Source: Crocinitomicaceae bacterium
GTDB lineage: Bacteria > Bacteroidota > Bacteroidia > Flavobacteriales_D > Crocinitomicaceae
Length of the DNA: 64,000 bases
Assembly: GCA_022447585.1 (NCBI GenBank)
Contig: JAKVAR010000108.1
Coordinates: 62,001-126,000 of the forward strand
Direction: 5' to 3'
Under the pieces are notes generated by a model that was not told the DNA's origin, ran no database searches, and was given only the letters and a program-made list of their open reading frames with translations. Of the stretch, positions 1-64,000 are shown one piece after another. Each line of letters begins with the position of its first letter. Position 1 is the first letter of the stretch. Both the position numbers and the translations under genes were made by a program.

Positions 1-1
1 A

Positions 2-1375
2 TCACTCAATCTAGCAAATCGTTTCGGTTTATCTAAACAAGCTGCTCAAGCCCATGAGATAGAGTCGTTTATTCATCAAGAATTATTTGAGTTTGAAGAA
101 GCATTGGTTAGTTATAAGAAGTATTTGTCTATTCGAGATTCCTTATCGACTTTAGAGCAAAACAATAAAAATAAAATCCTTTTTGATCAATATAGATTTG
201 AACAAATTGAAAAACAACTTCGATTGATTTGGGCAAAAGGTGAGTTGGACGCAATTGATTTAGCGCGCGTTAGAGCTGAAAAAGAAGTGCAAGAGGAGCG
301 TTTTAAAACAAAAGAAAAGGAAAATCAATTAGCACTCTCAAGAATTAAAAATAGCGAACTTCAAGCAAGAGAGCAGCTGCAAGAATTACTTTTGATGGAA
401 GAAAGGTTGAAAGTTGAAAACAAAAACAAGGAGTTAAGTTTGATTCAACGTGATAACGCTCTGAAGGAATTGGCACTTGAGCGAGAAAGACTTGTTATTA
501 GCGAGAATCAAAAAGAAATTGAATTACTTGCGCAACAAAACGAATTAGAGCGACAAGAACGGTTAAATGAAGAGCAAGAGTATCAGAATAAATTGAAATT
601 AGTCTTTGGAGCACTTTTATTTATTGTCCTAATTTTATTCGGTATTTTGATTGCATATCGACAATTAAAAAAACGAAAAAAGAAAATTGAAATGCAGAGT
701 TTAATCATTGCTGCAAGTAAAGAACAGATCGAGGCCGAGAAAGAAAAATCTGAAGGATTACTTTTGAATATATTACCCATGGGTGTTGCTGAAGAATTAA
801 AGGCAAATGGAAGTGCTACTCCTAAATCATATGATAATGTAGTGGTCGGATTTACAGATTTTTCCGGATTCACAATGATTTCGGAAAAAATGACTGCGGT
901 TGAATTAGTGCATACGTTGGATCAAATTTTCAATGAATTCGATAAAATTATTGATAAATATGGATTACAGCGGATTAAAACGATAGGTGATGCGTATATG
1001 TTCGCTTCTGGTTTAGACGAAAATGAGGAAGGTAAGCCATATGATTCTGTTCTTGCTGCATTGGAAATTAGAGATTGCATTAATGCATATAATTCAAAAT
1101 TAAGCCTGGATGAACCGCAATGGAATGTGCGAATAGGATTGAATTCGGGTTCTGTTGTAGCTGGAGTTATAGGGACCAACAAATTCGCTTACGATATTTG
1201 GGGAGATGCCGTGAATATAGCATCAAGAATGGAGTCCAGTGGACAGGTTGGAAAAGTGAATGTGTCCGGAGCGACATATGAACAGGTGAAGTCTGATTTT
1301 AAAACGGAGCATCGAGGAAAAATCAAGGCAAAAAATAAGGGTGAAATTGATATGTACTTCGTGGAACGTAAGTAG
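2..1375 (+). CDS. Class III adenylate cyclase with TPR-like/coiled-coil region (5' truncated by window)
   Basis: The frame is open to the left edge of the window, so the N-terminus is missing; 457 residues are visible. The first part looks like the end of a TPR array, followed by a long charged coiled coil (about residues 50-195), one membrane segment (about 201-219) and a signalling helix leading into a class III cyclase domain (about 278-457). The two metal-binding aspartates lie in FTDFSGF and IGDAY. Adenine-selecting Lys (RIKTIGD) and Asp (YDIWGD) are present, as are the Asn and Arg of NIASRM, so ATP is the expected substrate and cAMP the product. This TPR-coil-TM-cyclase layout is common in Bacteroidetes. 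Its stop lies one base from the stop of the convergent exonuclease gene. Confidence 0.9.
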   Translation, partial: SLNLANRFGLSKQAAQAHEIESFIHQELFEFEEALVSYKKYLSIRDSLSTLEQNNKNKILFDQYRFEQIEKQLRLIWAKGELDAIDLARVRAEKEVQEERFKTKEKENQLALSRIKNSELQAREQLQELLLMEERLKVENKNKELSLIQRDNALKELALERERLVISENQKEIELLAQQNELERQERLNEEQEYQNKLKLVFGALLFIVLILFGILIAYRQLKKRKKKIEMQSLIIAASKEQIEAEKEKSEGLLLNILPMGVAEELKANGSATPKSYDNVVVGFTDFSGFTMISEKMTAVELVHTLDQIFNEFDKIIDKYGLQRIKTIGDAYMFASGLDENEEGKPYDSVLAALEIRDCINAYNSKLSLDEPQWNVRIGLNSGSVVAGVIGTNKFAYDIWGDAVNIASRMESSGQVGKVNVSGATYEQVKSDFKTEHRGKIKAKNKGEIDMYFVERK

Positions 1376-1376
1376 A

Positions 1377-2747
1377 TTAAAAAGGAATTACTTCGTGTTT
1401 GGTATCCTTACGTAGGTATAGTTTCAATATTGTTCTTGCATCACGATCTTCGGTATATAAATCAATGAAGTTCGACCAATTTTCAATTTTTGTTTTATTG
1501 AAGTGAAAGGGAGCATATCCATATCCTCTTAATGATCCATTTTCAACAAGTATCAGACTTTTTTCACCGCGCTCACGACCTTTGTCCAAGATGTAAAAAG
1601 ATGCTTCATTCAGGTTTAATTGATTAATAACATCTTGACAACGTTTATTGTAATCTTCAACAGCTTCTTCTTGAACACACGCACCAGCACATTCTTTTAT
1701 TTCATATTGAAAACAAGATGATTGCGTTCTGTATAAATCGCATAATTTTTTACAAAGTTTATGTTCTTCTACTAATCGTTCCAAGTAGTGATTTCCTTCT
1801 TTCTTATTACTAAAACTAGTTAAAGGAGTTTCTGTAAGCTTAGAGGTTAAACCTACGAAAAATCGAATGTATCCAGTTTCATCCTTATAATTGAAAAGTC
1901 CGAAAGGGAATTTATTTTTGCGTAATGTGCGATTGTATATCGGCTGATGTTGTTTTATCAATTGAGATTCTAATAAAAGAGCAATTAATTCAGAACCTGT
2001 CATTTCAAATTCGATGCGAGAAATTTCTTTCTGCATTTGAACTGCTTTTTTAGTCTTGCTGTTTCTAAGGTGTTGTTCAACTCGTTTTTTGATATGAATA
2101 CTTTTACCAATATAAATTAATTGATTTACGTCATTGTAAAATTTATAGACTCCTGTTTTATTAGGTAATTCATCAAGTGCATCAACATCGAGGTTTGGAT
2201 GTAATCGCTTCGGATTTAATTCTTCTTGAATGAAATTTTCTAAGTTATTCTTATCTTTTTGATATAAAATGCCGAAAAGCTCAGCAGTGGCTAATGCATC
2301 TCCACCAGCCCTATGTCTTCCAATAAGTTTAATTCCAATGCTGCGGGTAAGCTTCCCTAAGCTATAAGAGTCGTGACCAGGAAGAATGTACCTAGATGAA
2401 CGCACTGTGCAAAGATGAGGACGTCTATAATCGAAGCCCAAAGACCTGAATTCAGAGCGTATTACACTATAGTCAAATCCGACATTATGCGCTACAAACA
2501 CACAGCCTTCGGTAAACTCAACAATTTCTTTGGCAATTTCAAAGAATTTTGGAGCGTCTTGAACCATGGAATCACTAATGCCTGTTAAGTTCACAATAAA
2601 CGGAGGTATGGACATTTCAGGATCTACAAGCGTAGAGTATTCATCTATGATTTTTTCTCCATCATGTTTGTATATAGCAATCTCAGTCACCTTTGAGTTC
2701 TTCGGGTTTCCTCCAGTTGTTTCAATATCAATTATAGTATAATGCAC
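1377..2747 (-). CDS. DEDDh exonuclease / GIY-YIG endonuclease fusion (DnaQ-UvrC-like)
   Basis: The N-terminal ~165 residues form a DnaQ-type 3'-5' exonuclease: IIDIETTGG supplies the first Asp and Glu, HNVGFDYSV an Asp, and HRAGGDALAT the His/Asp pair (DEDDh). A GIY-YIG nuclease domain follows (TGVYKFYNDVNQLIYIGKS), then a UvrC-like cysteine motif (CFQYEIKECAGAC). Likely role is DNA repair or end processing. I chose the GTG at 2747 (456 aa) because family proteins begin directly at the first exonuclease strand; the longer reading to 2795 adds 16 residues of poor quality that run through a TATATTTG promoter box at 2752-2759. That box sits 4 nt from the GTG, so the mRNA may be leaderless. Confidence 0.88.
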   Translation of the reverse strand: MHYTIIDIETTGGNPKNSKVTEIAIYKHDGEKIIDEYSTLVDPEMSIPPFIVNLTGISDSMVQDAPKFFEIAKEIVEFTEGCVFVAHNVGFDYSVIRSEFRSLGFDYRRPHLCTVRSSRYILPGHDSYSLGKLTRSIGIKLIGRHRAGGDALATAELFGILYQKDKNNLENFIQEELNPKRLHPNLDVDALDELPNKTGVYKFYNDVNQLIYIGKSIHIKKRVEQHLRNSKTKKAVQMQKEISRIEFEMTGSELIALLLESQLIKQHQPIYNRTLRKNKFPFGLFNYKDETGYIRFFVGLTSKLTETPLTSFSNKKEGNHYLERLVEEHKLCKKLCDLYRTQSSCFQYEIKECAGACVQEEAVEDYNKRCQDVINQLNLNEASFYILDKGRERGEKSLILVENGSLRGYGYAPFHFNKTKIENWSNFIDLYTEDRDARTILKLYLRKDTKHEVIPF

Positions 2748-2751
2748 GGGG

Positions 2752-2759
2752 CAAATATA
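2752..2759 (-). promoter_or_regulatory. Predicted -7 box of exonuclease gene
   Basis: TATATTTG on the minus strand matches the Bacteroidetes -7 consensus TAnnTTTG and ends 4 nt before the GTG start. No convincing -33 TTG is seen. Confidence 0.5.
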
Positions 2760-2852
2760 GAAATACGAGGCAGTAAACGCGGTATGTTCTGCCATTCATC
2801 ATTAAAAAAAAGAAATTCCTCCCAATACTGACCATCTGAGCCTAAGAAGTTT

Positions 2853-2860
2853 TATCTTTA
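2853..2860 (+). promoter_or_regulatory. Weak -7 box upstream of small membrane protein
   Basis: TATCTTTA (one mismatch to TAnnTTTG) ends 18 nt before the ATG at 2879. No -33 element recognised. Confidence 0.3.
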
Positions 2861-2878
2861 TTATACAATTACGATAAT

Positions 2879-3082
2879 ATGGATAAAAAATCACAGTTTA
2901 AGTTTAGAATGATCCTAGGGGTCATCATTATTGGAGCTACCGTATTTTTATCATTCCGTTACCTCCTAAAAGGACCTCCATTCATTAAAGTAATGGCGCT
3001 TGGTTTAGTAGCTGGCGTTGCTTATTTGGTAATTGATCATTTAATTAAAAAAAGTAAAGAAAACAAAGATGAACGATTTTAA
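2879..3082 (+). CDS. Small two-helix membrane protein
   Basis: A 67-residue protein with two hydrophobic segments (about 11-27 and 36-54) separated by RYLLKGPP and a highly charged C-terminal tail (KKSKENKDERF). I do not recognise a named family. It overlaps the SPFH gene by 14 bp, so the two are translationally coupled, and it may be an accessory membrane subunit of that complex; this is inference from position only. A weak promoter box lies just upstream. Codon use is like its neighbours. Confidence 0.75.
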   Translation: MDKKSQFKFRMILGVIIIGATVFLSFRYLLKGPPFIKVMALGLVAGVAYLVIDHLIKKSKENKDERF

Positions 3083-3938
3083 ACAACAAATGCCGCAATT
3101 TGACGTCGACCCTAAGAAGATTGGTAAGTATGTTGCGATGGGAGTAGTAGGACTAATATTAGTTGTATTGTTCTTTATGTCTTGGCAGGATGTTAAGCCA
3201 GGAGAAGAGGGATTTATTTTCCGTCCTTATGGAAATGGAGTTGATAAGGAAATGACTTACAATGAAGGAACTCAATTTATCGCACCTTGGAATGAAATGA
3301 TTACTTATAACACGCGTCAGCAGTCTAAGAACTATACCTCAGAGGTAATGGATATTAACGGTACGGAGATTAATGTTGAAGTTGCTGTGAACTATTCAGC
3401 ATCTCCTGGGAAAACAGCTGAACTTCATTTAAAGCATGGCCCTGATTATATTACTTTCATTAATGATAAGGCGAAAGGTGCAATTAAGGATGTCATTGGA
3501 CGTTATACCTATGAGCAAGTTTATAGCTCGAAAAGAGAAGCGTTAGAAGGTGAGTTAGAATCAATTTTAGAGAAAGATTTTGATGGGAACTACATTAAAT
3601 TGCATTATGTTGAAATTGCAGATGTAAATTTACCTCCTAATATTGCTGCAGAGATCACAAACAAGGAAACTCAGAAACAGCGCAATCAAACAGCTAAGGA
3701 AAAGCAAAAAGAGCAGGAGTATTTGGCCAATGCGCGTATTGAGAAGGCAAGAGGAGATTCTTCTTTAATTGTATCTGCTAAATTTAAAGCAGAAGCGATT
3801 CAATTGGAGGCCACTCAGATTTCTAAGAACCCTCAATATATTGAGCTTAAGAAATGGGAGAAATGGGATGGAGTAGGTTCACCTTACGGGGAGTCCAACG
3901 TATTCGGTTCCGGCGTATCTATTTTAAAGCAAAATTAA
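3069..3938 (+). CDS. Prohibitin / SPFH (band 7) family protein
   Basis: A 289-residue protein with a cytoplasmic N-terminus, one membrane helix (about 22-42), then a band-7 domain: VKPGEEGFIFRPYG, a middle region with EINVEVAVNYSA, and the amphipathic coiled coil NKETQKQRNQTAKEKQKEQ typical of prohibitins. SPFH proteins oligomerise at the membrane and often scaffold proteases such as FtsH or organise lipid domains. It forms a two-gene operon with the small membrane protein that overlaps its start. A clear bidirectional terminator follows. Confidence 0.9.
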   Translation: MNDFKQQMPQFDVDPKKIGKYVAMGVVGLILVVLFFMSWQDVKPGEEGFIFRPYGNGVDKEMTYNEGTQFIAPWNEMITYNTRQQSKNYTSEVMDINGTEINVEVAVNYSASPGKTAELHLKHGPDYITFINDKAKGAIKDVIGRYTYEQVYSSKREALEGELESILEKDFDGNYIKLHYVEIADVNLPPNIAAEITNKETQKQRNQTAKEKQKEQEYLANARIEKARGDSSLIVSAKFKAEAIQLEATQISKNPQYIELKKWEKWDGVGSPYGESNVFGSGVSILKQN

Positions 3939-3952
3939 AACTTAATTAAATT

Positions 3953-3984
3953 AAAAAGGGGAGAGCATTAACTTTCCCCTTTTT
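3953..3984. terminator. Bidirectional intrinsic terminator
   Basis: AAAAAGGGGA (3953-3962) pairs with TCCCCTTTTT (3975-3984) around a 12-nt loop, with T runs on both strands. It lies between the convergent SPFH gene and the secreted protein gene ending at 4009. Confidence 0.85.
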
Positions 3985-4008
3985 TATGCTCTGAAATTGT
4001 ATTTAAAT

Positions 4009-5226
4009 CTATAGGGCTTTACGATCGTTAATGTTTTTTTTGGATTTTAGAACGTTGAAACCAACACTTACTCCTGCTAATCCCCCTCCTTTTTTAGAGG
4101 AATAAAAGATATTCACTGGTATGTTCAAGGCTCCTGCTCTAAATGTTCTTCCCAAAGCGAACAAGAAAGAAGTACTGAATTTTGTCACCCCTCTAGTATC
4201 ACCGTATTCTTTACTGAAGTTATATTCACTGTTGAAGTAAGATGGCGATGGCGCATTAAATGTCCCATCTTCAAAAAAATCTGGATGAGCTGTGGGGTCG
4301 TTGAATGATCTTGAAATATTATTTGTCCAGTCTGTTTCGCTAATGTAGTTGCCGACATTTCCAAATGCACCATCGGTATCAAAGAATCCTTTTGAAACTT
4401 GCTTCATTCCGAAACCTGGACCAAATGCAAACTCCCATCCGGCCTTACCAAATCTAAAACCATTCATTAATGAGATAGTTGGTATAAATTGCCCTTGCTC
4501 CAGTCCAGAAATATTAATAATTCCTTCAATTAATGCTGAAAAGTTTTCTGTTCCAACATACTGTGCTTCTAATTGGTACCCAATCATACTTACGCCAGGA
4601 AAGATGTCCAAACCGCCTTGATCAGCTGGTCTTGTAGCAAATTCATAAAGGTTTCCAGTCATAACAGCATATCCAATTCTGGGTCCATTATTTTTTACCC
4701 TACCAACGTTTGATGATGTGATTAATTCATTGTTAAATTTTAGACGCTCAATCAATTCTTTGGGACTCTCAACTCCATGCATTTCTTTAATTAGGATTTC
4801 AGTCATGCGTTGCAATTCTGCCTCTTGATTGTCAAATTCTTTGACTCCAGTTTTAAAAACACTTCCAGTATTGACATCGATAATTTTAATTGTGATAACT
4901 ATTTTATTACCTAATAAATCGTAACTACCTGATGCAATGTAGTTTACGTTTAGTGCTTTTCCGAGATCTGTTAGACATGTTTTACCCAAACAAGCGTTTT
5001 TGAACCTCTCTTTAGTTTCATAAACGTCTGCCATATCGAATTGATCAAGTACGGCATATTTATCAAGTTTTATTAATTCTAGGCGAATCAATTTTGATGC
5101 TATTTCAGGTGTTGCGTATAATCCAGTTACATTTGGATTGGCAACAGCAATGGATGTTTTGGGTTGTGCGAATAAACTTAATGTCGTACAAAGGATAAAC
5201 GCGAATGTTGTAATTACTTTTTTCAT
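4009..5226 (-). CDS. Secreted protein with CsgG/TolB-N-like domain and beta-rich C-terminal half
   Basis: The start at 5226 (MKKVITTFAF, 405 aa) gives a clean signal peptide ending at LFAQ; the longer frame to 5253 would overlap the upstream gene and bury the signal. After the signal, residues about 22-165 (KTSIAVANPNVTGLY to EILIKEMHG, with YIASGSYDLLGNKIVITIKIIDVNTGSV) resemble the N-terminal domains of CsgG/TolB/FlgO-type envelope proteins. The remainder has glycine- and aromatic-rich alternating strands, suggesting an outer-membrane-associated beta structure. Function unknown. It starts 10 nt after the stop of the 153-residue gene, so the two form an operon. Confidence 0.75.
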   Translation of the reverse strand: MKKVITTFAFILCTTLSLFAQPKTSIAVANPNVTGLYATPEIASKLIRLELIKLDKYAVLDQFDMADVYETKERFKNACLGKTCLTDLGKALNVNYIASGSYDLLGNKIVITIKIIDVNTGSVFKTGVKEFDNQEAELQRMTEILIKEMHGVESPKELIERLKFNNELITSSNVGRVKNNGPRIGYAVMTGNLYEFATRPADQGGLDIFPGVSMIGYQLEAQYVGTENFSALIEGIINISGLEQGQFIPTISLMNGFRFGKAGWEFAFGPGFGMKQVSKGFFDTDGAFGNVGNYISETDWTNNISRSFNDPTAHPDFFEDGTFNAPSPSYFNSEYNFSKEYGDTRGVTKFSTSFLFALGRTFRAGALNIPVNIFYSSKKGGGLAGVSVGFNVLKSKKNINDRKAL

Positions 5227-5236
5227 GATGTTGATT

Positions 5237-5698
5237 TTAATTAAGTACTGCAATAAAGCCTATAATGTGTAGGCTAATAACTGATCCTACTATGGATCCG
5301 CCAAGACGTGTTTTGTTTCTTTTACGTCTGATTCTTTTTCGAACCTTCAAAAGGGTTTCATCGTTGGCTTTTGGATTCTTTCTTTGGAATTCTTTATAAA
5401 CAACTGTAGCCCTTTCTGATTCTTTTTCGGACTTTATAAAATTGATTGGGGTTCCAAATGCACTTAGAAAGGTGCAAGTCAATAAACTACGCCCAAATTC
5501 TTTCCTGGTTCTGTAATTGTCAGAAACAAATCTATTGATGTCTCTTTGAGTAATTGAGTCTGGATAATTGTGGTAAGTAACTTTTTGATCCCAGGGATCA
5601 CTAGATCCGGTTTGATTGTCCCAAGGATTATCTTGAGTCATGGCTAAACTACTAATGAGTATGTGAAGCAATGAGAGCGTGATTTTTAAATGTTTCAT
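5237..5698 (-). CDS. Hypothetical secreted/membrane protein
   Basis: A 153-residue protein with an N-terminal signal-like hydrophobic stretch (ITLSLLHILISSLAM), a tandem motif NPWDNQTGSSDPWDQ, a central hydrophobic patch (SLLTCTFLSAFGTPINF), a very basic stretch (KVRKRIRRKRNKTR) and a C-terminal hydrophobic helix. I recognise no family. It is the first gene of a two-gene operon with the CsgG/TolB-N-like protein, so a joint envelope role is possible. TAACTTTG at 5718-5725 (minus) is a plausible -7 box 19 nt upstream. Confidence 0.65.
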   Translation of the reverse strand: MKHLKITLSLLHILISSLAMTQDNPWDNQTGSSDPWDQKVTYHNYPDSITQRDINRFVSDNYRTRKEFGRSLLTCTFLSAFGTPINFIKSEKESERATVVYKEFQRKNPKANDETLLKVRKRIRRKRNKTRLGGSIVGSVISLHIIGFIAVLN

Positions 5699-5717
5699 AA
5701 CTTTTGATTTGATAATT

Positions 5718-5725
5718 CAAAGTTA
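5718..5725 (-). promoter_or_regulatory. Predicted -7 box of the 5698 gene
   Basis: TAACTTTG on the minus strand matches TAnnTTTG, 19 nt upstream of the ATG. No clear -33 TTG. Confidence 0.4.
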
Positions 5726-5763
5726 TGGTGAGCACTTCCATTTTGATAACTGAATAACGCCTT

Positions 5764-5797
5764 TCGAATATTGACACTTGTGAATATCGCAAGTGTG
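5764..5797. repeat. Compound inverted/direct repeat upstream of a secreted-protein operon
   Basis: ACACTTG (5774-5780) and CAAGTGT (5790-5796) form a perfect 7-bp inverted repeat with a 9-nt spacer. The sequence also holds two related ATATTC-type half sites. It lies about 50-70 bp above the predicted -7 box of the 5698 gene, a fair place for an operator. The rest of 5699-5991 shows nothing I can name. Confidence 0.35.
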
Positions 5798-5991
5798 AGT
5801 AAGGCAAAAAAAACGTCCTTGCTAACGACCTAATTTTGTTCTAGTTTGCGGGTAGTGTTTTAGAATTTCACAACAAAATCTATTCTTTTTTTTACCTTCC
5901 TAAAGTTGTCTTATTTGTTGCTTTTGGCTAGAACCCTATTCACAATGGTTAGGCTAAAATGGAACGCAAAGTGAGTTAAATGCCGAATATT

Positions 5992-6411
5992 TTATTTCTC
6001 TTTGTTTATTGATTGTTCTTGAGATGCTCTGCTTTCGATAATTTCATACTTAAGTATGCCTTCTTCTGATGCTTGTATCCATAAGTTTTCTTCTACTTGA
6101 CCTCTCCAATAATCATATGAAATCTGAATCGAGGTATCTGAAAGAATTTTCCAGCTTCCTTCTTGATTGCTATAGGTGATTGGAGGAGTTCCGCACCATC
6201 CAGCATTTTGACGTTTAATTAAGGTGCCATTTTTTCTGAATTCAATTCCAGGGGAATTAATCTTTAATGAATCCATGGATTTATAAACGAAAGAGCTTTC
6301 TGAGTAACTGTCATACACCCATGTACCGATGATCGTTTTTTTTAATTTTTTTTTAGGGCAAGCTAGGCTTAAACCTAGCAATCCGATGATTAAAATTGGT
6401 ATGTATTTCAT
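5992..6411 (-). CDS. Lipoprotein, lipocalin-like
   Basis: A 139-residue protein with a lipoprotein signal (IGLLGLSLAC, Cys about 18) followed by a lysine cluster. The mature part begins with IIGTWVYDSYSESSF and continues with alternating strands (GIEFRKNGTLIKR, GSWKILSDTSIQISYD), the pattern of small Bacteroidetes lipocalin-like domains that begin with GTW. Ligand unknown. It stands alone between other minus-strand genes, with 232 bp of unassigned AT-rich sequence upstream. Confidence 0.65.
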   Translation of the reverse strand: MKYIPILIIGLLGLSLACPKKKLKKTIIGTWVYDSYSESSFVYKSMDSLKINSPGIEFRKNGTLIKRQNAGWCGTPPITYSNQEGSWKILSDTSIQISYDYWRGQVEENLWIQASEEGILKYEIIESRASQEQSINKEK

Positions 6412-6643
6412 GATAGTTCGGTTCTAATTTCAAGGTAATAAAAAAGGAAAAATCGCCATTCTACTTTGTTAAACATATTTTATACCAAACTACTTTTGGA
6501 TGAATATTCTTCTCATAAGTAAATGAGATTCCTCAAAAAATACGTTATTCAATTATACCAAATGCACTATTCATTTTAGAGAGTTATGATCTATTTAGCT
6601 ATATATCTGACCTTTAGAATAGCATCATAATTTCAATTAAAAT

Positions 6644-7663
6644 TTACAATTCGTTGTCTTCAAGAGTTAGGAGTATTCTTTTTCGATAAGATTCAATCAT
6701 TTTTTTTATTGAAAAAAAGTAATTATTCCGATCTTTTTCATTGACTTTACTGATAATACTGGAGTTTGCTAATTGCTTCATTAAAACTTTTCTACTATCC
6801 TCAATATATTCATTATCTGTAGTATGGATGAAATTCATGAAGTTATGCGCGATGTAGAGTCCTGTATAATCGTCTGTTTTATAGTGAATACTCGTTATTG
6901 AATTCAAAGTTTCATTAAGATACATTTCAAATGAGTTCCCACTGGCTGGTACTTGTGTTCCAAAAACAAATTTTTTACCATGAGTAGCTTGCTCCTTCAA
7001 ATGATCAAGGAAATCATCTAATTCGTCCAACAAACGAAGCGCATATGAAGGGTCCTCAAAATGATGAGAATTAAAATAGTAAAAAATTTCTCGAGTAAAC
7101 CCCTTTAATAATTCAGGATCGTATATTTCTTTTGAAGGCATTGCGTTGTAAAGCCTTAATATTTCGGTTCCTGAAGCATAGTTGCGTTCAGAAGTTTTTT
7201 GGTACTTGAATAACTCGTTCTGTAATTCAGGGATTTGAAGATGTGTTTTAGCCCAAAAGAACAGTTTGAATCTAACCAAGTGGGGGAAGTTTATCAAAGG
7301 GATTAATGGTGTGTTGTTTATCGATATGATTAATTCTGGTTTTTTTTCTTTTTTCAGCGCTCTAAGACTATCGCGTATCCCTTCAAGGTAATCTTCCATG
7401 CTGAAATCATAAACTTCCAAAGGTTGATAATCAAAGAGAACTTTATTTTTATTGAGTTCAAACAGCGAGTCTAAGGAGATTTGAAAGTGTTTGCACAGTT
7501 TTTCTATTTCAAAAATAGTCAGAAGTGTTTCTCCTCTGAACCTTCTATATACGGCATCTTGACTTATGGATAAAACATCTCCAACGACATTTCCAATGGA
7601 GTCAATACCATTGATTTTTCGTTTAATTATATCAAATATAGTTGCTTGATGATCAATTCTCAT
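6644..7663 (-). CDS. Helix-turn-helix transcriptional regulator (XRE-like N-terminus)
   Basis: A 339-residue protein. Residues about 23-70 (SIGNVVGDVLSISQDAVYRRFRGETLLTIF...) form an HTH of the Cro/C1 type with a following helix matching FEIEKLCKHFQISLDSLF. The long C-terminal part is helical and charged and resembles the regulatory half of HTH proteins often seen in Flavobacteriales. No ligand can be named. It is monocistronic, with 249 bp upstream in which I see only AT-rich sequence and short inverted repeats. Its targets are unknown. Confidence 0.75.
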   Translation of the reverse strand: MRIDHQATIFDIIKRKINGIDSIGNVVGDVLSISQDAVYRRFRGETLLTIFEIEKLCKHFQISLDSLFELNKNKVLFDYQPLEVYDFSMEDYLEGIRDSLRALKKEKKPELIISINNTPLIPLINFPHLVRFKLFFWAKTHLQIPELQNELFKYQKTSERNYASGTEILRLYNAMPSKEIYDPELLKGFTREIFYYFNSHHFEDPSYALRLLDELDDFLDHLKEQATHGKKFVFGTQVPASGNSFEMYLNETLNSITSIHYKTDDYTGLYIAHNFMNFIHTTDNEYIEDSRKVLMKQLANSSIISKVNEKDRNNYFFSIKKMIESYRKRILLTLEDNEL

Positions 7664-7912
7664 AGTTGTTTAACGGGACAGTTAGTGAATCTAATGTAAT
7701 CATTATTAAGTATTCATTTTTACAAGTGGCCTAGTTTTAATTATTTCAGTATAATCAGTAATCGATACTAAACTTTTCGATTATAAAATAATTTCAGTTT
7801 TGGCATCTTTAATAAACGCTCTATTCATTAAAGTTGTTGAATCGCAGCATGTTTATTACTCATAAACGAAGTAACTAGTTAGAATTAATTTGGTCATTTT
7901 GTTCAGTAGTAT

Positions 7913-8425
7913 TTAATTTTTGGCAATATCCCTCTTGAGTTGATTGAAATCAACAGTTTTTAGTAATTCAAGAATGTTAGGAAAAAACGTAGCGTTATAA
8001 CCATTTTCTGGTCGCAGAAACTCCTCTATAGCTTTTTCTCTTGACCAATCATTAAAAATTACACGGTATGCAGCTACAGTAGCTCCAGTTCTGTCAGATC
8101 CATGTAGACAATGGATTAAGATTGGTTTGTCCGCATATTTTATGGCAATCATTGCGTCTTTCAAATTTTCATAGCTTACTGTTTTTGCCCGCATTGACAC
8201 TTTTATTTGCTTCAAATTTGTTTGCTTGATTTCGAAATCGTCATCAATAAAATTACGTACGTTTAAAATGGATTTTATGCCAAATGACTCTAATTCCTTC
8301 ATTCCTTGCTTTGATGGCTGTGCTGAGCGATATAAGTTATCATCAACTTTATGGAAATTTTTAATGGAAGGTAATTGCTCAGTATTAATCAATAGGGTGA
8401 GAATACATATCAGGATTAATTTCAT
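7913..8425 (-). CDS. Secreted tyrosine/dual-specificity phosphatase-like protein
   Basis: I start at MKLILICILTLLINT (8425, 170 aa), which provides a signal peptide; the longer frame to 8476 adds 17 residues before it. The signature CX5R loop is intact (HCLHGSDRTG), preceded by a SAQPSKQGMKELESFGIKSILNVR segment typical of DSP/tyrosine phosphatases of the fungal-bacterial SIW14-like group. A general-acid Asp candidate lies in FIDDDF. Such proteins dephosphorylate phosphotyrosine or inositol phosphates; a secreted location suggests an extracytoplasmic substrate. Confidence 0.8.
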   Translation of the reverse strand: MKLILICILTLLINTEQLPSIKNFHKVDDNLYRSAQPSKQGMKELESFGIKSILNVRNFIDDDFEIKQTNLKQIKVSMRAKTVSYENLKDAMIAIKYADKPILIHCLHGSDRTGATVAAYRVIFNDWSREKAIEEFLRPENGYNATFFPNILELLKTVDFNQLKRDIAKN

Positions 8426-8716
8426 TTTATTGATTTTATGAAGTGTCGTTTCTGCAATATAATTATTTGCTTCCAAGAAAAGAAACCAACTATTGAAAAG
8501 AAAAATAGACCAATTGCGTTGAGTGTTTTTTGTATTTGTCAGGGTTGCATAAATTATAGTGAATGGTTATTGGGGAAGGGGAGACTAGTTTATTTAGCAC
8601 AATATATTACCTATTTCTTCATCCTTTTTTAATGATTATTGGGATAGTTGAATGATGATCATTTGTTATCTAGTGATTTGCACAGTCGAAAGTTTCACGA
8701 TTAGGGTATTTTTATT

Positions 8717-8750
8717 TTGACTTCATCTAAACTATTTTGATATATCTTTG
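8717..8750 (+). promoter_or_regulatory. Predicted plus-strand promoter without a downstream gene
   Basis: TTG (8717-8719) and TATCTTTG (8743-8750) spaced 23 nt. Only the 14-bp hairpin follows, so any transcript would be roughly 50-55 nt. Confidence 0.4.
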
Positions 8751-8776
8751 CTTAAGCATAATCTACTATTTATAAC

Positions 8777-8808
8777 AAAAACCGGTCTATATTAATAGAC
8801 CGGTTTTT
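8777..8808. terminator. Strong bidirectional terminator after the padR-pspC operon
   Basis: A perfect 14-bp stem, AAAAACCGGTCTAT (8777-8790) with ATAGACCGGTTTTT (8795-8808), and a 4-nt loop, T runs on both strands. On the minus strand it ends the operon whose last stop is at 8854. Confidence 0.9.
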
Positions 8809-8853
8809 ATTTGAGGTATACTAAAACTGCACTTAATTCTTTAGCCTCAAATT

Positions 8854-10407
8854 TTACCAATGACGGCGATGTGTTCTTTTTCGATATGATCCATTTCCTC
8901 GAATCATTCCTCTTTCAATGTAATATGTCGATTCCTCTTCTTTATAGTCGACCTCATCCAATTGAACTATTCGATCATCAATATGAACTAAACCTCCTTT
9001 TGGTATTTCAATCGTTAAATAGATTTCTTGATCACGAAGTTTATCCGTTTTTGGGAATGTATATTCAGAATCAACATGTAGGGTGTCTCTTTGTAAACTC
9101 ATATCGTGCTGAATATTTTGACACTTTGTTATTCCTTGTTTATGTGAATGACTTCGTGCTTTTATGTTTTTCTGAATGTGGAATAATGAATCCTTAGACC
9201 GCACATACCTTAAATGAATTCCATGTAGAGTAATACTCTCTTTGTCTATACCCATTAATCCCCAGTCACCGTTACTTTTAACGTCGTAGTTTCCTTTGGC
9301 TGTTATTGTTTCAATGTTCGGAATTATAGTTAATTCTTTTGTAGCTACTGAACCGAATTCACTTTCTAATTCGGCACCTATTGCAAGGTCTCTCCCCGTT
9401 CTGATACCAACTACTGCGCACATAATTCCACCCGTTACTCCCGATAGAAATAATCCAAGTAAACTGAGTTTTGCCCATTTATTCTTTAGACTGAAAATAA
9501 AAATGATTCCGATTAGAAAAAAGAATAGAGCCATGCTAAATCCAGCAATCATTACTCCCCACCAAGCCATATTGAAATCTGATTGGTTGTTCAATGCGAT
9601 TTCTCCTAATTCTGATAAAGACAGAAATCCATCGGCGCTTTGGACAGGTATAATTTGAGCTCCACCAATAACGAATATCAAGAATGGAATTAAAATAGCT
9701 ATTCCTACTCCAATAAATCCAACTCCCAATATTGTGCGTATGATTTTTACACCTCTGGACATGGATTTCTGGTATGTGCCATCTTTTCGAATTCTGTGAG
9801 CCATATTCTTGCCACCCTCTTTAATTTTTCCAGCAGCAATCTCTACTTCTTCGCGAACGCTTTCGACAGTTATGGGCCGACCTTTCATTCTTAATCTATC
9901 AATTGTATTTTGTGCCTTCGGTACAATTAACCAAAGTATGATATACAAAGGAAATCCAAATCCAGCAAAAATTGAAATAACTACAAAGATAGCTCTAACA
10001 ATTACGACATCAATATTGAAAAAGTTAGCAATCCCCATACAAACTCCGGCGATAGTTGCGTTCTCTGTATCTCTGAAAAGTCGTTTTTCAGAACTTTTTG
10101 AGCTAGTATGATTGTTTGTTGATTTAGTTGATTGTTCCTCATCTTCCTCAAGGTAGTCTTCTGGATTTCCTAAGGCAGCAATTATACTATCTATGTCATT
10201 AAGTTCGATTACCGTTTTAGAGTCATTTAATTTCGAAGAACACAATTCTGCTATTCTCAATTCTACATCTTCAACGATTTCTTTACTCCCCTCAACATTA
10301 TTTAAAGTTTGAGTAAGTCGATCAAGATAATCTTGTAACAGCTCGTAAGCGTCTTCTTCAATGAGGAAATTAATCCCTTTGATATTTACTGATACTGTCT
10401 TTTTCAT
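8854..10407 (-). CDS. PspC domain-containing membrane protein
   Basis: A 517-residue protein. N-terminal ~95 residues are a soluble domain (VSVNIKGINFLIEEDAYELLQDYL), followed by a PspC domain (KRLFRDTENATIAGVCMGIANFF plus a membrane helix), further membrane helices (about residues 217-245, 275-305, 310-335) and a C-terminal beta-rich part. PspC proteins sense envelope stress. Its ATG overlaps the padR stop by 4 bp, so PadR and this protein form an operon, the usual Bacteroidetes arrangement. A strong terminator follows. Confidence 0.88.
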   Translation of the reverse strand: MKKTVSVNIKGINFLIEEDAYELLQDYLDRLTQTLNNVEGSKEIVEDVELRIAELCSSKLNDSKTVIELNDIDSIIAALGNPEDYLEEDEEQSTKSTNNHTSSKSSEKRLFRDTENATIAGVCMGIANFFNIDVVIVRAIFVVISIFAGFGFPLYIILWLIVPKAQNTIDRLRMKGRPITVESVREEVEIAAGKIKEGGKNMAHRIRKDGTYQKSMSRGVKIIRTILGVGFIGVGIAILIPFLIFVIGGAQIIPVQSADGFLSLSELGEIALNNQSDFNMAWWGVMIAGFSMALFFFLIGIIFIFSLKNKWAKLSLLGLFLSGVTGGIMCAVVGIRTGRDLAIGAELESEFGSVATKELTIIPNIETITAKGNYDVKSNGDWGLMGIDKESITLHGIHLRYVRSKDSLFHIQKNIKARSHSHKQGITKCQNIQHDMSLQRDTLHVDSEYTFPKTDKLRDQEIYLTIEIPKGGLVHIDDRIVQLDEVDYKEEESTYYIERGMIRGNGSYRKRTHRRHW

Positions 10408-10739
10408 TTTGTGTTGTTTTTTGTGATTTTGGTAACGGCTGTGTTAAGTTCTTTCCAGGTTCCAGATAATTCATCTAGGAACGTTTCTCCCATTTTTGTT
10501 AGAGAATAGTATTTTCGAGGTGGACCCGATTTTGATTCTTCCCATCTGTAAGAGAGTAATTCTGCGTTTTTCAATCGCGTAAGCAAGGGATAAAGGGTTC
10601 CCTCTACAACAATCAGCTTGGCATCCTTTAATGCTTCGATGATTTCTGAAGGGTATGCTTCCTTCTCATGTAAAATTGAAAGAATACAGAACTCCAAAAT
10701 TCCTTTGCGCATTTGCGCTTTGGTATTTTCTAATTTCAT
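10404..10739 (-). CDS. PadR family transcriptional regulator
   Basis: A 111-residue winged-helix protein of typical PadR subfamily-2 length: KGILEFCILSILHEKEAYPSEIIEALKDAKLIVVEGTLYPLLTRLKNAELLSYRWEES, then the GPPRKYY wing motif and a short C-terminal helix for dimerisation. PadR proteins repress operons for stress or efflux. It is the first gene of an operon with pspC. Two palindromes lie upstream, one across the predicted -33 element and one in the leader, suggesting autoregulation. Confidence 0.93.
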   Translation of the reverse strand: MKLENTKAQMRKGILEFCILSILHEKEAYPSEIIEALKDAKLIVVEGTLYPLLTRLKNAELLSYRWEESKSGPPRKYYSLTKMGETFLDELSGTWKELNTAVTKITKNNTK

Positions 10740-10765
10740 ATTTCGAATTTTTCAATTATTTAATC

Positions 10766-10780
10766 TCACTCTAAGAGTGA
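10766..10780. promoter_or_regulatory. Palindrome in padR leader
   Basis: TCACTCT-A-AGAGTGA, perfect 7-bp arms, lies between the predicted promoter and the padR ATG (10739). It is a candidate second operator or RNA hairpin. Confidence 0.4.
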
Positions 10781-10800
10781 TGTCTTTTAAATTGTTTATA

Positions 10801-10832
10801 CAAAGATATGTGTAAAATAATGAACTATGCAA
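10801..10832 (-). promoter_or_regulatory. Predicted padR-pspC promoter
   Basis: On the minus strand TTG (10832-10830), a 21-nt spacer and TATCTTTG (10808-10801). The leader to the ATG is about 55 nt. Confidence 0.65.
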
Positions 10833-10840
10833 TACATAGT
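10824..10840. promoter_or_regulatory. Putative PadR operator over the -33 box
   Basis: ACTATG-CAATA-CATAGT is a perfect 6-bp inverted repeat whose 5-nt spacer contains the predicted -33 TTG. Binding here would block the promoter. PadR-family operators are often dyads of the ATGT/ACAT type, which fits loosely. Confidence 0.5.
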
Positions 10841-10971
10841 ACTAAAATATTTTTATTTTTTTTGTGTAAATCTATTAAACCACTATTTATATTGGGGTTT
10901 GAGGTAGATTTTATTTTTTGAAAAAAAAATAAAAATAGAGCAAAATCAATTTTAGGATAGCGAAATAGTGT

Positions 10972-11517
10972 CTAATTCAATAGATCGAGATTGATTTTTT
11001 TTGTTTTTTTCATGAAGTTTCGTTTACCAGAATTATATGCTGGAGTTTTATCTTTATCATTTAAGTCCAGAATTTCCACAATCTCTTTTTTTAGCTCTGG
11101 ATATTTTAAAACGAAAAGAGCTAGTATTTGCATTGAGTATACTTGCAGGGCAACTTTGTTCCGGTGCTCTTGTATAAAGCTGATAAGTACATCAATGAGC
11201 TCACTTTCTCGATAATTTTTAATCTTTAAGTGTGAAATGATATTGACAACATTTCTAAGTACAGTTTGATCTTGAGATATAAAGAGAAGGTCAACAAATT
11301 GATCGTAGAATGGACGAACGAGGTTAGGGTGAGATTTACATAAATGAACTAAAATCCAGGAACTATATTCTTTTAAAGGATAATCTTCTTCATTAATTAG
11401 CACTGTAACTAAGAGTTCAATTCCATCAGGATGCGTTTCAAAGTAATTTTGAATTTCAGTGAAATCTCTTCTTGCTTTGACTTCAAGTATTTTTTCTCTG
11501 ATAATATTGATGTTCAT
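10972..11517 (-). CDS. Helical repeat (HEAT-like) hypothetical protein
   Basis: Start placed at MNINIIREKILEV (11517, 181 aa) because the preceding 14 codons run back into the sucD terminator region. The protein is all-helical with repeated pairs (YPLKEYSSWILVHLCKSHPNLVRPFYDQ, VLRNVVNIISHLKI, VALQVYSMQILALFVLKYPELKKEI), a HEAT/armadillo-like pattern, ending in a basic tail. Proteins of this kind bind other proteins. I cannot name a function. It follows sucD on the same strand, separated by a terminator. Confidence 0.7.
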   Translation of the reverse strand: MNINIIREKILEVKARRDFTEIQNYFETHPDGIELLVTVLINEEDYPLKEYSSWILVHLCKSHPNLVRPFYDQFVDLLFISQDQTVLRNVVNIISHLKIKNYRESELIDVLISFIQEHRNKVALQVYSMQILALFVLKYPELKKEIVEILDLNDKDKTPAYNSGKRNFMKKTKKINLDLLN

Positions 11518-11563
11518 AGTCCAATTACAATGAAATTGAAGGAATAAATGTATGGGCAAAAAA

Positions 11564-11587
11564 AAAGTCCTTGCTTACAAGGACTTT
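11564..11587 (-). terminator. Intrinsic terminator of sucD
   Basis: AAAGTCCTTG (11564-11573) pairs with CAAGGACTTT (11578-11587), loop CTTA. On the minus strand a run of nine T follows the stem. Confidence 0.85.
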
Positions 11588-11607
11588 AGGAATTTATCAC
11601 GTAATAA

Positions 11608-12486
11608 TTAAGCCGTTACACCAATTACTTCTGCCATTTTTGTTCCGATTTGAGCTGGAGAATCTACAACGTGAATTCCACAGTCTCTCATGATTTGTTT
11701 CTTCGCTTCAGCAGTATCATCGTGACCTCCAACAATTGCACCAGCGTGCCCCATTGTACGTCCTTTTGGTGCTGTTTCACCAGCGATAAATCCAACAACT
11801 GGTTTCTTAGAGTTTTCTTTAACCCATCTAGCAGCATCCGCTTCAAGGTTACCACCAATCTCACCGATCATTACAATACCTTCAGTTTCAGGATCATTCA
11901 TTAACAATTCTACAGCTTCTTTAGTAGTAGTTCCAATGATTGGATCTCCACCGATTCCGATAGCAGTAGTAATTCCTAAACCAGCTTTCGCAACTTGATC
12001 AGCAGCCTCATAAGTCAACGTCCCTGATTTAGATACAATACCAATTTTACCTGATTTAAAAACAAAACCTGGCATAATTCCAACTTTGGCTTCTCCTGCA
12101 GTAATGATACCCGGACAGTTCGGTCCGATTAAAGTACAATCATATTCAGCTATATATTCCTTAGCTTTAACCATGTCGTTAACTGGAATACCTTCAGTAA
12201 TACAAACGATAACTTTGATTCCTGCATTAGCAGCTTCCATGATAGCATCAGCAGCAAATGCTGGGGGAACGAAGATGATAGATGTATCGGCTCCTTTCTC
12301 TGAAACAGCATCCATAACAGTGTTGAATACTGGGCGATCTAAGTGAGTTTGTCCACCCTTACCTGGAGTAACTCCTCCAACTACATTGGTTCCATATTCT
12401 ATCATTTGACCAGCGTGGAAAGTTCCTTCGCTTCCAGTGAATCCTTGAACTATTACTTTAGAATCTTTATTTACTAATACACTCAT
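11608..12486 (-). CDS. sucD: Succinate-CoA ligase (ADP-forming) subunit alpha
   Basis: A full-length 292-residue SucD. The CoA-binding Rossmann region ([33 protein letters not shown]), the ligase segment ([16 protein letters not shown]) and the phosphohistidine motif ([18 protein letters not shown]) are all intact. With SucC it interconverts succinyl-CoA and succinate with nucleotide phosphorylation in the TCA cycle. The beta subunit gene is not in this window, so sucC and sucD are not adjacent here. A good promoter lies upstream and a terminator downstream, so the gene is monocistronic. Confidence 0.97.
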
Positions 12487-12527
12487 GCTTATTGTGTTTT
12501 TTTAGAATCGTTTTCTTTAATCGTTCC

Positions 12528-12558
12528 CAAAAATAAAAACTTGATTTTGTTTTGGCAA
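12528..12558 (-). promoter_or_regulatory. Predicted sucD promoter
   Basis: TTG (12558-12556), 20-nt spacer and TATTTTTG (12535-12528) on the minus strand, about 41 nt upstream of the ATG. Confidence 0.65.
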
Positions 12559-12618
12559 CGAAAGTGTCTTTTTGTTTTACTTTAATTTGAAAATAATCTG
12601 ATACCGTCTTATAATCAG

Positions 12619-13065
12619 CTATTTGACATCAGTTACTTCTATATTGAAAACTAAAATTGAATGAGGTGGAATAGCTTCTAATTCGTGCGTTCCATACCCT
12701 AGGTAAGGTGGAGCTACGAGGAATGCTTTGCCTCCGTTTTTCATTTCTAGCATTATCTCCTTCCAAGCACCAATGAGTTGTCTCACTTGAAATTCCACAG
12801 GATCTGTTCTTTCATCGAATACTTTACCATCTAGAAATTCACCTTTATATCTAAAGGAGACGAGATCTTTGTAAATGATATCACGACCTTCTCCTTCGTC
12901 AAGAATTTTAAAGTATAAGCCTGAAGATGAGCGTTCGCAATCAATTCCTTGTTTATTTAAGTAGTTTTCAATTTTAGTATCAAAATTGGTTTTATCCTCT
13001 TCAGAATATGTATCTCCACAACTAGAAATAATTAAGGCTATAACTAAGTAGATAATTGGTTTCAT
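12619..13065 (-). CDS. FKBP-type peptidyl-prolyl isomerase lipoprotein
   Basis: A 148-residue protein with a lipoprotein signal (VIALIISSC, Cys 16) and a C-terminal FKBP domain: LVSFRYKGEFLDGKVFDER, IGAWKEIMLEMKNGGKAFLVAPPYLGYG and the closing strand SILVFNIEVTDV. It would catalyse prolyl isomerisation of exported proteins in the periplasm. Its ATG overlaps the stop of the TraB/GumN gene by 4 bp. The upstream linker is short compared with dimeric Mip-like FKBPs. Confidence 0.88.
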   Translation of the reverse strand: MKPIIYLVIALIISSCGDTYSEEDKTNFDTKIENYLNKQGIDCERSSSGLYFKILDEGEGRDIIYKDLVSFRYKGEFLDGKVFDERTDPVEFQVRQLIGAWKEIMLEMKNGGKAFLVAPPYLGYGTHELEAIPPHSILVFNIEVTDVK

Positions 13066-13940
13066 ATTTTTACCGGTTTTAAGGTATAGCCTTCTTTTTC
13101 TAATAACCTAATAACACCATTTGGTCCTCCTAAATGACCTGCTCCTACAGCAATAAAAGTATCTTTATTCTCAACGAGTTCAATGATTTTAGGTATCCAA
13201 TTTGCATTTCTATTGTCTAGAAATTTTGCTTGTTCATCTGCCATTACTCCTCCTTTTTCTTGAACCATTTGATATAAATCATCCACATTTTGTTCGCTGT
13301 AAACTTCTTGCATGTCTCGGATTAAATTCACTGCTTCTTCTTCATCTCTAATACCAGACATTACCATTTCTGTTTGTTGATCATCAGTTAAGTCATCAAA
13401 GAAACTCATTTGTTGTGCTACTGTTTCTAATCCTATTATTTCTATTTCATTCGCAACGGCAATTTCATCCAGAGTTAATTCGTAAGATTCTGTTTTTCCC
13501 ATGAATTGTATTTGAGTCGCCATTTGAACAATTACAAATGGTTTCATTTTAGAAAAACCTGCTCTAAATGCGGGCTCTTCCATTGAAAACTTCTGTTTGG
13601 CCCAAACTAGAATAGAGTCTATTTGTTGTTCATTAAAATAATCAAAGAAAGAGCCCTCTTTCAACATAACCATACTCATGGCTTCTGTTTGATTTGGTAA
13701 TCCTTCCAGTTCCATTACTAATTGATCTGACTTTGAAACGATCTTTTTTAGCTTTTTAGGGAAGTAAAAGAACTCTTTTTCGATTAAGTGCATCGTTCCG
13801 AATAAGTATGATTTACTCGACATGTTTGGTCCTGTAATTTCCCATAGAAGTGAAGATTCATCCATTGGGTATGATCTTACTTCTTGACTTTTGGCTATCA
13901 AAGAACTAAGGGTAAGTATAGATACTAGTAAAAATTTCAT
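13062..13940 (-). CDS. TraB/GumN family protein, exported
   Basis: A 292-residue protein with a signal peptide (MKFLLVSILTLSSLIAKSQ). The TraB/GumN signatures are present: SYLFGTMHLI near the N-terminus, a Glu-rich MELEG segment and a C-terminal VGAGHLGGPNGVIRLLEKEGY. The family is related to Tiki metalloproteases, where the GTMH His and GAGH His bind metal, so a periplasmic hydrolase role is possible. It sits in the cca-FKBP operon, 1 nt after the methyltransferase and overlapping the FKBP gene. Confidence 0.88.
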   Translation of the reverse strand: MKFLLVSILTLSSLIAKSQEVRSYPMDESSLLWEITGPNMSSKSYLFGTMHLIEKEFFYFPKKLKKIVSKSDQLVMELEGLPNQTEAMSMVMLKEGSFFDYFNEQQIDSILVWAKQKFSMEEPAFRAGFSKMKPFVIVQMATQIQFMGKTESYELTLDEIAVANEIEIIGLETVAQQMSFFDDLTDDQQTEMVMSGIRDEEEAVNLIRDMQEVYSEQNVDDLYQMVQEKGGVMADEQAKFLDNRNANWIPKIIELVENKDTFIAVGAGHLGGPNGVIRLLEKEGYTLKPVKI

Positions 13941-13941
13941 A

Positions 13942-14649
13942 TTATTTTTTAATTAATTCAACGAGGTATTGATTGTCTTGATCTACAAGTTTATTTACCA
14001 GAAAACCAACTCTTTCGGCTGTTTCTAACATACTGTCAAAATCGACATATAGCCAGTCAAACCATTCCGTTTCATGACCTTTATATTTCATTTGAAATTT
14101 GAAATTACCGTAATAAGTTGTATTCAAATCAACCCACATACCACCTTCATCATCCTCATAAAGATATTTGATATCTGAAGAATCACAAAGTACTTTTCCT
14201 CCTTCATTCAAAAGTGATTTTGCTTTAAGTAAAGTATGTTCCAAATTTGATAAGGTTCCGGCAATACCTATACCATTCATTAATAAGAGTAGAGTGTCGT
14301 ATTTTTCATCCTTAAGGTCATAGAAATTGAATATTCTACTTGAAATATCAATAGATGTTGTATGCTGCACTGATAATGGACTGATATCAATACATGAAAC
14401 GTCCTTGCCTTGTTCTTTCAAATATTGAGCATGGACTCCAGCTCCAGCTCCGATATCTAAAATTTTTCCAACACAACGATTTAACGCAACTTGCTCAATT
14501 TCGGGCATGTCATCATATGATCTAAATAGGTATGCTGAAGAAATAACATCATCCTCACACAAATCTGAAGATACTATTATGTCTTGGTCAATTCCAGTCT
14601 CTGCAAAATCGGCTATAGCTTGACCCATTGGGTCATTTAGATTACGCAT
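13942..14649 (-). CDS. Class I SAM-dependent methyltransferase
   Basis: A 235-residue cytoplasmic protein. Motif I is clear (GKILDIGAGAGVHAQYLKEQG), followed by the acidic end of strand 2 (VSCIDISPLSVQ) and strand 4 (YDTLLLLMNGIGIAGTL). The C-terminal strands (WFDWLYVDFDSMLETAERVGFLVNKLV) close the fold. The N-terminal ~55 residues form a helical cap. Substrate unknown; the NGIG sequence in place of an NPPY motif argues against N6-adenine or Gln methylation. Two bases separate it from the pRiA4b-like gene. Confidence 0.85.
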   Translation of the reverse strand: MRNLNDPMGQAIADFAETGIDQDIIVSSDLCEDDVISSAYLFRSYDDMPEIEQVALNRCVGKILDIGAGAGVHAQYLKEQGKDVSCIDISPLSVQHTTSIDISSRIFNFYDLKDEKYDTLLLLMNGIGIAGTLSNLEHTLLKAKSLLNEGGKVLCDSSDIKYLYEDDEGGMWVDLNTTYYGNFKFQMKYKGHETEWFDWLYVDFDSMLETAERVGFLVNKLVDQDNQYLVELIKK

Positions 14650-14651
14650 GT

Positions 14652-15179
14652 TTAATAATCGTATTCGTCTTGGAAATCACTAAAACCAAATTCATCATCA
14701 TCTTCCTCTTCAAACTCAGAATCCGTTTCAAATTGAAGGTTTTCATCCTGCGCAGGTTTAGATTCTTCGTGTGGAGCATTGCCAACAGCAAGAACTATTT
14801 TTACTTCATCAGGAGTTTCTTCAGTATAATCTATCAATTCGATTAAGAAAATCCACATTCTTAAGAAATCATGAACTAAAATAATCTTTTGATCAGGCTC
14901 TTGAATAAAATCTCCAATTTTTGAAGTACTCATTACGCCTGGAAGAATTTGGCTGTCATCTTCACCAAACGACATGTCAAAAAGACTAATCTCAAACCCT
15001 TTGTCCCAATTTTCATTAGAAATATAGAATGATGCCATTTGATCATTCGAAAAATTATAAGCACTTAATATAGCCCGGTATAAAGATTCGTAGTTATCCT
15101 GATCACTGATCAAAATATCTCTAAATACCTCGTTTTTATCTTTTGAATCGAGAAGAACCCTAAATTTTAATCCTGCCAT
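14652..15179 (-). CDS. pRiA4b ORF-3-like domain protein
   Basis: A 175-residue protein beginning GLKFRVLLDSKDKNEVFRDILISDQDNYESLYRAILSAYNFSNDQMASFYISNE, a pattern typical of the plasmid pRiA4b ORF-3 family. The C-terminal third is extremely acidic (EFEEEDDDEFGFSDFQDEYDY). The molecular role of the family is not established. It lies inside a chromosomal operon with the methyltransferase downstream and cca 39 nt upstream, so despite the plasmid name there is no sign of mobility here. Confidence 0.75.
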   Translation of the reverse strand: MAGLKFRVLLDSKDKNEVFRDILISDQDNYESLYRAILSAYNFSNDQMASFYISNENWDKGFEISLFDMSFGEDDSQILPGVMSTSKIGDFIQEPDQKIILVHDFLRMWIFLIELIDYTEETPDEVKIVLAVGNAPHEESKPAQDENLQFETDSEFEEEDDDEFGFSDFQDEYDY

Positions 15180-15218
15180 GGCGACTTTAAATGTATGCTA
15201 TTGAATACTACGCTAAAA

Positions 15219-16637
15219 TTATTTTATTGTTTCAAGACCTAATTCTTTTCCAAGCCTAAGCATTAGATCGAATGCTTCATCAGGGTCATTTTGTATTTCC
15301 CCTTCGAGTATAGCCTCTTTAATTTTAGCTTTTATATCTCCAATTTCTCTACAAGGTTTAAGCCCGAAGGTTGTCATTATTAGCTCACCAGTTACAGGTG
15401 GTTGAAAGTTTCTTATACGGTCTTTTTCTTCCACTAATAAAAGTTTCTCTTTTACTAATTTGAAATTCTCCTTGTATTTTTTGACTTTATATTCGTTCTT
15501 CGAAGTAATGTCGGCATTACACAATGTCATTAAGTCATCGATATCGTTTTCAGCCTCCGACAAAAGCCTTCGAATTGCTGAGTCTGTTACATGTCCTTTA
15601 ACTAATGCGATTGGTCTCAAATGCAGGCGCACAAGTTTCTGTACATATTTCATTTTAGAATCCATAGGAAGTTTCATACGCTTGAAAATCTTTGGAACCA
15701 TTCTAGCCCCTAAATCTTCGTGTCCATGAAAAGTCCAACCAACCTTTTTGTTAAACCTTTTCGTAGGTGGCTTTGCTATGTCATGCATAATTGCGGCCCA
15801 TCTTAACCATAAATTATCGGTGTTTTCAGAAATATTATCTAAGACTTCTAAAGTATGATGAAAGTTGTCCTTGTGTGACTTACCTTTTATAGTCTCAACC
15901 CCATATAAAGCGACCATTTCTGGGAAAAATTGATGTAGTAATTTAGTTGAGAATAAGAGGTTGAACCCGCGGGAAGGAGAAGGACTGAGTATTATTTTAT
16001 TCAATTCATCCATAATTCGTTCCTTAGAAATAATATCTAACCTCTCAGCGTTTGATCGAATTGATTCCAAACTTTTTTTTTCAATTTTGAAATTCAATTG
16101 AGTTGCGAAACGAACGGCTCTCATCATTCTCAATGGATCGTCAGAATATGTTCTACTCGGCTCTAAAGGTGTTCTTATAATTTCTTTTTCAAGATCGTCA
16201 ACACCATTAAATGGATCAATTAACTGCCCGAAATTATCTTGATGTAAAGAAATGGCCAACGCATTTATCGTGAAGTCACGTCTATCTTGATCGTCTTTAA
16301 GTGAACCATTTTCAACAATAGGTTTACGGGAGTCTTTTCTGTATGACTCCTTTCTAGCCCCAACAAATTCAACATCAAGATCTTTATAAACGAATTGTGC
16401 TGTTCCGAAGCTTTCAAAAACAGAGACTTTTTTAACTCGCAGCTTTTTCGCGCATGCATTTGCTAAATCGAGACCATTACCAACAACGACAATATCAATA
16501 TCTTTTGAAGGTCTTCCAAGAAGTAAGTCGCGCACATAACCTCCAATAACATAGGCCTCGAGATTTTGTTCAGTGACAATTTCTGAGGCCACTTTAAAGA
16601 CAGGATGCGTTAAATGTTGACTTAAGTTTTTTGACAT
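15219..16637 (-). CDS. cca: CCA tRNA nucleotidyltransferase with HD domain
   Basis: I start at MSKNLSQHLTH (16637, 472 aa), 8 nt after a TATCTTTG box; the frame extends 7 codons further. The class II head domain is clear (GGYVRDLLLGRPSKDIDIVVVG with the catalytic DxD), followed by RRDFTINALAISL, RMMRAVRFA and a C-terminal HD domain (WAAIMHDIAKPPT). It adds or repairs the 3' CCA end of tRNAs. It is the probable first gene of a five-gene minus-strand operon. Confidence 0.95.
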   Translation of the reverse strand: MSKNLSQHLTHPVFKVASEIVTEQNLEAYVIGGYVRDLLLGRPSKDIDIVVVGNGLDLANACAKKLRVKKVSVFESFGTAQFVYKDLDVEFVGARKESYRKDSRKPIVENGSLKDDQDRRDFTINALAISLHQDNFGQLIDPFNGVDDLEKEIIRTPLEPSRTYSDDPLRMMRAVRFATQLNFKIEKKSLESIRSNAERLDIISKERIMDELNKIILSPSPSRGFNLLFSTKLLHQFFPEMVALYGVETIKGKSHKDNFHHTLEVLDNISENTDNLWLRWAAIMHDIAKPPTKRFNKKVGWTFHGHEDLGARMVPKIFKRMKLPMDSKMKYVQKLVRLHLRPIALVKGHVTDSAIRRLLSEAENDIDDLMTLCNADITSKNEYKVKKYKENFKLVKEKLLLVEEKDRIRNFQPPVTGELIMTTFGLKPCREIGDIKAKIKEAILEGEIQNDPDEAFDLMLRLGKELGLETIK

Positions 16638-16645
16638 TGCGGAGG

Positions 16646-16653
16646 CAAAGATA
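16646..16653 (-). promoter_or_regulatory. Predicted -7 box of cca operon
   Basis: TATCTTTG on the minus strand, exact consensus, ending 8 nt before the cca ATG; near-leaderless if used. No -33 TTG at the usual distance. Confidence 0.5.
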
Positions 16654-16720
16654 AGCAATCATGTGTAATTAGTGTGATTACTTTAATCATTTGGAAATAA
16701 TTATGCTATTTTAGTAAGTC

Positions 16721-16742
16721 AGGAACCACTATTGTTCCTTTT
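16721..16742 (+). promoter_or_regulatory. Small hairpin plus U-run in hydrolase 5' region
   Basis: AGGAAC (16721-16726) pairs with GTTCCT (16734-16739), loop of 7, followed by a few T. It resembles a weak attenuator 30 bp upstream of the ATG. Confidence 0.25.
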
Positions 16743-16772
16743 ATGACCGATTGAATTGAATAATTTTTCACA

Positions 16773-17696
16773 ATGAAATTCATTTTAATGTTTACAACTT
16801 TGGCAACCCTTTTATCATGTAACTCATATCGTTTAGTCGAAAGGCATATTGACAAGAAAATGAATGGGGCCAATTTATCAATTAAAACCGAAGTTATCTC
16901 TGGAGATACCATAGAATATTGGGATAATAATGCGGATAAACCTGTAGCAATGCTTATCCACGGGTTTGGTGCTTCAACGAAATATCAGTGGTATGATCAG
17001 GTTAAGATGCTGAGTCAAGATTACCGTGTTATTGCTCCAAATTTATTTCATTTCGGAAACAGTCGACCTGGGATTGAAAAATTCGAAATACGTGATCAAA
17101 TGGAATTAGTAAATGCTTTGGTGAATCACTTGGGAATTGAAAAAATGAACCTTTTTGGAGTGTCATATGGCGGTTTGGTAAGTATGGAGTATGCTCATAA
17201 TTATGAATCTAAAATAAGCAAGTTAGTGGTGTTTGATGCTCCTGTTAAGTATATGTACGAGAGGGATATAGATACCATATGCAAGCGTTTTGATGTTAAA
17301 AGTGTGGAAGATTTATTTGTTCCTACGAATGCCAAAGAATTAAAGAAGCTGCTTTATTTAGCAATGGGTAAGAAGTCACCTGTCCCTAATTTTATGCTGA
17401 AGGCTTTTTATGATAATGTATATTCACAAAATCATGAGAATAAAAGGAGGTTAATGACAACGCTGATAGCGGGGCTAGAAGAGTATGCAGCTCATAATTA
17501 TGATTTTAATTCTCCAACGCTACTAATTTGGGGTGATACTGACATGATTGTGCCGGTTGAACGTGCGCCTTTAATTAGGAGACATATTGGTTCAAACGCA
17601 GAATTGCACATTATTAAGAATGGAGCACATATGCCTAATCTTACGAAGACTAAGGAATTCAATAGGTTAGTAACGGAGTTTCTTTCGAAGCCTTAG
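16773..17696 (+). CDS. Alpha/beta hydrolase lipoprotein
   Basis: A 307-residue protein with a lipoprotein-like signal (MFTTLATLLSC, Cys 16). The alpha/beta-hydrolase fold is evident: oxyanion region MLIHGFGAST, nucleophile elbow FGVSYGG (Ser), Asp in LIWGDTDMIVPVE and His in IIKNGAHMPNL. The closest general type is MhpC/Ppt1-like carboxyl-ester hydrolases. Substrate unknown. Its stop TAG directly abuts the stop of the convergent tsaC gene with no space for a terminator. Confidence 0.88.
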   Translation: MKFILMFTTLATLLSCNSYRLVERHIDKKMNGANLSIKTEVISGDTIEYWDNNADKPVAMLIHGFGASTKYQWYDQVKMLSQDYRVIAPNLFHFGNSRPGIEKFEIRDQMELVNALVNHLGIEKMNLFGVSYGGLVSMEYAHNYESKISKLVVFDAPVKYMYERDIDTICKRFDVKSVEDLFVPTNAKELKKLLYLAMGKKSPVPNFMLKAFYDNVYSQNHENKRRLMTTLIAGLEEYAAHNYDFNSPTLLIWGDTDMIVPVERAPLIRRHIGSNAELHIIKNGAHMPNLTKTKEFNRLVTEFLSKP

Positions 17697-18245
17697 TTAC
17701 TTCCGTATCACTTTTACATCTCCTTTCAGTCCTATTTTAATTATCTGAGAAGGAGTATTCATTTTTTCATTTAGCCTCTCTTTGATGATGTGGTCGACAC
17801 CTTCTTTGATTTCATTTGAAATTTCGTCATAATTCGTTGGGTTCTTCTCTCCAGATAAGTTCGCAGAAGTGCTAACAATTGGTTTGCGCAGGCCTCGAAT
17901 AAGTTTGAGGCATGTGGGATTTTTCGTTATTCTAATTCCAACAGAACCATCTTTTGCCAGAATAGATGGAGCTAATCCCTTGGCATCAGGGTAAATGATA
18001 GTTAATGGCTTAACAGCAAAATCAGCTAAATCATAACACACTTCCTGAAATTCTGGAATATAGCGTTGTAACATTGGGAAATCATCAACTAATATGATGA
18101 AGCTCTTATGTTCTGGTCGCTTTTTTAAGTCAAGAATTTTTTGACACGATTCTTCGTTCGTAGCATCACATCCTATGCCCCATACCGTATCAGTAGGGTA
18201 AAGCATTGTTCCTCCAGATTTTAATAATTCAATAACGTCTCTCAT
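17697..18245 (-). CDS. tsaC: L-threonylcarbamoyladenylate synthase (Sua5/YrdC family)
   Basis: A 182-residue protein matching the short YrdC/TsaC form without the Sua5 C-terminal domain. Recognisable parts are GGTMLYPTDTVWGIGCDATNEESCQKI, LKKRPEHKSFIILV, SVGIRITKNPTC and IVSTSANLSGEKNPTNY. It makes threonylcarbamoyl-AMP for t6A37 modification of tRNAs. It lies one base downstream of trmD on the same strand, giving a two-gene tRNA-modification operon. Confidence 0.94.
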   Translation of the reverse strand: MRDVIELLKSGGTMLYPTDTVWGIGCDATNEESCQKILDLKKRPEHKSFIILVDDFPMLQRYIPEFQEVCYDLADFAVKPLTIIYPDAKGLAPSILAKDGSVGIRITKNPTCLKLIRGLRKPIVSTSANLSGEKNPTNYDEISNEIKEGVDHIIKERLNEKMNTPSQIIKIGLKGDVKVIRK

Positions 18246-18246
18246 A

Positions 18247-18921
18247 TTAATCTAATAAATCAGGTCTGCGTGTTTTTGTTCTTTCCAACGCTTTTTCTTC
18301 TCGCCATTTATCAATCTTGCCAAAGTCTCCAGATAATAAAACTTCTGGAACCTTCATTCCATTATACTCAGGAGGTCTTGTATATACAGGTGGAGATAGT
18401 AGGCCATCTTGAAAACTGTCTGTCAATGCTGAAGTTTCATCATTTAGAACACCTGGAATTAAACGTACAACGCTATCAACTAAAACTGCGGCTCCTAATT
18501 CGCCACCAGAAAGCACGTAAGATCCAATAGAAATTTCTTTGGTAATATAGTGTTCTCTAATTCTCTCGTCCACACCTTTATAGTGTCCACAGAGAATCAT
18601 AATATTTCCCTTCAGGCTAAGGTCATTACAAATTGACTGCTCTAAAATCTCTCCATCTGGTGTCATGAAAATGATTTCTTCGTATTCACGTTCAGCTTTT
18701 AATTTCTCTATTATGGCTGCGATAGGTTCAATACTCATAACCATTCCTGCACCACCTCCATATTGGTAATCATCTACTTTATTATGCTTATTCGTAGAGT
18801 AATCGCGAATGTTATGAATTTTAAGTTCTAGATGACCTTTTGTTTGTGCCCTTTTCATAATGGAATCTGAAAATGGGCTGTGCAACAAATCTGGTAAAAT
18901 GGTAAGTATATCAATACGCAT
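18247..18921 (-). CDS. trmD: tRNA (guanine37-N1)-methyltransferase
   Basis: Start chosen at [13 protein letters not shown] (18921, 224 aa), the conserved TrmD beginning; an ORF extension of 12 codons overlaps the predicted promoter. Family motifs: [48 protein letters not shown] and [22 protein letters not shown]. TrmD is a trefoil-knot SAM enzyme making m1G37 in tRNA. A TAATTTTG box sits 3 nt from the ATG, so the transcript may be leaderless. It is divergent from the M14 peptidase, 43 bp between starts. Confidence 0.96.
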
Positions 18922-18924
18922 GCT

Positions 18925-18957
18925 CAAAATTAAGTATTTTAGGCAAGGAATATTCAA
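18925..18957 (-). promoter_or_regulatory. Predicted trmD-tsaC promoter
   Basis: TTG (18957-18955), 22-nt spacer, TAATTTTG (18932-18925) on the minus strand, 3 nt from the trmD ATG. Confidence 0.5.
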
Positions 18958-18964
18958 TTATTTT

Positions 18965-20677
18965 ATGAAGCTTATTTTATCATTTTTCGTAGTTTGCTTT
19001 TTTTCAAGTGTTTTCGCTCAGTTGAATCAAAATACTACCCCCAGCTATTTGGAACTGATTTCCATATATAAACGACTTGCAACAGAACATCAAGAAATTG
19101 AGTTATACCAAATGGGTGATTCTGACTATGGATTACCAATATACCTATGTGTGTTAAACGGAGCCAATGATTCCATCCAAACATTCAAAAAAGCACAGGA
19201 ACAAACTACAATTTTAATTAATAATGGAATTCACCCTGGAGAACCTGATGGAGTGAATGCATGTTTAATATGGATTGATAATTGGGTTAAATCAGGGAAA
19301 AAAACAAAAAAATTACCTGTGATTGGTATTATTCCAGCATATAATGTTGGGGGTATGATGAATCGATCCGGGACAAGTCGCGCGAATCAGGATGGTCCGG
19401 AAGAGTATGGTTTTAGAGGTAATGCACAAAACTTAGATTTAAATCGTGATTTTATCAAGATGGATTCGAAGAATATGTTCACATTTGCCAAGATTTTTCA
19501 TGCTTTAGATCCAGATATATTCTTAGATACACATGTTTCGAATGGAGCAGACTATCAATACACAATGACTTATATTGCATCTGTTCGGGAGCGAATGGCC
19601 CCCATGTTAGGTGATTTAATGCATGAAGATTTGATTCCTCACTTATCAAAAATGTCGTCTAAAAGAGGTTATGATTTAATTCCCTATGTTGATTTGAAAG
19701 GAGCAACTCCTGAGTATGGTATTCAGGTTTTTAATGACTTACCTCGATATGCAATGGGATATGCTTCTTTGATGAATGCGATTAGTTTTACCTTGGAAAC
19801 TCATATGTTGAAACCTTTCCCAGATCGGGTTAAGGCAACCGAGATTTTTATTGATGAAACGATTTCTTGGACAATAGAGAATCAATTAAAGGTAGAAAGG
19901 GCTCGGGCTGAAACTTTGAAATGGGAAGAGAAAATGAGGTTTTATCCTTTCAATTTTAAATTAACAGATGATCAGGATTCAATTGCATTTAAGGGGTACA
20001 AGGCAACAAATATGAAAAGTGAGGTCACCGGTTTGAAACGACTGAAATATCATCATAATCAACCTTACGATCAGCAAATACCTTATTTTAGAACATATGA
20101 AGCTGCAGATTCAGTATTAATTCCTGATTTTTATTTGTTAGGAAGTCAATGTGTGGATGTATTAGAAAGATTGGATGCGAATAATGTTCAATATGCAAGA
20201 TTAAAAAATGACACCAGCATGCAGTTGACAACATCAAAAATAGTAGGATTTGAAACTTCCAAGAAACCTTATGAAGGTCATTACTTGCACAACGAAGTAA
20301 AAGAGGATGTTTCTTTAGCAGTTGTCAATTTTAAGAAAGGCGATGTTTTGATTCCGACACATCAAAAGAATAAAAGGTTTATTATATCTGTGTTAGAGTC
20401 AAGAACACCAGACAGTTACTTTGCATGGAATTTCTTTGATTCATATTTACAGCAAAAAGAATATTTTTCCCCCTATGTTTTTGAAGATAAAGCTGCGTTA
20501 TTATTAAAGAATAATCAGAGTTTAAAAACTGAATTTGAAGAGAAAAAAAATGAAGATGAAGATTTCAGAAACTCTGCTTGGAATCAATTATATTTTATTT
20601 ACCAAAGAAGTCCATATTATGAGCCCTCTCATAATGTACTTCCAATAAATAAAGGTATGTTCAAAGCAGGTGAATAA
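18965..20677 (+). CDS. M14 family zinc carboxypeptidase, exported
   Basis: I start at MKLILSFFVVCFFSSVFAQ (18965, 570 aa), a clear signal peptide; the frame extends 35 codons further into the trmD gene. Zinc ligands HxxE are in NNGIHPGEPDG, the substrate region in NLDLNRDFIK, the third zinc His in DTHVSNGADYQYT and the general-base Glu in FTLETHML. The C-terminal half is longer than classic carboxypeptidases, as in Bacteroidetes M14 proteins of this length. It would cleave peptides outside the cytoplasm. Confidence 0.88.
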   Translation: MKLILSFFVVCFFSSVFAQLNQNTTPSYLELISIYKRLATEHQEIELYQMGDSDYGLPIYLCVLNGANDSIQTFKKAQEQTTILINNGIHPGEPDGVNACLIWIDNWVKSGKKTKKLPVIGIIPAYNVGGMMNRSGTSRANQDGPEEYGFRGNAQNLDLNRDFIKMDSKNMFTFAKIFHALDPDIFLDTHVSNGADYQYTMTYIASVRERMAPMLGDLMHEDLIPHLSKMSSKRGYDLIPYVDLKGATPEYGIQVFNDLPRYAMGYASLMNAISFTLETHMLKPFPDRVKATEIFIDETISWTIENQLKVERARAETLKWEEKMRFYPFNFKLTDDQDSIAFKGYKATNMKSEVTGLKRLKYHHNQPYDQQIPYFRTYEAADSVLIPDFYLLGSQCVDVLERLDANNVQYARLKNDTSMQLTTSKIVGFETSKKPYEGHYLHNEVKEDVSLAVVNFKKGDVLIPTHQKNKRFIISVLESRTPDSYFAWNFFDSYLQQKEYFSPYVFEDKAALLLKNNQSLKTEFEEKKNEDEDFRNSAWNQLYFIYQRSPYYEPSHNVLPINKGMFKAGE

Positions 20678-20698
20678 TTATATGGATGTGTTACAATG

Positions 20699-20729
20699 TG
20701 TTAACATTAGGAGAAATTGTTGTTAACAT
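20699..20729. repeat. Tandem palindromic boxes upstream of PNGase F-related gene
   Basis: TGTTAACAT occurs at 20699-20707 and again at 20721-20729, exactly 22 bp apart (two helical turns). A partial copy, TGTTACAAT, is at 20689-20697. The second box ends 3 bp before the predicted -33 TTG. This is the layout of an activator or repressor binding side by side. Confidence 0.45.
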
Positions 20730-20732
20730 CTG

Positions 20733-20763
20733 TTGCTTCATCAAAATAAGGGCGTTATATTCG
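20733..20763 (+). promoter_or_regulatory. Predicted promoter of PNGase F-related gene
   Basis: TTG (20733-20735), 20-nt spacer and TATATTCG (20756-20763), one mismatch to TAnnTTTG. The ATG is 21 nt downstream. Confidence 0.55.
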
Positions 20764-20784
20764 CGTTACTAAATCGATTTATAT

Positions 20785-23700
20785 ATGAAAACTAGATTTC
20801 TATTTGCACTATTTGTTGTAATGAGCTTTATGTCTTTTTCACAAGACACAACTTGGGTTCAAACATTCACATTTGATTCTATCTCTACCAGGAGAGCAGA
20901 TTTTACTTTTCCTTCGGAGTTGAATGATAAAAGATTTGAAAAAGTACTGATGTACTATAAATTGAAATGTGATCCTGCCACACCATGGGATAATTATGCA
21001 TGTGGTGAGTGGGACTATCTAGCTTATACCCGAATTTTCGACCATACTGGTGTTATGGATTCTGTTCGCGTTGATTCTGTGCGATACATGAATAACTTCA
21101 ACAGTCCATCGACATATACCTATGATGACTGGGGGTATACTTATGCTGATACGTATGTTGCAACAGAGCAATTAAGGTCAGGATTTGCAACAACATTAAA
21201 TCCGCTGAATCAGGTTCCTTATGGTGTTTCAAATGCTCCTTTTGATTTGTCAAATAAAGGAGGACGTTTTCAAATGCTTGTAACTGCTGCCGAATTGACT
21301 GCTGCTGGAATTGTTGCCGGAGATCTTCAGTCTTTATCTTTATTTGTTGCTGGTACAACACTTAATGGAGAGTTATTATATCCTAAGATTTCAATTAAAG
21401 GAACAGTTGATGCATCGATAACTGAATTCCACAATACCGGATTTACGGAAGTATATAACCTTTCAAGATCTACTTTAGGAGGGGCTCCTGAGTTAGTTAG
21501 TGGTGCTGTTAATGAATTAGAGTTTTACCAACCTTATGGTTGGAATGGATCTGATAACTTAATTATAGATTTCAGTTTTGCGCGTTCGGTTCCAGCAACG
21601 AACTCTTTGTTTTTTACTACTGAAACTTCAGCTCCTAATATGGCGTTGAACTACGGAGGAAAAAATGGAGTTTTAAATTTTGATGGTACAAATTATGCGT
21701 CGTTAGAGTTATCGGACGTTGATATGGGCGATGATATAACGATTGCTTTCTGGGCAAAAGGAAATGGAAACAATGGTGTAAATACTTCTATTTTAGAAGG
21801 TGTTGATACGAATAATGTTAGAATGATTAATATTCATATGCCTTGGAACAACAATAATTTATACTGGGATTGCGGTGAAGGTAGTGGACAAGATAGAATC
21901 TTTGGTCCAATGTCTGCTGGCGAAATTGATAACGAATGGCATCACTGGGCTTTTGTTAAAAATCAAGGTACTGGTGAAATGAAAATTCTTAAAGATGGTG
22001 TTTTATGGTTAAGTGGATCTGGTTTAACTCGTTCAGTTGGTATGATGCACCGATTAGTTTTAGGAGCTAACAAGAACACAACAAATAACTGGACAGGAAG
22101 TATTGATGAACTTCAGATTTATACTGCTGCTTTAGATGACGCAACAATTTCTACATGGTATAAAAACAAGATTAACAATACGCACCCAAATTGGGGGGAT
22201 TTAGCTGTTTACTATGATTTCGATAATGAAGAGTATGCAATTGATCAGTCTCAGAATGATTATTTAATGATGCCATCTGCACAGGGTATGTTCACGTTTG
22301 GTTCATTACCATTAGCAGGAGTTGAAGGTGCTGATCGTCCAATTATAGGGTTTGGACAAGGAAATGTTTCTGGAGCTGTTACGGATATTACAATCCCTTA
22401 CCTAAAATTGAAAGAGCCAGAGGTCGTTTTTGAATACGCAAAAGTTCATAGACATTTTGCTATTGTGGATGCATTTGTTACTCTTCCTAGCGGCGATGAG
22501 GTGGTTTATGATGCGATGTATAATGTTGTTTCAACAACTCCGTTTACTGGTGCTAATACTATTTCAAATGAGGTGATTACCTATTATAAAGCACCATTTG
22601 AAATTATTCATGATGTTGAAATTGGAAGGTTTATTACACCTTATGGTATTCAATTTGATTTAGGTCCAAACGGGTTTACATGGATTTATGATGTAACGGA
22701 TTACCAAATGTATTTGAAAGATGTTGTTGATTTAGCTGCTCATAATACGCAAGAACTTATTGATTTAAGGTTTGCTTTTATTGAGGGTATTCCTCCTCGT
22801 GATGTTCATGATCGTCAGCCAATTTGGTCTGATTGGAGGAGTTACTCATATTCTTCTTTAGATAATGATATCAACTTACAATCAACTGATGTTGTTCTTT
22901 CGGATACGTCTGAAATGTTTAAAATAAAAACAAGATTTACTGGTCACGGACATAATGGTTCTGTGAACTGTTGCGAGTGGGATTCTAAAGATCACATGAT
23001 CTCTATTGATGGGGTAGAAAGGTTTAATTGGGAGATTTGGGAAGAAACGGCTTGTGGCGATAACCCAAATATTTCTCAAGGTGGTACATGGCCATATGCT
23101 AGAGAAGGGTGGTGTCCTGGTGATTTGGTTAAAGAATATGATCATGAATTAACGCCATATGTTTCGCCTGGTGCAACAGTTTCCTTCGATTATGACATTG
23201 AAGATATTCCTGTAAATGATCAAGGTCAAGGTAATGGGAACTATGTAGCAGCAATGGATTTAATTTCATATTCTGCACCTAACTTTCAACATGATGCAGC
23301 AATTATTGATGTTTTGAATCCGAATAGCTGGGAATACTACCAAAAGTGGAACCCAAGTTGCTCAAATCCTAGAGTTATTTTACAAAACACAGGAGAACAA
23401 GATTTAACTTCTTGTACTATTAGAATTTGGATTAGCTACGGAGATTTTATCGATCATGAATGGACAGGAAATCTTGGCTTTTTAGAGAAAGAGGTTGTTG
23501 AAATTCAAATAAACGATAATAGCTGGTGGGCCGATTATACGGGGCAACAGACATTTAGAGCTCTTGTTATGAATGTTCAAGGGACACCAGATTTAGACGA
23601 GTATGCAAACAATAATGAAGTTGCAACTAAATTTGAAGCTCCAGCATATATCTCCGGACCTTTCTTAGTATGGTTTACAACAAATAATATGGCGCATGAA

Positions 23701-24258
23701 AATAAATGGAGGTTAGAAGATGGTGCAGGGAACTTAATTTTTGAACGTAATTCATTGACCAATTCAACTGATTATAAAGATACTTTCGATTTAGCTCCAG
23801 GTTGCTACTCTATTACTTTAGAGGATTCAGATAGCGATGGAATTGGGTTCTGGTATTCTGCTCAGGCTCAAGGTGAAACGAATGGTACTTTTAGATTGAA
23901 AAATGTGGGTGGACCGGTGATCAATACTTTCAATAGAGATTTTGGTAATTATAGTAAATTTAACTTCTCAGTTGGATACGCCTTGAGTTTGGATGAACAA
24001 GATTTATCTCACGAGATCTCTGTATATCCTAATCCAAACAGTGGTAAATTCCATGTAGAACTTAGTGGATCCATTGGTGACCAGGCTCAATTAGAGGTTT
24101 ATGACTTGATGGGAAGAAGAGTTGTTACTCAAAATATGAATGCGAAACCAAACTTCGCTAGCTCTATGGTGGAGATGTCAGATTCCCCTGCAGGTCATTA
24201 TATTATCAAAGTTGTTACCAATGACCGTGTATACACTCAAGAATTTATTAAGCAATAA
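20785..24258 (+). CDS. Peptide-N-glycosidase F-related protein with LamG domain and T9SS sorting domain
   Basis: A 1157-residue secreted protein: signal peptide 1-19; PNGase F-like N-terminal region (VLMYYKLKCDPATPWDNYACGEWDYLAY); a LamG/concanavalin-like domain at about 293-460 (GVLNFDGTNYASLELSD to ELQIYTAALDDATIS); a second PNGase F-like part around 530-830 with FTGHGHNGSVNCCEWDSKDH, QGGTWPYAREGWCPGDLV; a beta region; and a type A T9SS sorting domain at about 1075-1157 (ISVYPNPNSGKF, VYDLMGRRVV, GHYIIKVV). PNGase F removes N-glycans from proteins; for this paralogue the activity is inferred. Tandem palindromes and a promoter precede it. Confidence 0.85.
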   Translation: MKTRFLFALFVVMSFMSFSQDTTWVQTFTFDSISTRRADFTFPSELNDKRFEKVLMYYKLKCDPATPWDNYACGEWDYLAYTRIFDHTGVMDSVRVDSVRYMNNFNSPSTYTYDDWGYTYADTYVATEQLRSGFATTLNPLNQVPYGVSNAPFDLSNKGGRFQMLVTAAELTAAGIVAGDLQSLSLFVAGTTLNGELLYPKISIKGTVDASITEFHNTGFTEVYNLSRSTLGGAPELVSGAVNELEFYQPYGWNGSDNLIIDFSFARSVPATNSLFFTTETSAPNMALNYGGKNGVLNFDGTNYASLELSDVDMGDDITIAFWAKGNGNNGVNTSILEGVDTNNVRMINIHMPWNNNNLYWDCGEGSGQDRIFGPMSAGEIDNEWHHWAFVKNQGTGEMKILKDGVLWLSGSGLTRSVGMMHRLVLGANKNTTNNWTGSIDELQIYTAALDDATISTWYKNKINNTHPNWGDLAVYYDFDNEEYAIDQSQNDYLMMPSAQGMFTFGSLPLAGVEGADRPIIGFGQGNVSGAVTDITIPYLKLKEPEVVFEYAKVHRHFAIVDAFVTLPSGDEVVYDAMYNVVSTTPFTGANTISNEVITYYKAPFEIIHDVEIGRFITPYGIQFDLGPNGFTWIYDVTDYQMYLKDVVDLAAHNTQELIDLRFAFIEGIPPRDVHDRQPIWSDWRSYSYSSLDNDINLQSTDVVLSDTSEMFKIKTRFTGHGHNGSVNCCEWDSKDHMISIDGVERFNWEIWEETACGDNPNISQGGTWPYAREGWCPGDLVKEYDHELTPYVSPGATVSFDYDIEDIPVNDQGQGNGNYVAAMDLISYSAPNFQHDAAIIDVLNPNSWEYYQKWNPSCSNPRVILQNTGEQDLTSCTIRIWISYGDFIDHEWTGNLGFLEKEVVEIQINDNSWWADYTGQQTFRALVMNVQGTPDLDEYANNNEVATKFEAPAYISGPFLVWFTTNNMAHENKWRLEDGAGNLIFERNSLTNSTDYKDTFDLAPGCYSITLEDSDSDGIGFWYSAQAQGETNGTFRLKNVGGPVINTFNRDFGNYSKFNFSVGYALSLDEQDLSHEISVYPNPNSGKFHVELSGSIGDQAQLEVYDLMGRRVVTQNMNAKPNFASSMVEMSDSPAGHYIIKVVTNDRVYTQEFIKQ

Positions 24259-24269
24259 GTTTAATGTTT

Positions 24270-24317
24270 GTTTCGATAAAAAAAGGGCTGATTTATCAGC
24301 CCTTTTTTTATCGAAAC
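24270..24317. terminator. Very strong bidirectional terminator
   Basis: A perfect 22-bp stem (24270-24291 with 24296-24317) and a 4-nt loop, containing GGGCTGA/TCAGCCC and T7 runs. The right arm includes the last codons and stop of the convergent acyltransferase gene. Confidence 0.93.
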
Positions 24318-25441
24318 CATTTTTTTAAATTCAGAATAGGTTTCTCAATATAGTTAAAACTCAGTCGACTCAGAACAAGCGTTATATAACCAGAGATAAA
24401 AAGGAAAGCGATAAAGCCGAGGATAGAATCATTAAGATTGTATTGCATAATTATGTGCTGAACAAAGTAAATAACAATGCAATGGTACATATAAATACCA
24501 TAGCTTATTTCCCCCAACTGAAAGAAGTTTAAAACCTTATCTGCTTTGAACAATGAATTTTTGCAAAAAACTTGTTCGAAAATAACAAAAGCGAAGAAAA
24601 TACCAATTACAATTCTTTCAATGCCAATTAAGTATCCTGTAAAAATCTTTGTGGAGAATAGAATGATTATGATTCCAACCGCGTAAATCCCTAAAATTAA
24701 TAGTCTCGATAGGTTTTTAAATTTGTCCAGTTTATGTGTGACAAAAGTAGCGTAGCTTAATAATCCTCCTATTGCTAAATCACTTATTACCGATAGCGTA
24801 TGAAAGTAAATTGTTCTTTCATTACCAATGTGTAATATTCTAAATAATACACTAGTTAGAATTAATAAGACGAAATATATTGGGAAATATTTCCCTCGAC
24901 TAAACGATGGGATAATAGCAATTAGCGCAACCCAAGCCATGTAATATTGTTCTTCAATACTAACAGACCAAGTCACGGTTAAGAAACTGATAGAGTCTTT
25001 CCAGCCTGTCCAAATTTCTTCGAAGTTTGAAATGAAAAGAGAGTAGTGTAAAAAAGAGTTTTGAGTTTCAAGACCATTAGGTAGTGATGGAAAAATAAAG
25101 AATCCGAAAAGAACAATAATGAAGTATAATGGCCAAATCCGAAGTAACCTGCGCATAAAAAAACCGAAAGCATATATTTTTCCCTTTGCCTTTGCCTCAT
25201 GAAGTAGAAGGTAAGTGATAAGAAAACCACTTAAAACGAAAAACAAACCTACTCCATGATGTCCTTTTTTCATTAGTTTAAAAATGCTCTGAAAAAAGGG
25301 AGATTCAAAGAATTTGCCCCACATCTCTCTGCCAAGGGTAAATGCATGGAATATAAAAACGGAAAGTGCTCCGATAAACCTTAAGCCGTTAAGGTTCTCA
25401 AAAAAAGGAAGTGATAATTTCTTGGTTTTATTGTTTTCCAA
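24308..25441 (-). CDS. Membrane acyltransferase 3 family protein (OafA-like)
   Basis: A 377-residue multi-pass membrane protein. NLNGLRFIGALSVFIFHAF carries the catalytic His of acyltransferase-3 proteins, HHGVGLFFVLSGFLITYLLL follows, and WSVSIEEQYYMAW is the third family motif. About ten hydrophobic helices are visible. Such enzymes O-acetylate surface polysaccharide or other envelope sugars. The only start that keeps the conserved first helix is TTG at 25441; an in-frame TGA lies four codons upstream. Its 3' end forms part of the shared terminator. Confidence 0.9.
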   Translation of the reverse strand: MENNKTKKLSLPFFENLNGLRFIGALSVFIFHAFTLGREMWGKFFESPFFQSIFKLMKKGHHGVGLFFVLSGFLITYLLLHEAKAKGKIYAFGFFMRRLLRIWPLYFIIVLFGFFIFPSLPNGLETQNSFLHYSLFISNFEEIWTGWKDSISFLTVTWSVSIEEQYYMAWVALIAIIPSFSRGKYFPIYFVLLILTSVLFRILHIGNERTIYFHTLSVISDLAIGGLLSYATFVTHKLDKFKNLSRLLILGIYAVGIIIILFSTKIFTGYLIGIERIVIGIFFAFVIFEQVFCKNSLFKADKVLNFFQLGEISYGIYMYHCIVIYFVQHIIMQYNLNDSILGFIAFLFISGYITLVLSRLSFNYIEKPILNLKKWFR

Positions 25442-25490
25442 AGCGATGAATCATTAATTTTACCGACAAATTAAGGGAAAATACAGAAGT

Positions 25491-26702
25491 ATGACGTATG
25501 ATATCGCAATTATTGGAGGAGGAATTGTTGGAGCTGCAACATTTTATAAACTTCAAAAGAGATTTCCAGGCCAGAAAATTGTTCTGATCGAAAAGATGGA
25601 TAAACTGGCTGATCATCAAACGGGACATAATTCAGGTGTGATTCACTCTGGTTTGTATTATAAACCTGGGTCCTTAAAAGCAAGAAATTGTATCCAAGGG
25701 CGTCATGAACTTGTAGCATTCGCTAAAGAACACGGGATTGCCCATGATGTTTGCGGTAAAGTCGTAGTTGCTACAGATGAAAGTGAATTGCCGTACATGG
25801 AAAAAATTTATAAAATTGGTCTTGAAAATAAGATTGAAGGTTTAAAGAAATTAACTGGTGAAGAAGTTAAAGAACATGAGCCGTATGTTGAGGCGATTGC
25901 TGGTCTCCTAGTTCCATGCACTGGAATCATTGATTTTAGAGGAGCAACGGAAAAAATGGCTGAATTGGCCTTAGACATTCAACCAGAAAGTAAATTGTTC
26001 TTAGGTCATGAAGTAATTGATATTGTTAAAAATAAAAACTCGTCTACTGTAGTTACTGATAAAGAAAAGTTTGAAGCGAAACATTTGGTGTTTTGTGCGG
26101 GACTTCAAGCCGATCGTTTAGCTAAAAAAGACGGTGTTGATTTAAAAGAAAAAGTAGTAGGTTTTCGTGGAGATTATTACGAATTGACTGAACAAGGAAT
26201 GCATAAGGTTAAACATTTAATTTACCCTGTTCCAAATCCTGACTTTCCTTTTCTAGGTGTTCACTTTACGCGGATGACTAATGGTGAGATTGAATGTGGA
26301 CCTAATGCTGTATTTACCTTCAAGCGTGAAGGGTATGGAAAAACTGATTTTTCTTTGAGAGACACTTGGGATGCATTAACATATAAAGGTACTTGGAAGT
26401 TATTCTTTAAAAATATGAAGTTTGGGATCAACGAGTATAGAAGAGCATTCTCTAAGAAGTTGTTCTTAAAAACACTTCAAAGAATGATACCATCTTTAAC
26501 TATGGATGATTTACGTCCAGGTAGGGCAGGAGTAAGGGCTTTACTTTTAAGACAGGATGGAGACACCAGAGATGATTTTAGAATCGAGTATCATGGAAAT
26601 GCTATTCACGTGCTTAATGCACCTTCGCCGGCAGCAACAGCTTCATTGGCTATTGGAGGGTATATTGCAGATAAAGCTGAGGAGCAATTCAATCTTAAGT
26701 AG
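25491..26702 (+). CDS. lhgO: L-2-hydroxyglutarate oxidase
   Basis: A 403-residue FAD protein. DIAIIGGGIVGAATFYKL is the dinucleotide-binding motif, followed by LIEKMDKLADHQTGHNSGVIHSGLYYKPGSLKA, the signature of LhgO/YgaF. The C-terminal RPGRAGVRALLLRQDGDTRDDF and VLNAPSPAATASLAIGGYIAD close the FAD fold. It oxidises L-2-hydroxyglutarate to 2-oxoglutarate and passes electrons to the quinone pool, acting as metabolite repair. Divergent from the acyltransferase gene with 49 bp between; its stop lies one base from that of the convergent transporter. Confidence 0.94.
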   Translation: MTYDIAIIGGGIVGAATFYKLQKRFPGQKIVLIEKMDKLADHQTGHNSGVIHSGLYYKPGSLKARNCIQGRHELVAFAKEHGIAHDVCGKVVVATDESELPYMEKIYKIGLENKIEGLKKLTGEEVKEHEPYVEAIAGLLVPCTGIIDFRGATEKMAELALDIQPESKLFLGHEVIDIVKNKNSSTVVTDKEKFEAKHLVFCAGLQADRLAKKDGVDLKEKVVGFRGDYYELTEQGMHKVKHLIYPVPNPDFPFLGVHFTRMTNGEIECGPNAVFTFKREGYGKTDFSLRDTWDALTYKGTWKLFFKNMKFGINEYRRAFSKKLFLKTLQRMIPSLTMDDLRPGRAGVRALLLRQDGDTRDDFRIEYHGNAIHVLNAPSPAATASLAIGGYIADKAEEQFNLK

Positions 26703-26703
26703 T

Positions 26704-27732
26704 TTAAACACGACCTTTCTCGGATAGTAAAATCGCAATTGATCTTGTTGAAGGGAATTGCGAGAATACGATGATCATGGCTACCGTAATTGGTACACTT
26801 AAAAACATGCCTACAATTCCCCATATTGAGCCCCAAATTGCTAATGAAAGAATAGCTACCAAAGGGCTTATATTTAATGTGTTACCCATTAAACGCGGTT
26901 CTACTAAACTTCCGATGAGCATGGCAACTGCGCCAACTCCAAATAAGATGACTAAGAATGGTACAAATTCACCGAATTGAATAAGTGAAAATAGTGCCGG
27001 TAATAGAGTCCCGATAATAGGTCCAACTGATGGAATAAAATTCAGAACAAAAATTAAGAAGGCCCAAAATAAAGGGGATTCAATCCCAACAGCAAGTAGA
27101 ATAAAGTAACTCAAAGTTGTACTTAGTAGACTAATTAAAGACTTCAAGCTGATGTAGCTCGACATTGATTTGTCCACTTTTTTTAATGTTGATTGGACAC
27201 TCTCGTATTGTTTAGAATCGGTGAACATTAATTTGATTTTATGCTCAAATAATGACTCCTCTACAAAGATAAATGTAACGTAGAAAATAAGCATGATCAT
27301 ATTACTTAAAAGCTCTGATATAGAATTAAAGAATTGTTCTAAATGACTGGTGAAATCAAAGTTCTGAACGAAATTTGTCATTTCTTTACTCAGGTTTATG
27401 TTTAGGAGCTCATTGATTTTTATAGATATTACTTCAATGTTTTCAGCATATAGTGCATAAGATTGAGCGAGGTTTTCAATATTCGAGGAAAGTACTTTTC
27501 CAATTGTAAAGATTCCTGCAAATATTACCAGTGATGCAAGTAATGTCTTAACCCAAGAAGGAACATATTTTTGAATAAGGGTATTCTTGTCCAATAAATT
27601 TCGAGTTTTTTTGACCACGAACCATATGAGAATAGCAATTAAAAATGGAAGTATAATCATTTGACCATAAATCAATGCGAATAAAATTATAGTTGTTGTG
27701 ATTAGCCAAGATGCTATGTTGTTCGGTTTCAT
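26704..27732 (-). CDS. AI-2E family transporter
   Basis: A 342-residue membrane protein with about seven to eight hydrophobic helices in the AI-2E (PerM) pattern: two N-terminal helices, a long amphipathic region, then WAFLIFVLNFIPSVGPIIGTLLPALFSLI and VEPRLMGNTLNISPLVAILSLAIWGSIWGIVGMFLSVPITV, which are the family hallmarks. Substrates of most members are unproven; some are Na+/H+ antiporters or exporters. It may form an operon with the GT39 gene 24 bp upstream. Confidence 0.93.
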   Translation of the reverse strand: MKPNNIASWLITTTIILFALIYGQMIILPFLIAILIWFVVKKTRNLLDKNTLIQKYVPSWVKTLLASLVIFAGIFTIGKVLSSNIENLAQSYALYAENIEVISIKINELLNINLSKEMTNFVQNFDFTSHLEQFFNSISELLSNMIMLIFYVTFIFVEESLFEHKIKLMFTDSKQYESVQSTLKKVDKSMSSYISLKSLISLLSTTLSYFILLAVGIESPLFWAFLIFVLNFIPSVGPIIGTLLPALFSLIQFGEFVPFLVILFGVGAVAMLIGSLVEPRLMGNTLNISPLVAILSLAIWGSIWGIVGMFLSVPITVAMIIVFSQFPSTRSIAILLSEKGRV

Positions 27733-27756
27733 AGTTTAAAGTTATCTTTTTAAAAC

Positions 27757-29340
27757 TTAATCTATTGCTACTGGAAGAGAATAAGGGATTTTAATAATGG
27801 TAGTGTCCTGTAAAATGTACTCTGGCAGGTTACCTGTATTAAAAATGGCAATTTTCTTTCCTGAATTTTTAACCTGAGACACTTCTTCTTTAGACGGGAT
27901 TTTGTAATAAGCCAAAAAATCTGTGTAAAACATCACAGATACATTTCCGAATGGAGTAATACTGGTATTAAAAATAACATAGTTAGGGTCATCTAATTGA
28001 TTGGCTAAACTAATTATATTCTTTTTCCATGCTGTTTTTTCATGCCAACCTTGATTGTCATTTGGCTTCCAAGTTGTATGGTAATTTTCAAGTTTTGACA
28101 TATTAAGTGCTGTAAATCCAAATATTATGGTAAACAATGGAGTGAGGATTGTTCCAATGAGTTCTTTTTTTGTTTTATTCTGTATCCATTGAATTGTAGT
28201 GAATATTAGTGCAGCAAGTCCTAAGTATATAAATGGCATAACAACAACGGTGAATGCGTTCATTTTGGTTGCGGCAATACTGAAAAAAATATATACAAAT
28301 GCGACAGCGATAGTTGCGAATAAACCGAATGCTTTTTTTTGAGACTTTAAAACGAATATGATCAATCCTATCAATAAGAATATTGGAATTAAGTCGCCTG
28401 ATCCATAAAGAATTTTAAGACCTTTAGAAAAGTGGAAGTTCCAATCACCGGTATGACCTTCAACGGCTTCAAAGAAGTGTTGTCCATTTAATGCCAGCTC
28501 ATGCCCAGCTTCTTTTGGGTATGTTATATGTATATAGATTTGCCATGGAATAAAAACCACCAGTGAAATCAACCCGGATTTAATAATTGGGAAAAGGTTC
28601 TCCTTTTTTAAAAACCGCTGTTTCGAAATGAATAATTCAACGATACTCCATATAACGAAAACAAGAAGTCCCATTAACCATTTTACTAAAACAGCGCACC
28701 CTGAAAATAATCCTACTAAAATTAAGTACTTATTGGATTTAGTTCTTTGGTATTCAAACCAAGCCCAAAACGATCCGGTAACGTAAAAAAGAAATGCGAT
28801 GTCATTATGATCAGTAGCATATCTTCCCGCGATTAACTCCAGAGGGAAATACGAAAGTGACATAAGTATTGCTGCGATATATCCAACTTGCCTATTGATA
28901 GAAATTTTTCCTATTCTATAAACGAAAAGTGGAATAATTGCATGTAGAATGATACTTGGTAGTCGAACTGCAATCTCGTTTGCACCCAAAAGTTTAATGC
29001 TTAACGCCATTTGCCATAAAAACAAAGGTTGTTTATGCAGCCAAATAGAGTTCTCCGTCCAGTTTTTATAGTCATAATTAAGTATTGTTTCCGCATATAA
29101 TTTCGGCGCCAAAGGTTCGCTAGCCATGTTTTTTGCCACTAAAGCGTGAAATTGTTCATCCCAAATATCAAGGAAGTTGTTCAGTCCAGCAGCAAAAAAA
29201 CCAATAAAAATTGAACCTAAAGCTAGTAATATCAAACTTAGTTTTGTCCACTTATTAAATATTAAAATTGAAATGACTAATATTCCGCCTCCAAGAATTA
29301 AAGGCAATAATTGTTCGTTTGAAAAATGTGTTGTCAACAT
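27757..29340 (-). CDS. Glycosyltransferase family 39-like membrane protein
   Basis: A 527-residue multi-pass membrane protein. The first periplasmic loop contains LDIWDEQFHALVAKNMASEPL, where the acidic pair matches the catalytic Asp-Glu region of ArnT/PMT-type (GT39/GT83) transferases, followed by LHKQPLFLWQMALSIKLLG and ANEIAVRLPSIILHA. About eleven helices precede a soluble C-terminal domain. These enzymes transfer sugars from a polyprenyl phosphate carrier to lipids or proteins. The acceptor is not known. Divergent from the CotH-like gene. Confidence 0.88.
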   Translation of the reverse strand: MLTTHFSNEQLLPLILGGGILVISILIFNKWTKLSLILLALGSIFIGFFAAGLNNFLDIWDEQFHALVAKNMASEPLAPKLYAETILNYDYKNWTENSIWLHKQPLFLWQMALSIKLLGANEIAVRLPSIILHAIIPLFVYRIGKISINRQVGYIAAILMSLSYFPLELIAGRYATDHNDIAFLFYVTGSFWAWFEYQRTKSNKYLILVGLFSGCAVLVKWLMGLLVFVIWSIVELFISKQRFLKKENLFPIIKSGLISLVVFIPWQIYIHITYPKEAGHELALNGQHFFEAVEGHTGDWNFHFSKGLKILYGSGDLIPIFLLIGLIIFVLKSQKKAFGLFATIAVAFVYIFFSIAATKMNAFTVVVMPFIYLGLAALIFTTIQWIQNKTKKELIGTILTPLFTIIFGFTALNMSKLENYHTTWKPNDNQGWHEKTAWKKNIISLANQLDDPNYVIFNTSITPFGNVSVMFYTDFLAYYKIPSKEEVSQVKNSGKKIAIFNTGNLPEYILQDTTIIKIPYSLPVAID

Positions 29341-29415
29341 GTAATATTTCTAGGTCAATCTAAATTAGCTTTTATTTTCATTCGGATATATCTCTAAAAG
29401 TATTAAAATTGTGAA

Positions 29416-32352
29416 ATGAGTTTTAGTTCAATTCAGTTTTCTAGGTTTTTGGGACTTCTAGTTCTCTTTTTGATGTATTCATGTAGTTCAGAAGGAGAAG
29501 GAAAACATCAAGTTATTATTGAGTCAGATTTAGAGGAAATATCTGGTGAATTCTTTGTTGCAGGAGAATATGCTATTAAGGGAGCGGAAAGTCAAACGCA
29601 GGAATATGCAAGAAGCGGTAAATATGCTTATTTAGCAGATAAAAATCATGAATTTGGTTTATCTTATTCTTTTGAAGATGTTAAGAAGGGGGATGTAATT
29701 GTATTCTCTGCTTGGAAATACTCCGAGCATAATAGAGGCAGCTTAGTGATCTCTGATCGAAATGAAAATGGTCAAAGCTCAAGTAGCGGTCGTTTAACCA
29801 TGATTGAAAATGAGTGGGGCCTCGTGAAAAATTATTTTATCGCGGAAAATGATATTGAAGAACTTGTTTTATACATTCATAATCCGCATCCTGAACCAGC
29901 ATATTTTGATGATGTAAGAATTGAAAAGTATTCCAATAATAAGTTGCCTGATGATTCGCATGAGGCTTTAGTGATTAAGTTGGATGATGATGCTTTTGCA
30001 CAAATTGCTTCATCAAGGGAAATAGCACTAGAGCAAGGAGTTATTACGAAGGATCTTAAAAAGTACGTAAAAGGATTTATCATTAAGGATGGAAATGAAA
30101 TACCAATCGAACTTCGAATTAAGGGAGACTGGACGGATCATCTAAAAACAGATAAATGGTCTTTTAGAATAAAAGTCAAGGGAGAGCATGCGTTTGATGG
30201 ACTAAAATCATTTTCAATTCAGAATCCATCTACGAGAGGCTTTATGAATGAATGGTTTGCGCATAAATTATTCGATAGAGAGGAGGTGTTAACAACTAGA
30301 TATAAATTTGTTCCAGTAATAATTAATGGAAAGAAGAAGGGGGTTTATGCTTTAGAAGAACATTTCGATAAACAATTGTTGGAATCACGAAATAGAAGAG
30401 AAGCTCCTATTGTTAAATTTGACGAAAGTGGAATTTGGGAGCATCATTTGCACGAGATCAATGATAGTGCAAACTATAATGTCCCAATTCTTCTGTCTGC
30501 TGATATTGCAGTGTTTAAAAATGGTCGAACTTATAGGTCTCCGGGATTAAAGAATTTGTTTAAAATTGCTCAGTCTCAAATGAACCGATATCGCAATCAC
30601 GATGCGCTCACAACCGAATATTTGGATAGTGAATCATTTGCTAAATTTATTGCATTGAGTGATATACTCAATGGTAAGCATGGGTTGATATGGCATAATC
30701 AGAGGTTCTATATTAATCCACTCACAAATAAATTAGAACCTATTGGATACGATTGCTTTACCGAGAGGGAGCTGATGTCATATGATGTGAATATTGAAGG
30801 GTATAGTAGAGCCAATAAATTAACGTTTAATCTTGTTCAGGCTGCTCTTTCTAATCCGGAAATTGAGAAAAAGTATATCGGGTATTTGAAAGCGTTTAGT
30901 AATGCTAAATATTTGAATTCTGTGTTTAAAGAACTGGAAAAGGAGATTGAAGAAGTACAGACCCTTCTAAATTTCGAAGATCCTACAATAAATTTAGATA
31001 GAGTTTTTTTTGAAAATAATTGTGCGGCCATTAGAGCGCTTATTCCAGATTATGAATCATTCATATCTAATCCTACTATGGAATCTAATCCTTTCGGAAA
31101 CTATAGCCCAATTCGGGAAGATTTTTTGTACGAGAAGATAGCATTGAAAGCGTACACGATTGAAAAAAATGAGCAGAACTCAACAATACGATTAAGAAAC
31201 TATCATCCAAATTCAATTCAATTAATTGGGTATGCTTTAAAGGGAAACACTGATTCTATTATTGCATGCTCGTCTGTTAAGTTAAATGGATTTGCTCAAA
31301 ATTTTGATGAAGAGATCCTAACTCTTGATGGCAGAGTTAAACGTATTTTTTATACTGCGGATAATTGTGGAAAACGTATTTTTACTGCAAAGGTGAATAA
31401 ATGGGATGCCGCTAATGATATACGATTTAATCAAAGCCAAATGCCTAATTTTGTGCAAAGAACAAATAACGGATACAAGATTGAATCTGGAAATTACTCT
31501 TCGTCAAAAGACATTATTATACCTCGAGGGTCGAGATTAACTATTGATAAAGGAGTGCAATTAAACTTGATCAATGGAGCGGCTTTTATTTCGTATTCTC
31601 CGGTAGATTTTAATGGTACGAAAACTGAACGTATTCTAATTTATTCGTCAGATTCATCGGCAAACGGGGTAACAATAGTCGCGGCGAATACAAAGTCGAG
31701 TATGACTTATACCAACTTTTCTGGTCTAAGGTCTTTATCTAAAGATCACTGGGGGCTTACTGGAGCAGTGGCCGTTTTTAAATCAGAAATAAAAATAGAT
31801 CATTGTTCTTTTGATAGGAATAATTGTGAGGACGGTTTGAATCTTATTCAGTGTGAATTTGAAATGAATGATTGTAATGTTAGTAATACAACTTCAGATG
31901 GTTTTGATGCTGATTTCAGTATTGGCGTGGTAAGAAAATCTGTTTTCAGTAATACTGGTAATGACTGTATAGACTTTTCAGGGAGTAAAATTGTTATTAA
32001 TGAGACTAAAATTGTTAATTCTGGAGATAAGGGAATTTCTGGAGGCGAGAATTCGACTTTAACAATTTCCGATTGTATAATTAAAGGTGCTTATATTGCC
32101 ATTGCCTCCAAGGATTTGTCTGAAGTGAATGTGTCTGATTTGACGATTAAAGAGAGTATATATGGTTTCGCAGCATATAGAAAAAAGCCAGAATATGGAC
32201 CTGCAACTATTTACGTTAAATCGATCAAGGAAAACAATTCAAAGAATCTTCATTTATTGGATAAAGACTCTAAGTTGACATACTTAGACGAAGAGTTTGT
32301 TGGGGAAAAAATATTCAATATTGACTCCATGTATATGATGTATAGTAATTAG
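29416..32352 (+). CDS. CotH-kinase-like lipoprotein with C-terminal right-handed beta-helix
   Basis: A 978-residue protein with a lipoprotein signal (LVLFLMYSC, Cys 23). After a beta-sandwich-like region (about 30-175), residues about 185-480 resemble the CotH protein kinase family: IELRIKGDWTDHLKTDKWSFRIKVKG, VPVIINGKKKGVYALEEHFDKQL, and IALSDILNGKHGLIWHNQRFYINP...EPIGYDCF. The last ~300 residues are short repeated strands (GANSTLTISDCIIKG-like, CSFDRNNCEDGLNLIQCEFEMNDCNVSN), a NosD-like beta-helix. CotH proteins phosphorylate secreted substrates; activity here is inferred. Confidence 0.8.
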   Translation: MSFSSIQFSRFLGLLVLFLMYSCSSEGEGKHQVIIESDLEEISGEFFVAGEYAIKGAESQTQEYARSGKYAYLADKNHEFGLSYSFEDVKKGDVIVFSAWKYSEHNRGSLVISDRNENGQSSSSGRLTMIENEWGLVKNYFIAENDIEELVLYIHNPHPEPAYFDDVRIEKYSNNKLPDDSHEALVIKLDDDAFAQIASSREIALEQGVITKDLKKYVKGFIIKDGNEIPIELRIKGDWTDHLKTDKWSFRIKVKGEHAFDGLKSFSIQNPSTRGFMNEWFAHKLFDREEVLTTRYKFVPVIINGKKKGVYALEEHFDKQLLESRNRREAPIVKFDESGIWEHHLHEINDSANYNVPILLSADIAVFKNGRTYRSPGLKNLFKIAQSQMNRYRNHDALTTEYLDSESFAKFIALSDILNGKHGLIWHNQRFYINPLTNKLEPIGYDCFTERELMSYDVNIEGYSRANKLTFNLVQAALSNPEIEKKYIGYLKAFSNAKYLNSVFKELEKEIEEVQTLLNFEDPTINLDRVFFENNCAAIRALIPDYESFISNPTMESNPFGNYSPIREDFLYEKIALKAYTIEKNEQNSTIRLRNYHPNSIQLIGYALKGNTDSIIACSSVKLNGFAQNFDEEILTLDGRVKRIFYTADNCGKRIFTAKVNKWDAANDIRFNQSQMPNFVQRTNNGYKIESGNYSSSKDIIIPRGSRLTIDKGVQLNLINGAAFISYSPVDFNGTKTERILIYSSDSSANGVTIVAANTKSSMTYTNFSGLRSLSKDHWGLTGAVAVFKSEIKIDHCSFDRNNCEDGLNLIQCEFEMNDCNVSNTTSDGFDADFSIGVVRKSVFSNTGNDCIDFSGSKIVINETKIVNSGDKGISGGENSTLTISDCIIKGAYIAIASKDLSEVNVSDLTIKESIYGFAAYRKKPEYGPATIYVKSIKENNSKNLHLLDKDSKLTYLDEEFVGEKIFNIDSMYMMYSN

Positions 32353-32353
32353 G

Positions 32354-32755
32354 TTAATCGAAAAATTCATACTCCAAATTCAGCTTTCCTTTCTGATTTA
32401 TGTCCCCCTCTAAGGTTATAAAAGCTGCGTTAGTATGCCAGTCATTTTGGTAGTAATAATCAATTTCGCCACCCTTTAATTGGATAGAGTGCACAGGCGT
32501 TGAATCTGAATCTAAAAGTAAAAATCGGATATTTTTAGATAAGTTTCCGGTAAAATGAAGTCGAATTGAATGTATTAAACCTTGATCTTTTTTCTTAATA
32601 ATATTAAAAGTTTGAGACTCATTTAGGTCAATATTAAGTTCTTGTTGAGCTCTTTTGATATAGGTAGGGTAAATAAAATTACTAAAAGAAAAGTAGATTA
32701 GAATGCCAGTTAAGCATAATGTAATCAGTGTTTTAATTCGTTTTGAAGGTTGCAT
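32354..32755 (-). CDS. Hypothetical membrane-anchored protein
   Basis: I start at MQPSKRIKTLITLC (32755, 133 aa); the frame extends 18 codons more but with poor composition. One N-terminal hydrophobic helix (LITLCLTGILIYFSFSNFIYP) anchors a small beta-rich domain (SIRLHFTGNLSKNIRFLLLDSD, HTNAAFITLEGDINQKGKLNLEYEF). No family recognised. Its stop codon is one base from the stop of the CotH-like gene it converges on, and it is divergent from the SAM-riboswitch operon. Confidence 0.65.
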   Translation of the reverse strand: MQPSKRIKTLITLCLTGILIYFSFSNFIYPTYIKRAQQELNIDLNESQTFNIIKKKDQGLIHSIRLHFTGNLSKNIRFLLLDSDSTPVHSIQLKGGEIDYYYQNDWHTNAAFITLEGDINQKGKLNLEYEFFD

Positions 32756-32791
32756 TTTAAAATCTTTTCTGAAATTATTTTTATCAAAAGC

Positions 32792-32823
32792 TTGTTTAAT
32801 TGAAAACAAATTTAAAACATTTG
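32792..32823 (+). promoter_or_regulatory. Predicted promoter of the met/sulfur operon
   Basis: TTG (32792-32794), 21-nt spacer and AACATTTG (32816-32823), one mismatch to TAnnTTTG. Transcription would start about 25 nt before the riboswitch. Confidence 0.5.
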
Positions 32824-32855
32824 TGCCATCATTATGCCACGACGGTGGATCTATG

Positions 32856-32981
32856 ATTTATAAAGAAGAGGTAAGAGACAGGCTCTATGATCCTCTGGCA
32901 ACCAACTTTAAGTCGATGCGAAAGTAGCGATTGGAAAACCGGTGCCAATTCCTGATTCCGAATGTTCGGAAGAATATAAAT
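32856..32981 (+). promoter_or_regulatory. SAM-I (S-box) riboswitch
   Basis: P1 is ATTTATA (32856-32862) with TATAAAT (32975-32981). The conserved core follows: GAGG of P2, AGAGACAGGCTCTATGA with the kink-turn region, CCTCTGGCAACC, a P3 arm with CCAA...TTGG, the invariant GGTGCCAATTCCTG and a P4 hairpin TTCCGA-ATGT-TCGGAA (32956-32971). S-box aptamers bind S-adenosylmethionine and switch off methionine genes. Here it heads the metX operon. I see no intrinsic terminator after it, so control may be translational or act through the small ORF starting 10 nt downstream. Confidence 0.92.
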
Positions 32982-32990
32982 GTAAAGGTT

Positions 32991-33110
32991 ATGAAAAACG
33001 TAATTATTCAATTTTCGAGGAACATAGTGGCAAGCTGTAATTCTTGTGCTAAATATCAATGTGATAATCTGAAAAGTCAGTGCTATATGTGCTGTCACAA
33101 TTACTGGTAG
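32991..33110 (+). CDS. Cysteine-rich 39-residue small ORF between riboswitch and metX
   Basis: ATG AAA ... TGG TAG encodes 39 residues with six cysteines, in the order SCNSCAKYQC, SQCYMCCHNYW. It begins 10 nt after the last base of riboswitch P1 and ends 64 nt before the metX ATG; a minimal ATG-TAA lies just ahead at 32980-32985. Two readings fit: a regulatory leader peptide whose translation depends on Cys-tRNA, or a small zinc-binding protein (CxxC with CxxCC). Expression is unproven. A chance ORF of this length with six Cys is possible but unlikely in this AT-rich leader. Confidence 0.5.
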   Translation: MKNVIIQFSRNIVASCNSCAKYQCDNLKSQCYMCCHNYW

Positions 33111-33174
33111 AGTTTATTCTTAGCTCCCATAATGCGCATTCGCGCTATTTCAAACATTTTTTAAGTAATTTATC

Positions 33175-34257
33175 ATGGATTCAATTAAAATAAATACACC
33201 ATTTCATTTAGAAAATGGGCAATCAATAGAAAACTTAAACGTGGCTTATCATACTTATGGTAAGCTAAATTCAAAAAGGAATAATGTCATTTGGGTTTGC
33301 CACGCATTAACTGCAAATAGCGATGTTTTTGAGTGGTGGTCTGGACTTTTTGGTCTGGGGAAATTCTTTGATCCAGATAGATATTTTATCATTTGTCCCA
33401 ATGCATTAGGTTCCTGTTATGGTACAACTGGTCCGTCTACTCCCCTTGAGAATAAACGCCCACTTTTAGATGAATTCCCTGAGTTAACCATTAAAGATTT
33501 AGCTAAAGTCCATGAGTTATTAAGGCAGGAGTTAAATATTGAATCTATTTATGCATTGATTGGCGCATCTATGGGAGGTCAACAGGCATTAGAGTGGAGT
33601 ATTCATCAGCCAGGTTTATTTAATAATTTGATTCTATTAGCTACAAATGCTAGCCATTCTCCTTATGGTATTGCATTTAATGAAAGTCAGCGATTAGCAA
33701 TACTGGCAGATTCTTCATACGGAAATCAAAATATTGATGGAGGTAGAGCAGGTTTGATTGCAGCGCGAAGTATTGCCTTACTTAGCTATAGATCATACAA
33801 AGGCTATGAAAATAGGCAATCCGAGTCTTCCAATCTGGTGAAAAATAATTTTAAATCCAGTTCATATCAACGGTATCAAGGAGAAAAAATTGCTAAAAGG
33901 TTTAGTGCGTATTCATACGTAACTCTTTCAAAGGCTATGGATAGTCACAATGTTGGCCGTGGAAAGGACTCTATTAAACATGCGCTTAATCTTATTAAAG
34001 CAAGGTCTTTAGTTATTGGAATAACAACGGATAATTTGTTTCCAGTGAGTGAACAGAAATTCTTGGCAAGGAATATTCATAATTGTCAATACCATGAAAT
34101 TCATTCAGATTATGGACACGATGGTTTCCTAGTTGAAACTCCAAAAATAGCACGTCTATTGGATGATTTTCTCTTCAATGATTTTAAAGGAAATAAACCA
34201 ACAGTTTTTAAGAATACAATTAGAAAAAGTGAACTAATGAATTTGATTGAAAAGTGA
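33175..34257 (+). CDS. metX: Homoserine O-acetyltransferase
   Basis: A 360-residue alpha/beta-hydrolase-fold acyltransferase. The N-terminal LNVAYHTYGKLNSKRNNVIWVCHALTANSDV, the nucleophile elbow GASMGGQQALEW, Asp in TTDNLFPVSEQ and His in SDYGHDGFLVE make the catalytic triad. It acetylates homoserine with acetyl-CoA, the first committed methionine step. It is the first large gene after the SAM-I riboswitch. The next start lies 22 nt after its stop. The acetyl versus succinyl preference is inferred from family similarity. Confidence 0.93.
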   Translation: MDSIKINTPFHLENGQSIENLNVAYHTYGKLNSKRNNVIWVCHALTANSDVFEWWSGLFGLGKFFDPDRYFIICPNALGSCYGTTGPSTPLENKRPLLDEFPELTIKDLAKVHELLRQELNIESIYALIGASMGGQQALEWSIHQPGLFNNLILLATNASHSPYGIAFNESQRLAILADSSYGNQNIDGGRAGLIAARSIALLSYRSYKGYENRQSESSNLVKNNFKSSSYQRYQGEKIAKRFSAYSYVTLSKAMDSHNVGRGKDSIKHALNLIKARSLVIGITTDNLFPVSEQKFLARNIHNCQYHEIHSDYGHDGFLVETPKIARLLDDFLFNDFKGNKPTVFKNTIRKSELMNLIEK

Positions 34258-34279
34258 ATCAATCGCAATAAAAATAGAT

Positions 34280-35524
34280 ATGAGTAAAGAATTAAATATA
34301 GGTTTAGTAGGCTTTGGATGTGTTGGTTCAGGGCTTTATGAGGTGTTAAATAAGTCGAAGTTAATTGATGCTACAATAAAGAAGATTGTAGTTCAAGATC
34401 CTTATAAAGAGCGAAGTATTAGTAAGACTAACTTTTCCTTTGATATTAACGATATTCTCGCAGATGATGAGATTAATACTGTTGTTGAATTGATCAACGA
34501 TAGCGATGAAGCTTATAAAATAGTGAAGAAGGCGCTAGAATCTGGAAAAGATGTGGTTTCTGCGAATAAAAAGTTGATCGCTGAGCATTTGGATGAGTTG
34601 ATTTTTATAGCGGCCAAAAATAATGCATCTTTTCTCTATGAAGGAGCTGTTGCTGGTTCAATTCCAATTATTCGAAATTTGGAGGAGTATTATAATAATG
34701 ACTCACTGACTTCAATTGAAGGAATTGTAAATGGTACCACGAATTATATTTTGACTAAATCTAATGATGGTGTTGATTATGATACAGCTTTGAAAGAAGC
34801 ACAGAAACTAGGCTTTGCTGAGCTAGATCCTACGCTAGATGTAGATGGATTTGATTCAAAATATAAATTAGTGCTATTGTTAAAGCATGCTTTTGGATTG
34901 AATGTTGCTCCAGAAGAAGTTCAGAACATTGGGATTAGAAATGTCACGAAGTACGAAATTGCTTATGCTAATGAAAAAGGATACCGAATCAAATTATTTT
35001 CAAAAGCCGAAAAAATTGGAGATAATGTTGTCGGTTTTGTTGCTCCTCATTTTGTGAAAAAAGATCATTTTGCATTTGGTGTGGATAATGAATTTAATGC
35101 CTTAGTAGTGGAAGCGTTGTTCTCAGATAAACAACTGTTTATTGGTAAAGGTGCGGGTAGCTACCCTACAGCAAGCGCTGTTCTTTCAGATATTTCAGCG
35201 CTTAAATTTGAATACAAATACGAGTATAGAAAAACGTCAGAAGATAGTCAGTTATCTTTCACTAATGACTTTTTCTTGAAGGTATATATAGGTTCTCCTT
35301 TTGTTGAGGCTATTAACCAAATTCCATTTTATAGAGTTGATGAATTATTCCAAAGTGATGATTATGCTTATCAAACGGGCTGGGTTAAGTTTTCAGAATT
35401 AGAAGATTACAATTTAAATCATCGGAAAGAAATTTCACTAGTGATTCTTCCTGAACCTTTTAAAGGGTCTGAGAGTTTGTTTAGTGGAAAATTGGAACGC
35501 CACAGGGTAGCTTTAGAGGTATAG
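34280..35524 (+). CDS. hom: Homoserine dehydrogenase
   Basis: Start at MSKELNIGLVGFGCVGSGLYEVL (34280, 414 aa); the frame extends back into metX but those residues are not conserved. The Rossmann motif GFGCVGSG, the KDVVSANKKLIAEH segment and the catalytic region GAVAGSIPIIRNLEEYY...EGIVNGTTNYILT with DPTLDVDGFDSKYKL are all present. It reduces aspartate semialdehyde to homoserine. Position next to metX suggests it supplies homoserine for methionine. No aspartokinase domain is fused, and the C-terminus lacks a clear ACT motif. Confidence 0.93.
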   Translation: MSKELNIGLVGFGCVGSGLYEVLNKSKLIDATIKKIVVQDPYKERSISKTNFSFDINDILADDEINTVVELINDSDEAYKIVKKALESGKDVVSANKKLIAEHLDELIFIAAKNNASFLYEGAVAGSIPIIRNLEEYYNNDSLTSIEGIVNGTTNYILTKSNDGVDYDTALKEAQKLGFAELDPTLDVDGFDSKYKLVLLLKHAFGLNVAPEEVQNIGIRNVTKYEIAYANEKGYRIKLFSKAEKIGDNVVGFVAPHFVKKDHFAFGVDNEFNALVVEALFSDKQLFIGKGAGSYPTASAVLSDISALKFEYKYEYRKTSEDSQLSFTNDFFLKVYIGSPFVEAINQIPFYRVDELFQSDDYAYQTGWVKFSELEDYNLNHRKEISLVILPEPFKGSESLFSGKLERHRVALEV

Positions 35525-35526
35525 TT

Positions 35527-36021
35527 ATGGATTTATTTTTACCCTGGTATATCGCTGGGCCTTTATTAGGCTTGACAGTACCAATACTATTAATTTTTAG
35601 GGAAAAGCAGCTTGGAATATCATCTTCACTGAAGTATGTAAGTAGTCTTATAGCTAAAAAAATCCCATTTTTAAATTACCAACGAAAGCAAGATCTATGG
35701 CAAATTCAATTTGTTTCTGGGGTTGTTGTAGCAGGTGTTTTTTTTAATTGTTTCGATTTAATTAGTATCTCGCAAATAGTAAGTGATGAAGCTTATTCTC
35801 AGCAAATTGAGTCAATTTATCATATCAATAACTGGTTGTTATTTTTGATAGGTGGAATCTTTGTTGGTTTCGGAGCACGTTATGCGAACGGTTGTACGGC
35901 AGGACATGGTATAATGGGAGTTTCACAGTTATCGTTAGGTTCAGTAGTAACAACTGTTTGTTTTTTCTTAGGTGGTTTACTGGCTGTTCATTTCGTTATG
36001 CCCTTAATCGAAGTAGGATGA
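35527..36021 (+). CDS. YeeE/YedE family transporter, first half
   Basis: A 164-residue membrane protein with about four helices. The motif GGIFVGFGARYANGCTAGHGIMGVSQLSLGS, with the cysteine of NGCTAGHG, is the hallmark of the YeeE/YedE (DUF395) family, which imports thiosulfate or related sulfur compounds. In Bacteroidetes the channel is often split over two genes, as here. It starts 2 nt after hom and overlaps the second half by ATGA. The operon places sulfur import beside the enzyme that fixes sulfide into homocysteine. Confidence 0.9.
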   Translation: MDLFLPWYIAGPLLGLTVPILLIFREKQLGISSSLKYVSSLIAKKIPFLNYQRKQDLWQIQFVSGVVVAGVFFNCFDLISISQIVSDEAYSQQIESIYHINNWLLFLIGGIFVGFGARYANGCTAGHGIMGVSQLSLGSVVTTVCFFLGGLLAVHFVMPLIEVG

Positions 36022-36431
36022 AGGCACTAATTACAATGGCAATAGGATTTGTTTTTGGTTCTGTTTTAATTGCTTCTCAGGCTTTTGAGTGGGCAAGAAT
36101 TCAGGAAATTTTTTACTTCGAATCGTTCCATATGTTCGGGTTGATTTTATCTGCCATTGGTGCAGCAGCAATTTCATTGATAGTGATCAAAAGATTTAAT
36201 ATTAAATCTATAGAAGGGAATGATATTGTTCTAATATCTAAGTCTTCTAGAAAGTTAGGGAATGTTATCGGAGGTCTTTCTTATGGTGTCGGATTGGGAC
36301 TGACAGGTGCTTGTGCAGGCCCTGTATTTATATTAATTGGATTACACTGGAGCATTGGTTTAATTGTTTTTCTCGGTGCGGTTATCGGGACAATAGTTTA
36401 TGGTCTATTAAAAGAAAAAATACCAGAATAA
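36018..36431 (+). CDS. YeeE/YedE family transporter, second half (DUF6691-like)
   Basis: A 137-residue membrane protein starting at the ATG that overlaps the preceding stop (ATGA at 36018). About four helices; GGLSYGVGLGLTGACAGPVFILIGLHW carries the second conserved cysteine in the TGACAGP motif. Together with the first half it should form the full pore. A longer frame from 35892 reads through the neighbour out of frame and is not the gene. Stop and next start overlap as TAATG. Confidence 0.9.
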   Translation: MKALITMAIGFVFGSVLIASQAFEWARIQEIFYFESFHMFGLILSAIGAAAISLIVIKRFNIKSIEGNDIVLISKSSRKLGNVIGGLSYGVGLGLTGACAGPVFILIGLHWSIGLIVFLGAVIGTIVYGLLKEKIPE

Positions 36432-36847
36432 TGAGTTTAGAATTAAAGAGAGTAGAGAAACCATTTTCTTTTGCCTTGAAGGATAGCAAGGGAAATATAT
36501 GCATGCTAGATGCTGGAGAGGCAATTGGAGGTAATGGCCTGGGATTTAGACCAATGGAATTATTGGCTGGATCTTTAGCTGGATGCGCATCTATTGATGT
36601 AATCAATATCTTGAAGAAGCAGAGAATTGAACCTGACTTATTTGAGATTGAAATCAACTATGTGCGTAAAGATGAGATTCCAGCTGTTTTTGATTCAATT
36701 GAGCTTGTAATTAGAATTGATGACATTATTGATCGAGTTAAGTTGAACAAAAATGTTGAACTAGTTTTAGAAAAACATTGCTCCGTAATGGCATCATTAG
36801 ACAAACAAATCAATATTAAATATAAAATAGTAGGGCGAAATGACTAG
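36431..36847 (+). CDS. OsmC family protein
   Basis: A 138-residue protein starting at the ATG of TAATG (36431). LGFRPMELLAGSLAGCASIDVINILKKQ contains the conserved cysteine of the OsmC/Ohr fold, and the second cysteine is in LEKHCSVMASLDK. OsmC proteins reduce hydroperoxides with thiols; in sulfur operons such as this, related proteins are often thought to handle reactive sulfur. It overlaps metZ by 8 bp, so translation is coupled. Confidence 0.88.
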   Translation: MSLELKRVEKPFSFALKDSKGNICMLDAGEAIGGNGLGFRPMELLAGSLAGCASIDVINILKKQRIEPDLFEIEINYVRKDEIPAVFDSIELVIRIDDIIDRVKLNKNVELVLEKHCSVMASLDKQINIKYKIVGRND

Positions 36848-38003
36848 ACTTTCTACAAAAGCAATCAGAATACAAGCTGAGCGATCAGAAAATAACGAAC
36901 ATTCAGTTCCATTATATTTAACAAGTAGTTATGTTTTCGATGATGCCGAAGATATGAGAGCGCAATTCTCAGAAGAAAAAGATGGAAATATTTATTCACG
37001 TTATGCTAATCCAAATGTGGATGAATTTATTCAAAAAATGGCGGCACTAGAAGGTGCAGAAAATGGATGGGCAACTGCAACTGGCATGGCCGCGGTATTT
37101 ACGTTGTTTGGTGCGTTATTAAATTCTGGTGATCATATTGTTTCTTGTCGATCTGTTTTTGGCTCTACGCATAAATTATTTACTGAGATTCTTCCAAAAT
37201 GGGATATTGATTATACATATGTGAATTACGATGATTATCATGGCTTCGAAAATGAAATTAAGCCCGAGACAAAGGTTGTTTATATAGAAACGCCGACTAA
37301 CCCCGCACTTGATATTATCGATATTGAAAGATTATCCAATATCTGTAAGCGAAGAAATGTTTTTCTTGTGGTAGATAATTGTTTCGCAACACCATTATTA
37401 CAACAACCAATCAAATGGGGTGCAGATATTGTAATACATTCTGCTACGAAGTATATTGATGGACAAGGGAGAACACTGGGGGGAGTAATTCTTGGTACAA
37501 ATGAAATTATTGAAAAGGTTAAGGGATTTGCAAGACATTCCGGGCCCGCTTTAAGTCCATTTAATGCGTGGGTTTTATCAAAGTCATTAGAGACCTTAGA
37601 TGTAAGGTTAGAAAGACATTGTAAGAGTGCACTAGAAATAGCAAGGCGATTGGAGAAGCATCCTGCTGTTGAGTTCGTGAAATATCCATTTTTACCTTCG
37701 CATCAACAGTATGAAATCGCTAAAAAACAAATGGTAAATGGTGGTGGAATGATCACTTTTGTTTTAAAAGGCGGAATTAAGTCAGGTCGAGATTTCTTAA
37801 ATAATCTTAAAATGTTTTCATTAACTGCAAACCTAGGCGATGCGCGAAGTATAGCGACTCATCCAGCTTCAACAACACATGCTAAACTAACACCACAACA
37901 AAGAGCAGAGGTTGGTATTTCGGATGGATTAGTAAGGCTGTCAATAGGATTAGAGCATGTGGAGGATATCTGGGATGATATTGCAATTGGACTATTGGTT
38001 TAA
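36840..38003 (+). CDS. metZ: O-acyl-homoserine sulfhydrylase (trans-sulfuration PLP enzyme)
   Basis: A 387-residue Cys/Met metabolism PLP enzyme. PLP Lys is in IHSATKYIDGQGRTLGGVI, with the phosphate-binding region ENGWATATGMAAVFTLF and the DVGxxSIATHPAS-type motif (LGDARSIATHPASTTHAKL). SATKYIDGQGR is typical of MetZ, which joins sulfide to O-acetyl- or O-succinyl-homoserine to give homocysteine. With metX upstream, O-acetylhomoserine is the likely substrate. Last gene of the riboswitch operon. Cystathionine gamma-synthase is a less likely alternative. Confidence 0.9.
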   Translation: MTRLSTKAIRIQAERSENNEHSVPLYLTSSYVFDDAEDMRAQFSEEKDGNIYSRYANPNVDEFIQKMAALEGAENGWATATGMAAVFTLFGALLNSGDHIVSCRSVFGSTHKLFTEILPKWDIDYTYVNYDDYHGFENEIKPETKVVYIETPTNPALDIIDIERLSNICKRRNVFLVVDNCFATPLLQQPIKWGADIVIHSATKYIDGQGRTLGGVILGTNEIIEKVKGFARHSGPALSPFNAWVLSKSLETLDVRLERHCKSALEIARRLEKHPAVEFVKYPFLPSHQQYEIAKKQMVNGGGMITFVLKGGIKSGRDFLNNLKMFSLTANLGDARSIATHPASTTHAKLTPQQRAEVGISDGLVRLSIGLEHVEDIWDDIAIGLLV

Positions 38004-38032
38004 AGATTAATTTCAATTACTAATATAAAGGC

Positions 38033-38040
38033 TATCTTTG
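38033..38040 (+). promoter_or_regulatory. Predicted -7 box of FKBP gene pair
   Basis: TATCTTTG, exact consensus, 17 nt before the ATG at 38058. No -33 TTG at the right distance. Confidence 0.5.
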
Positions 38041-38057
38041 TCTAAAATTATTTTTAG

Positions 38058-38657
38058 ATGAGTGAAGATTTAAAAGCAGTAAGTTACTGTGTAGGAATGA
38101 GTTTAGGAGGGAGTTTATTACAACAAAACCTAAAAGGATTATCAACGGAGGTATTGGCAGAAGCTATTCAAGATACATTCGATGCTAAAGAATTAAAATA
38201 TACGCCTGAAGAGGCGAACCAAATTATTCAGCAGTTTCTTGCTAAAGAAAGCGAAGCTAAATTTGGTGGAAATAAAACAGCTGGAGATGAGTTTTTAGCT
38301 GAAAATGCTAAGAAAGAAGGTGTTCAAGTAACTGCTTCTGGACTGCAGTATGAAGTAATCGAACAAGGTAATGGTGATAAGCCATCTGCTACAAGTAATG
38401 TAACTGTACATTATCACGGAACTTTGACGAACGGAACTGTTTTTGATAGTTCTGTGGAAAGAGGTCAACCAGCTACTTTTGGGGTGAATCAAGTTATTCC
38501 AGGATGGACTGAAGCACTTCAGTTAATGCCAAAAGGAGCGAAGTATAGATTATATATTCCTCAAGATTTAGCTTATGGAGCTACTCCGCACCCAGGTGGA
38601 CCAATCGAACCTTACATGGCATTGATTTTTGATGTGGAATTATTAGAGATAGCATAA
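38058..38657 (+). CDS. FKBP-type peptidyl-prolyl isomerase (Mip/FklB-like)
   Basis: A 199-residue cytosolic protein without signal peptide. The helical N-terminal dimerisation region (residues about 1-75, SYCVGMSLGGSLLQQNL...) is followed by an FKBP domain: GVQVTASGLQYEVIEQGNG, VTVHYHGTLTNGTVFDSSVERGQPATFGVNQVIPGWTEALQLMPKGAKYRLYIPQDLAYG. The active-site aromatic residues and VIPGW are intact, so isomerase and chaperone activity are expected. The next FKBP gene starts at the overlapping TAATG. Confidence 0.95.
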   Translation: MSEDLKAVSYCVGMSLGGSLLQQNLKGLSTEVLAEAIQDTFDAKELKYTPEEANQIIQQFLAKESEAKFGGNKTAGDEFLAENAKKEGVQVTASGLQYEVIEQGNGDKPSATSNVTVHYHGTLTNGTVFDSSVERGQPATFGVNQVIPGWTEALQLMPKGAKYRLYIPQDLAYGATPHPGGPIEPYMALIFDVELLEIA

Positions 38658-39574
38658 TGAGAAAGTGGTTATTTATTGCTCCATTGAGTCTACTGTTTGC
38701 TTGTGGAGATAGCGAAACACCGACGGTTGTTGAAGAAGTGAATCTGGACGATTATGCTGACAGAATTGGATATGTACTTGGTGCGTTGAATGCAGAATCT
38801 ATAATGCAGTCAGGTGGTAAGATGAATGAGTTGAATAAAGAACTACTTATCCAAGGTTTTGAAGATAACTTAAGTGATAAAGATTGTAGTGACTGCGATG
38901 ATGTTCTTTTAGGTTTATTCGGACCTTATGGTCAAGATTTTGACACAACTAAGATTGATACAGGGTCTTCATGTATCGGACGTATCACGGGATTTAGATT
39001 CTACACGGATATGTTAGGTATGGGCGGATTAGAAAAAATCAACTTGGACAAGGTGAAAATTGGGTTTGAGCATGGAGTATATGATGCAGATACTTTGATT
39101 GATGAGTCTGAGAAAAGAACTATGGTTCAAAACTTTTTAGTCGACATCAACTCTATGAATGGAGAAAAAATGATTTCAGCAGCAAAGAATCAGCCAGGAG
39201 CACAAGTTTTTGATAATGGAGTAGTTTTGTTTACGCTAGAAGAAGGAACTGGTGATTACCCTGGAGCAACTGACGATGTTGAGGTTGAGTATATCTTAAC
39301 GAATGCTGTTGGCGATACAGTTCAGAGTAGCTATGACATGAAGAAAACTAATCCAGACGCAGGACCTGTTTACTTGAGTTTAAATGGAGGTGTTATTCCA
39401 GGATGGTCTTTTGTTATTCCTAAAATGAGAGTTGGAGGAAAAGCAAGAGCATATATACCATGGAATTTAGCTTATGGTGAGCAAGGTGGTAAAGAATCTC
39501 TTTGTTTCTTTATTGAGTTGAAAGACTTCGGACCTCAAGGTTCTTTGTTGAAACAACAGCCTCAGATGCGATAA
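38657..39574 (+). CDS. FKBP-like isomerase lipoprotein
   Basis: A 305-residue lipoprotein (LSLLFAC, Cys 16). It has an FKBP_N-like helical part and a C-terminal FKBP domain (VLFTLEEGTGDYPGATDDVEVEYILTNAVGD, NGGVIPGWSFVIPKMRVGGKARAYIPWNLAYGEQGG). Compared with its neighbour the first FKBP strand region is diverged (YILTNAVGDTVQSSYD instead of YHGTLTNGTVFDSS), so catalytic competence is less sure. The pair, one cytosolic and one exported, probably arose by duplication. A terminator follows. Confidence 0.87.
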   Translation: MRKWLFIAPLSLLFACGDSETPTVVEEVNLDDYADRIGYVLGALNAESIMQSGGKMNELNKELLIQGFEDNLSDKDCSDCDDVLLGLFGPYGQDFDTTKIDTGSSCIGRITGFRFYTDMLGMGGLEKINLDKVKIGFEHGVYDADTLIDESEKRTMVQNFLVDINSMNGEKMISAAKNQPGAQVFDNGVVLFTLEEGTGDYPGATDDVEVEYILTNAVGDTVQSSYDMKKTNPDAGPVYLSLNGGVIPGWSFVIPKMRVGGKARAYIPWNLAYGEQGGKESLCFFIELKDFGPQGSLLKQQPQMR

Positions 39575-39595
39575 TACGCTGGAAAAATATTAAAT

Positions 39596-39628
39596 AAAAA
39601 AGGCTCACTTTTAGGTGAGCCTTTTTTT
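39596..39628. terminator. Bidirectional intrinsic terminator
   Basis: AAAAAAGGCTCAC (39596-39608) pairs with GTGAGCCTTTTTT (39615-39627), loop TTTTAG. It serves the FKBP pair and the convergent beta-barrel gene. Confidence 0.9.
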
Positions 39629-39644
39629 ACTCTTTCTCAAAGCA

Positions 39645-40235
39645 TTAAGATAATGGGATGAAAAAGGCAATTCTATAGATTACTGGCAGATATCCTGCTG
39701 GTTGGCCAAATTCAGTTTTCTTCTGCAAAAAATAAGATCGTTGGAACGGACTGTTTTGTGCATTAATAACATCATACATAATACCTGCATTAATTCGAAT
39801 AGCTTCGTTGAATTCCATAGAGAAACCACCTCCTAAGAATAAGGTTGGTGCCCATGAACCTGTATTCGTAATAAATCCAGCAAATTGATCTTTACCAAAA
39901 GGTGATCGCAACATTTCAAACTCTGCGCCAACAAATAAGGCATTAAAAAAGCGAGCGTGGGCAAAAGCACCACCTCCATAAATGTTATATCCACCTTCTT
40001 GAGCGGTTGTAATATTTTTAAACCATAATCGCTCATACCTTACGGAAGGACCTACGATTAAATATTCTCCAAAATTTAGACCGTATTTCAATCCAATACC
40101 TACATTTCCTCCTTGATTTGAAGCCGAAAAAGCAACGTCAAAACCAATTTCACTTCCGTCCATTTCAAAGGACTGAGAATAAGAATAGTGAAGGTTTAGA
40201 GTCAAGGCGGCAATTAGGATAATTAAGTTTTTCAT
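39645..40235 (-). CDS. Outer-membrane beta-barrel-like protein
   Basis: A 196-residue protein with a signal peptide (LIILIAALTLNLHYSYSQ) and alternating amphipathic strands rich in Gly and aromatic residues (VGIGLKYGLNFGEYLIVGPSVRYERLWF, NIYGGGAFAHARFFNALFVGAEFEML, APTLFLGGGFSMEF, RIAFFIPLS ending in a hydrophobic residue). This is the pattern of small outer-membrane porin-like barrels. No specific family is named. It is monocistronic and ends at a shared terminator. Confidence 0.75.
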   Translation of the reverse strand: MKNLIILIAALTLNLHYSYSQSFEMDGSEIGFDVAFSASNQGGNVGIGLKYGLNFGEYLIVGPSVRYERLWFKNITTAQEGGYNIYGGGAFAHARFFNALFVGAEFEMLRSPFGKDQFAGFITNTGSWAPTLFLGGGFSMEFNEAIRINAGIMYDVINAQNSPFQRSYFLQKKTEFGQPAGYLPVIYRIAFFIPLS

Positions 40236-40314
40236 TTCTGTTTTTTCTCAAATATAGTTGAAAACTATCGAATGAAATTTTGTTAAGGGATGTAATTTGA
40301 ACTAAATCAAGTAT

Positions 40315-40322
40315 TATATTCG
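40315..40322 (+). promoter_or_regulatory. Predicted -7 box of folD
   Basis: TATATTCG, one mismatch to TAnnTTTG and identical to the box at 20756, 19 nt before the ATG. Confidence 0.4.
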
Positions 40323-40341
40323 TGCTATAAAATTCATCATT

Positions 40342-41220
40342 ATGCAATTATTAGACGGAAAAGCAACAGCTCAAGAAATTCGAGAAGAATTAAAAAATGC
40401 AGTAGATGCAAGAAGAAGTAAGAATGAGAAAATACCTCATTTGGCAGCCGTATTAGTAGGTAATGATGGAGGGTCTTTAACTTATGTGAATGCAAAAGTT
40501 AAGGCGTGTGAACAAATCGGTTTCGACAGCTCTTTAATAAAATATGATGCTCAGGTTACGGAGGAAGAATTACTGGCAAAAGTGCATGAATTAAATAATG
40601 ATGATAAAATTGATGGATTTATTGTTCAATTGCCTTTACCGAGTCATATTGATGAATTAAAGGTGACCCAAGCTATTGATCCATTGAAGGATGTTGATGG
40701 TTTTCACCCTGAGAATTTAGGTAAAATGGTACTTAATCTACCAGGCTTTCTTCCGGCTACTCCTGCGGGAATTCTTCAATTATTAAAACGTAACAACATT
40801 GAGACTTCAGGAAAGGATTGTGTTGTTATCGGTAGAAGCAATATCGTCGGGATGCCTTTGAGTATTATGCTAGCTAGAAGTACTAATCCTGGCAATTGTA
40901 CAGTAACTCTTACACATAGCAGAACAAAAGACTTAAAAGAGAAAGTTTTAAAAGCAGATATTATTATCGCAGCAATTGGTAAACCAGGATTTGTTACCGC
41001 TGATATGGTTAAAGATGGAGCGGTAATTGTTGATGTTGGAACTACCCGTGTTGAAGATTCGTCTAAGAAAAATGGATGGGCGCTGAAAGGCGATGTAGCC
41101 TTTGATGAGGTTGCTCCTAAATGTTCTTATATTACTCCAGTTCCAGGCGGTGTTGGTCCAATGACAATTGCATCATTAATGATAAATACATTGCAATCAA
41201 TGGAATTAAGAGGGAAATGA
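40342..41220 (+). CDS. folD: Bifunctional methylenetetrahydrofolate dehydrogenase/methenyltetrahydrofolate cyclohydrolase
   Basis: A full-length 292-residue FolD. Catalytic [16 protein letters not shown] (Tyr and Lys), the [15 protein letters not shown] segment, [17 protein letters not shown], cofactor motif [17 protein letters not shown] and the C-terminal [20 protein letters not shown] are all present. It interconverts 5,10-methylene-, methenyl- and 10-formyl-tetrahydrofolate, feeding purine and methionine synthesis. It is monocistronic and convergent with the flavoprotein gene, 2 nt apart. Confidence 0.97.
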
Positions 41221-41222
41221 CC

Positions 41223-42713
41223 CTACAATCTTTCTAAAGGAGTTTTTACGCCATCAACCAATGAATAACATGCTAGCTTATCTTTAAATACTGATGATTT
41301 AAAGATTGATCTGTTCAATAGCATCCTTACACATTCTTGAATACCTTCAACAATGGATGGATGGGGGTGAACTAATTCAGATAATACTTCAATAGGAGCA
41401 TTCATTTTAATTAATAAACCAACGGCTTGAATTGCGGAAGAAGCGTGTTCACCAACAGCCCGCATTCCTAGTATCCTCATTTCATCATCATTGGTAACGA
41501 TAATCTTAAAGAACCCTTGGGTTTTGCGCATAGCAACCGCTCTGGCAATTACAGAGTAGTCAATCTTGACGACCTTCACAGGTATGTTTTGCTTTAAGCA
41601 TTGCTTTTCATTTAGTCCTACAGCAGCAACTTCAGGTTTTAAAAACATGATTGTGCATACATTGTCATAACTCAAAGGTGTTGTTCTGTTCTCGTATGCT
41701 CTTTCAACTGCATGACGAGCCTCAATTTCTCCCATGTTCACAAGTGCAATTCTACCTGATACATCGCCAACTGCATAGATGTTGGGGATGTTAGTCTGCG
41801 TATCTGTATCGCCTATATGATAGCCTCTTTTTGACATTTGAACACCTGCGTTTTCTAAACCTAAAGATTCTATATTCGGCACTCGACCAATAGAAAGTAA
41901 TGCTTTTTCAACCTGAATTATTTCTGTTGATCCGTCTTTGTTTTTTAATTCATATTCTACACCATCAGCATTTTTCTCCAAACGAATTAAGCTCGTGTTG
42001 TGATGTATTGTGACACCTGAACTTTCCATATTTCCAGCAACCATTTTACTGATGTCTTCATCTTCAAATGGCAGAATTCTGTCTTGACGGTCAATAATGT
42101 ATACTTTTGTTTTACCAAAATTTGAGAATATAGTTGCATACTCACAACCAATAACTCCGGCACCTACAATAACTAAACTTTTTGGATAATCTAAAATAGA
42201 TTCAATACCATTACTTGTTAGAATGTGTTTTTCATCAACCTCAATATTGGGAAGTTTTCTTGGTCTACTTCCAGTGGCAAGAACAATATTTTCACCATAT
42301 ATAATTTTCTTTGAATCGTCACTGGATACTTCAACTTCATTGGTTGAGACTAATTTACCTAGGCCTCTTTCATAATGAAGCATTTTGTTCATAGTCTCAT
42401 TCTGAAGAAGTTTAATATGACACGAATATTGGAATTTACGCTCGAATGTAGATTCTTTAAGTACTTGTTGAACTTCCTGCCAAGATATTTGATATGGTGA
42501 ACGCCCCCCGGATATAAGGGTTTCATTAATATGAGATACTTTGTTTGATAACTCCCAAAGTGTTTTAGAAGAAAGTGCTCCGTCATATACGCCAGCTCCT
42601 CCAACTCTTTCTTTTTCTATCAAGCAAACACGCTTTCCGAAATCAATCCCTCTCATGGCAGCTGCATAGCCTGCTGGCCCACCTCCTATAACTATTAAGT
42701 CGTATTTATCCAT
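41223..42713 (-). CDS. Pyridine nucleotide-disulfide oxidoreductase-like flavoprotein lacking the redox disulfide
   Basis: Start at MDKYDLIVIGGGPAGYAAAM (42713, 496 aa); the frame extends 12 codons into a promoter-like stretch. The protein has the whole lipoamide-dehydrogenase fold: FAD motif, NAD motif VIVGAGVIGCEYATIF, YAVGDVSG, and a C-terminal HPHPSIVEGIQE with the His-Glu pair. Where LpdA has the CxxxxC disulfide (GGTCLNxGCIPSK), this protein has GGAGVYDGALSSK, with Gly41 and Ala46. It cannot do dithiol chemistry. It may be a transhydrogenase-like (SthA) or another FAD dehydrogenase; the true reaction is unknown. Confidence 0.85.
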   Translation of the reverse strand: MDKYDLIVIGGGPAGYAAAMRGIDFGKRVCLIEKERVGGAGVYDGALSSKTLWELSNKVSHINETLISGGRSPYQISWQEVQQVLKESTFERKFQYSCHIKLLQNETMNKMLHYERGLGKLVSTNEVEVSSDDSKKIIYGENIVLATGSRPRKLPNIEVDEKHILTSNGIESILDYPKSLVIVGAGVIGCEYATIFSNFGKTKVYIIDRQDRILPFEDEDISKMVAGNMESSGVTIHHNTSLIRLEKNADGVEYELKNKDGSTEIIQVEKALLSIGRVPNIESLGLENAGVQMSKRGYHIGDTDTQTNIPNIYAVGDVSGRIALVNMGEIEARHAVERAYENRTTPLSYDNVCTIMFLKPEVAAVGLNEKQCLKQNIPVKVVKIDYSVIARAVAMRKTQGFFKIIVTNDDEMRILGMRAVGEHASSAIQAVGLLIKMNAPIEVLSELVHPHPSIVEGIQECVRMLLNRSIFKSSVFKDKLACYSLVDGVKTPLERL

Positions 42714-42752
42714 CTTATGTGTAAATTCGCAGTAAATATAGAAAAGCAATCT

Positions 42753-42760
42753 TAATTTCG
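42753..42760 (+). promoter_or_regulatory. Predicted -7 box of YkgJ-like gene
   Basis: TAATTTCG (one mismatch to TAnnTTTG) ends 2 nt before the ATG at 42763, so a transcript from it would be leaderless. Confidence 0.35.
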
Positions 42761-42762
42761 TT

Positions 42763-43248
42763 ATGGAATATCAATCGTACTTTGAACTAGCTCAAGAAAA
42801 TATAGCAAAAATTACCGCAACTTTTAAGCGCTTGAAGAAAAAAAAACCGAAGAATTTAGATGAGCTGTTCCAAGATGCCCACGAAGAAGCTTTTAATGAG
42901 ATTGATTGCCTAAAGTGCGCCAATTGCTGTAAAACTACGAGTCCAATCTTTAGAGATATCGATGTTAAGAGAATTTCTAAAAAGATGAAGGTTTCTGTTA
43001 GAGATTTTGAAAATCAATATTTAAGAAGAGATGAAGATAGTGACTGGGTCTTAAAAACAGCGCCTTGTTCTTTTTTACATGATGATAATTCTTGCGGCAT
43101 CTATGATTACCGTCCACAAGCTTGCCGAGATTACCCTCATACAGATCAAAGAAAAGTGGTTCAAGTTTTAGATTTAACTCTAAAAAACACTGAAATTTGT
43201 CCGGCTGCAGCGAAGATTTCAGTTGAAATCACGAGAAATATAAGATAA
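42763..43248 (+). CDS. YkgJ-family cysteine cluster protein
   Basis: A 161-residue protein. The cysteine pattern CLKCANCCKTTSPIF, then APCSFLHDDNSCGIYDYRPQACRDYP and ICPAA matches the YkgJ (CxxCxxCC...C...C...C) family that binds zinc or an Fe-S cluster. The N-terminal ~45 residues are helical and charged. Function of the family is not settled. It is divergent from the flavoprotein gene, 49 bp between the two starts. Confidence 0.88.
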   Translation: MEYQSYFELAQENIAKITATFKRLKKKKPKNLDELFQDAHEEAFNEIDCLKCANCCKTTSPIFRDIDVKRISKKMKVSVRDFENQYLRRDEDSDWVLKTAPCSFLHDDNSCGIYDYRPQACRDYPHTDQRKVVQVLDLTLKNTEICPAAAKISVEITRNIR

Positions 43249-43266
43249 AGCCAACTATTTTTTCGT

Positions 43267-43274
43267 TAAATTCG
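43267..43274 (+). promoter_or_regulatory. Predicted -7 box of the giant T9SS protein gene
   Basis: TAAATTCG (one mismatch to TAnnTTTG), 35 nt before the ATG at 43310. No -33 element recognised. Confidence 0.3.
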
Positions 43275-43309
43275 TCTGTTAACTATATAATAAACGATAT
43301 TTTCATTTT

Positions 43310-46300
43310 ATGAAATCGATTACTACGCTACTAACTATAATTGCCTTAGTCTTTTTAGGATTTTTTTCTAACGCACAAAGAGGAAAAGATGGAAATTTAA
43401 ATGTTACTTCTCCAAATAATGTTTTAAATACATATACTTACCTAACTGCAACACCCGGATCAGGAGTAACTTCGCTTACAGTTGCTAATAATTCTATGAA
43501 TGGAGGTGCTTTTGCTACTAATTTGTCTGCTGGTGATCTAATAATGATTATTCAAATGCAAGGCGCTTCAGCGGATATTGCAGATATTATTGGATGTTGT
43601 GGAGGAGTAAGTGCTTCTTCTTTTTCTGACTTCTGGAATTGGTGGACGATATATGATTTGTTTGGCTCTGTCACAAACTATAATGAATCTGGAACATGGG
43701 AAATTCAGGAGGTAGCTAGCGTCACTGGTGCTAACATCATTAATTTACAATGTCAATTAAATGGTAATTATAATCATACTGATCATGTTCAAGTGGTTCG
43801 TATCCCTAGATTTGATAATTTAACAGTAAGTGGAGGCTCAAACAGTATTATTCCGTCGCAATGGGATGGTAATTCTGGTGGCATTGTGGCATTGGAAGTA
43901 GATGGTGTTTTAAATATCGAAGGAGGTTCAAGTATTAGTGCCTCTGGTTTTGGGTTTAGAGGAGGACAAGTTGATCTAAATGGTATTTCTGGCGGAATAG
44001 GAAATCCAACAGAGGATAGGTTCCCAGGAACAAATGATTCTTTCCATGCCGCTGAGAAAGGCGAAGGTATTTACGGTTACCATGCGGAGTATGATGCTGT
44101 AAACTCGAGATATGGAAGAGGAGCCGCGACTAATGGAGGCGGTGGTGGATCTCATCAAAACTGCGGTGGTGGCGGTGGATCAAACATAAGTCCGGTCACT
44201 GCCGGGTATACAGGTAATGGCGTGCCTACGGGAGCTGTTGGTCCATGGAATCTGGAAGCAAATCCAATAGGAGGTACGAATACACCCGGTGGAGGAAGAG
44301 GCGGGTACGCTTATTCAAACACGAATTTAAACGAACTTACAACTGGTCCAGATAATGCTTCTTGGGGTGGTGATGCGCGTAAAGATAATGGAGGGCTTGG
44401 CGGTCACCCTTTAGCTTATGATGCGAATAGAATTTTCTTCGGTGGTGGAGGTGGAGCAGGTGATCAGGATAGTTTTGGAAATAATGGAAATGGTCCGGGA
44501 GAAGCTGGTGCAGGTGGTGCAGGAGGCGGTATTGTTTATATTCAAAGTTTTGGCACTATCACTGGTTCAGGAACAATAGAGTCAAATGGCGCTGATGGAG
44601 AAAATACAAATCCAAATAATAATCCCTTAAATCCAAATTATACGCGTCGTGGAAATGATGGTGCAGGCGGTGCAGGTGGAGGTGGATCAATATATATTGA
44701 AAATGCAGCCGTAATTCCTAATACAATTAGTCTAAATGCTAATGGAGGAAATGGTGGTGACCAAAATTTGACTTTAGCTTTGGGTGAACTGCCTGAAGCT
44801 GGAGGGCCTGGTGGCGGTGGCGGTGGCGGATATGTCGCATTTAATGGTGGGTCACCTAACCAATCGGTTCTAGGTGGTTCCAATGGTGTGTCGAATTCAG
44901 CACATGTATCGAATTTTCCTCAAAATGGAGCTACGGCTGGTAATGTTGGAGTTAGTGGGATGCCTTCAAAATATTATGATTTAACAATTTCAGATATTAC
45001 TATTTGCGAGAATACATCGGCAGACTTATCGGTAACTATTTTAGGTTCTATTCCAGCTGGCGCAACAGTAAATTGGTATGATTCGCAGTTCGGTTATGAC
45101 GCTACACCGCTTTCGTCTGGAACTACATTTAATACAGGGGTTTTAACTGCAACAACAACTTATTATATCGGTATATGTCCTGGACCTACAAATTTTAGGG
45201 TGCCTGTAACAGTAACAGTAACAGCAGAGCCTAACTTAAACATTTCAAATCCAGCGGTTCTTTGTGCTCCTAATTCAGCGGATATAACGTTAGGTGCGGT
45301 TACGGCTGGATCAGATGCTGGTGTAATTACTTACTGGACTGATATGGCGGCAACTTCGGCTTTAGGAACACCAAGTGCTGTCGGCGCAGGAACTTATTAT
45401 ATTCAACTTGATGCGGGAGGTGGTTGCACGACAGTAGAACCTGTCACTGTAACTATAGAGGCTTTAGAAGATGCTTCATACACAACTTCTGCAACTTGCG
45501 ATGGTGGAACTGTAACTGTTACAGGAACCATTGGAGGAACGTTCACATTTAATACAACGCCGGTTGATGGAGCTGCAATTAACGGCTCTACTGGCGAAAT
45601 TACGGGAGGAACACCTGGAACAACTTATGATATTTTATATGTTACTCCGGGGACTTGTTTCGCTTCTTCTGTGCAAAGCGTTACCGCTTTAGTTGCTGAT
45701 GATGCTTCTTTTTCAACTATTCCAAGCTGCGATGGTGGGGTGGTAAACATAAGCGGAACTTTAGGTGGGACCTTTACATTTAATTCTCCACCTGGAGATG
45801 CAGCAATTATTAATGCTTCAACTGGTGAAATTACTGGAGGAATTTCGGGAACAACTTATGATATCTTATATACAACAGCAGGTGTGTGTCCTGCTAGTTC
45901 TAATGTCACTGTCACTGCTAGTTCAGTTGATGATGCTAGCTTTTCACTGACAACAGCTTGCGATGGGGCTACAGCACTTGTTACTGGAACTCCAGGAGGA
46001 ACGTTTAGTTTTAACACTGCCCCTGGTGATGCTGCGGTAATAAATGCTATTACAGGAGAAATTACTGGAGGTACTGGAGGTACAACGTATGATGTTATGT
46101 ATGCAACGACTGGAGCTTGCGCGGCAAGTACAACTTCTACAATAATGGCTTCGTCAACTGATGATGCTTCTTTTAGTTTAGTCGCGACGTGTGATGGGGC
46201 TACAGCTGTTATTGGAGGGACAACAGGTGGAATTTTCACCTTTAATACAACTCCTTTAGATGCTGCGGTTATCGATGGATCAACTGGTGAAATCACGGGA

Positions 46301-48544
46301 GGAACTGCTGGTGCTAGTTATGATGTTGTGTATGCAACATCTGGGGCGTGTGCTGCTAATTCTACAGAGTCAATCACAGTTTTAACACAAGATATAGCTA
46401 CTTATACAACAACATCGACCTGTGACGGTGGTACAGTTGGCGTTACTGGGACTCCAGGTGGAACGTTTAGTTTTAATACTTCTCCTACTGATGCGGCTGT
46501 AATCGACCCGACGTCAGGAACAGTTTCTGGAGGGTCTTTCAATACGGTGTATGATATTCTTTATACGACTTCAGGAGTTTGTCCTGCAAATTTAAATCAG
46601 ACTTTAATTTCCCTAGAGCAAGATGATGCTTCGTTTAGTATGACTGCCCTTTGTGATGGTGGGGTTGCATCTTTAACAGGTACTACGGGTGGAGTGTTTT
46701 CCTTTAATGTTGCTCCTGGTGATGCTGCTATTATTAATGCTTCTTCGGGATTGATTTCAGGAGGGACGCCAAATACAACGTATGATGTGATCTATACGAC
46801 TCTCGGTGCTTGTCCAAATTCAAGTGTTGAATCTGTTACCACTTTAATTCAGGATGATGCTTCTTTTACGACTACTGCAAGTTGTGATGGAGGTACTACA
46901 AGTATTACAGGAACAACTGGAGGTACATTTACATTTGATATTGCGCCTCTAGATGGAGCTTTGATTGATGCAAGTACCGGAGTAATTACCAATGGTACCT
47001 CTGGTTCGACGTATGACATTCTTTATACAACATCTGGAACTTGTTTTTCTACAAATGTAGTTTCTGTTACTGTGCTTAACGAAGATGATGCAACGTTCAG
47101 TTTGACTCCTGCATGTGATGGTGGTACTTCAGCTATTTCTGGGACGCCAGGTGGGGTCTTTAATTTTGCTTCGGTCCCTGGTGATGCTGCGACAATTGAT
47201 TCTAATACAGGTTTAGTTTCTAATGCAACTTCTGGAGCCTCTTATGATATTGTTTATACTACCAGTGGAGTCTGTTCGAGTAATTCAACTCAAACATTAA
47301 CTGTTTTAACTACTGATGATCCTACCTTTACGATTTCTCCAACATGTGACGGAGGTGTTTCATCAATATTAGGAACAGCAGGTGGCGTGTTTTCGTTTAG
47401 TATAGCTCCAGTTGATGGGGCAATTATTGATGCAGTGACAGGATTGATTACAGGAGGTACCTCTGGTTCGTCTTATGATGTTTTATATACAACGTTAGGG
47501 GTTTGTAGTTCAAGTTTAGTTGTTACTGTAACAACTAATACTATTGATGATCCATCTTTTTCATTAACTCCAACTTGTGATGGTGCTACTGCATCCTTAA
47601 CAGGGACAACTGGTGGTAGTTTTGATTTTGTCAGTCCTCCTGCCGACGGAGCTGTCATAGATGCAGTGACGGGAGAAATAACTGGAGGTACTTCAGGTGC
47701 CACATATGACGTTAATTATGCTACAAGTGGTCAGTGTGGTGCTAATCAAACGGTTAGCGTTATAGTTTTGACAACGGATGATCCGACGTTTATAATAACA
47801 CCATCTTGTGCGGGTGGAACCTCGATTGTCTCGGGGGAATTAGGAGGCGCGTTTAGTTTTGAAACTCCTCCTACAGATGGAGCATTAATTAATGATTTAA
47901 CCGGTGAGGTTACAAATGGTATTTCAGGAAATAGCTATAATATATTATATACAACAAACGGTGTTTGTCCCGCTAGCTTATCATTACCATTAACTGTACT
48001 TTCTCCTGATGATGCAACTTTCAGCTTGATTCCAACTTGTGATGGGGCGGTCGCGCAATTATTAACGAGTGATGGAGGTACATTTGACTTTGATTTAATT
48101 CCAACTGACGGAGCTGTTATTAATACGTTAACAGGTGAAGTGACAGGTGGTGATTATAATTCTACTTACAGTATTTCTTACACTACAACGGGTGATTGCC
48201 CTGTTGTTGGTGTTGAACTTGTAACTGTTAATGATTGTTCTGTTGATGAACAGATAGTTATCCCAACGGCGTTTACACCAGATAATGATGGTAGTAACGA
48301 TACCTGGGAAATTTTGGAGATGGACAATAAATACCCTGAAAATGTAGTTAGGATTTATAACCGTTGGGGGGATGTGATATTTGAGCATTATTCAAGTGTA
48401 TCTGAACCGTATAATTCAAATCGATGGGATGGAACATATAAAGGAAGTTTAATGCCTGTAGGTTCGTATTATTTTATAATTGATTTGAATGATTCAGAGT
48501 CGACTAAAGAGACTGGAACGGTTTCAATTATTTTAAACAAATAG
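43310..48544 (+). CDS. Giant repeat-containing surface protein, T9SS type B (gliding-motility CHU_C) sorting domain
   Basis: A 1744-residue secreted protein. Signal peptide 1-22; a beta-rich domain to about 250; a very glycine-rich segment (about 250-550, several GGGGG runs); two Ig-like modules (about 560-720); twelve tandem 77-residue repeats at 721-1644; and the type B sorting domain (VIPTAFTPDNDGSNDTWEI, VRIYNRWGDVIFEHY, PVGSYYFIIDLND) at about 1650-1744. Each repeat has two cysteines (positions 10 and 63) and the pattern CDGG...GGxFxFxxxPxDxAxI...TGxITGG...YDxxYTTxGxC. Likely a cell-surface adhesin or matrix protein. Repeats may be disulfide-stapled. Confidence 0.9.
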   Translation: MKSITTLLTIIALVFLGFFSNAQRGKDGNLNVTSPNNVLNTYTYLTATPGSGVTSLTVANNSMNGGAFATNLSAGDLIMIIQMQGASADIADIIGCCGGVSASSFSDFWNWWTIYDLFGSVTNYNESGTWEIQEVASVTGANIINLQCQLNGNYNHTDHVQVVRIPRFDNLTVSGGSNSIIPSQWDGNSGGIVALEVDGVLNIEGGSSISASGFGFRGGQVDLNGISGGIGNPTEDRFPGTNDSFHAAEKGEGIYGYHAEYDAVNSRYGRGAATNGGGGGSHQNCGGGGGSNISPVTAGYTGNGVPTGAVGPWNLEANPIGGTNTPGGGRGGYAYSNTNLNELTTGPDNASWGGDARKDNGGLGGHPLAYDANRIFFGGGGGAGDQDSFGNNGNGPGEAGAGGAGGGIVYIQSFGTITGSGTIESNGADGENTNPNNNPLNPNYTRRGNDGAGGAGGGGSIYIENAAVIPNTISLNANGGNGGDQNLTLALGELPEAGGPGGGGGGGYVAFNGGSPNQSVLGGSNGVSNSAHVSNFPQNGATAGNVGVSGMPSKYYDLTISDITICENTSADLSVTILGSIPAGATVNWYDSQFGYDATPLSSGTTFNTGVLTATTTYYIGICPGPTNFRVPVTVTVTAEPNLNISNPAVLCAPNSADITLGAVTAGSDAGVITYWTDMAATSALGTPSAVGAGTYYIQLDAGGGCTTVEPVTVTIEALEDASYTTSATCDGGTVTVTGTIGGTFTFNTTPVDGAAINGSTGEITGGTPGTTYDILYVTPGTCFASSVQSVTALVADDASFSTIPSCDGGVVNISGTLGGTFTFNSPPGDAAIINASTGEITGGISGTTYDILYTTAGVCPASSNVTVTASSVDDASFSLTTACDGATALVTGTPGGTFSFNTAPGDAAVINAITGEITGGTGGTTYDVMYATTGACAASTTSTIMASSTDDASFSLVATCDGATAVIGGTTGGIFTFNTTPLDAAVIDGSTGEITGGTAGASYDVVYATSGACAANSTESITVLTQDIATYTTTSTCDGGTVGVTGTPGGTFSFNTSPTDAAVIDPTSGTVSGGSFNTVYDILYTTSGVCPANLNQTLISLEQDDASFSMTALCDGGVASLTGTTGGVFSFNVAPGDAAIINASSGLISGGTPNTTYDVIYTTLGACPNSSVESVTTLIQDDASFTTTASCDGGTTSITGTTGGTFTFDIAPLDGALIDASTGVITNGTSGSTYDILYTTSGTCFSTNVVSVTVLNEDDATFSLTPACDGGTSAISGTPGGVFNFASVPGDAATIDSNTGLVSNATSGASYDIVYTTSGVCSSNSTQTLTVLTTDDPTFTISPTCDGGVSSILGTAGGVFSFSIAPVDGAIIDAVTGLITGGTSGSSYDVLYTTLGVCSSSLVVTVTTNTIDDPSFSLTPTCDGATASLTGTTGGSFDFVSPPADGAVIDAVTGEITGGTSGATYDVNYATSGQCGANQTVSVIVLTTDDPTFIITPSCAGGTSIVSGELGGAFSFETPPTDGALINDLTGEVTNGISGNSYNILYTTNGVCPASLSLPLTVLSPDDATFSLIPTCDGAVAQLLTSDGGTFDFDLIPTDGAVINTLTGEVTGGDYNSTYSISYTTTGDCPVVGVELVTVNDCSVDEQIVIPTAFTPDNDGSNDTWEILEMDNKYPENVVRIYNRWGDVIFEHYSSVSEPYNSNRWDGTYKGSLMPVGSYYFIIDLNDSESTKETGTVSIILNK
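45470..48241 (+). repeat. Twelve tandem 231-bp coding repeats
   Basis: Repeat units begin with Asp/Ile codons at 45470, 45701, 45932 and so on to 48011, each exactly 231 bp (77 codons): 48011 minus 45470 equals 11 x 231. No unit carries an indel although the DNA and protein have diverged between units. The open antisense frames here are by-products of the repeat. Confidence 0.93.
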
Positions 48545-48559
48545 ATCGATAATTTATTT

Positions 48560-49141
48560 ATGATAAAAGAAACAAAAGGGAGTATTTTAGGTTTGGAAAT
48601 GCGTGAAGTGTTTCAAAATCAGCATGACAAACTTGCTAAAAGCAAAGAATACAAGGTTGTGATGTCTCATTTTGGTTCTTTTCCAAAAGAATTAGTGAAT
48701 GGTCTATCTGCTTCAGCTGAGGGGTTGCTTACTAGTGCAGGTAATCCCAAGAAGGTTGTTAAAAGAATGTTCTCTATTTTAATTGAAGGTCTTCAAAATA
48801 TTCGCTTGCATGGTGCTAAAGATGACCAAGGGAATCAATTAGGTTTCTTGATAATTGCTAGTAGTAAAACGAACTATCAAATAACAATGGCTAATGTTAT
48901 TCAAAAAAATGATTATCATAGACTTGAAGGTTACTTGGAGAAAATTAATCGTTTTTCGGAAAAGGAACTTAAGGATAGTTATATGTCCGTTCTAACAAAT
49001 GATTTTCTGAGTAAAAAAGGTGGTGCTGGTTTAGGCTTTATTACTACGCGCATGAAGTCTGAAAACCCGCTGAACCATAGTTTTTATGCACTAGATGATG
49101 AGCGTATGTTATTTACTTTTAGTGTTTCTTTAGATCGTTAA
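48560..49141 (+). CDS. SiaB family protein kinase
   Basis: A 193-residue protein with a GHKL-type ATP-binding fold: the N-box ILIEGLQNIRLHG (Glu and Asn) and G-box KKGGAGLGFITTRMKS are clear. Overall length and sequence match SiaB/DUF6272 kinases, which phosphorylate a small partner protein (SiaC) in SiaABCD-type signalling. No SiaC-like gene lies next to it here. It starts 15 nt after the giant surface protein gene, so it may be cotranscribed with it. Confidence 0.85.
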   Translation: MIKETKGSILGLEMREVFQNQHDKLAKSKEYKVVMSHFGSFPKELVNGLSASAEGLLTSAGNPKKVVKRMFSILIEGLQNIRLHGAKDDQGNQLGFLIIASSKTNYQITMANVIQKNDYHRLEGYLEKINRFSEKELKDSYMSVLTNDFLSKKGGAGLGFITTRMKSENPLNHSFYALDDERMLFTFSVSLDR

Positions 49142-49188
49142 TTTCAAAAAAAAAGAATCTCTTTAGTGTCTCATTTAATTTTAGTTTG

Positions 49189-49196
49189 TACATTTG
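49189..49196 (+). promoter_or_regulatory. Predicted -7 box of small Cys-rich gene
   Basis: TACATTTG, exact match to TAnnTTTG, 20 nt before the ATG at 49217. TTTAG about 23 nt upstream is a weak -33 element. Confidence 0.5.
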
Positions 49197-49216
49197 TTTA
49201 GAATTATTCTAAATAG

Positions 49217-49351
49217 ATGCATAAAGACAATTCTCACATATCGAAAATTTTTCCAAAGCCAACAGCTGATGAATGGACCTGTAAGAAGAAAAAGTGTTGT
49301 AAAAAATTCAAAAAGAGTGGCGTGAATTGTAAAAAGTGTCCAAAACTATAG
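49217..49351 (+). CDS. Small lysine/cysteine-rich protein (44 aa)
   Basis: ATG to TAG encodes 44 residues: an N-terminal half (HKDNSHISKIFPKPTADEW) and a basic cysteine cluster TCKKKKCCKKFKKSGVNCKK ending CPKL. Five cysteines in the order C, CC, C, C suggest zinc binding, and the many lysines suggest nucleic acid contact. A consensus promoter box stands 20 nt upstream. From memory, similar short CCKKxKKxxxCxxCP proteins occur in other Flavobacteriales, but I could not check this. Function unknown. Confidence 0.65.
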   Translation: MHKDNSHISKIFPKPTADEWTCKKKKCCKKFKKSGVNCKKCPKL

Positions 49352-49428
49352 ATTTGGTCAAATTCATAGGTTTCACTCTTAAATTACACTTGTATTATTA
49401 CTAGCAGAAACATTTTAATTACATCGTA

Positions 49429-49770
49429 ATGGCTAAGAAAAAGAAATTAAACGTTGTATATTCGACAGATCCAGACTTCGATTATTCTTATGATGAAGAA
49501 CAGGAGGATGAGTTGCTGCCTTCTAATGAACAAAAGCTTTATGTTTCTATTGATCGTAAACGAAGAGCGGGGAAAGAGGTAACCATAGTGGAGGGCTTTG
49601 TTGGTCCTAAGGATGATTTAAAAGATTTAGCTAAACTGTTGAAAAGTAAGTGCGGTGTTGGCGGTGGTGCAAAAGACGGTGAAATATTAATTCAAGGGGC
49701 CTTTAAGGATAAAGTCTTTGATTTATTAGTTAAAGAAGGCTATTCGGTTAAGAAAAAGGGAGGGAATTGA
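49429..49770 (+). CDS. SUI1/eIF1-like (YciH) translation factor family protein
   Basis: A 113-residue protein with a lysine-rich N-terminus, an acidic linker (YDEEQEDELLPS) and the SUI1 domain: LYVSIDRKRRAGKEVTIVEGFVGPKDDLKDLAKLLKSKCGVGGGAKDGEILIQGAFKDKVFDLLVKEGY. The KCGVGGGAKDGEILIQG motif is diagnostic. Bacterial members bind the small ribosomal subunit and resemble eIF1, but are not essential in E. coli. Codons for FKDKVF (49701-49718) hold an 18-nt sequence repeated in the intergenic region downstream. Confidence 0.93.
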   Translation: MAKKKKLNVVYSTDPDFDYSYDEEQEDELLPSNEQKLYVSIDRKRRAGKEVTIVEGFVGPKDDLKDLAKLLKSKCGVGGGAKDGEILIQGAFKDKVFDLLVKEGYSVKKKGGN

Positions 49771-49894
49771 AAACAGGATGACCTGGTCTTACGCTTAAAA
49801 ATCGAAGTCAACCAATAAATCCGACAGAAAAATGATTGCGTAAAACCAGGCAACCTAAACCAAAAACAAACGAAAACTTTAAGGATAAAGTCTT
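49701..49894. repeat. 18-bp exact repeat pair linking SUI1 gene and downstream hairpin region
   Basis: CTTTAAGGATAAAGTCTT occurs at 49701-49718 inside the SUI1 gene and at 49877-49894 in the intergenic region. The element is itself nearly palindromic (CTTTA-AGGA-TAAAG). Confidence 0.85.
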
Positions 49895-50004
49895 CTATTC
49901 TACTAACCTAACTGGTCTAAAGATAGAACCTTTAACTTAAAGATTTCTAACAAAAATTTGAAGTGTGTTTATTATTGAGTTATCAGTAATAAAGACTCCT
50001 TTTG
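49774..50004 (-). ncRNA. Candidate structured small RNA antisense to SUI1 mRNA region
   Basis: No protein frame exists here. Hairpins follow one another: 49782-49794 with 49838-49850 (13 bp), 49807-49825, 49876-49891, 49914-49930, 49930-49942 and 49977-49998. In the outer stem and in 49807-49825 the non-Watson-Crick positions are G-U on a minus-strand RNA but A-C mismatches on a plus-strand RNA, which points to the minus strand. TATATTTG (50017-50010, minus) would start a transcript of about 230 nt. Its 3' end could form CAGG-UCAU-CCUG followed by UUUU. It matches no RNA class I know. Confidence 0.45.
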
Positions 50005-50009
50005 CGGTA

Positions 50010-50017
50010 CAAATATA
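50010..50017 (-). promoter_or_regulatory. Predicted -7 box for the candidate small RNA
   Basis: TATATTTG on the minus strand, exact consensus. The -33 element is weak (TTTC 23 nt upstream). Confidence 0.4.
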
Positions 50018-50107
50018 ATAATTTAACGGATTTAGTGATTGAAATACGGAATAACTGCAGTTTTATTAAATTTTTATTGCATTTATTCCTGCACACAGAA
50101 ATACTTT

Positions 50108-50115
50108 TATCTTTG
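50108..50115 (+). promoter_or_regulatory. Predicted -7 box of pyrR operon
   Basis: TATCTTTG, exact consensus, ends 5 nt before the ATG at 50121, leaving practically no leader. A clear -33 TTG is not at the usual distance. Confidence 0.5.
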
Positions 50116-50120
50116 TGTTA

Positions 50121-50669
50121 ATGGAACGACAAGTGATTCTTAATTCAAAACACTTTGAACTGACGATTAATCGACTTTGTTACCAACTCATTGAAATTCA
50201 TAACGACTTCTCGAATACTGTTTTAATTGGTTTGCAACCTCGAGGTATTAATGTTCTGACCCGAGTAAAAGAACGTTTGGAAGCTATTCTGGATAAAGAG
50301 GTTGTTTGCGGTAATTTGGATATTACGTTTTATCGTGATGACTTTCGAAGAAGAGATATACCGTTAATTCCAAGTGCAACTAATATTGATTTTGTCATAG
50401 AGAATAAAAAAGTTGTTCTTATGGATGATGTTTTATACACTGGGCGTACAATTCGTTCTGGACTCGATGCGCTACTCGCATTTGGGAGACCTAAGCAAGT
50501 TGAACTATTAACATTAGTTGATCGAAGATTTAGAAGGGATTTACCAATTCAAGCTGATTATGTAGGTAAAACGGTAGATACCTTGGTTTCAGAACGTGTT
50601 TCGGTTGAATGGAAAGAGATAGAAGGAGAAGATAAAATAGTACTTTTTACACCTGATGTGAATGGATAG
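50121..50669 (+). CDS. pyrR: Bifunctional pyrimidine regulatory protein PyrR / uracil phosphoribosyltransferase
   Basis: A 182-residue PRTase starting at ATG 50121; a GTG two codons earlier overlaps the promoter box. The PRPP-binding motif VVLMDDVLYTGRTIRSGLDAL and the early VLIGLQPRGINVLTRV, YRDDFRRR loops match PyrR. In Firmicutes PyrR binds pyr mRNA leaders in response to UMP. Here the gene heads an operon with pyrB, overlapping it by 8 bp, but the leader seems too short for a PyrR binding site, so PyrR may act elsewhere or only as an enzyme. Confidence 0.94.
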   Translation: MERQVILNSKHFELTINRLCYQLIEIHNDFSNTVLIGLQPRGINVLTRVKERLEAILDKEVVCGNLDITFYRDDFRRRDIPLIPSATNIDFVIENKKVVLMDDVLYTGRTIRSGLDALLAFGRPKQVELLTLVDRRFRRDLPIQADYVGKTVDTLVSERVSVEWKEIEGEDKIVLFTPDVNG

Positions 50670-51594
50670 TTTAAGTGTAGACCATTTGGTAGGGATTAAA
50701 GACCTTACAGAGAATGATATAGAGTTGATTTTCAAAACAGCGGATGCTTTTAAAGAAGTAATCAATAGGCCGATTAAAAAAGTGCCTTCTCTTAGAGATA
50801 TTACAATTGCCAATTTATTTTTCGAAAATTCTACCAGGACAAGATTGTCGTTTGAGCTTGCTGAAAAAAGAATGTCTGCAGATGTCGTTAATTTTTCTGC
50901 AGCTAGTAGCTCTGTTAAAAAAGGTGAAACCTTAATTGATACTGTAAATAACATTCTTTCAATGAAAGTTGATATGGTTGTCATGCGACATCCAAATCCA
51001 GGAGCCGCTAAGTTCTTGTCGGAACGGGTAGATGCAAGAGTTATTAATGCGGGAGATGGTACTCATGAGCATCCAACTCAAGCTCTTCTTGATTCTTATT
51101 CAATTCGAGAAAGGTTGGGGAGTGTTAAAGGAAAGAGGGTTGTTATTGTAGGCGATATACTTCATTCTAGAGTAGCGCTCTCAAATATATATTGTCTTCA
51201 AAAGCAAGGTGCTGAAGTAATGGTTTGCGGGCCAACAACTTTAATACCAAAATACATTCATGAATTAGGTGTTAAGGTTGAGCATAACCTTCAAAAGGCA
51301 CTTGAATGGTGTGATGTGGCAAATATGCTCCGAATTCAGTTAGAACGTCAAGATATCAAATACTTTCCGTCTTTAAGAGAGTATTCTATGCAGTATGGTT
51401 TAACGAAAGAAATCTTGGATGGATTGTCTAAAAAAATTGTTGTAATGCATCCTGGGCCTATTAATAGAGGTGTGGAGATTACAAGTGATGTGGCTGATTC
51501 GGACCAGGCAATTATTCTGGATCAAGTTGAGAATGGAGTTGCTGTTAGGATGGCGGCAATTTATTTGTTAGCCTCAAAGATTAAACGACAATAA
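50662..51594 (+). CDS. pyrB: Aspartate carbamoyltransferase catalytic subunit
   Basis: A 310-residue enzyme with the carbamoyl-phosphate motif NSTRTRLSFELAEKRM, NAGDGTHEHPTQALLDSYSI, the RVVIVGDILHSRVALSN strand and MHPGPINRGVEI near the C-terminus. It condenses carbamoyl phosphate with aspartate in pyrimidine synthesis. No regulatory PyrI gene is adjacent. It overlaps pyrR by 8 bp and is followed after 30 bp by the STAS gene. Confidence 0.96.
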   Translation: MDSLSVDHLVGIKDLTENDIELIFKTADAFKEVINRPIKKVPSLRDITIANLFFENSTRTRLSFELAEKRMSADVVNFSAASSSVKKGETLIDTVNNILSMKVDMVVMRHPNPGAAKFLSERVDARVINAGDGTHEHPTQALLDSYSIRERLGSVKGKRVVIVGDILHSRVALSNIYCLQKQGAEVMVCGPTTLIPKYIHELGVKVEHNLQKALEWCDVANMLRIQLERQDIKYFPSLREYSMQYGLTKEILDGLSKKIVVMHPGPINRGVEITSDVADSDQAIILDQVENGVAVRMAAIYLLASKIKRQ

Positions 51595-51624
51595 TATTTT
51601 GTTAAATTTGAAATAAACAGAACA

Positions 51625-51960
51625 ATGGATTTTACAATTAGTCAAAATAACGGTACAGCAATAGTGACATCTAATGTTGAGAAGCTGAACGCTTCAAATG
51701 CATCAGGGTTAAAAGCTGAATTGGTTGTTTTAGGAAAGAATAGTGTAAATAACATTGTAATCGATATGACAGCATCTAAATACTGTGATTCATCGGGTTT
51801 GAGCGCCTTGTTAGTTGCGAATCGCATGTGTAAGGATACTAATGGAAAGTTTGTCCTTTGTGGTTTAAAGCCTAATGTTCAAAAGTTAATTGAAATAGCT
51901 CAATTAGATAAGGTTTTAACTATTACAAGTACTCCAGAAGAGGCTTTAGCTAAAATCTAA
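51625..51960 (+). CDS. STAS domain protein (anti-sigma factor antagonist-like)
   Basis: A 111-residue single STAS domain. IVIDMTASKYCDSSGLSALLVANRMCKDTNGKFVLCGL contains the DSSGL motif whose serine is phosphorylated in SpoIIAA-type antagonists. The usual partner would be a GHKL kinase. A SiaB-like kinase lies 2.5 kb upstream, but a link is only speculative. Its stop is immediately followed by the GTG start of rnz. Confidence 0.92.
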   Translation: MDFTISQNNGTAIVTSNVEKLNASNASGLKAELVVLGKNSVNNIVIDMTASKYCDSSGLSALLVANRMCKDTNGKFVLCGLKPNVQKLIEIAQLDKVLTITSTPEEALAKI

Positions 51961-52872
51961 GTGCATTTTTCAGTAACAATTTTAGGGAGTGGTTCGGCGT
52001 TACCTACTTCGAGGAGAAATCCAACGTCTCAATATATTGAATGTAACGGTCGTCATGTTCTGATTGATTGTGGTGAAGGGACTCAAGTTCAGATTCGTAA
52101 AAATGGAATTAAACTCCAGAGGATTGAGCATATTTTAATTTCGCATTTACATGGAGATCATTATTTTGGTTTAGTAGGTTTGTTGAGTTCGATGCATTTA
52201 CTTGGGCGTATAAAGTCAATTAACATTTATGGTCCGGAGGGCTTGAAAGAGATTGTGGAGTTGCAGCTACATTATGGAGGTTCTCGTTTGGCTTATGAAT
52301 TAATTTTTAACGTTCTTGATGCTAAAGATAATGGCCTTGTTTTTGAAGATGATGTACTGGCAATTAAGCATTTTCCTTTGGCGCATAAAATCCCTACAAT
52401 TGGTTATTTGATTCAAGAAAAACCAAGGGAGCGTAATTTGAGGACGGAAATTGCAATGGCAGATGGTGTTAAGATCGAATACTTTCATCGTCTTAAGAAA
52501 GGCGAGGATGTAGTTAATGAAGATGGGAATTTGATTTCATTTGAAAAATATACCAAAGCACCGAAAAACCCGCGTTCTTACGCTTTTTGTTCTGATACAA
52601 AGTATTTCGAGCCAATTATTCCGTTTATTAAAAATGTAAGTACACTTTATCACGAGGCAACCTTCACTGAGGCTTTTATGGATAGGGCAATAGCAACAAT
52701 GCATTCTACTGCGATTCAAGCTGCGACCATTGCAAAGAAAGCAAACGCTAAGAAGTTGCTTTTAGGCCATCTAAGTGCAAGATATGATGGAGGTGAGGAG
52801 CATGAGTCTGAGGCTAAAACTGTTTTCGAAGAATGCGAAGTTGTTGAAGATGGAGTTAAATATTTCATTTGA
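51961..52872 (+). CDS. rnz: Ribonuclease Z
   Basis: A 303-residue metallo-beta-lactamase-fold nuclease. VTILGSGSALPTSRRNPTSQYIE is the conserved start, ILISHLHGDHYFGLVGLLSSM the zinc motif (HxHxDH), and later ligands lie in AFCSDTKYFEP, YHEATFTEA and LLLGHLSARY. It removes 3' trailers from pre-tRNAs. Translation starts at a GTG directly after the STAS stop (TAAGTG), an arrangement suggesting coupled translation. Confidence 0.94.
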   Translation: MHFSVTILGSGSALPTSRRNPTSQYIECNGRHVLIDCGEGTQVQIRKNGIKLQRIEHILISHLHGDHYFGLVGLLSSMHLLGRIKSINIYGPEGLKEIVELQLHYGGSRLAYELIFNVLDAKDNGLVFEDDVLAIKHFPLAHKIPTIGYLIQEKPRERNLRTEIAMADGVKIEYFHRLKKGEDVVNEDGNLISFEKYTKAPKNPRSYAFCSDTKYFEPIIPFIKNVSTLYHEATFTEAFMDRAIATMHSTAIQAATIAKKANAKKLLLGHLSARYDGGEEHESEAKTVFEECEVVEDGVKYFI

Positions 52873-52941
52873 TTAACGTTTTTAACCGCTATTAGTGAAT
52901 AAGTTCTAGTGTTTCGATATGAAATACCCTGCTTTCTTCGT

Positions 52942-52949
52942 TATATTTG
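52942..52949 (+). promoter_or_regulatory. Predicted -7 box of topoisomerase IV operon
   Basis: TATATTTG, exact consensus, 25 nt before the ATG at 52975. A weak TTTCG lies upstream at about 25 nt. Confidence 0.5.
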
Positions 52950-52974
52950 GTTGTTGTCCAATAATTCTATTTAA

Positions 52975-54849
52975 ATGGCAGAAAATCAATATACTGAGGA
53001 TAATATTCGTTCCCTCGATTGGAAAGAGCACATTCGTCTAAGACCAGGTATGTATATCGGAAAGTTAGGGGGTGGTTCATCCGCTGATGATGGTATTTAT
53101 ATTCTTGTGAAAGAGGTGGTCGATAATTGTATCGATGAGTTCGTTATGGGTAATGGTAAAAAGATTGACATTACTGTAAAAGATGGAAAAGTGACGGTAA
53201 GAGATTATGGTCGTGGAATTCCTTTGGGAAAGGTGGTCGATGTTGTTTCTAAAATCAATACTGGAGGTAAGTACGATTCAAAAGCATTTAAAAAATCTGT
53301 TGGGCTGAACGGAGTTGGATCGAAAGCTGTAAACGCTCTTTCGTCTCATTTTATGGTTTATGCCGTAAGAGATGGGGAAAAGAAATCTGCCTCATTTGTT
53401 CGAGGTGAGCTTGTGGATGATGCGAAAATCGAAAAAACAGATGAGGCAAACGGAACGTACGTTGAGTTTATAGCAGATGAAACGGTGTTTAAGAAGTTTG
53501 CATATAAAACAGCATATCTTCAAAAAATGATGTGGAATTATTGCTACCTAAATAGAGGTTTAGTGATAAAAATGAATGGGGAGAAGTTTTTGTCGAAAAA
53601 TGGATTGAAAGATTTGTTAGAGGACAACATGGACGGAGATCCTTTGTACCCAATAATTCACTTAGAAGATGAGGATATTGAAGTGGCCTTTACCCACGGT
53701 AAAACCTATGGGGAAGATTACTATTCTTTTGTGAATGGTCAACATACAACTCAAGGAGGAACACATCAAGCTGCATTCAGAGAGTCTGTAGCTAGAGTGA
53801 TTAAAGATTTTTATGGAAAGAATTACGAAGCCTCTGATATTCGTCAGTCTATAGTTGCTGCAATTGCAGTCAAAGTAATTGAACCAGTTTTCGAATCTCA
53901 AACTAAGACGAAACTTGGTTCATTGGAAGTTGAGCCAGGAGGTAAGTCGATGAGGGCTTTTGTTAATGACTTTTTAAAGCAGAAATTAGATAATTTTTTA
54001 CATAGGAATCCAGATGTAGTCGAAATCTTAGAGAAGAAGATTAAACAATCAGAGAAGGAACGTAAAGAACTATCAGGTATTAGAAAGATAGCAAGAGAAA
54101 GAGCTAAGAAAGCAAACCTTCACAATAAAAAATTAAGAGATTGTCGGGTGCATTTAACCGACATGAAAAAAGAACAGAGAGAAGATACGACATTGTTCAT
54201 TACGGAGGGGGATTCTGCGAGTGGATCGATTACTAAGTCGAGAAATGTGAATACTCAAGCTGTTTTCTCACTTAAAGGTAAGCCTTTGAATAGTTATGGC
54301 CTCACAAAGAAGGTGGTTTATGAGAATGAAGAGTTCAACCTGATTCAAGCAGCGTTGAATATAGAGGATGATATGGATGACCTGCGCTATAATAAAATTG
54401 TAATTGCAACAGATGCCGATGTCGATGGTATGCACATTCGATTATTGTTGTTGACCTTCTTCCTTCAATTCTTCCCAGATTTGATTAAAAGAGGACACGT
54501 TTATGTGCTGCAGACACCTTTGTTTAGGGTGAGAAATAAGAAAAAGACTGTTTATTGCTATTCTGAGCAAGAACGAAAAGAGGCTATGGTTGAATTGGGT
54601 AAGAATCCAGAGATTACTCGATTTAAAGGTTTAGGTGAGATTTCTCCAGATGAGTTCCAACACTTCATTGGAGATGATATTCGTCTAGAGCCTGTAATTC
54701 TATCGAAGGAAGCATCAATTGATTCTATTCTATCTTATTTCATGGGGAAAAATACTCCTGCAAGACAAGAATTCATTATCGATAATTTACGTGTTGAAGA
54801 AGATGTGAAGGATGAGAATGAAAACCAAAATTTAGATAAAGCATCATAA
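52975..54849 (+). CDS. parE: DNA topoisomerase IV subunit B
   Basis: A 624-residue GHKL type II topoisomerase subunit. [12 protein letters not shown], the ATP-site motifs [12 protein letters not shown] and [25 protein letters not shown], the [14 protein letters not shown] motif and [19 protein letters not shown] are present. The length fits ParE rather than the longer GyrB. It decatenates daughter chromosomes. The A subunit follows after 1 nt, forming the standard parE-parC pair. Confidence 0.95.
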
Positions 54850-54850
54850 C

Positions 54851-57559
54851 ATGGCTGACGAAAACGACGAGTTAGGAAACAACGAATTGAGCGAAGGTAG
54901 TGGAGATGAAAGTCAAAGCGCTGATAATGAAGATGGCTCAACTCCTTTTAATGAAAAGGAGGTGAGTGATAATATCATTCCGGTAAGTGGATTGTATGAG
55001 AACTGGTTCCTAGATTACGCATCTTATGTAATTCTCGAAAGAGCTGTGCCTTCTTTACATGATGGTTTTAAACCTGTGCAAAGAAGAATACTTCACTCCA
55101 TGAAAGAAATGGATGATGGTCGTTACAATAAGGTTGCAAATATCATTGGTAACACAATGAAGTATCATCCGCATGGCGACGCTTCAATTGGAGATGCATT
55201 AGTTCATTTAGGACAAAAAGATTTGTTAATCGATTGTCAAGGGAACTGGGGGAATACTTTAACTGGTGATGGCGCAGCGGCTCCTCGTTATATTGAGGCT
55301 AGAATTTCTAAGCTTGCATCTCATATCGTATTTAATCCGAAAACAACAAATTGGCTTAAAAGTTATGATGGTCGTAATAACGAACCAGAACAACTCCCTG
55401 TTAAGTTTCCTTTGTTATTAGCTCAAGGTGCAGAAGGGATTGCCGTTGGTATGGCTTGTAAGATAATGCCTCATAATTTTGTAGAATTAATCGAGCAATC
55501 GATAAATCACTTACGCGGCAAGAAAGTAACGATATATCCAGACTTCCCAAATGGGGGAATGATTGATGTTTCAAATTATAACGATGGTCTTCGTGGAGGT
55601 AAAATTCGTGTTAGAGCGAAGTTGACCAAGAAAGATAATAAGACCTTAATGGTTACAGAAGTGCCTTATGGGACAACTACATCATTGATTGATTCTATTC
55701 TTAAGGCCAATGATAAAGGGAAAATCAAGATTAAAAAGATTGAAGATAATACTGCGGCAACCGCGGAGGTTGTAATACATCTTGCTCCTGGTGTTTCTCC
55801 TGATAAATCGATGGATGCTTTATATGCATTTACAGATTGCGAAGTTTCAATTTCTCCGAATTCTTCTGTTATTGATGGTGATAAGCCACGTTTTATGGGA
55901 GCTTCAGAGATACTGAAAGTAAATACGGATAATACCGTTTCTCTTCTCAAGAAAGAGTTAGAAATCCGTTTGGATGAATTACAACGTCAATGGCATTTCT
56001 CAACATTAGAGAAAATATTTATTAATGAAGAGATGTATATTGACTTTAAGAATTATGGAGATAAAGAAAGTCTGTATGCATATTTATACAAAGCATTCAA
56101 GCCATTTAAGAAAAAATTGATTCGCGATATCAAGGATGAAGATTTACATCGTTTAACTCAAATTCCAATGATTCGTATTACGAGGTTTGATGCGAATAAA
56201 GCAGATGATACAATCGCCACGATTGAAGGCGAAATGGAAGAGGTTAAATCGAATTTAGCGAACTTAATTGAGTATTCAATTGATTATTACAAAGATCTAA
56301 AGAAACGTTTCGGATCTGGAAAAGAACGTAAATCAGAAATTAAAACTTTTGATTCAATTAACGCTTCTAAAGTGATTATTGCAAATAAGAAATTATACGT
56401 TGATTTCGAGGAAGGGTTTATCGGACATAGTATTAAGAAAGCTGAGTATATAGCGGATTGTTCGGATATCGATGATGTTATCATTTTCTTTGCAAGTGGT
56501 AAGATGATGGTTACGAAAGTCGCGGACAAGAAGTTTGTTGGCAAGGGTATTGTTTACGCTAATGTTTGGAAGAAAGGTGATAAAAGGACGGTTTACCATT
56601 TGATCTATCAAGATGGTAAAGGAGGACCTACCTTGATGAAGCGTTTTAATGTGAATTCGATTACAAGAGAAAAGGAATACGATTTAACGAAAGGAACGAA
56701 AGGTTCTAAAATGTTATACTTTACTGTTCATCCGAATGGAGAGCGAGAGGTGGTAACAGTTGTTCTTAGGGCAAGACCACATTTAAAACGTCTTAAATTC
56801 GATATAGATTTGGGTGATCTATTAATTAAAGGACGCGGAGCGGCTGGGAATAGGGTAACGAAAGAGATCGTCTCTAAAATCTTACAGAAAGAAGTTGGAG
56901 GTTCTACGCTCGCTGCGAGAAAAATTTGGTTTGATACTGTTGTAAGTCGACTCAATGACGATAATCGAGGGAAGTTTCTAGGGGAGTTTAAAGGAGAAGA
57001 TAAAATATTGACTTTGTACAAATCTGGAGAGTACAGACTGACCAATTTTGATCTATCCAATCATTTCGATGATGATATGATCCATATTGAAAAATGGCAT
57101 CCAGAGCGTCCGCTTTCCGTTGTATATTATGATGCTGATAAAGAAATGCATTACTGTAAACGATTCTTGTGTGAGGTTACTTCAGATAAAAAGGTGTTAT
57201 TTATTTCTGAAAGTGAAGGTTCATACCTGGATGTTGTATCTACGGCTTACAAACCAAAAGCTAGAATTGTCTATAATAAACTATTGAAGGCTACTAAGAA
57301 CTTGCCAGATACTGAAGTTGCGCTAGATGAATTTATTGACATTAAAGGTATGAAGGCGCAAGGAAATCAAATGACTAAATTAAAGGTTAAAGAAATTATT
57401 CTTGATCATGAAATTGATGGTGGAGAACCATGGCCAGAACCTGAAAAGATAATAGAATCATCAGTTATAGAAGGAAAAGATGATGAGCCGGCAAGTACAG
57501 TGGAGTGGGATGTTGATGCTAAAGATGAAGACGATCCGGATCAAGCAAAATTGTTTTAG
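54851..57559 (+). CDS. parC: DNA topoisomerase IV subunit A
   Basis: A 902-residue subunit. The acidic N-terminal tail (about 1-45) is followed by the winged-helix/tower core with MKYHPHGDASIGDALVHLGQ, and the active-site tyrosine in APRYIEARISKL. The C-terminal part shows beta-pinwheel-like repeats with diverged sequence and no GyrA-box of canonical form, supporting ParC over GyrA. The acidic C-terminus (DAKDEDDPDQAKLF) is notable. It acts with parE. Confidence 0.94.
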   Translation: MADENDELGNNELSEGSGDESQSADNEDGSTPFNEKEVSDNIIPVSGLYENWFLDYASYVILERAVPSLHDGFKPVQRRILHSMKEMDDGRYNKVANIIGNTMKYHPHGDASIGDALVHLGQKDLLIDCQGNWGNTLTGDGAAAPRYIEARISKLASHIVFNPKTTNWLKSYDGRNNEPEQLPVKFPLLLAQGAEGIAVGMACKIMPHNFVELIEQSINHLRGKKVTIYPDFPNGGMIDVSNYNDGLRGGKIRVRAKLTKKDNKTLMVTEVPYGTTTSLIDSILKANDKGKIKIKKIEDNTAATAEVVIHLAPGVSPDKSMDALYAFTDCEVSISPNSSVIDGDKPRFMGASEILKVNTDNTVSLLKKELEIRLDELQRQWHFSTLEKIFINEEMYIDFKNYGDKESLYAYLYKAFKPFKKKLIRDIKDEDLHRLTQIPMIRITRFDANKADDTIATIEGEMEEVKSNLANLIEYSIDYYKDLKKRFGSGKERKSEIKTFDSINASKVIIANKKLYVDFEEGFIGHSIKKAEYIADCSDIDDVIIFFASGKMMVTKVADKKFVGKGIVYANVWKKGDKRTVYHLIYQDGKGGPTLMKRFNVNSITREKEYDLTKGTKGSKMLYFTVHPNGEREVVTVVLRARPHLKRLKFDIDLGDLLIKGRGAAGNRVTKEIVSKILQKEVGGSTLAARKIWFDTVVSRLNDDNRGKFLGEFKGEDKILTLYKSGEYRLTNFDLSNHFDDDMIHIEKWHPERPLSVVYYDADKEMHYCKRFLCEVTSDKKVLFISESEGSYLDVVSTAYKPKARIVYNKLLKATKNLPDTEVALDEFIDIKGMKAQGNQMTKLKVKEIILDHEIDGGEPWPEPEKIIESSVIEGKDDEPASTVEWDVDAKDEDDPDQAKLF

Positions 57560-57564
57560 AATTA

Positions 57565-58122
57565 ATGACACAGGAGTTTAAAAGTGTAAAAGAATCGCAA
57601 ATAGACATGAGCTTGTTAATGACACCAGCGCATTCTAATTTTAGCGGAAAGGTTCATGGCGGTTATATCTTGAACTTGATGGACGAAATTGCCTTTGCAT
57701 GCTCTTCAAAACATTCTGGGAATTACTGTGTAACGGCTTCAGTTAATAAAGTAGATTTTTTAAACCCTGTTGAAGTGGGAGAATTACTTCATCTCAGAGC
57801 ATCAATTAATTATACAGGCAACACTTCAATGATTGTTGGCCTTAGAGTAGAGTCTGAAAATATAAGGACCGGTGAAAGAAAACATTGCAATTCATCCTAC
57901 TTTACAATGGTTGCAAAGAATGAAAATGGTATGAGCACTGCAGTTCCTGGTCTTATCTTAGATAGTGAAGAGTCAATCCGAAGATTTTCTCGAAGTTTGG
58001 AACGACAAAAACAAGCAAGAATTCGCGAAGAAAGCTTCAAACCATCTGAATTTGAGGTGGGCAAATATTTTGACGATTTGAAAAAATGCAACGTAAAGAT
58101 AGCTTTTACCCCAAAGGATTAA
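57565..58122 (+). CDS. Acyl-CoA thioesterase (hotdog fold)
   Basis: A 185-residue hotdog-fold protein. FSGKVHGGYILNLMDEIAFACSSKHSGNYCVTASVNKVDFLNPVEVGELLHLRASINYTGNTSMIVGLRVESENIRTGE is typical of YciA/BACH acyl-CoA thioesterases, with the catalytic Asp in NLMDEIA. A C-terminal charged extension follows. It hydrolyses acyl-CoAs to the free acid and CoA. It begins 5 nt after the parC stop and is probably cotranscribed. Confidence 0.92.
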   Translation: MTQEFKSVKESQIDMSLLMTPAHSNFSGKVHGGYILNLMDEIAFACSSKHSGNYCVTASVNKVDFLNPVEVGELLHLRASINYTGNTSMIVGLRVESENIRTGERKHCNSSYFTMVAKNENGMSTAVPGLILDSEESIRRFSRSLERQKQARIREESFKPSEFEVGKYFDDLKKCNVKIAFTPKD

Positions 58123-58138
58123 AGATCAATTTAGCGTC

Positions 58139-58169
58139 TTGACATTTTGCTCCCTTTGCAGTACTTTTG
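58139..58169 (+). promoter_or_regulatory. Predicted promoter of ornithine aminotransferase gene
   Basis: TTG (58139-58141), 20-nt spacer, TACTTTTG (58162-58169). The leader to the start at 58294 would be about 120 nt, long for this window. Confidence 0.65.
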
Positions 58170-58256
58170 TGCAATACTAGGATGATTTTCTCTCCGTGAA
58201 TGAGAAGAAATTTGAAGCTAGAATTGGTGTTTTAGAACTTTTTCTAAGCTTATAAA

Positions 58257-58279
58257 TGACCAGTTTAAAATATTGGTCA
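58257..58279 (+). repeat. Inverted repeat before rocD start
   Basis: TGACCA (58257-58262) and TGGTCA (58274-58279) with an 11-nt spacer lie 14 nt before the start codon, so a hairpin or operator could affect expression. Confidence 0.35.
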
Positions 58280-58293
58280 AAACAACAAATAAT

Positions 58294-59538
58294 ATGAATA
58301 TTACGATGGAAAAGATGACATCTGCGGATTTAATCGCAATGGAAGACAAGCACGGTGCGCATAATTACCACCCGCTTGAAGTTGTATTGAAAAGAGGAGA
58401 AGGGGTACATGTATGGGATGTTGAAGGAAAGCAGTATTATGATTTCTTATCGGCGTACTCTGCTGTAAATCAAGGGCATTGTCATCCAAAGATTGTTTCT
58501 GCAATGGTTGATCAAGCTAAACGTTTGACATTGACGTCTAGAGCTTTTTATAATGATTCATTGGGACCTTACGAAAAATTCATGACTGAGTACTTCGGTT
58601 TTGATAAGGTTTTGCCGATGAATACTGGGGCAGAAGCTGTAGAAACAGCAATCAAATTATGTCGTAAATGGGCCTATGAGAAGAATAATATTGCTGAAGA
58701 TCAAGCTAAAATTATTGTGTGTGAGAATAATTTCCACGGAAGAACAACCACTATCGTTTCTTTCTCTAATGATCCGGTAGCTCGTAAGAATTTTGGACCA
58801 TTCACAGATGGGTTTATTAGAATCCCTTACAATGATTTAGAAGCTTTAGAAGAAGCGTTGAAACAAGAAAATGTTGCTGGCTTTTTAGTTGAGCCAATTC
58901 AGGGTGAAGCTGGAGTTTATGTTCCAGATGAAGGTTACTTATCCAAAGCAAAAGAGTTATGTGCCGCTAACGGTACTTTGTTTATTGCGGATGAGGTTCA
59001 GACAGGTGTGGCTAGGACTGGACGTTTATTAGCTGTAGATCATGAAGAAGTTAAACCAGATATCTTAATTTTAGGAAAGGCGCTTTCCGGAGGTGCTTAT
59101 CCAGTATCTGCTGTTTTAGCTAACGACAATATCATGCAAGTAATTAAGCCTGGTCAACATGGTTCTACTTTTGGTGGGAATCCTGTTGCTGCTAAAGTTG
59201 CTGTTGCTGCATTAGAAGTAGTCACTGAAGAGAGGTTGGCTGAGAATGCTGAGCGATTAGGTCAATTATTCAGAAAGGAAATGAACCGCATTATTGCTGG
59301 AACTGACATCGTAAACGCTGTTCGTGGTAAAGGGTTGTTAAATGCGATTTTGATCAACGATACCGAAGAAAGTGAAACTGCTTGGAATTTATGTGTTGCG
59401 CTTAAAGAGAATGGTCTTCTTGCTAAACCTACGCATGGTAATATTATTAGATTTGCTCCTCCGCTGGTTATGACGGAAGAAGAGCTTATGGAGTGTGTAA
59501 GCATTATCGAAAGAACAATCAACGAGTTTAAAAAATAA
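58294..59538 (+). CDS. rocD: Ornithine--oxo-acid transaminase
   Basis: A class III aminotransferase; I start at [13 protein letters not shown] (58294, 414 aa). [51 protein letters not shown] is the ornithine aminotransferase signature, PLP-binding region [48 protein letters not shown] and PLP Lys in [18 protein letters not shown]. It converts ornithine and 2-oxoglutarate to glutamate-5-semialdehyde and glutamate, linking arginine and proline metabolism. A terminator follows. Confidence 0.95.
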
Positions 59539-59542
59539 ACGT

Positions 59543-59577
59543 AAAGCCTCACTGCATTGATAGTGAGGCTTTTTTTT
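59543..59577 (+). terminator. Intrinsic terminator of rocD
   Basis: AAAGCCTCACT (59543-59553) pairs with AGTGAGGCTTT (59562-59572), an 11-bp stem with 8-nt loop, followed by T5. Confidence 0.9.
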
Positions 59578-59595
59578 AGCTATCTTCATGCCGCT

Positions 59596-61017
59596 ATGAA
59601 TACTAAGCTAAAATTAGAACAAAAGATTCGTAACCTTGAAAAGGAATTAATATCCTTAAAACATCAACTTAGCGATCAAGGTTCAGGGACGCAAACAGTT
59701 TCTGTCCCAGAAGACTTGGAAGAACTTTTTTCTGAAGTTGAAAGTAAGGTTCGCGACTACTTTACAGATTTTCATAGAGATCCAAATTCAGGTGAGATTA
59801 CTGTATTAGGAGAGCGTTACGTATTATTTCGTTCTGCTTCAGTTTCCTATGAGTTTTTAAAATTTATTAAAGAAAGGTATAAAGATAGAGAGCTTCAAGA
59901 GGCAGTGAGTATCGGAAATAATTTTTTGTATGATAACTCAAAAGTAATTGGAAAAAAGGATGCAATTGCTTTTCATAAAAGAATGAATCTAGAAACGCCA
60001 ATTGAGAAATTATCAGCAGGTCCTATACATTTTGCATTTACGGGCTGGGCTAATGTTGAAATTTTGCCTGAAAGCAATCCGCAACCAAATGAAAATTTTG
60101 TGTTGAGATTTAAACATCATAATTCGTTTGAGGCTCAATCTTGGATTAAAGAAGGGAAACGATCTGATATACCGGTTTGTACTATGAACTGCGGTTATTC
60201 GGCAGGTTGGTGCGAAGAGAGTTTTGGTATTCCTCTAACAACGGTCGAAATTGCTTGCGAAGCAAAAGGAGATGAGTCGTGTACCTTTATCATGGCTCCA
60301 ACAGATAAGATTGAATCTTTGGTTGAAAGAGAAATAGACTTGAGCTCAGTACAAAATTTTGAAATTCCGGTCTTCTTTAAAAGAAAGTTTGCTGAGGAAA
60401 AATTGAAGGAGACTATTGAGCAGAAAAGAGTCTTAATTCAAGAAATTCATCATCGTGTAAAAAATAACCTACAGGTTGTAACTAGTCTGTTGCGCTTGCA
60501 GATGGGGAAAATTGGAAGTAAAGAAACAAGAGAAGAATTCAATACCACAATCAATAGAATCAATACGATGGCAACGGTGCATGAATTAATGTATCAAGAG
60601 AAGGATTTTGAACGATTGGACTTGAATGTGTATTACCATAGATTGATAAAGTCTTTGGTTCAATTGTATGCTATAAATGATAATGTGGAAGTGGATGTTC
60701 AAGTAAACATAGAAGGGAAAGGGTTTGATCTAGACAGTTCTATTCCGTTAGCATTAATAATGAATGAAATTACGTGTAATGCTTTTAAGCATGGTTTAGT
60801 TGACGGAGGAAAATTCTATACTTCTCTCAATGAGGTTGACGATAAGTTTGTGTTGATAATTGGTGACGATGGCGGTGGATTTGAAAGTTCATCCAACGAA
60901 CCTGGTTTAGGTATGTCTTTAATTGAGATTTTAGCGGAACAATTAGAGGCTAAGCTTGAAATTGTGAATAATAAAATCGGTTTAGAATATAAAATCACCT
61001 TCTCGTTGCCTGATTAA
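59596..61017 (+). CDS. Soluble sensor histidine kinase with V4R domain and HisKA_2 core
   Basis: I start at MNTKLKLEQKIRNLE (59596, 473 aa), leaving the rocD terminator upstream. A short coiled coil opens the protein, followed by a heme-NO-like/V4R sensor part ending in VCTMNCGYSAGWCEESFG and TTVEIACEAKGDESCTFI, which is the 4-vinyl reductase (V4R) motif with its conserved cysteines. Then come the HisKA_2 phosphoacceptor helix (EIHHRVKNNLQ, His285/286) and a HATPase_c domain (NEITCNAFKHGLVDGG, GDDGGGFESSSNEPGLGMSLIEIL). No membrane segment. No response regulator is adjacent. V4R domains bind small hydrophobic ligands or metal. Confidence 0.88.
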   Translation: MNTKLKLEQKIRNLEKELISLKHQLSDQGSGTQTVSVPEDLEELFSEVESKVRDYFTDFHRDPNSGEITVLGERYVLFRSASVSYEFLKFIKERYKDRELQEAVSIGNNFLYDNSKVIGKKDAIAFHKRMNLETPIEKLSAGPIHFAFTGWANVEILPESNPQPNENFVLRFKHHNSFEAQSWIKEGKRSDIPVCTMNCGYSAGWCEESFGIPLTTVEIACEAKGDESCTFIMAPTDKIESLVEREIDLSSVQNFEIPVFFKRKFAEEKLKETIEQKRVLIQEIHHRVKNNLQVVTSLLRLQMGKIGSKETREEFNTTINRINTMATVHELMYQEKDFERLDLNVYYHRLIKSLVQLYAINDNVEVDVQVNIEGKGFDLDSSIPLALIMNEITCNAFKHGLVDGGKFYTSLNEVDDKFVLIIGDDGGGFESSSNEPGLGMSLIEILAEQLEAKLEIVNNKIGLEYKITFSLPD

Positions 61018-61037
61018 AACGGGATAAGTTATATTTG
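61006..61037 (+). promoter_or_regulatory. Predicted promoter of phosphohexomutase-aroC
   Basis: TTG (61006-61008), 21-nt spacer, TATATTTG (61030-61037), an exact -7 match, giving a leader of about 75 nt. Confidence 0.65.
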
Positions 61038-61119
61038 TCTTGTTAGAGCTAAACTGTTAAGCACTAAAATAAAGTAAAGAATTTGACGGGAGCTTGAGGG
61101 CTTAAAATATTATATAAAG

Positions 61120-62514
61120 ATGGGTAAAATTAAATTTGGTACTGATGGTTGGAGAGCAATTATCGCACAAGAGTATACAGTAGATAATGTAGCTAGAGTT
61201 TCTTTAGCAACAGCCAAATGGGTTAAGCATAATTATGAGAACCCTACAATAGTTATTGGACACGATTGTCGTTATGCTGGTGATTTATTTATGAAAACTG
61301 CAGCAAAAGTTTTCGTTAGCCAAGGTGTAAAGGTGAAAATGGCAATTGGATTTGTTTCGACACCGATGGTTTCCTTAGCTACCGTTAAACTTGGATGTAA
61401 TTTAGGTGTAGTAATTACAGCTAGTCATAATCCTCCTTCATACAATGGTTTCAAATTAAAATCAGAGCATGGAGGACCACTTTCTCCAGGTAAGGTTCAA
61501 GAAATTGAAGATATCATCGCTGAGGTGAATGAAATTGATTTAGAGTCTATTTCATTAGATACGGATTTAGTTGAAATTGTTGACCTAGAAACAATGTATG
61601 TTGAACATGCAAAAGCTAATTTTGATATTAAAGCGATTGAAGAGTCAGGTCTAGTATTGGCTTATGATGCGATGTTCGGTGCTGGACAAAATGCTTTAAA
61701 ACGTTTATTGCCGAAGACCCATTTTTTACATTGTGAATCAAACCCGTCATTCATGGGGCAGGCTCCAGAGCCAATTGCAAAGAATTTAAAAGAATTAGAA
61801 AATTTCATTATTGATAATGGTACGATTGATTGTGCTTTAGCGACTGATGGAGATGCCGATAGAATCGGGTTATATAATGGCAAGGGAGAGTTTATAGATT
61901 CTCACCATATTATTTTGTTATTGGTCCATTACTTGAAAAAATATAAAGGACTAACAGGAAAGGTTGCAACTGCTTTTAGTACTACTCCTAGAGTAAAGGT
62001 GATGGCAGATTATTATAACTTACCAAGTGAAGTCGTAAAAATCGGATTTAAATACATCGCAGATATCATGGTTGCTGAAGACGTTTTAGTTGGAGGTGAA
62101 GAGTCTGGTGGAATTGCGACTAAAGGACATATTCCAGAAAGAGATGGAATTTGGATGGGATTAATTATTTGGGAATTTATGGCGAAGTCAGGGAAGTCAT
62201 TAGATGATTTAATCGAAGAGGTCTATGAAATTGTTGGCCCGTTCAAGTTTGAACGCTCTGATTTACATATTACGGAAGAATTAAAAACTAAAATCGTTCA
62301 GAATTGTAAAGCTGGAGAGTACAAAAACTTCGGGAAATACACTGTGGATAATGTTGGTACAATTGATGGGTTCAAATTTTTCTTCGATGAGAATCGTTGG
62401 CTAATGATTCGTCCTTCTGGTACTGAACCTGTTTTAAGAACGTATGCTGAAGCTCCTACTTTGGAGGAGGTAAGAGAGATCTTGAGTATTTGTGAAGAAA
62501 CGATTTGTAAATAG
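61120..62514 (+). CDS. Phosphohexomutase (phosphoglucomutase/phosphomannomutase family)
   Basis: A 464-residue four-domain enzyme. KFGTDGWRAIIA, the active-site serine loop VVITASHNPPSYNGFKLK, metal loop ATDGDADRIGLY, sugar-recognition GGEESGGIATKGHIPERDGI and phosphate-binding RPSGTEPVLRTYAEA are in order. The substrate could be glucose-, mannose- or glucosamine-phosphate; the family alone does not decide. aroC starts 3 nt after its stop, so they form an operon. Confidence 0.93.
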   Translation: MGKIKFGTDGWRAIIAQEYTVDNVARVSLATAKWVKHNYENPTIVIGHDCRYAGDLFMKTAAKVFVSQGVKVKMAIGFVSTPMVSLATVKLGCNLGVVITASHNPPSYNGFKLKSEHGGPLSPGKVQEIEDIIAEVNEIDLESISLDTDLVEIVDLETMYVEHAKANFDIKAIEESGLVLAYDAMFGAGQNALKRLLPKTHFLHCESNPSFMGQAPEPIAKNLKELENFIIDNGTIDCALATDGDADRIGLYNGKGEFIDSHHIILLLVHYLKKYKGLTGKVATAFSTTPRVKVMADYYNLPSEVVKIGFKYIADIMVAEDVLVGGEESGGIATKGHIPERDGIWMGLIIWEFMAKSGKSLDDLIEEVYEIVGPFKFERSDLHITEELKTKIVQNCKAGEYKNFGKYTVDNVGTIDGFKFFFDENRWLMIRPSGTEPVLRTYAEAPTLEEVREILSICEETICK

Positions 62515-62517
62515 GTT

Positions 62518-63579
62518 ATGGCTGGTTCATCATTTGGTACCTTATTCAAGTTAAGCACTTTTGGTGAGTCCCATGGACCTGCAATTGGAGGTGTAATTGA
62601 TGGGGTGCCAGCAAATGTTGAATTATGTATAGAAGAGATTCAAAACCAATTAGACAGACGTAAGCCAGGGCAATCTGCTATTGTTACACAGCGCAAGGAA
62701 TCGGATGTCGTGCAAATCCTGTCGGGTGTTTTTGAAGGTAAAACTACAGGAACTTCAATCGGTTTTGTTATTGTGAATGAAGATCAAAAATCGAAAGATT
62801 ACAGTCACATTCAAAATTCTTACAGACCATCTCACGCAGATTATACGTACGATAAAAAGTATGGTATTCGTGATTATAGAGGAGGAGGAAGATCTTCAGC
62901 GCGTGAAACTGCATCGCGTGTTGTTGCTGGAGCTATTGCCAAACAAATCCTTGCAAAAATTGGAGTCGATATTGTAGCTTATGTTGATCAGGTTGGACAT
63001 ATTCGTCTTGCAGACAAGATAGATTACAATGAAATTGATAATAACCCCGTTCGTTGTCCGGATGCTGCAATTGCCAAAGAAATGGAAGCTTTCATTAAGT
63101 CCGTGAAGAAGGAAGGTGATACCATTGGTGGTAGTGTGAAGTGTGAAATCAATCATTTACCTCCGGGATTAGGTGAGCCAGTCTTTGATAAATTACATGC
63201 AGAACTAGGTAAAGCAATGCTTTCAATCAATGCGGTAAAAGGTTTCGAGTATGGTTCTGGATTTGATGCTATTGAAATGCGAGGTTCTGACCATAATGAC
63301 CTTTTTAATCAGGATGGCTCTACAAAAACGAATAATTCAGGTGGAATTCAAGGCGGGATTTCTAATGGAATGCCAGTAACTATGCGTATTGCATTTAAGC
63401 CTGTTGCAACAATTATCCCAGAACAAGATTCTATCGATAAGGATAGTGAAGTTGTTAAGATAGTGGGTAAAGGACGCCATGATCCATGTGTAGTACCTAG
63501 AGCAGTTCCTATCGTAGAAGCAATGGCTGCAATTACTATTTTAGATTTCTATTTAAGAAATAAAGCGGTTACTCTGTGA
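62518..63579 (+). CDS. aroC: Chorismate synthase
   Basis: A 353-residue enzyme. [134 protein letters not shown] and [18 protein letters not shown] cover all family motifs. It converts EPSP to chorismate with reduced FMN, the last shikimate step. It is downstream of the phosphohexomutase and is the last complete gene in the window. Confidence 0.97.
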
Positions 63580-64000
63580 GCTGATAAATACTTTAATCCA
63601 TTCAATTTTTAACTTTAATTCAGCAGATGTAACTTATGATTTGGAATTAGGTTCGTTAGGATGGGGGAACATTGATGCTTTTGATTGGAGTGCAACTTAT
63701 TGTGACTGCGGTTTTAATTTAACCGGATAAACAGGAATAGCTAATTCAAATACAACTGCTTTTGTTGTTTTTCAAGTTTAACATTCTTTTTACCCAACTG
63801 ATGTTACTTAATTGGGGAAATTTCAAATAATGTAATCTCTAAAACGCACTTAGCACGACTCTTTTTGGATTTAGTTGTGACTTCTGTCATATGCGTTAAG
63901 TTGTATTATGACTTGTTAGATGTACTCCTCAACAAGGAACAATTTATTCTATTCCAATGCTTTCAAAACCTTTAGTAGATTTAGAGGACGTTTAATAAAA
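63580..64000 (+). pseudogene. Possible decayed coding region after aroC
   Basis: No intact gene of any size. One frame from about 63611 reads NFNSADVTYDLELGSLGWGN and ends in CDCGFNLTG before a stop, continues TGIANSNTTAFVVFQV to the next stop, and another frame near the right edge reads CTPQQGTIYSIPMLSKPLVD. The composition resembles exported-protein coding sequence broken by stops and frameshifts, but I cannot identify the parent. It may equally be non-coding AT-rich sequence. Confidence 0.3.

Follow-up and report, generated by a model that had tools for sequence, protein, structure and literature searches.

MicA, RybB and VrrA are stress-controlled, OMP-repressing small RNAs that act on the 5' regions of envelope-protein mRNAs, with sigma-E control and targets that carry Shine-Dalgarno sequences. 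The RNA described here, predicted from a window of 64,000 nucleotides (the whole stretch of DNA analysed, part of contig C11 of a Crocinitomicaceae genome of 4,475,083 bases), differs from them in its LytTR-like upstream site, in that no match to Hfq was found in its own genome, and in the Shine-Dalgarno-less starts with which it would pair. Start regions in Bacteroidota are A-rich and without Shine-Dalgarno sequences, according to the available part of the report (PMC6847099). GibS, a Bacteroides sRNA of 145 nt, represses by pairing at start regions, as stated in the accessible part of its description (PMC7366714). Compared by description and not by sequence, the predicted RNA resembles GibS in its phylum, its length of about 145 nt, its intergenic location, its terminator, its conserved, putatively single-stranded candidate seed and its predicted pairing with Shine-Dalgarno-less starts; on the other hand, the same part of that report places the GibS seed in the 5' portion and calls the two paired targets metabolic (PMC7366714), whereas here a U-rich linker joining two hairpins is the putative seed. 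Rfp18 of Flavobacterium psychrophilum is a conserved Flavobacteriales sRNA tied to metalloproteases; it differs in that its pairing is predicted through the third stem-loop and in that its loss lowers two target mRNAs, as far as the available portion of that report goes (PMC9723704).

A predicted small RNA gene between SUI1 and pyrR

The SUI1 coding sequence (49429-49770, plus strand) and pyrR, for which we adopted the ATG at 50121 (the ORF listing has a GTG at 50115), enclose a gap of 350 nt (49771-50120). A reading made from the letters of the window alone, hereafter the sequence-only reading, had taken this gap to be non-coding, and the ORF list of the window indeed holds no ORF of at least 50 aa wholly within it. 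A Lys-/Cys-rich ORF of 44 codons (MHKDNSHISKIFPKP..CKKCPKL, read by eye) lies 5' of SUI1 at 49217-49351 on the plus strand. With the gap as DNA query, the syntenic gap was found in many genomes of the same genus, and SUI1 and pyrR were both present at 26 loci, the window included, of which the 25 with the exact core motif were aligned. Since these alignments (A1 and A2) were chosen for carrying exactly AAACCAAAAACAA, with L023 left out for lacking it and L027, L028, L030 and L031 dropped for having no SUI1 and pyrR, the invariance of AAACCAAAAACAA is partly due to selection, and diverged cores were later found by the model of the RNA, R1, in G012 and G024.

Both strands of 49771-50010 fold far better than their dinucleotide shuffles (z of -5.15 for minus and -5.66 for plus), and thus the fold z alone cannot pick the strand. 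When the two strands of each of the 25 sequences are compared, however, the minus RNA is the better folder in 24, window included, by a mean of 12.9 kcal/mol, the exception being L029. RNAalifold gives a terminator stem of 14 pairs, 12 of which have changes on both sides; in the window it forms the outer stem (49851-49838 with 49794-49781) of a terminator hairpin at 49781-49851 on the minus strand. Over the 25 sequences, 97.7% of the 344 cells of this stem are paired, compared with 25–44% when it is slid, and 43 cells are changed on both sides as against 12.3 in shuffles, none of 500 shuffles being as high. The same stem holds 53 G-U cells versus 4 A-C cells, and therefore the RNA is assigned to the minus strand, the strand that the sequence-only reading had already taken for the better-folding one.

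From the model R1, alignment A2 and the covariation, the gene is predicted to occupy 49771-49915 on the minus strand, with a start at about 49913 as judged from the promoter box and a 3' end in a short U-run immediately past the SUI1 stop codon. R1 matches this copy (G000:C11:111771-111915) at E 3e-27, the window being among the model's own sequences. The predicted fold consists of hairpin 1 (GAAGACUUUA-UCCU-UAAAGUUUUC, 49872-49895, minus strand), a partly open linker and the terminator hairpin, in which an apical sub-hairpin with UUAUUGGUUGA (49802-49824, minus strand) is predicted; the UUAUUGGUUGA motif is missing from L014, L019, L020, L021, L025, L026 and L029 in alignment A2. In a permissive search, 26 of 31 homologues had a hairpin with 6 pairs or more immediately 5' of the core; its arms differ in sequence, and in L024 and L025, for example, both arms have changed. 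On the RNA strand, a T-run closes the terminator stem in most relatives, the run being weak in the window copy. The remaining stem-loops of the gap are within the promoter region, outside the RNA of about 145 nt. An ATG frame of at least 15 codons occurs in the RNA in only 5 of the 25 sequences and no ATG whatever in 13, so that there is no conserved small-protein frame.

Of the 34 genus genomes, 26 contain the RNA by R1 at E <=3.2e-8; a 27th (G024) matches at E 4e-4, with a core-like stretch and the terminator visible. No convincing R1 copy was found in the other seven (G001, G002, G011, G015, G023, G026 and G029), and the regions upstream of pyrR in G001, G002, G015, G023 and G026, as read, are without the core. 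There is one strong R1 copy per genome. Over the order, 43 of 399 genomes match R1 at E <=0.01, namely 25 of the same genus, 16 of other Crocinitomicaceae genera and two marginal ones in other families (G052, where the core is absent, and G075); Rfp18 is compared here by description, alongside only these two marginal matches outside the family. Six of the 16 loci from other genera were read (L062-L067); the box, the core and a recognisable form of the repeats upstream are kept in them, as is the hairpin in most, but their terminator stems are unrelated. An exact scan for the core in 84,980 species genomes gave 23 matches of its CG form and 32 of its AT form, three of the latter from the family; all 23 CG-form stretches, as read, show the surroundings of the RNA. 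In Taishania (L066, 1501-1590) the RNA is placed between two genes other than SUI1 and pyrR, one presumably mltG-like and the other presumably for a universal-stress-protein-like product. Another universal-stress-protein-like gene (L205) is among the best predicted core pairings in the window genome. A limited literature search found no description of a Crocinitomicaceae sRNA, and this sRNA gene, conserved in a family of aquatic bacteria, is apparently undescribed. The earlier suggestion of an undescribed structured RNA on the minus strand is borne out by its conservation and covariation, by the invariant promoter box and by the terminator, and on these sequence grounds the gene and its strand are well supported.

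The promoter region and a LytTR-like site

A TAnnTT box stands at one alignment column in all 25 sequences, which in the window is TATCTTTA at 49918-49925 on the minus strand (49925-49918 in the direction of the RNA). The sequence-only reading had started an RNA of about 230 nt at a box further upstream, at 50017-50010 (minus strand); TATATTTG is present there, but as the main start it gives way to the conserved box about 90 nt further on, which shortens the RNA to about 145 nt. In the window TATATTTG has ACTAAATCCGTT at 50036-50025, and the ACTAAAYCGRTT element (region 50036-50010 of the window, minus strand) occurs in 12 of the 25 sequences, seven of them, the window included, having it together with TAnnTTTG. 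Because TATATTTG is accompanied by ACTAAAYCGRTT in these seven, a second, longer transcript is possible, and the two elements may represent a second promoter of the RNA.

In the LytTR consensus, direct repeats of [TA][AC][CA]GTTN[AG][TG] are separated by about 12 bp. At 49961-49987 on the minus strand, upstream of the conserved box, there are two direct repeats of the ACNGTT type, 21 nt apart, of which the window copy has 8 of 10 key bases (p 0.03 for this copy alone). A pair with at least 8 of the 10 key bases is found in 22 of the 25 sequences, at a distance to the box of 35 nt in 20 and 36 nt in two. These repeats have the spacing and position of the LytTR type but only partly fit the 9-base consensus, and the conserved TCAAT between them is outside that consensus; we treat them as a putative site. 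LytTR sites of Bacteroides have 11-bp repeats with an 11-bp gap, according to the available part of the report (PMC6193735), and the repeats bound by the LytTR protein AgrA have their centre near -60, a position comparable with the one here, as stated in the accessible portion of its report (PMC4227749).

The site written as GTTNANTCAAYN7ACNGTTNA has 17 occurrences in the 34 genomes of the genus versus one for the reversed control; nine of the 17 sit at the RNA itself, the source of the pattern, and eight lie elsewhere. By eye, three of these eight (L141, L145 and L146) precede orthologous exported-protein genes (MKLLITLLLSVAFSS..) and a TATCTTCG box, at a distance of 43 nt from the box, the spacing of the RNA's own site to its box being 33 when measured in the same way. 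One further site precedes another exported-protein gene (L147) and one (G030:C6, L143) is apparently inside a coding frame, both likewise judged by eye. The sites at L141, L145 and L146 perhaps mark a small regulon. A search for LytTR in the own genome gave 22 matches.

The U-rich core and its pairing with start regions

Between hairpin 1 and the terminator, at 49854-49877 on the minus strand, lies a conserved U-rich core, GUUUUCGUUUGUUUUUGGUUUAGG, which stands out in the alignments, in other genera and in duplex tests as a putative seed. Of the 29 exact matches of its CATTTG form outside the family, 27 lie antisense to an ATG followed by an open frame of at least 60 aa, mostly for MK.. exported or membrane proteins; 15 of the 29 come from one Flavobacterium gene, and the count calls for caution since CAUUUG in the core is itself an anti-ATG. 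Because these matches turned out to be starts, the pairing of the core with start regions was calculated for 343 ORFs, drawn from the window and from 400 kb of the own genome and taken as the longest ATG frames of at least 120 aa and not as curated starts. Over start windows from -20 to +12, the 24-nt core has a mean duplex energy of -8.34, which is reached by only 4 of 899 distinct dinucleotide shuffles; 3 of 899 equal its start-minus-coding difference and 11 of 899 its start-minus-upstream difference, and the energy profile peaks around the start codon. Moreover, 107 signal-like genes pair with the core better than the 236 others, by a difference that 2 of 899 shuffles reach. The apical segment (7 of 30 shuffles as low) and the 5' segment (13 of 30) show no start-region excess. 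For the 19 free nt of the core alone, 34 of 265 shuffles are as low in energy, 4 of 265 reach the start-minus-coding and 23 of 265 the start-minus-upstream difference; much of the pairing signal comes from the hairpin 1 arm.

Start regions of Flavobacterium johnsoniae are enriched in adenines from -14 to -11, and efficient starts tend to have A at positions -13, -12, -6, -3 and 0, according to the part of the report that was available (PMC6847099). In the register TAAACCAAAAACAAATG, the U of the core is opposite -13 to -11, -6 and 0 and not opposite -3. As a way to targets, the full-length core pattern failed: it has three matches in the own genome, one being the RNA itself, and the two non-self matches do not exceed the four of the reversed control. 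With the 23 non-self matches of a start-codon pattern over the genus these make 25, of which 15, as read, open a frame of at least 80 aa, mostly for MK.. exported proteins; since the start-codon pattern contains ATGAAAA, this result is circular and was not counted.

We infer the targets and the mechanism of the RNA as follows. A LytTR-family response regulator would switch the RNA on, the U-rich core would pair with A-rich, Shine-Dalgarno-less start regions (ACCAAAAACAAAUGAAAA-like), and this pairing would block translation initiation, mostly on mRNAs for exported and envelope proteins. The RNA probably tunes other proteins by pairing at message starts, and we give an even chance to the full proposal of a trans-acting, LytTR-controlled and family-specific sRNA of this kind, similar in action to GibS.

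The main rival is that the U-rich core sequesters or scaffolds an RNA-binding protein, its complementarity to starts being a by-product of U-richness, which we regard as possible but doubtful. Such a role would suit a core that is kept as sequence and is moderately open by prediction, with a mean unpaired probability of 0.57 versus 0.41 overall. It would also suit the generic match in G023: no copy of the RNA was found in this genome, yet the window core fits its starts equally well (1 of 298 shuffles as low, 145 ORFs); the Taishania genome with its own core gave 7 of 300 (144 ORFs), and carriers and non-carriers were not discriminated by the start-pairing test. The G023 result means that the core suits start regions of the clade in general, by their composition; it identifies no targets and is not co-evolution. 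It weighs against our own proposal of start pairing, as do the weaker values for the 19 free nt, the only moderate openness of the core and the lack of an Hfq match. Against protein binding, the shuffles of equal U-richness rarely match starts as well as the core does, and the G-to-A variation of the core opposite the U of AUG preserves pairing: it is CGUUUG in the window, with a G-U pair, and CAUUUG, a perfect anti-AUG, in Taishania, L110 and L007/L121. Another reading, which we think unlikely, is a generic 'anti-Kozak' regulator, in which the core would read, rather than a few targets, the A-rich start consensus that replaces Shine-Dalgarno in Bacteroidota, and the RNA, governed by a LytTR sensor, would damp initiation for a whole class of mRNAs for exported proteins.

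SUI1, 6S RNA and the meaning of the conserved RNA

The sequence-only reading had proposed a cis-antisense RNA of SUI1, which would regulate this translation factor through an 18-nt complement that begins to pair by kissing loops. Its exact 18-nt complementarity was confirmed: CTTTAAGGATAAAGTCTT is present at 49701-49718 (plus strand), inside SUI1, and at 49877-49894, as part of hairpin 1, and the longest stretch that 1500 dinucleotide shuffles of the gap have in common with SUI1 is 15 nt, so that the sharing is beyond chance in the window genome. The RNA also faces SUI1; the two do not overlap on opposite strands (the modelled RNA ends at 49771, the coding sequence at 49770), but read-through into SUI1 is possible because the U-run of the terminator is weak in the window. 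However, the SUI1 copy is not conserved: the longest match between RNA and SUI1 is 7–10 nt in all 24 other orthologous loci, and the relatives keep the hairpin with other letters, the 18-mer being gone, an outcome that the sequence-only reading had itself listed as refuting its proposal. Furthermore, L014, L019 and L020 have about 700 nt between SUI1 and the RNA, with a lipoprotein-like ORF of 223–225 aa on the RNA strand, no SUI1 was detected in the fetched flank of L063 and L067, where pyrR is present, and the Taishania locus L066 has neither gene; the RNA is thus independent of SUI1. As start-region targets of the core, SUI1 and pyrR rank only 267 and 274 of 343 for pairing. Control of SUI1 by this RNA is therefore very improbable; its 18-mer copy is a coincidence or a local copying event, and SUI1 and pyrR are only neighbours of the RNA.

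A divergent 6S-type RNA of the family is equally hard to credit. The single strong copy per genome would fit it, as would the lack of any match to 6S-Flavo or 6S (RF01685, RF00013) in the own genome, where one of the searches shows little since its control was silent. The check for a known class in Rfam, however, gave nothing relevant at the gathering score in the window, at E <=10 around the gap or at E <=1 in 16 relatives, RF00013 and RF01685 included, and the folds of 25 sequences are two separate hairpins with no long rod with a central bubble closing both ends. The sole Rfam match at gathering score in the window is a SAM riboswitch (RF00162, 32855-32982, plus strand, 65.4 bits). That the gap is only untranscribed regulatory DNA plus a terminator is scarcely credible, since the 5' segment, the core and hairpin 1 are conserved between promoter and terminator, and are kept in the six loci read from other genera, whose terminator stems differ greatly.

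For an intergenic RNA gene, a promoter and a terminator of its own are present by sequence, with the weak U-run in the window copy. The proposed trans-acting sRNA would give a handle on base-pairing RNAs in Bacteroidota, which are without Shine-Dalgarno sequences and, here, without recognisable Hfq, and the conserved RNA offers an invariant promoter, a class of candidate activators and a putative seed that can be tested.
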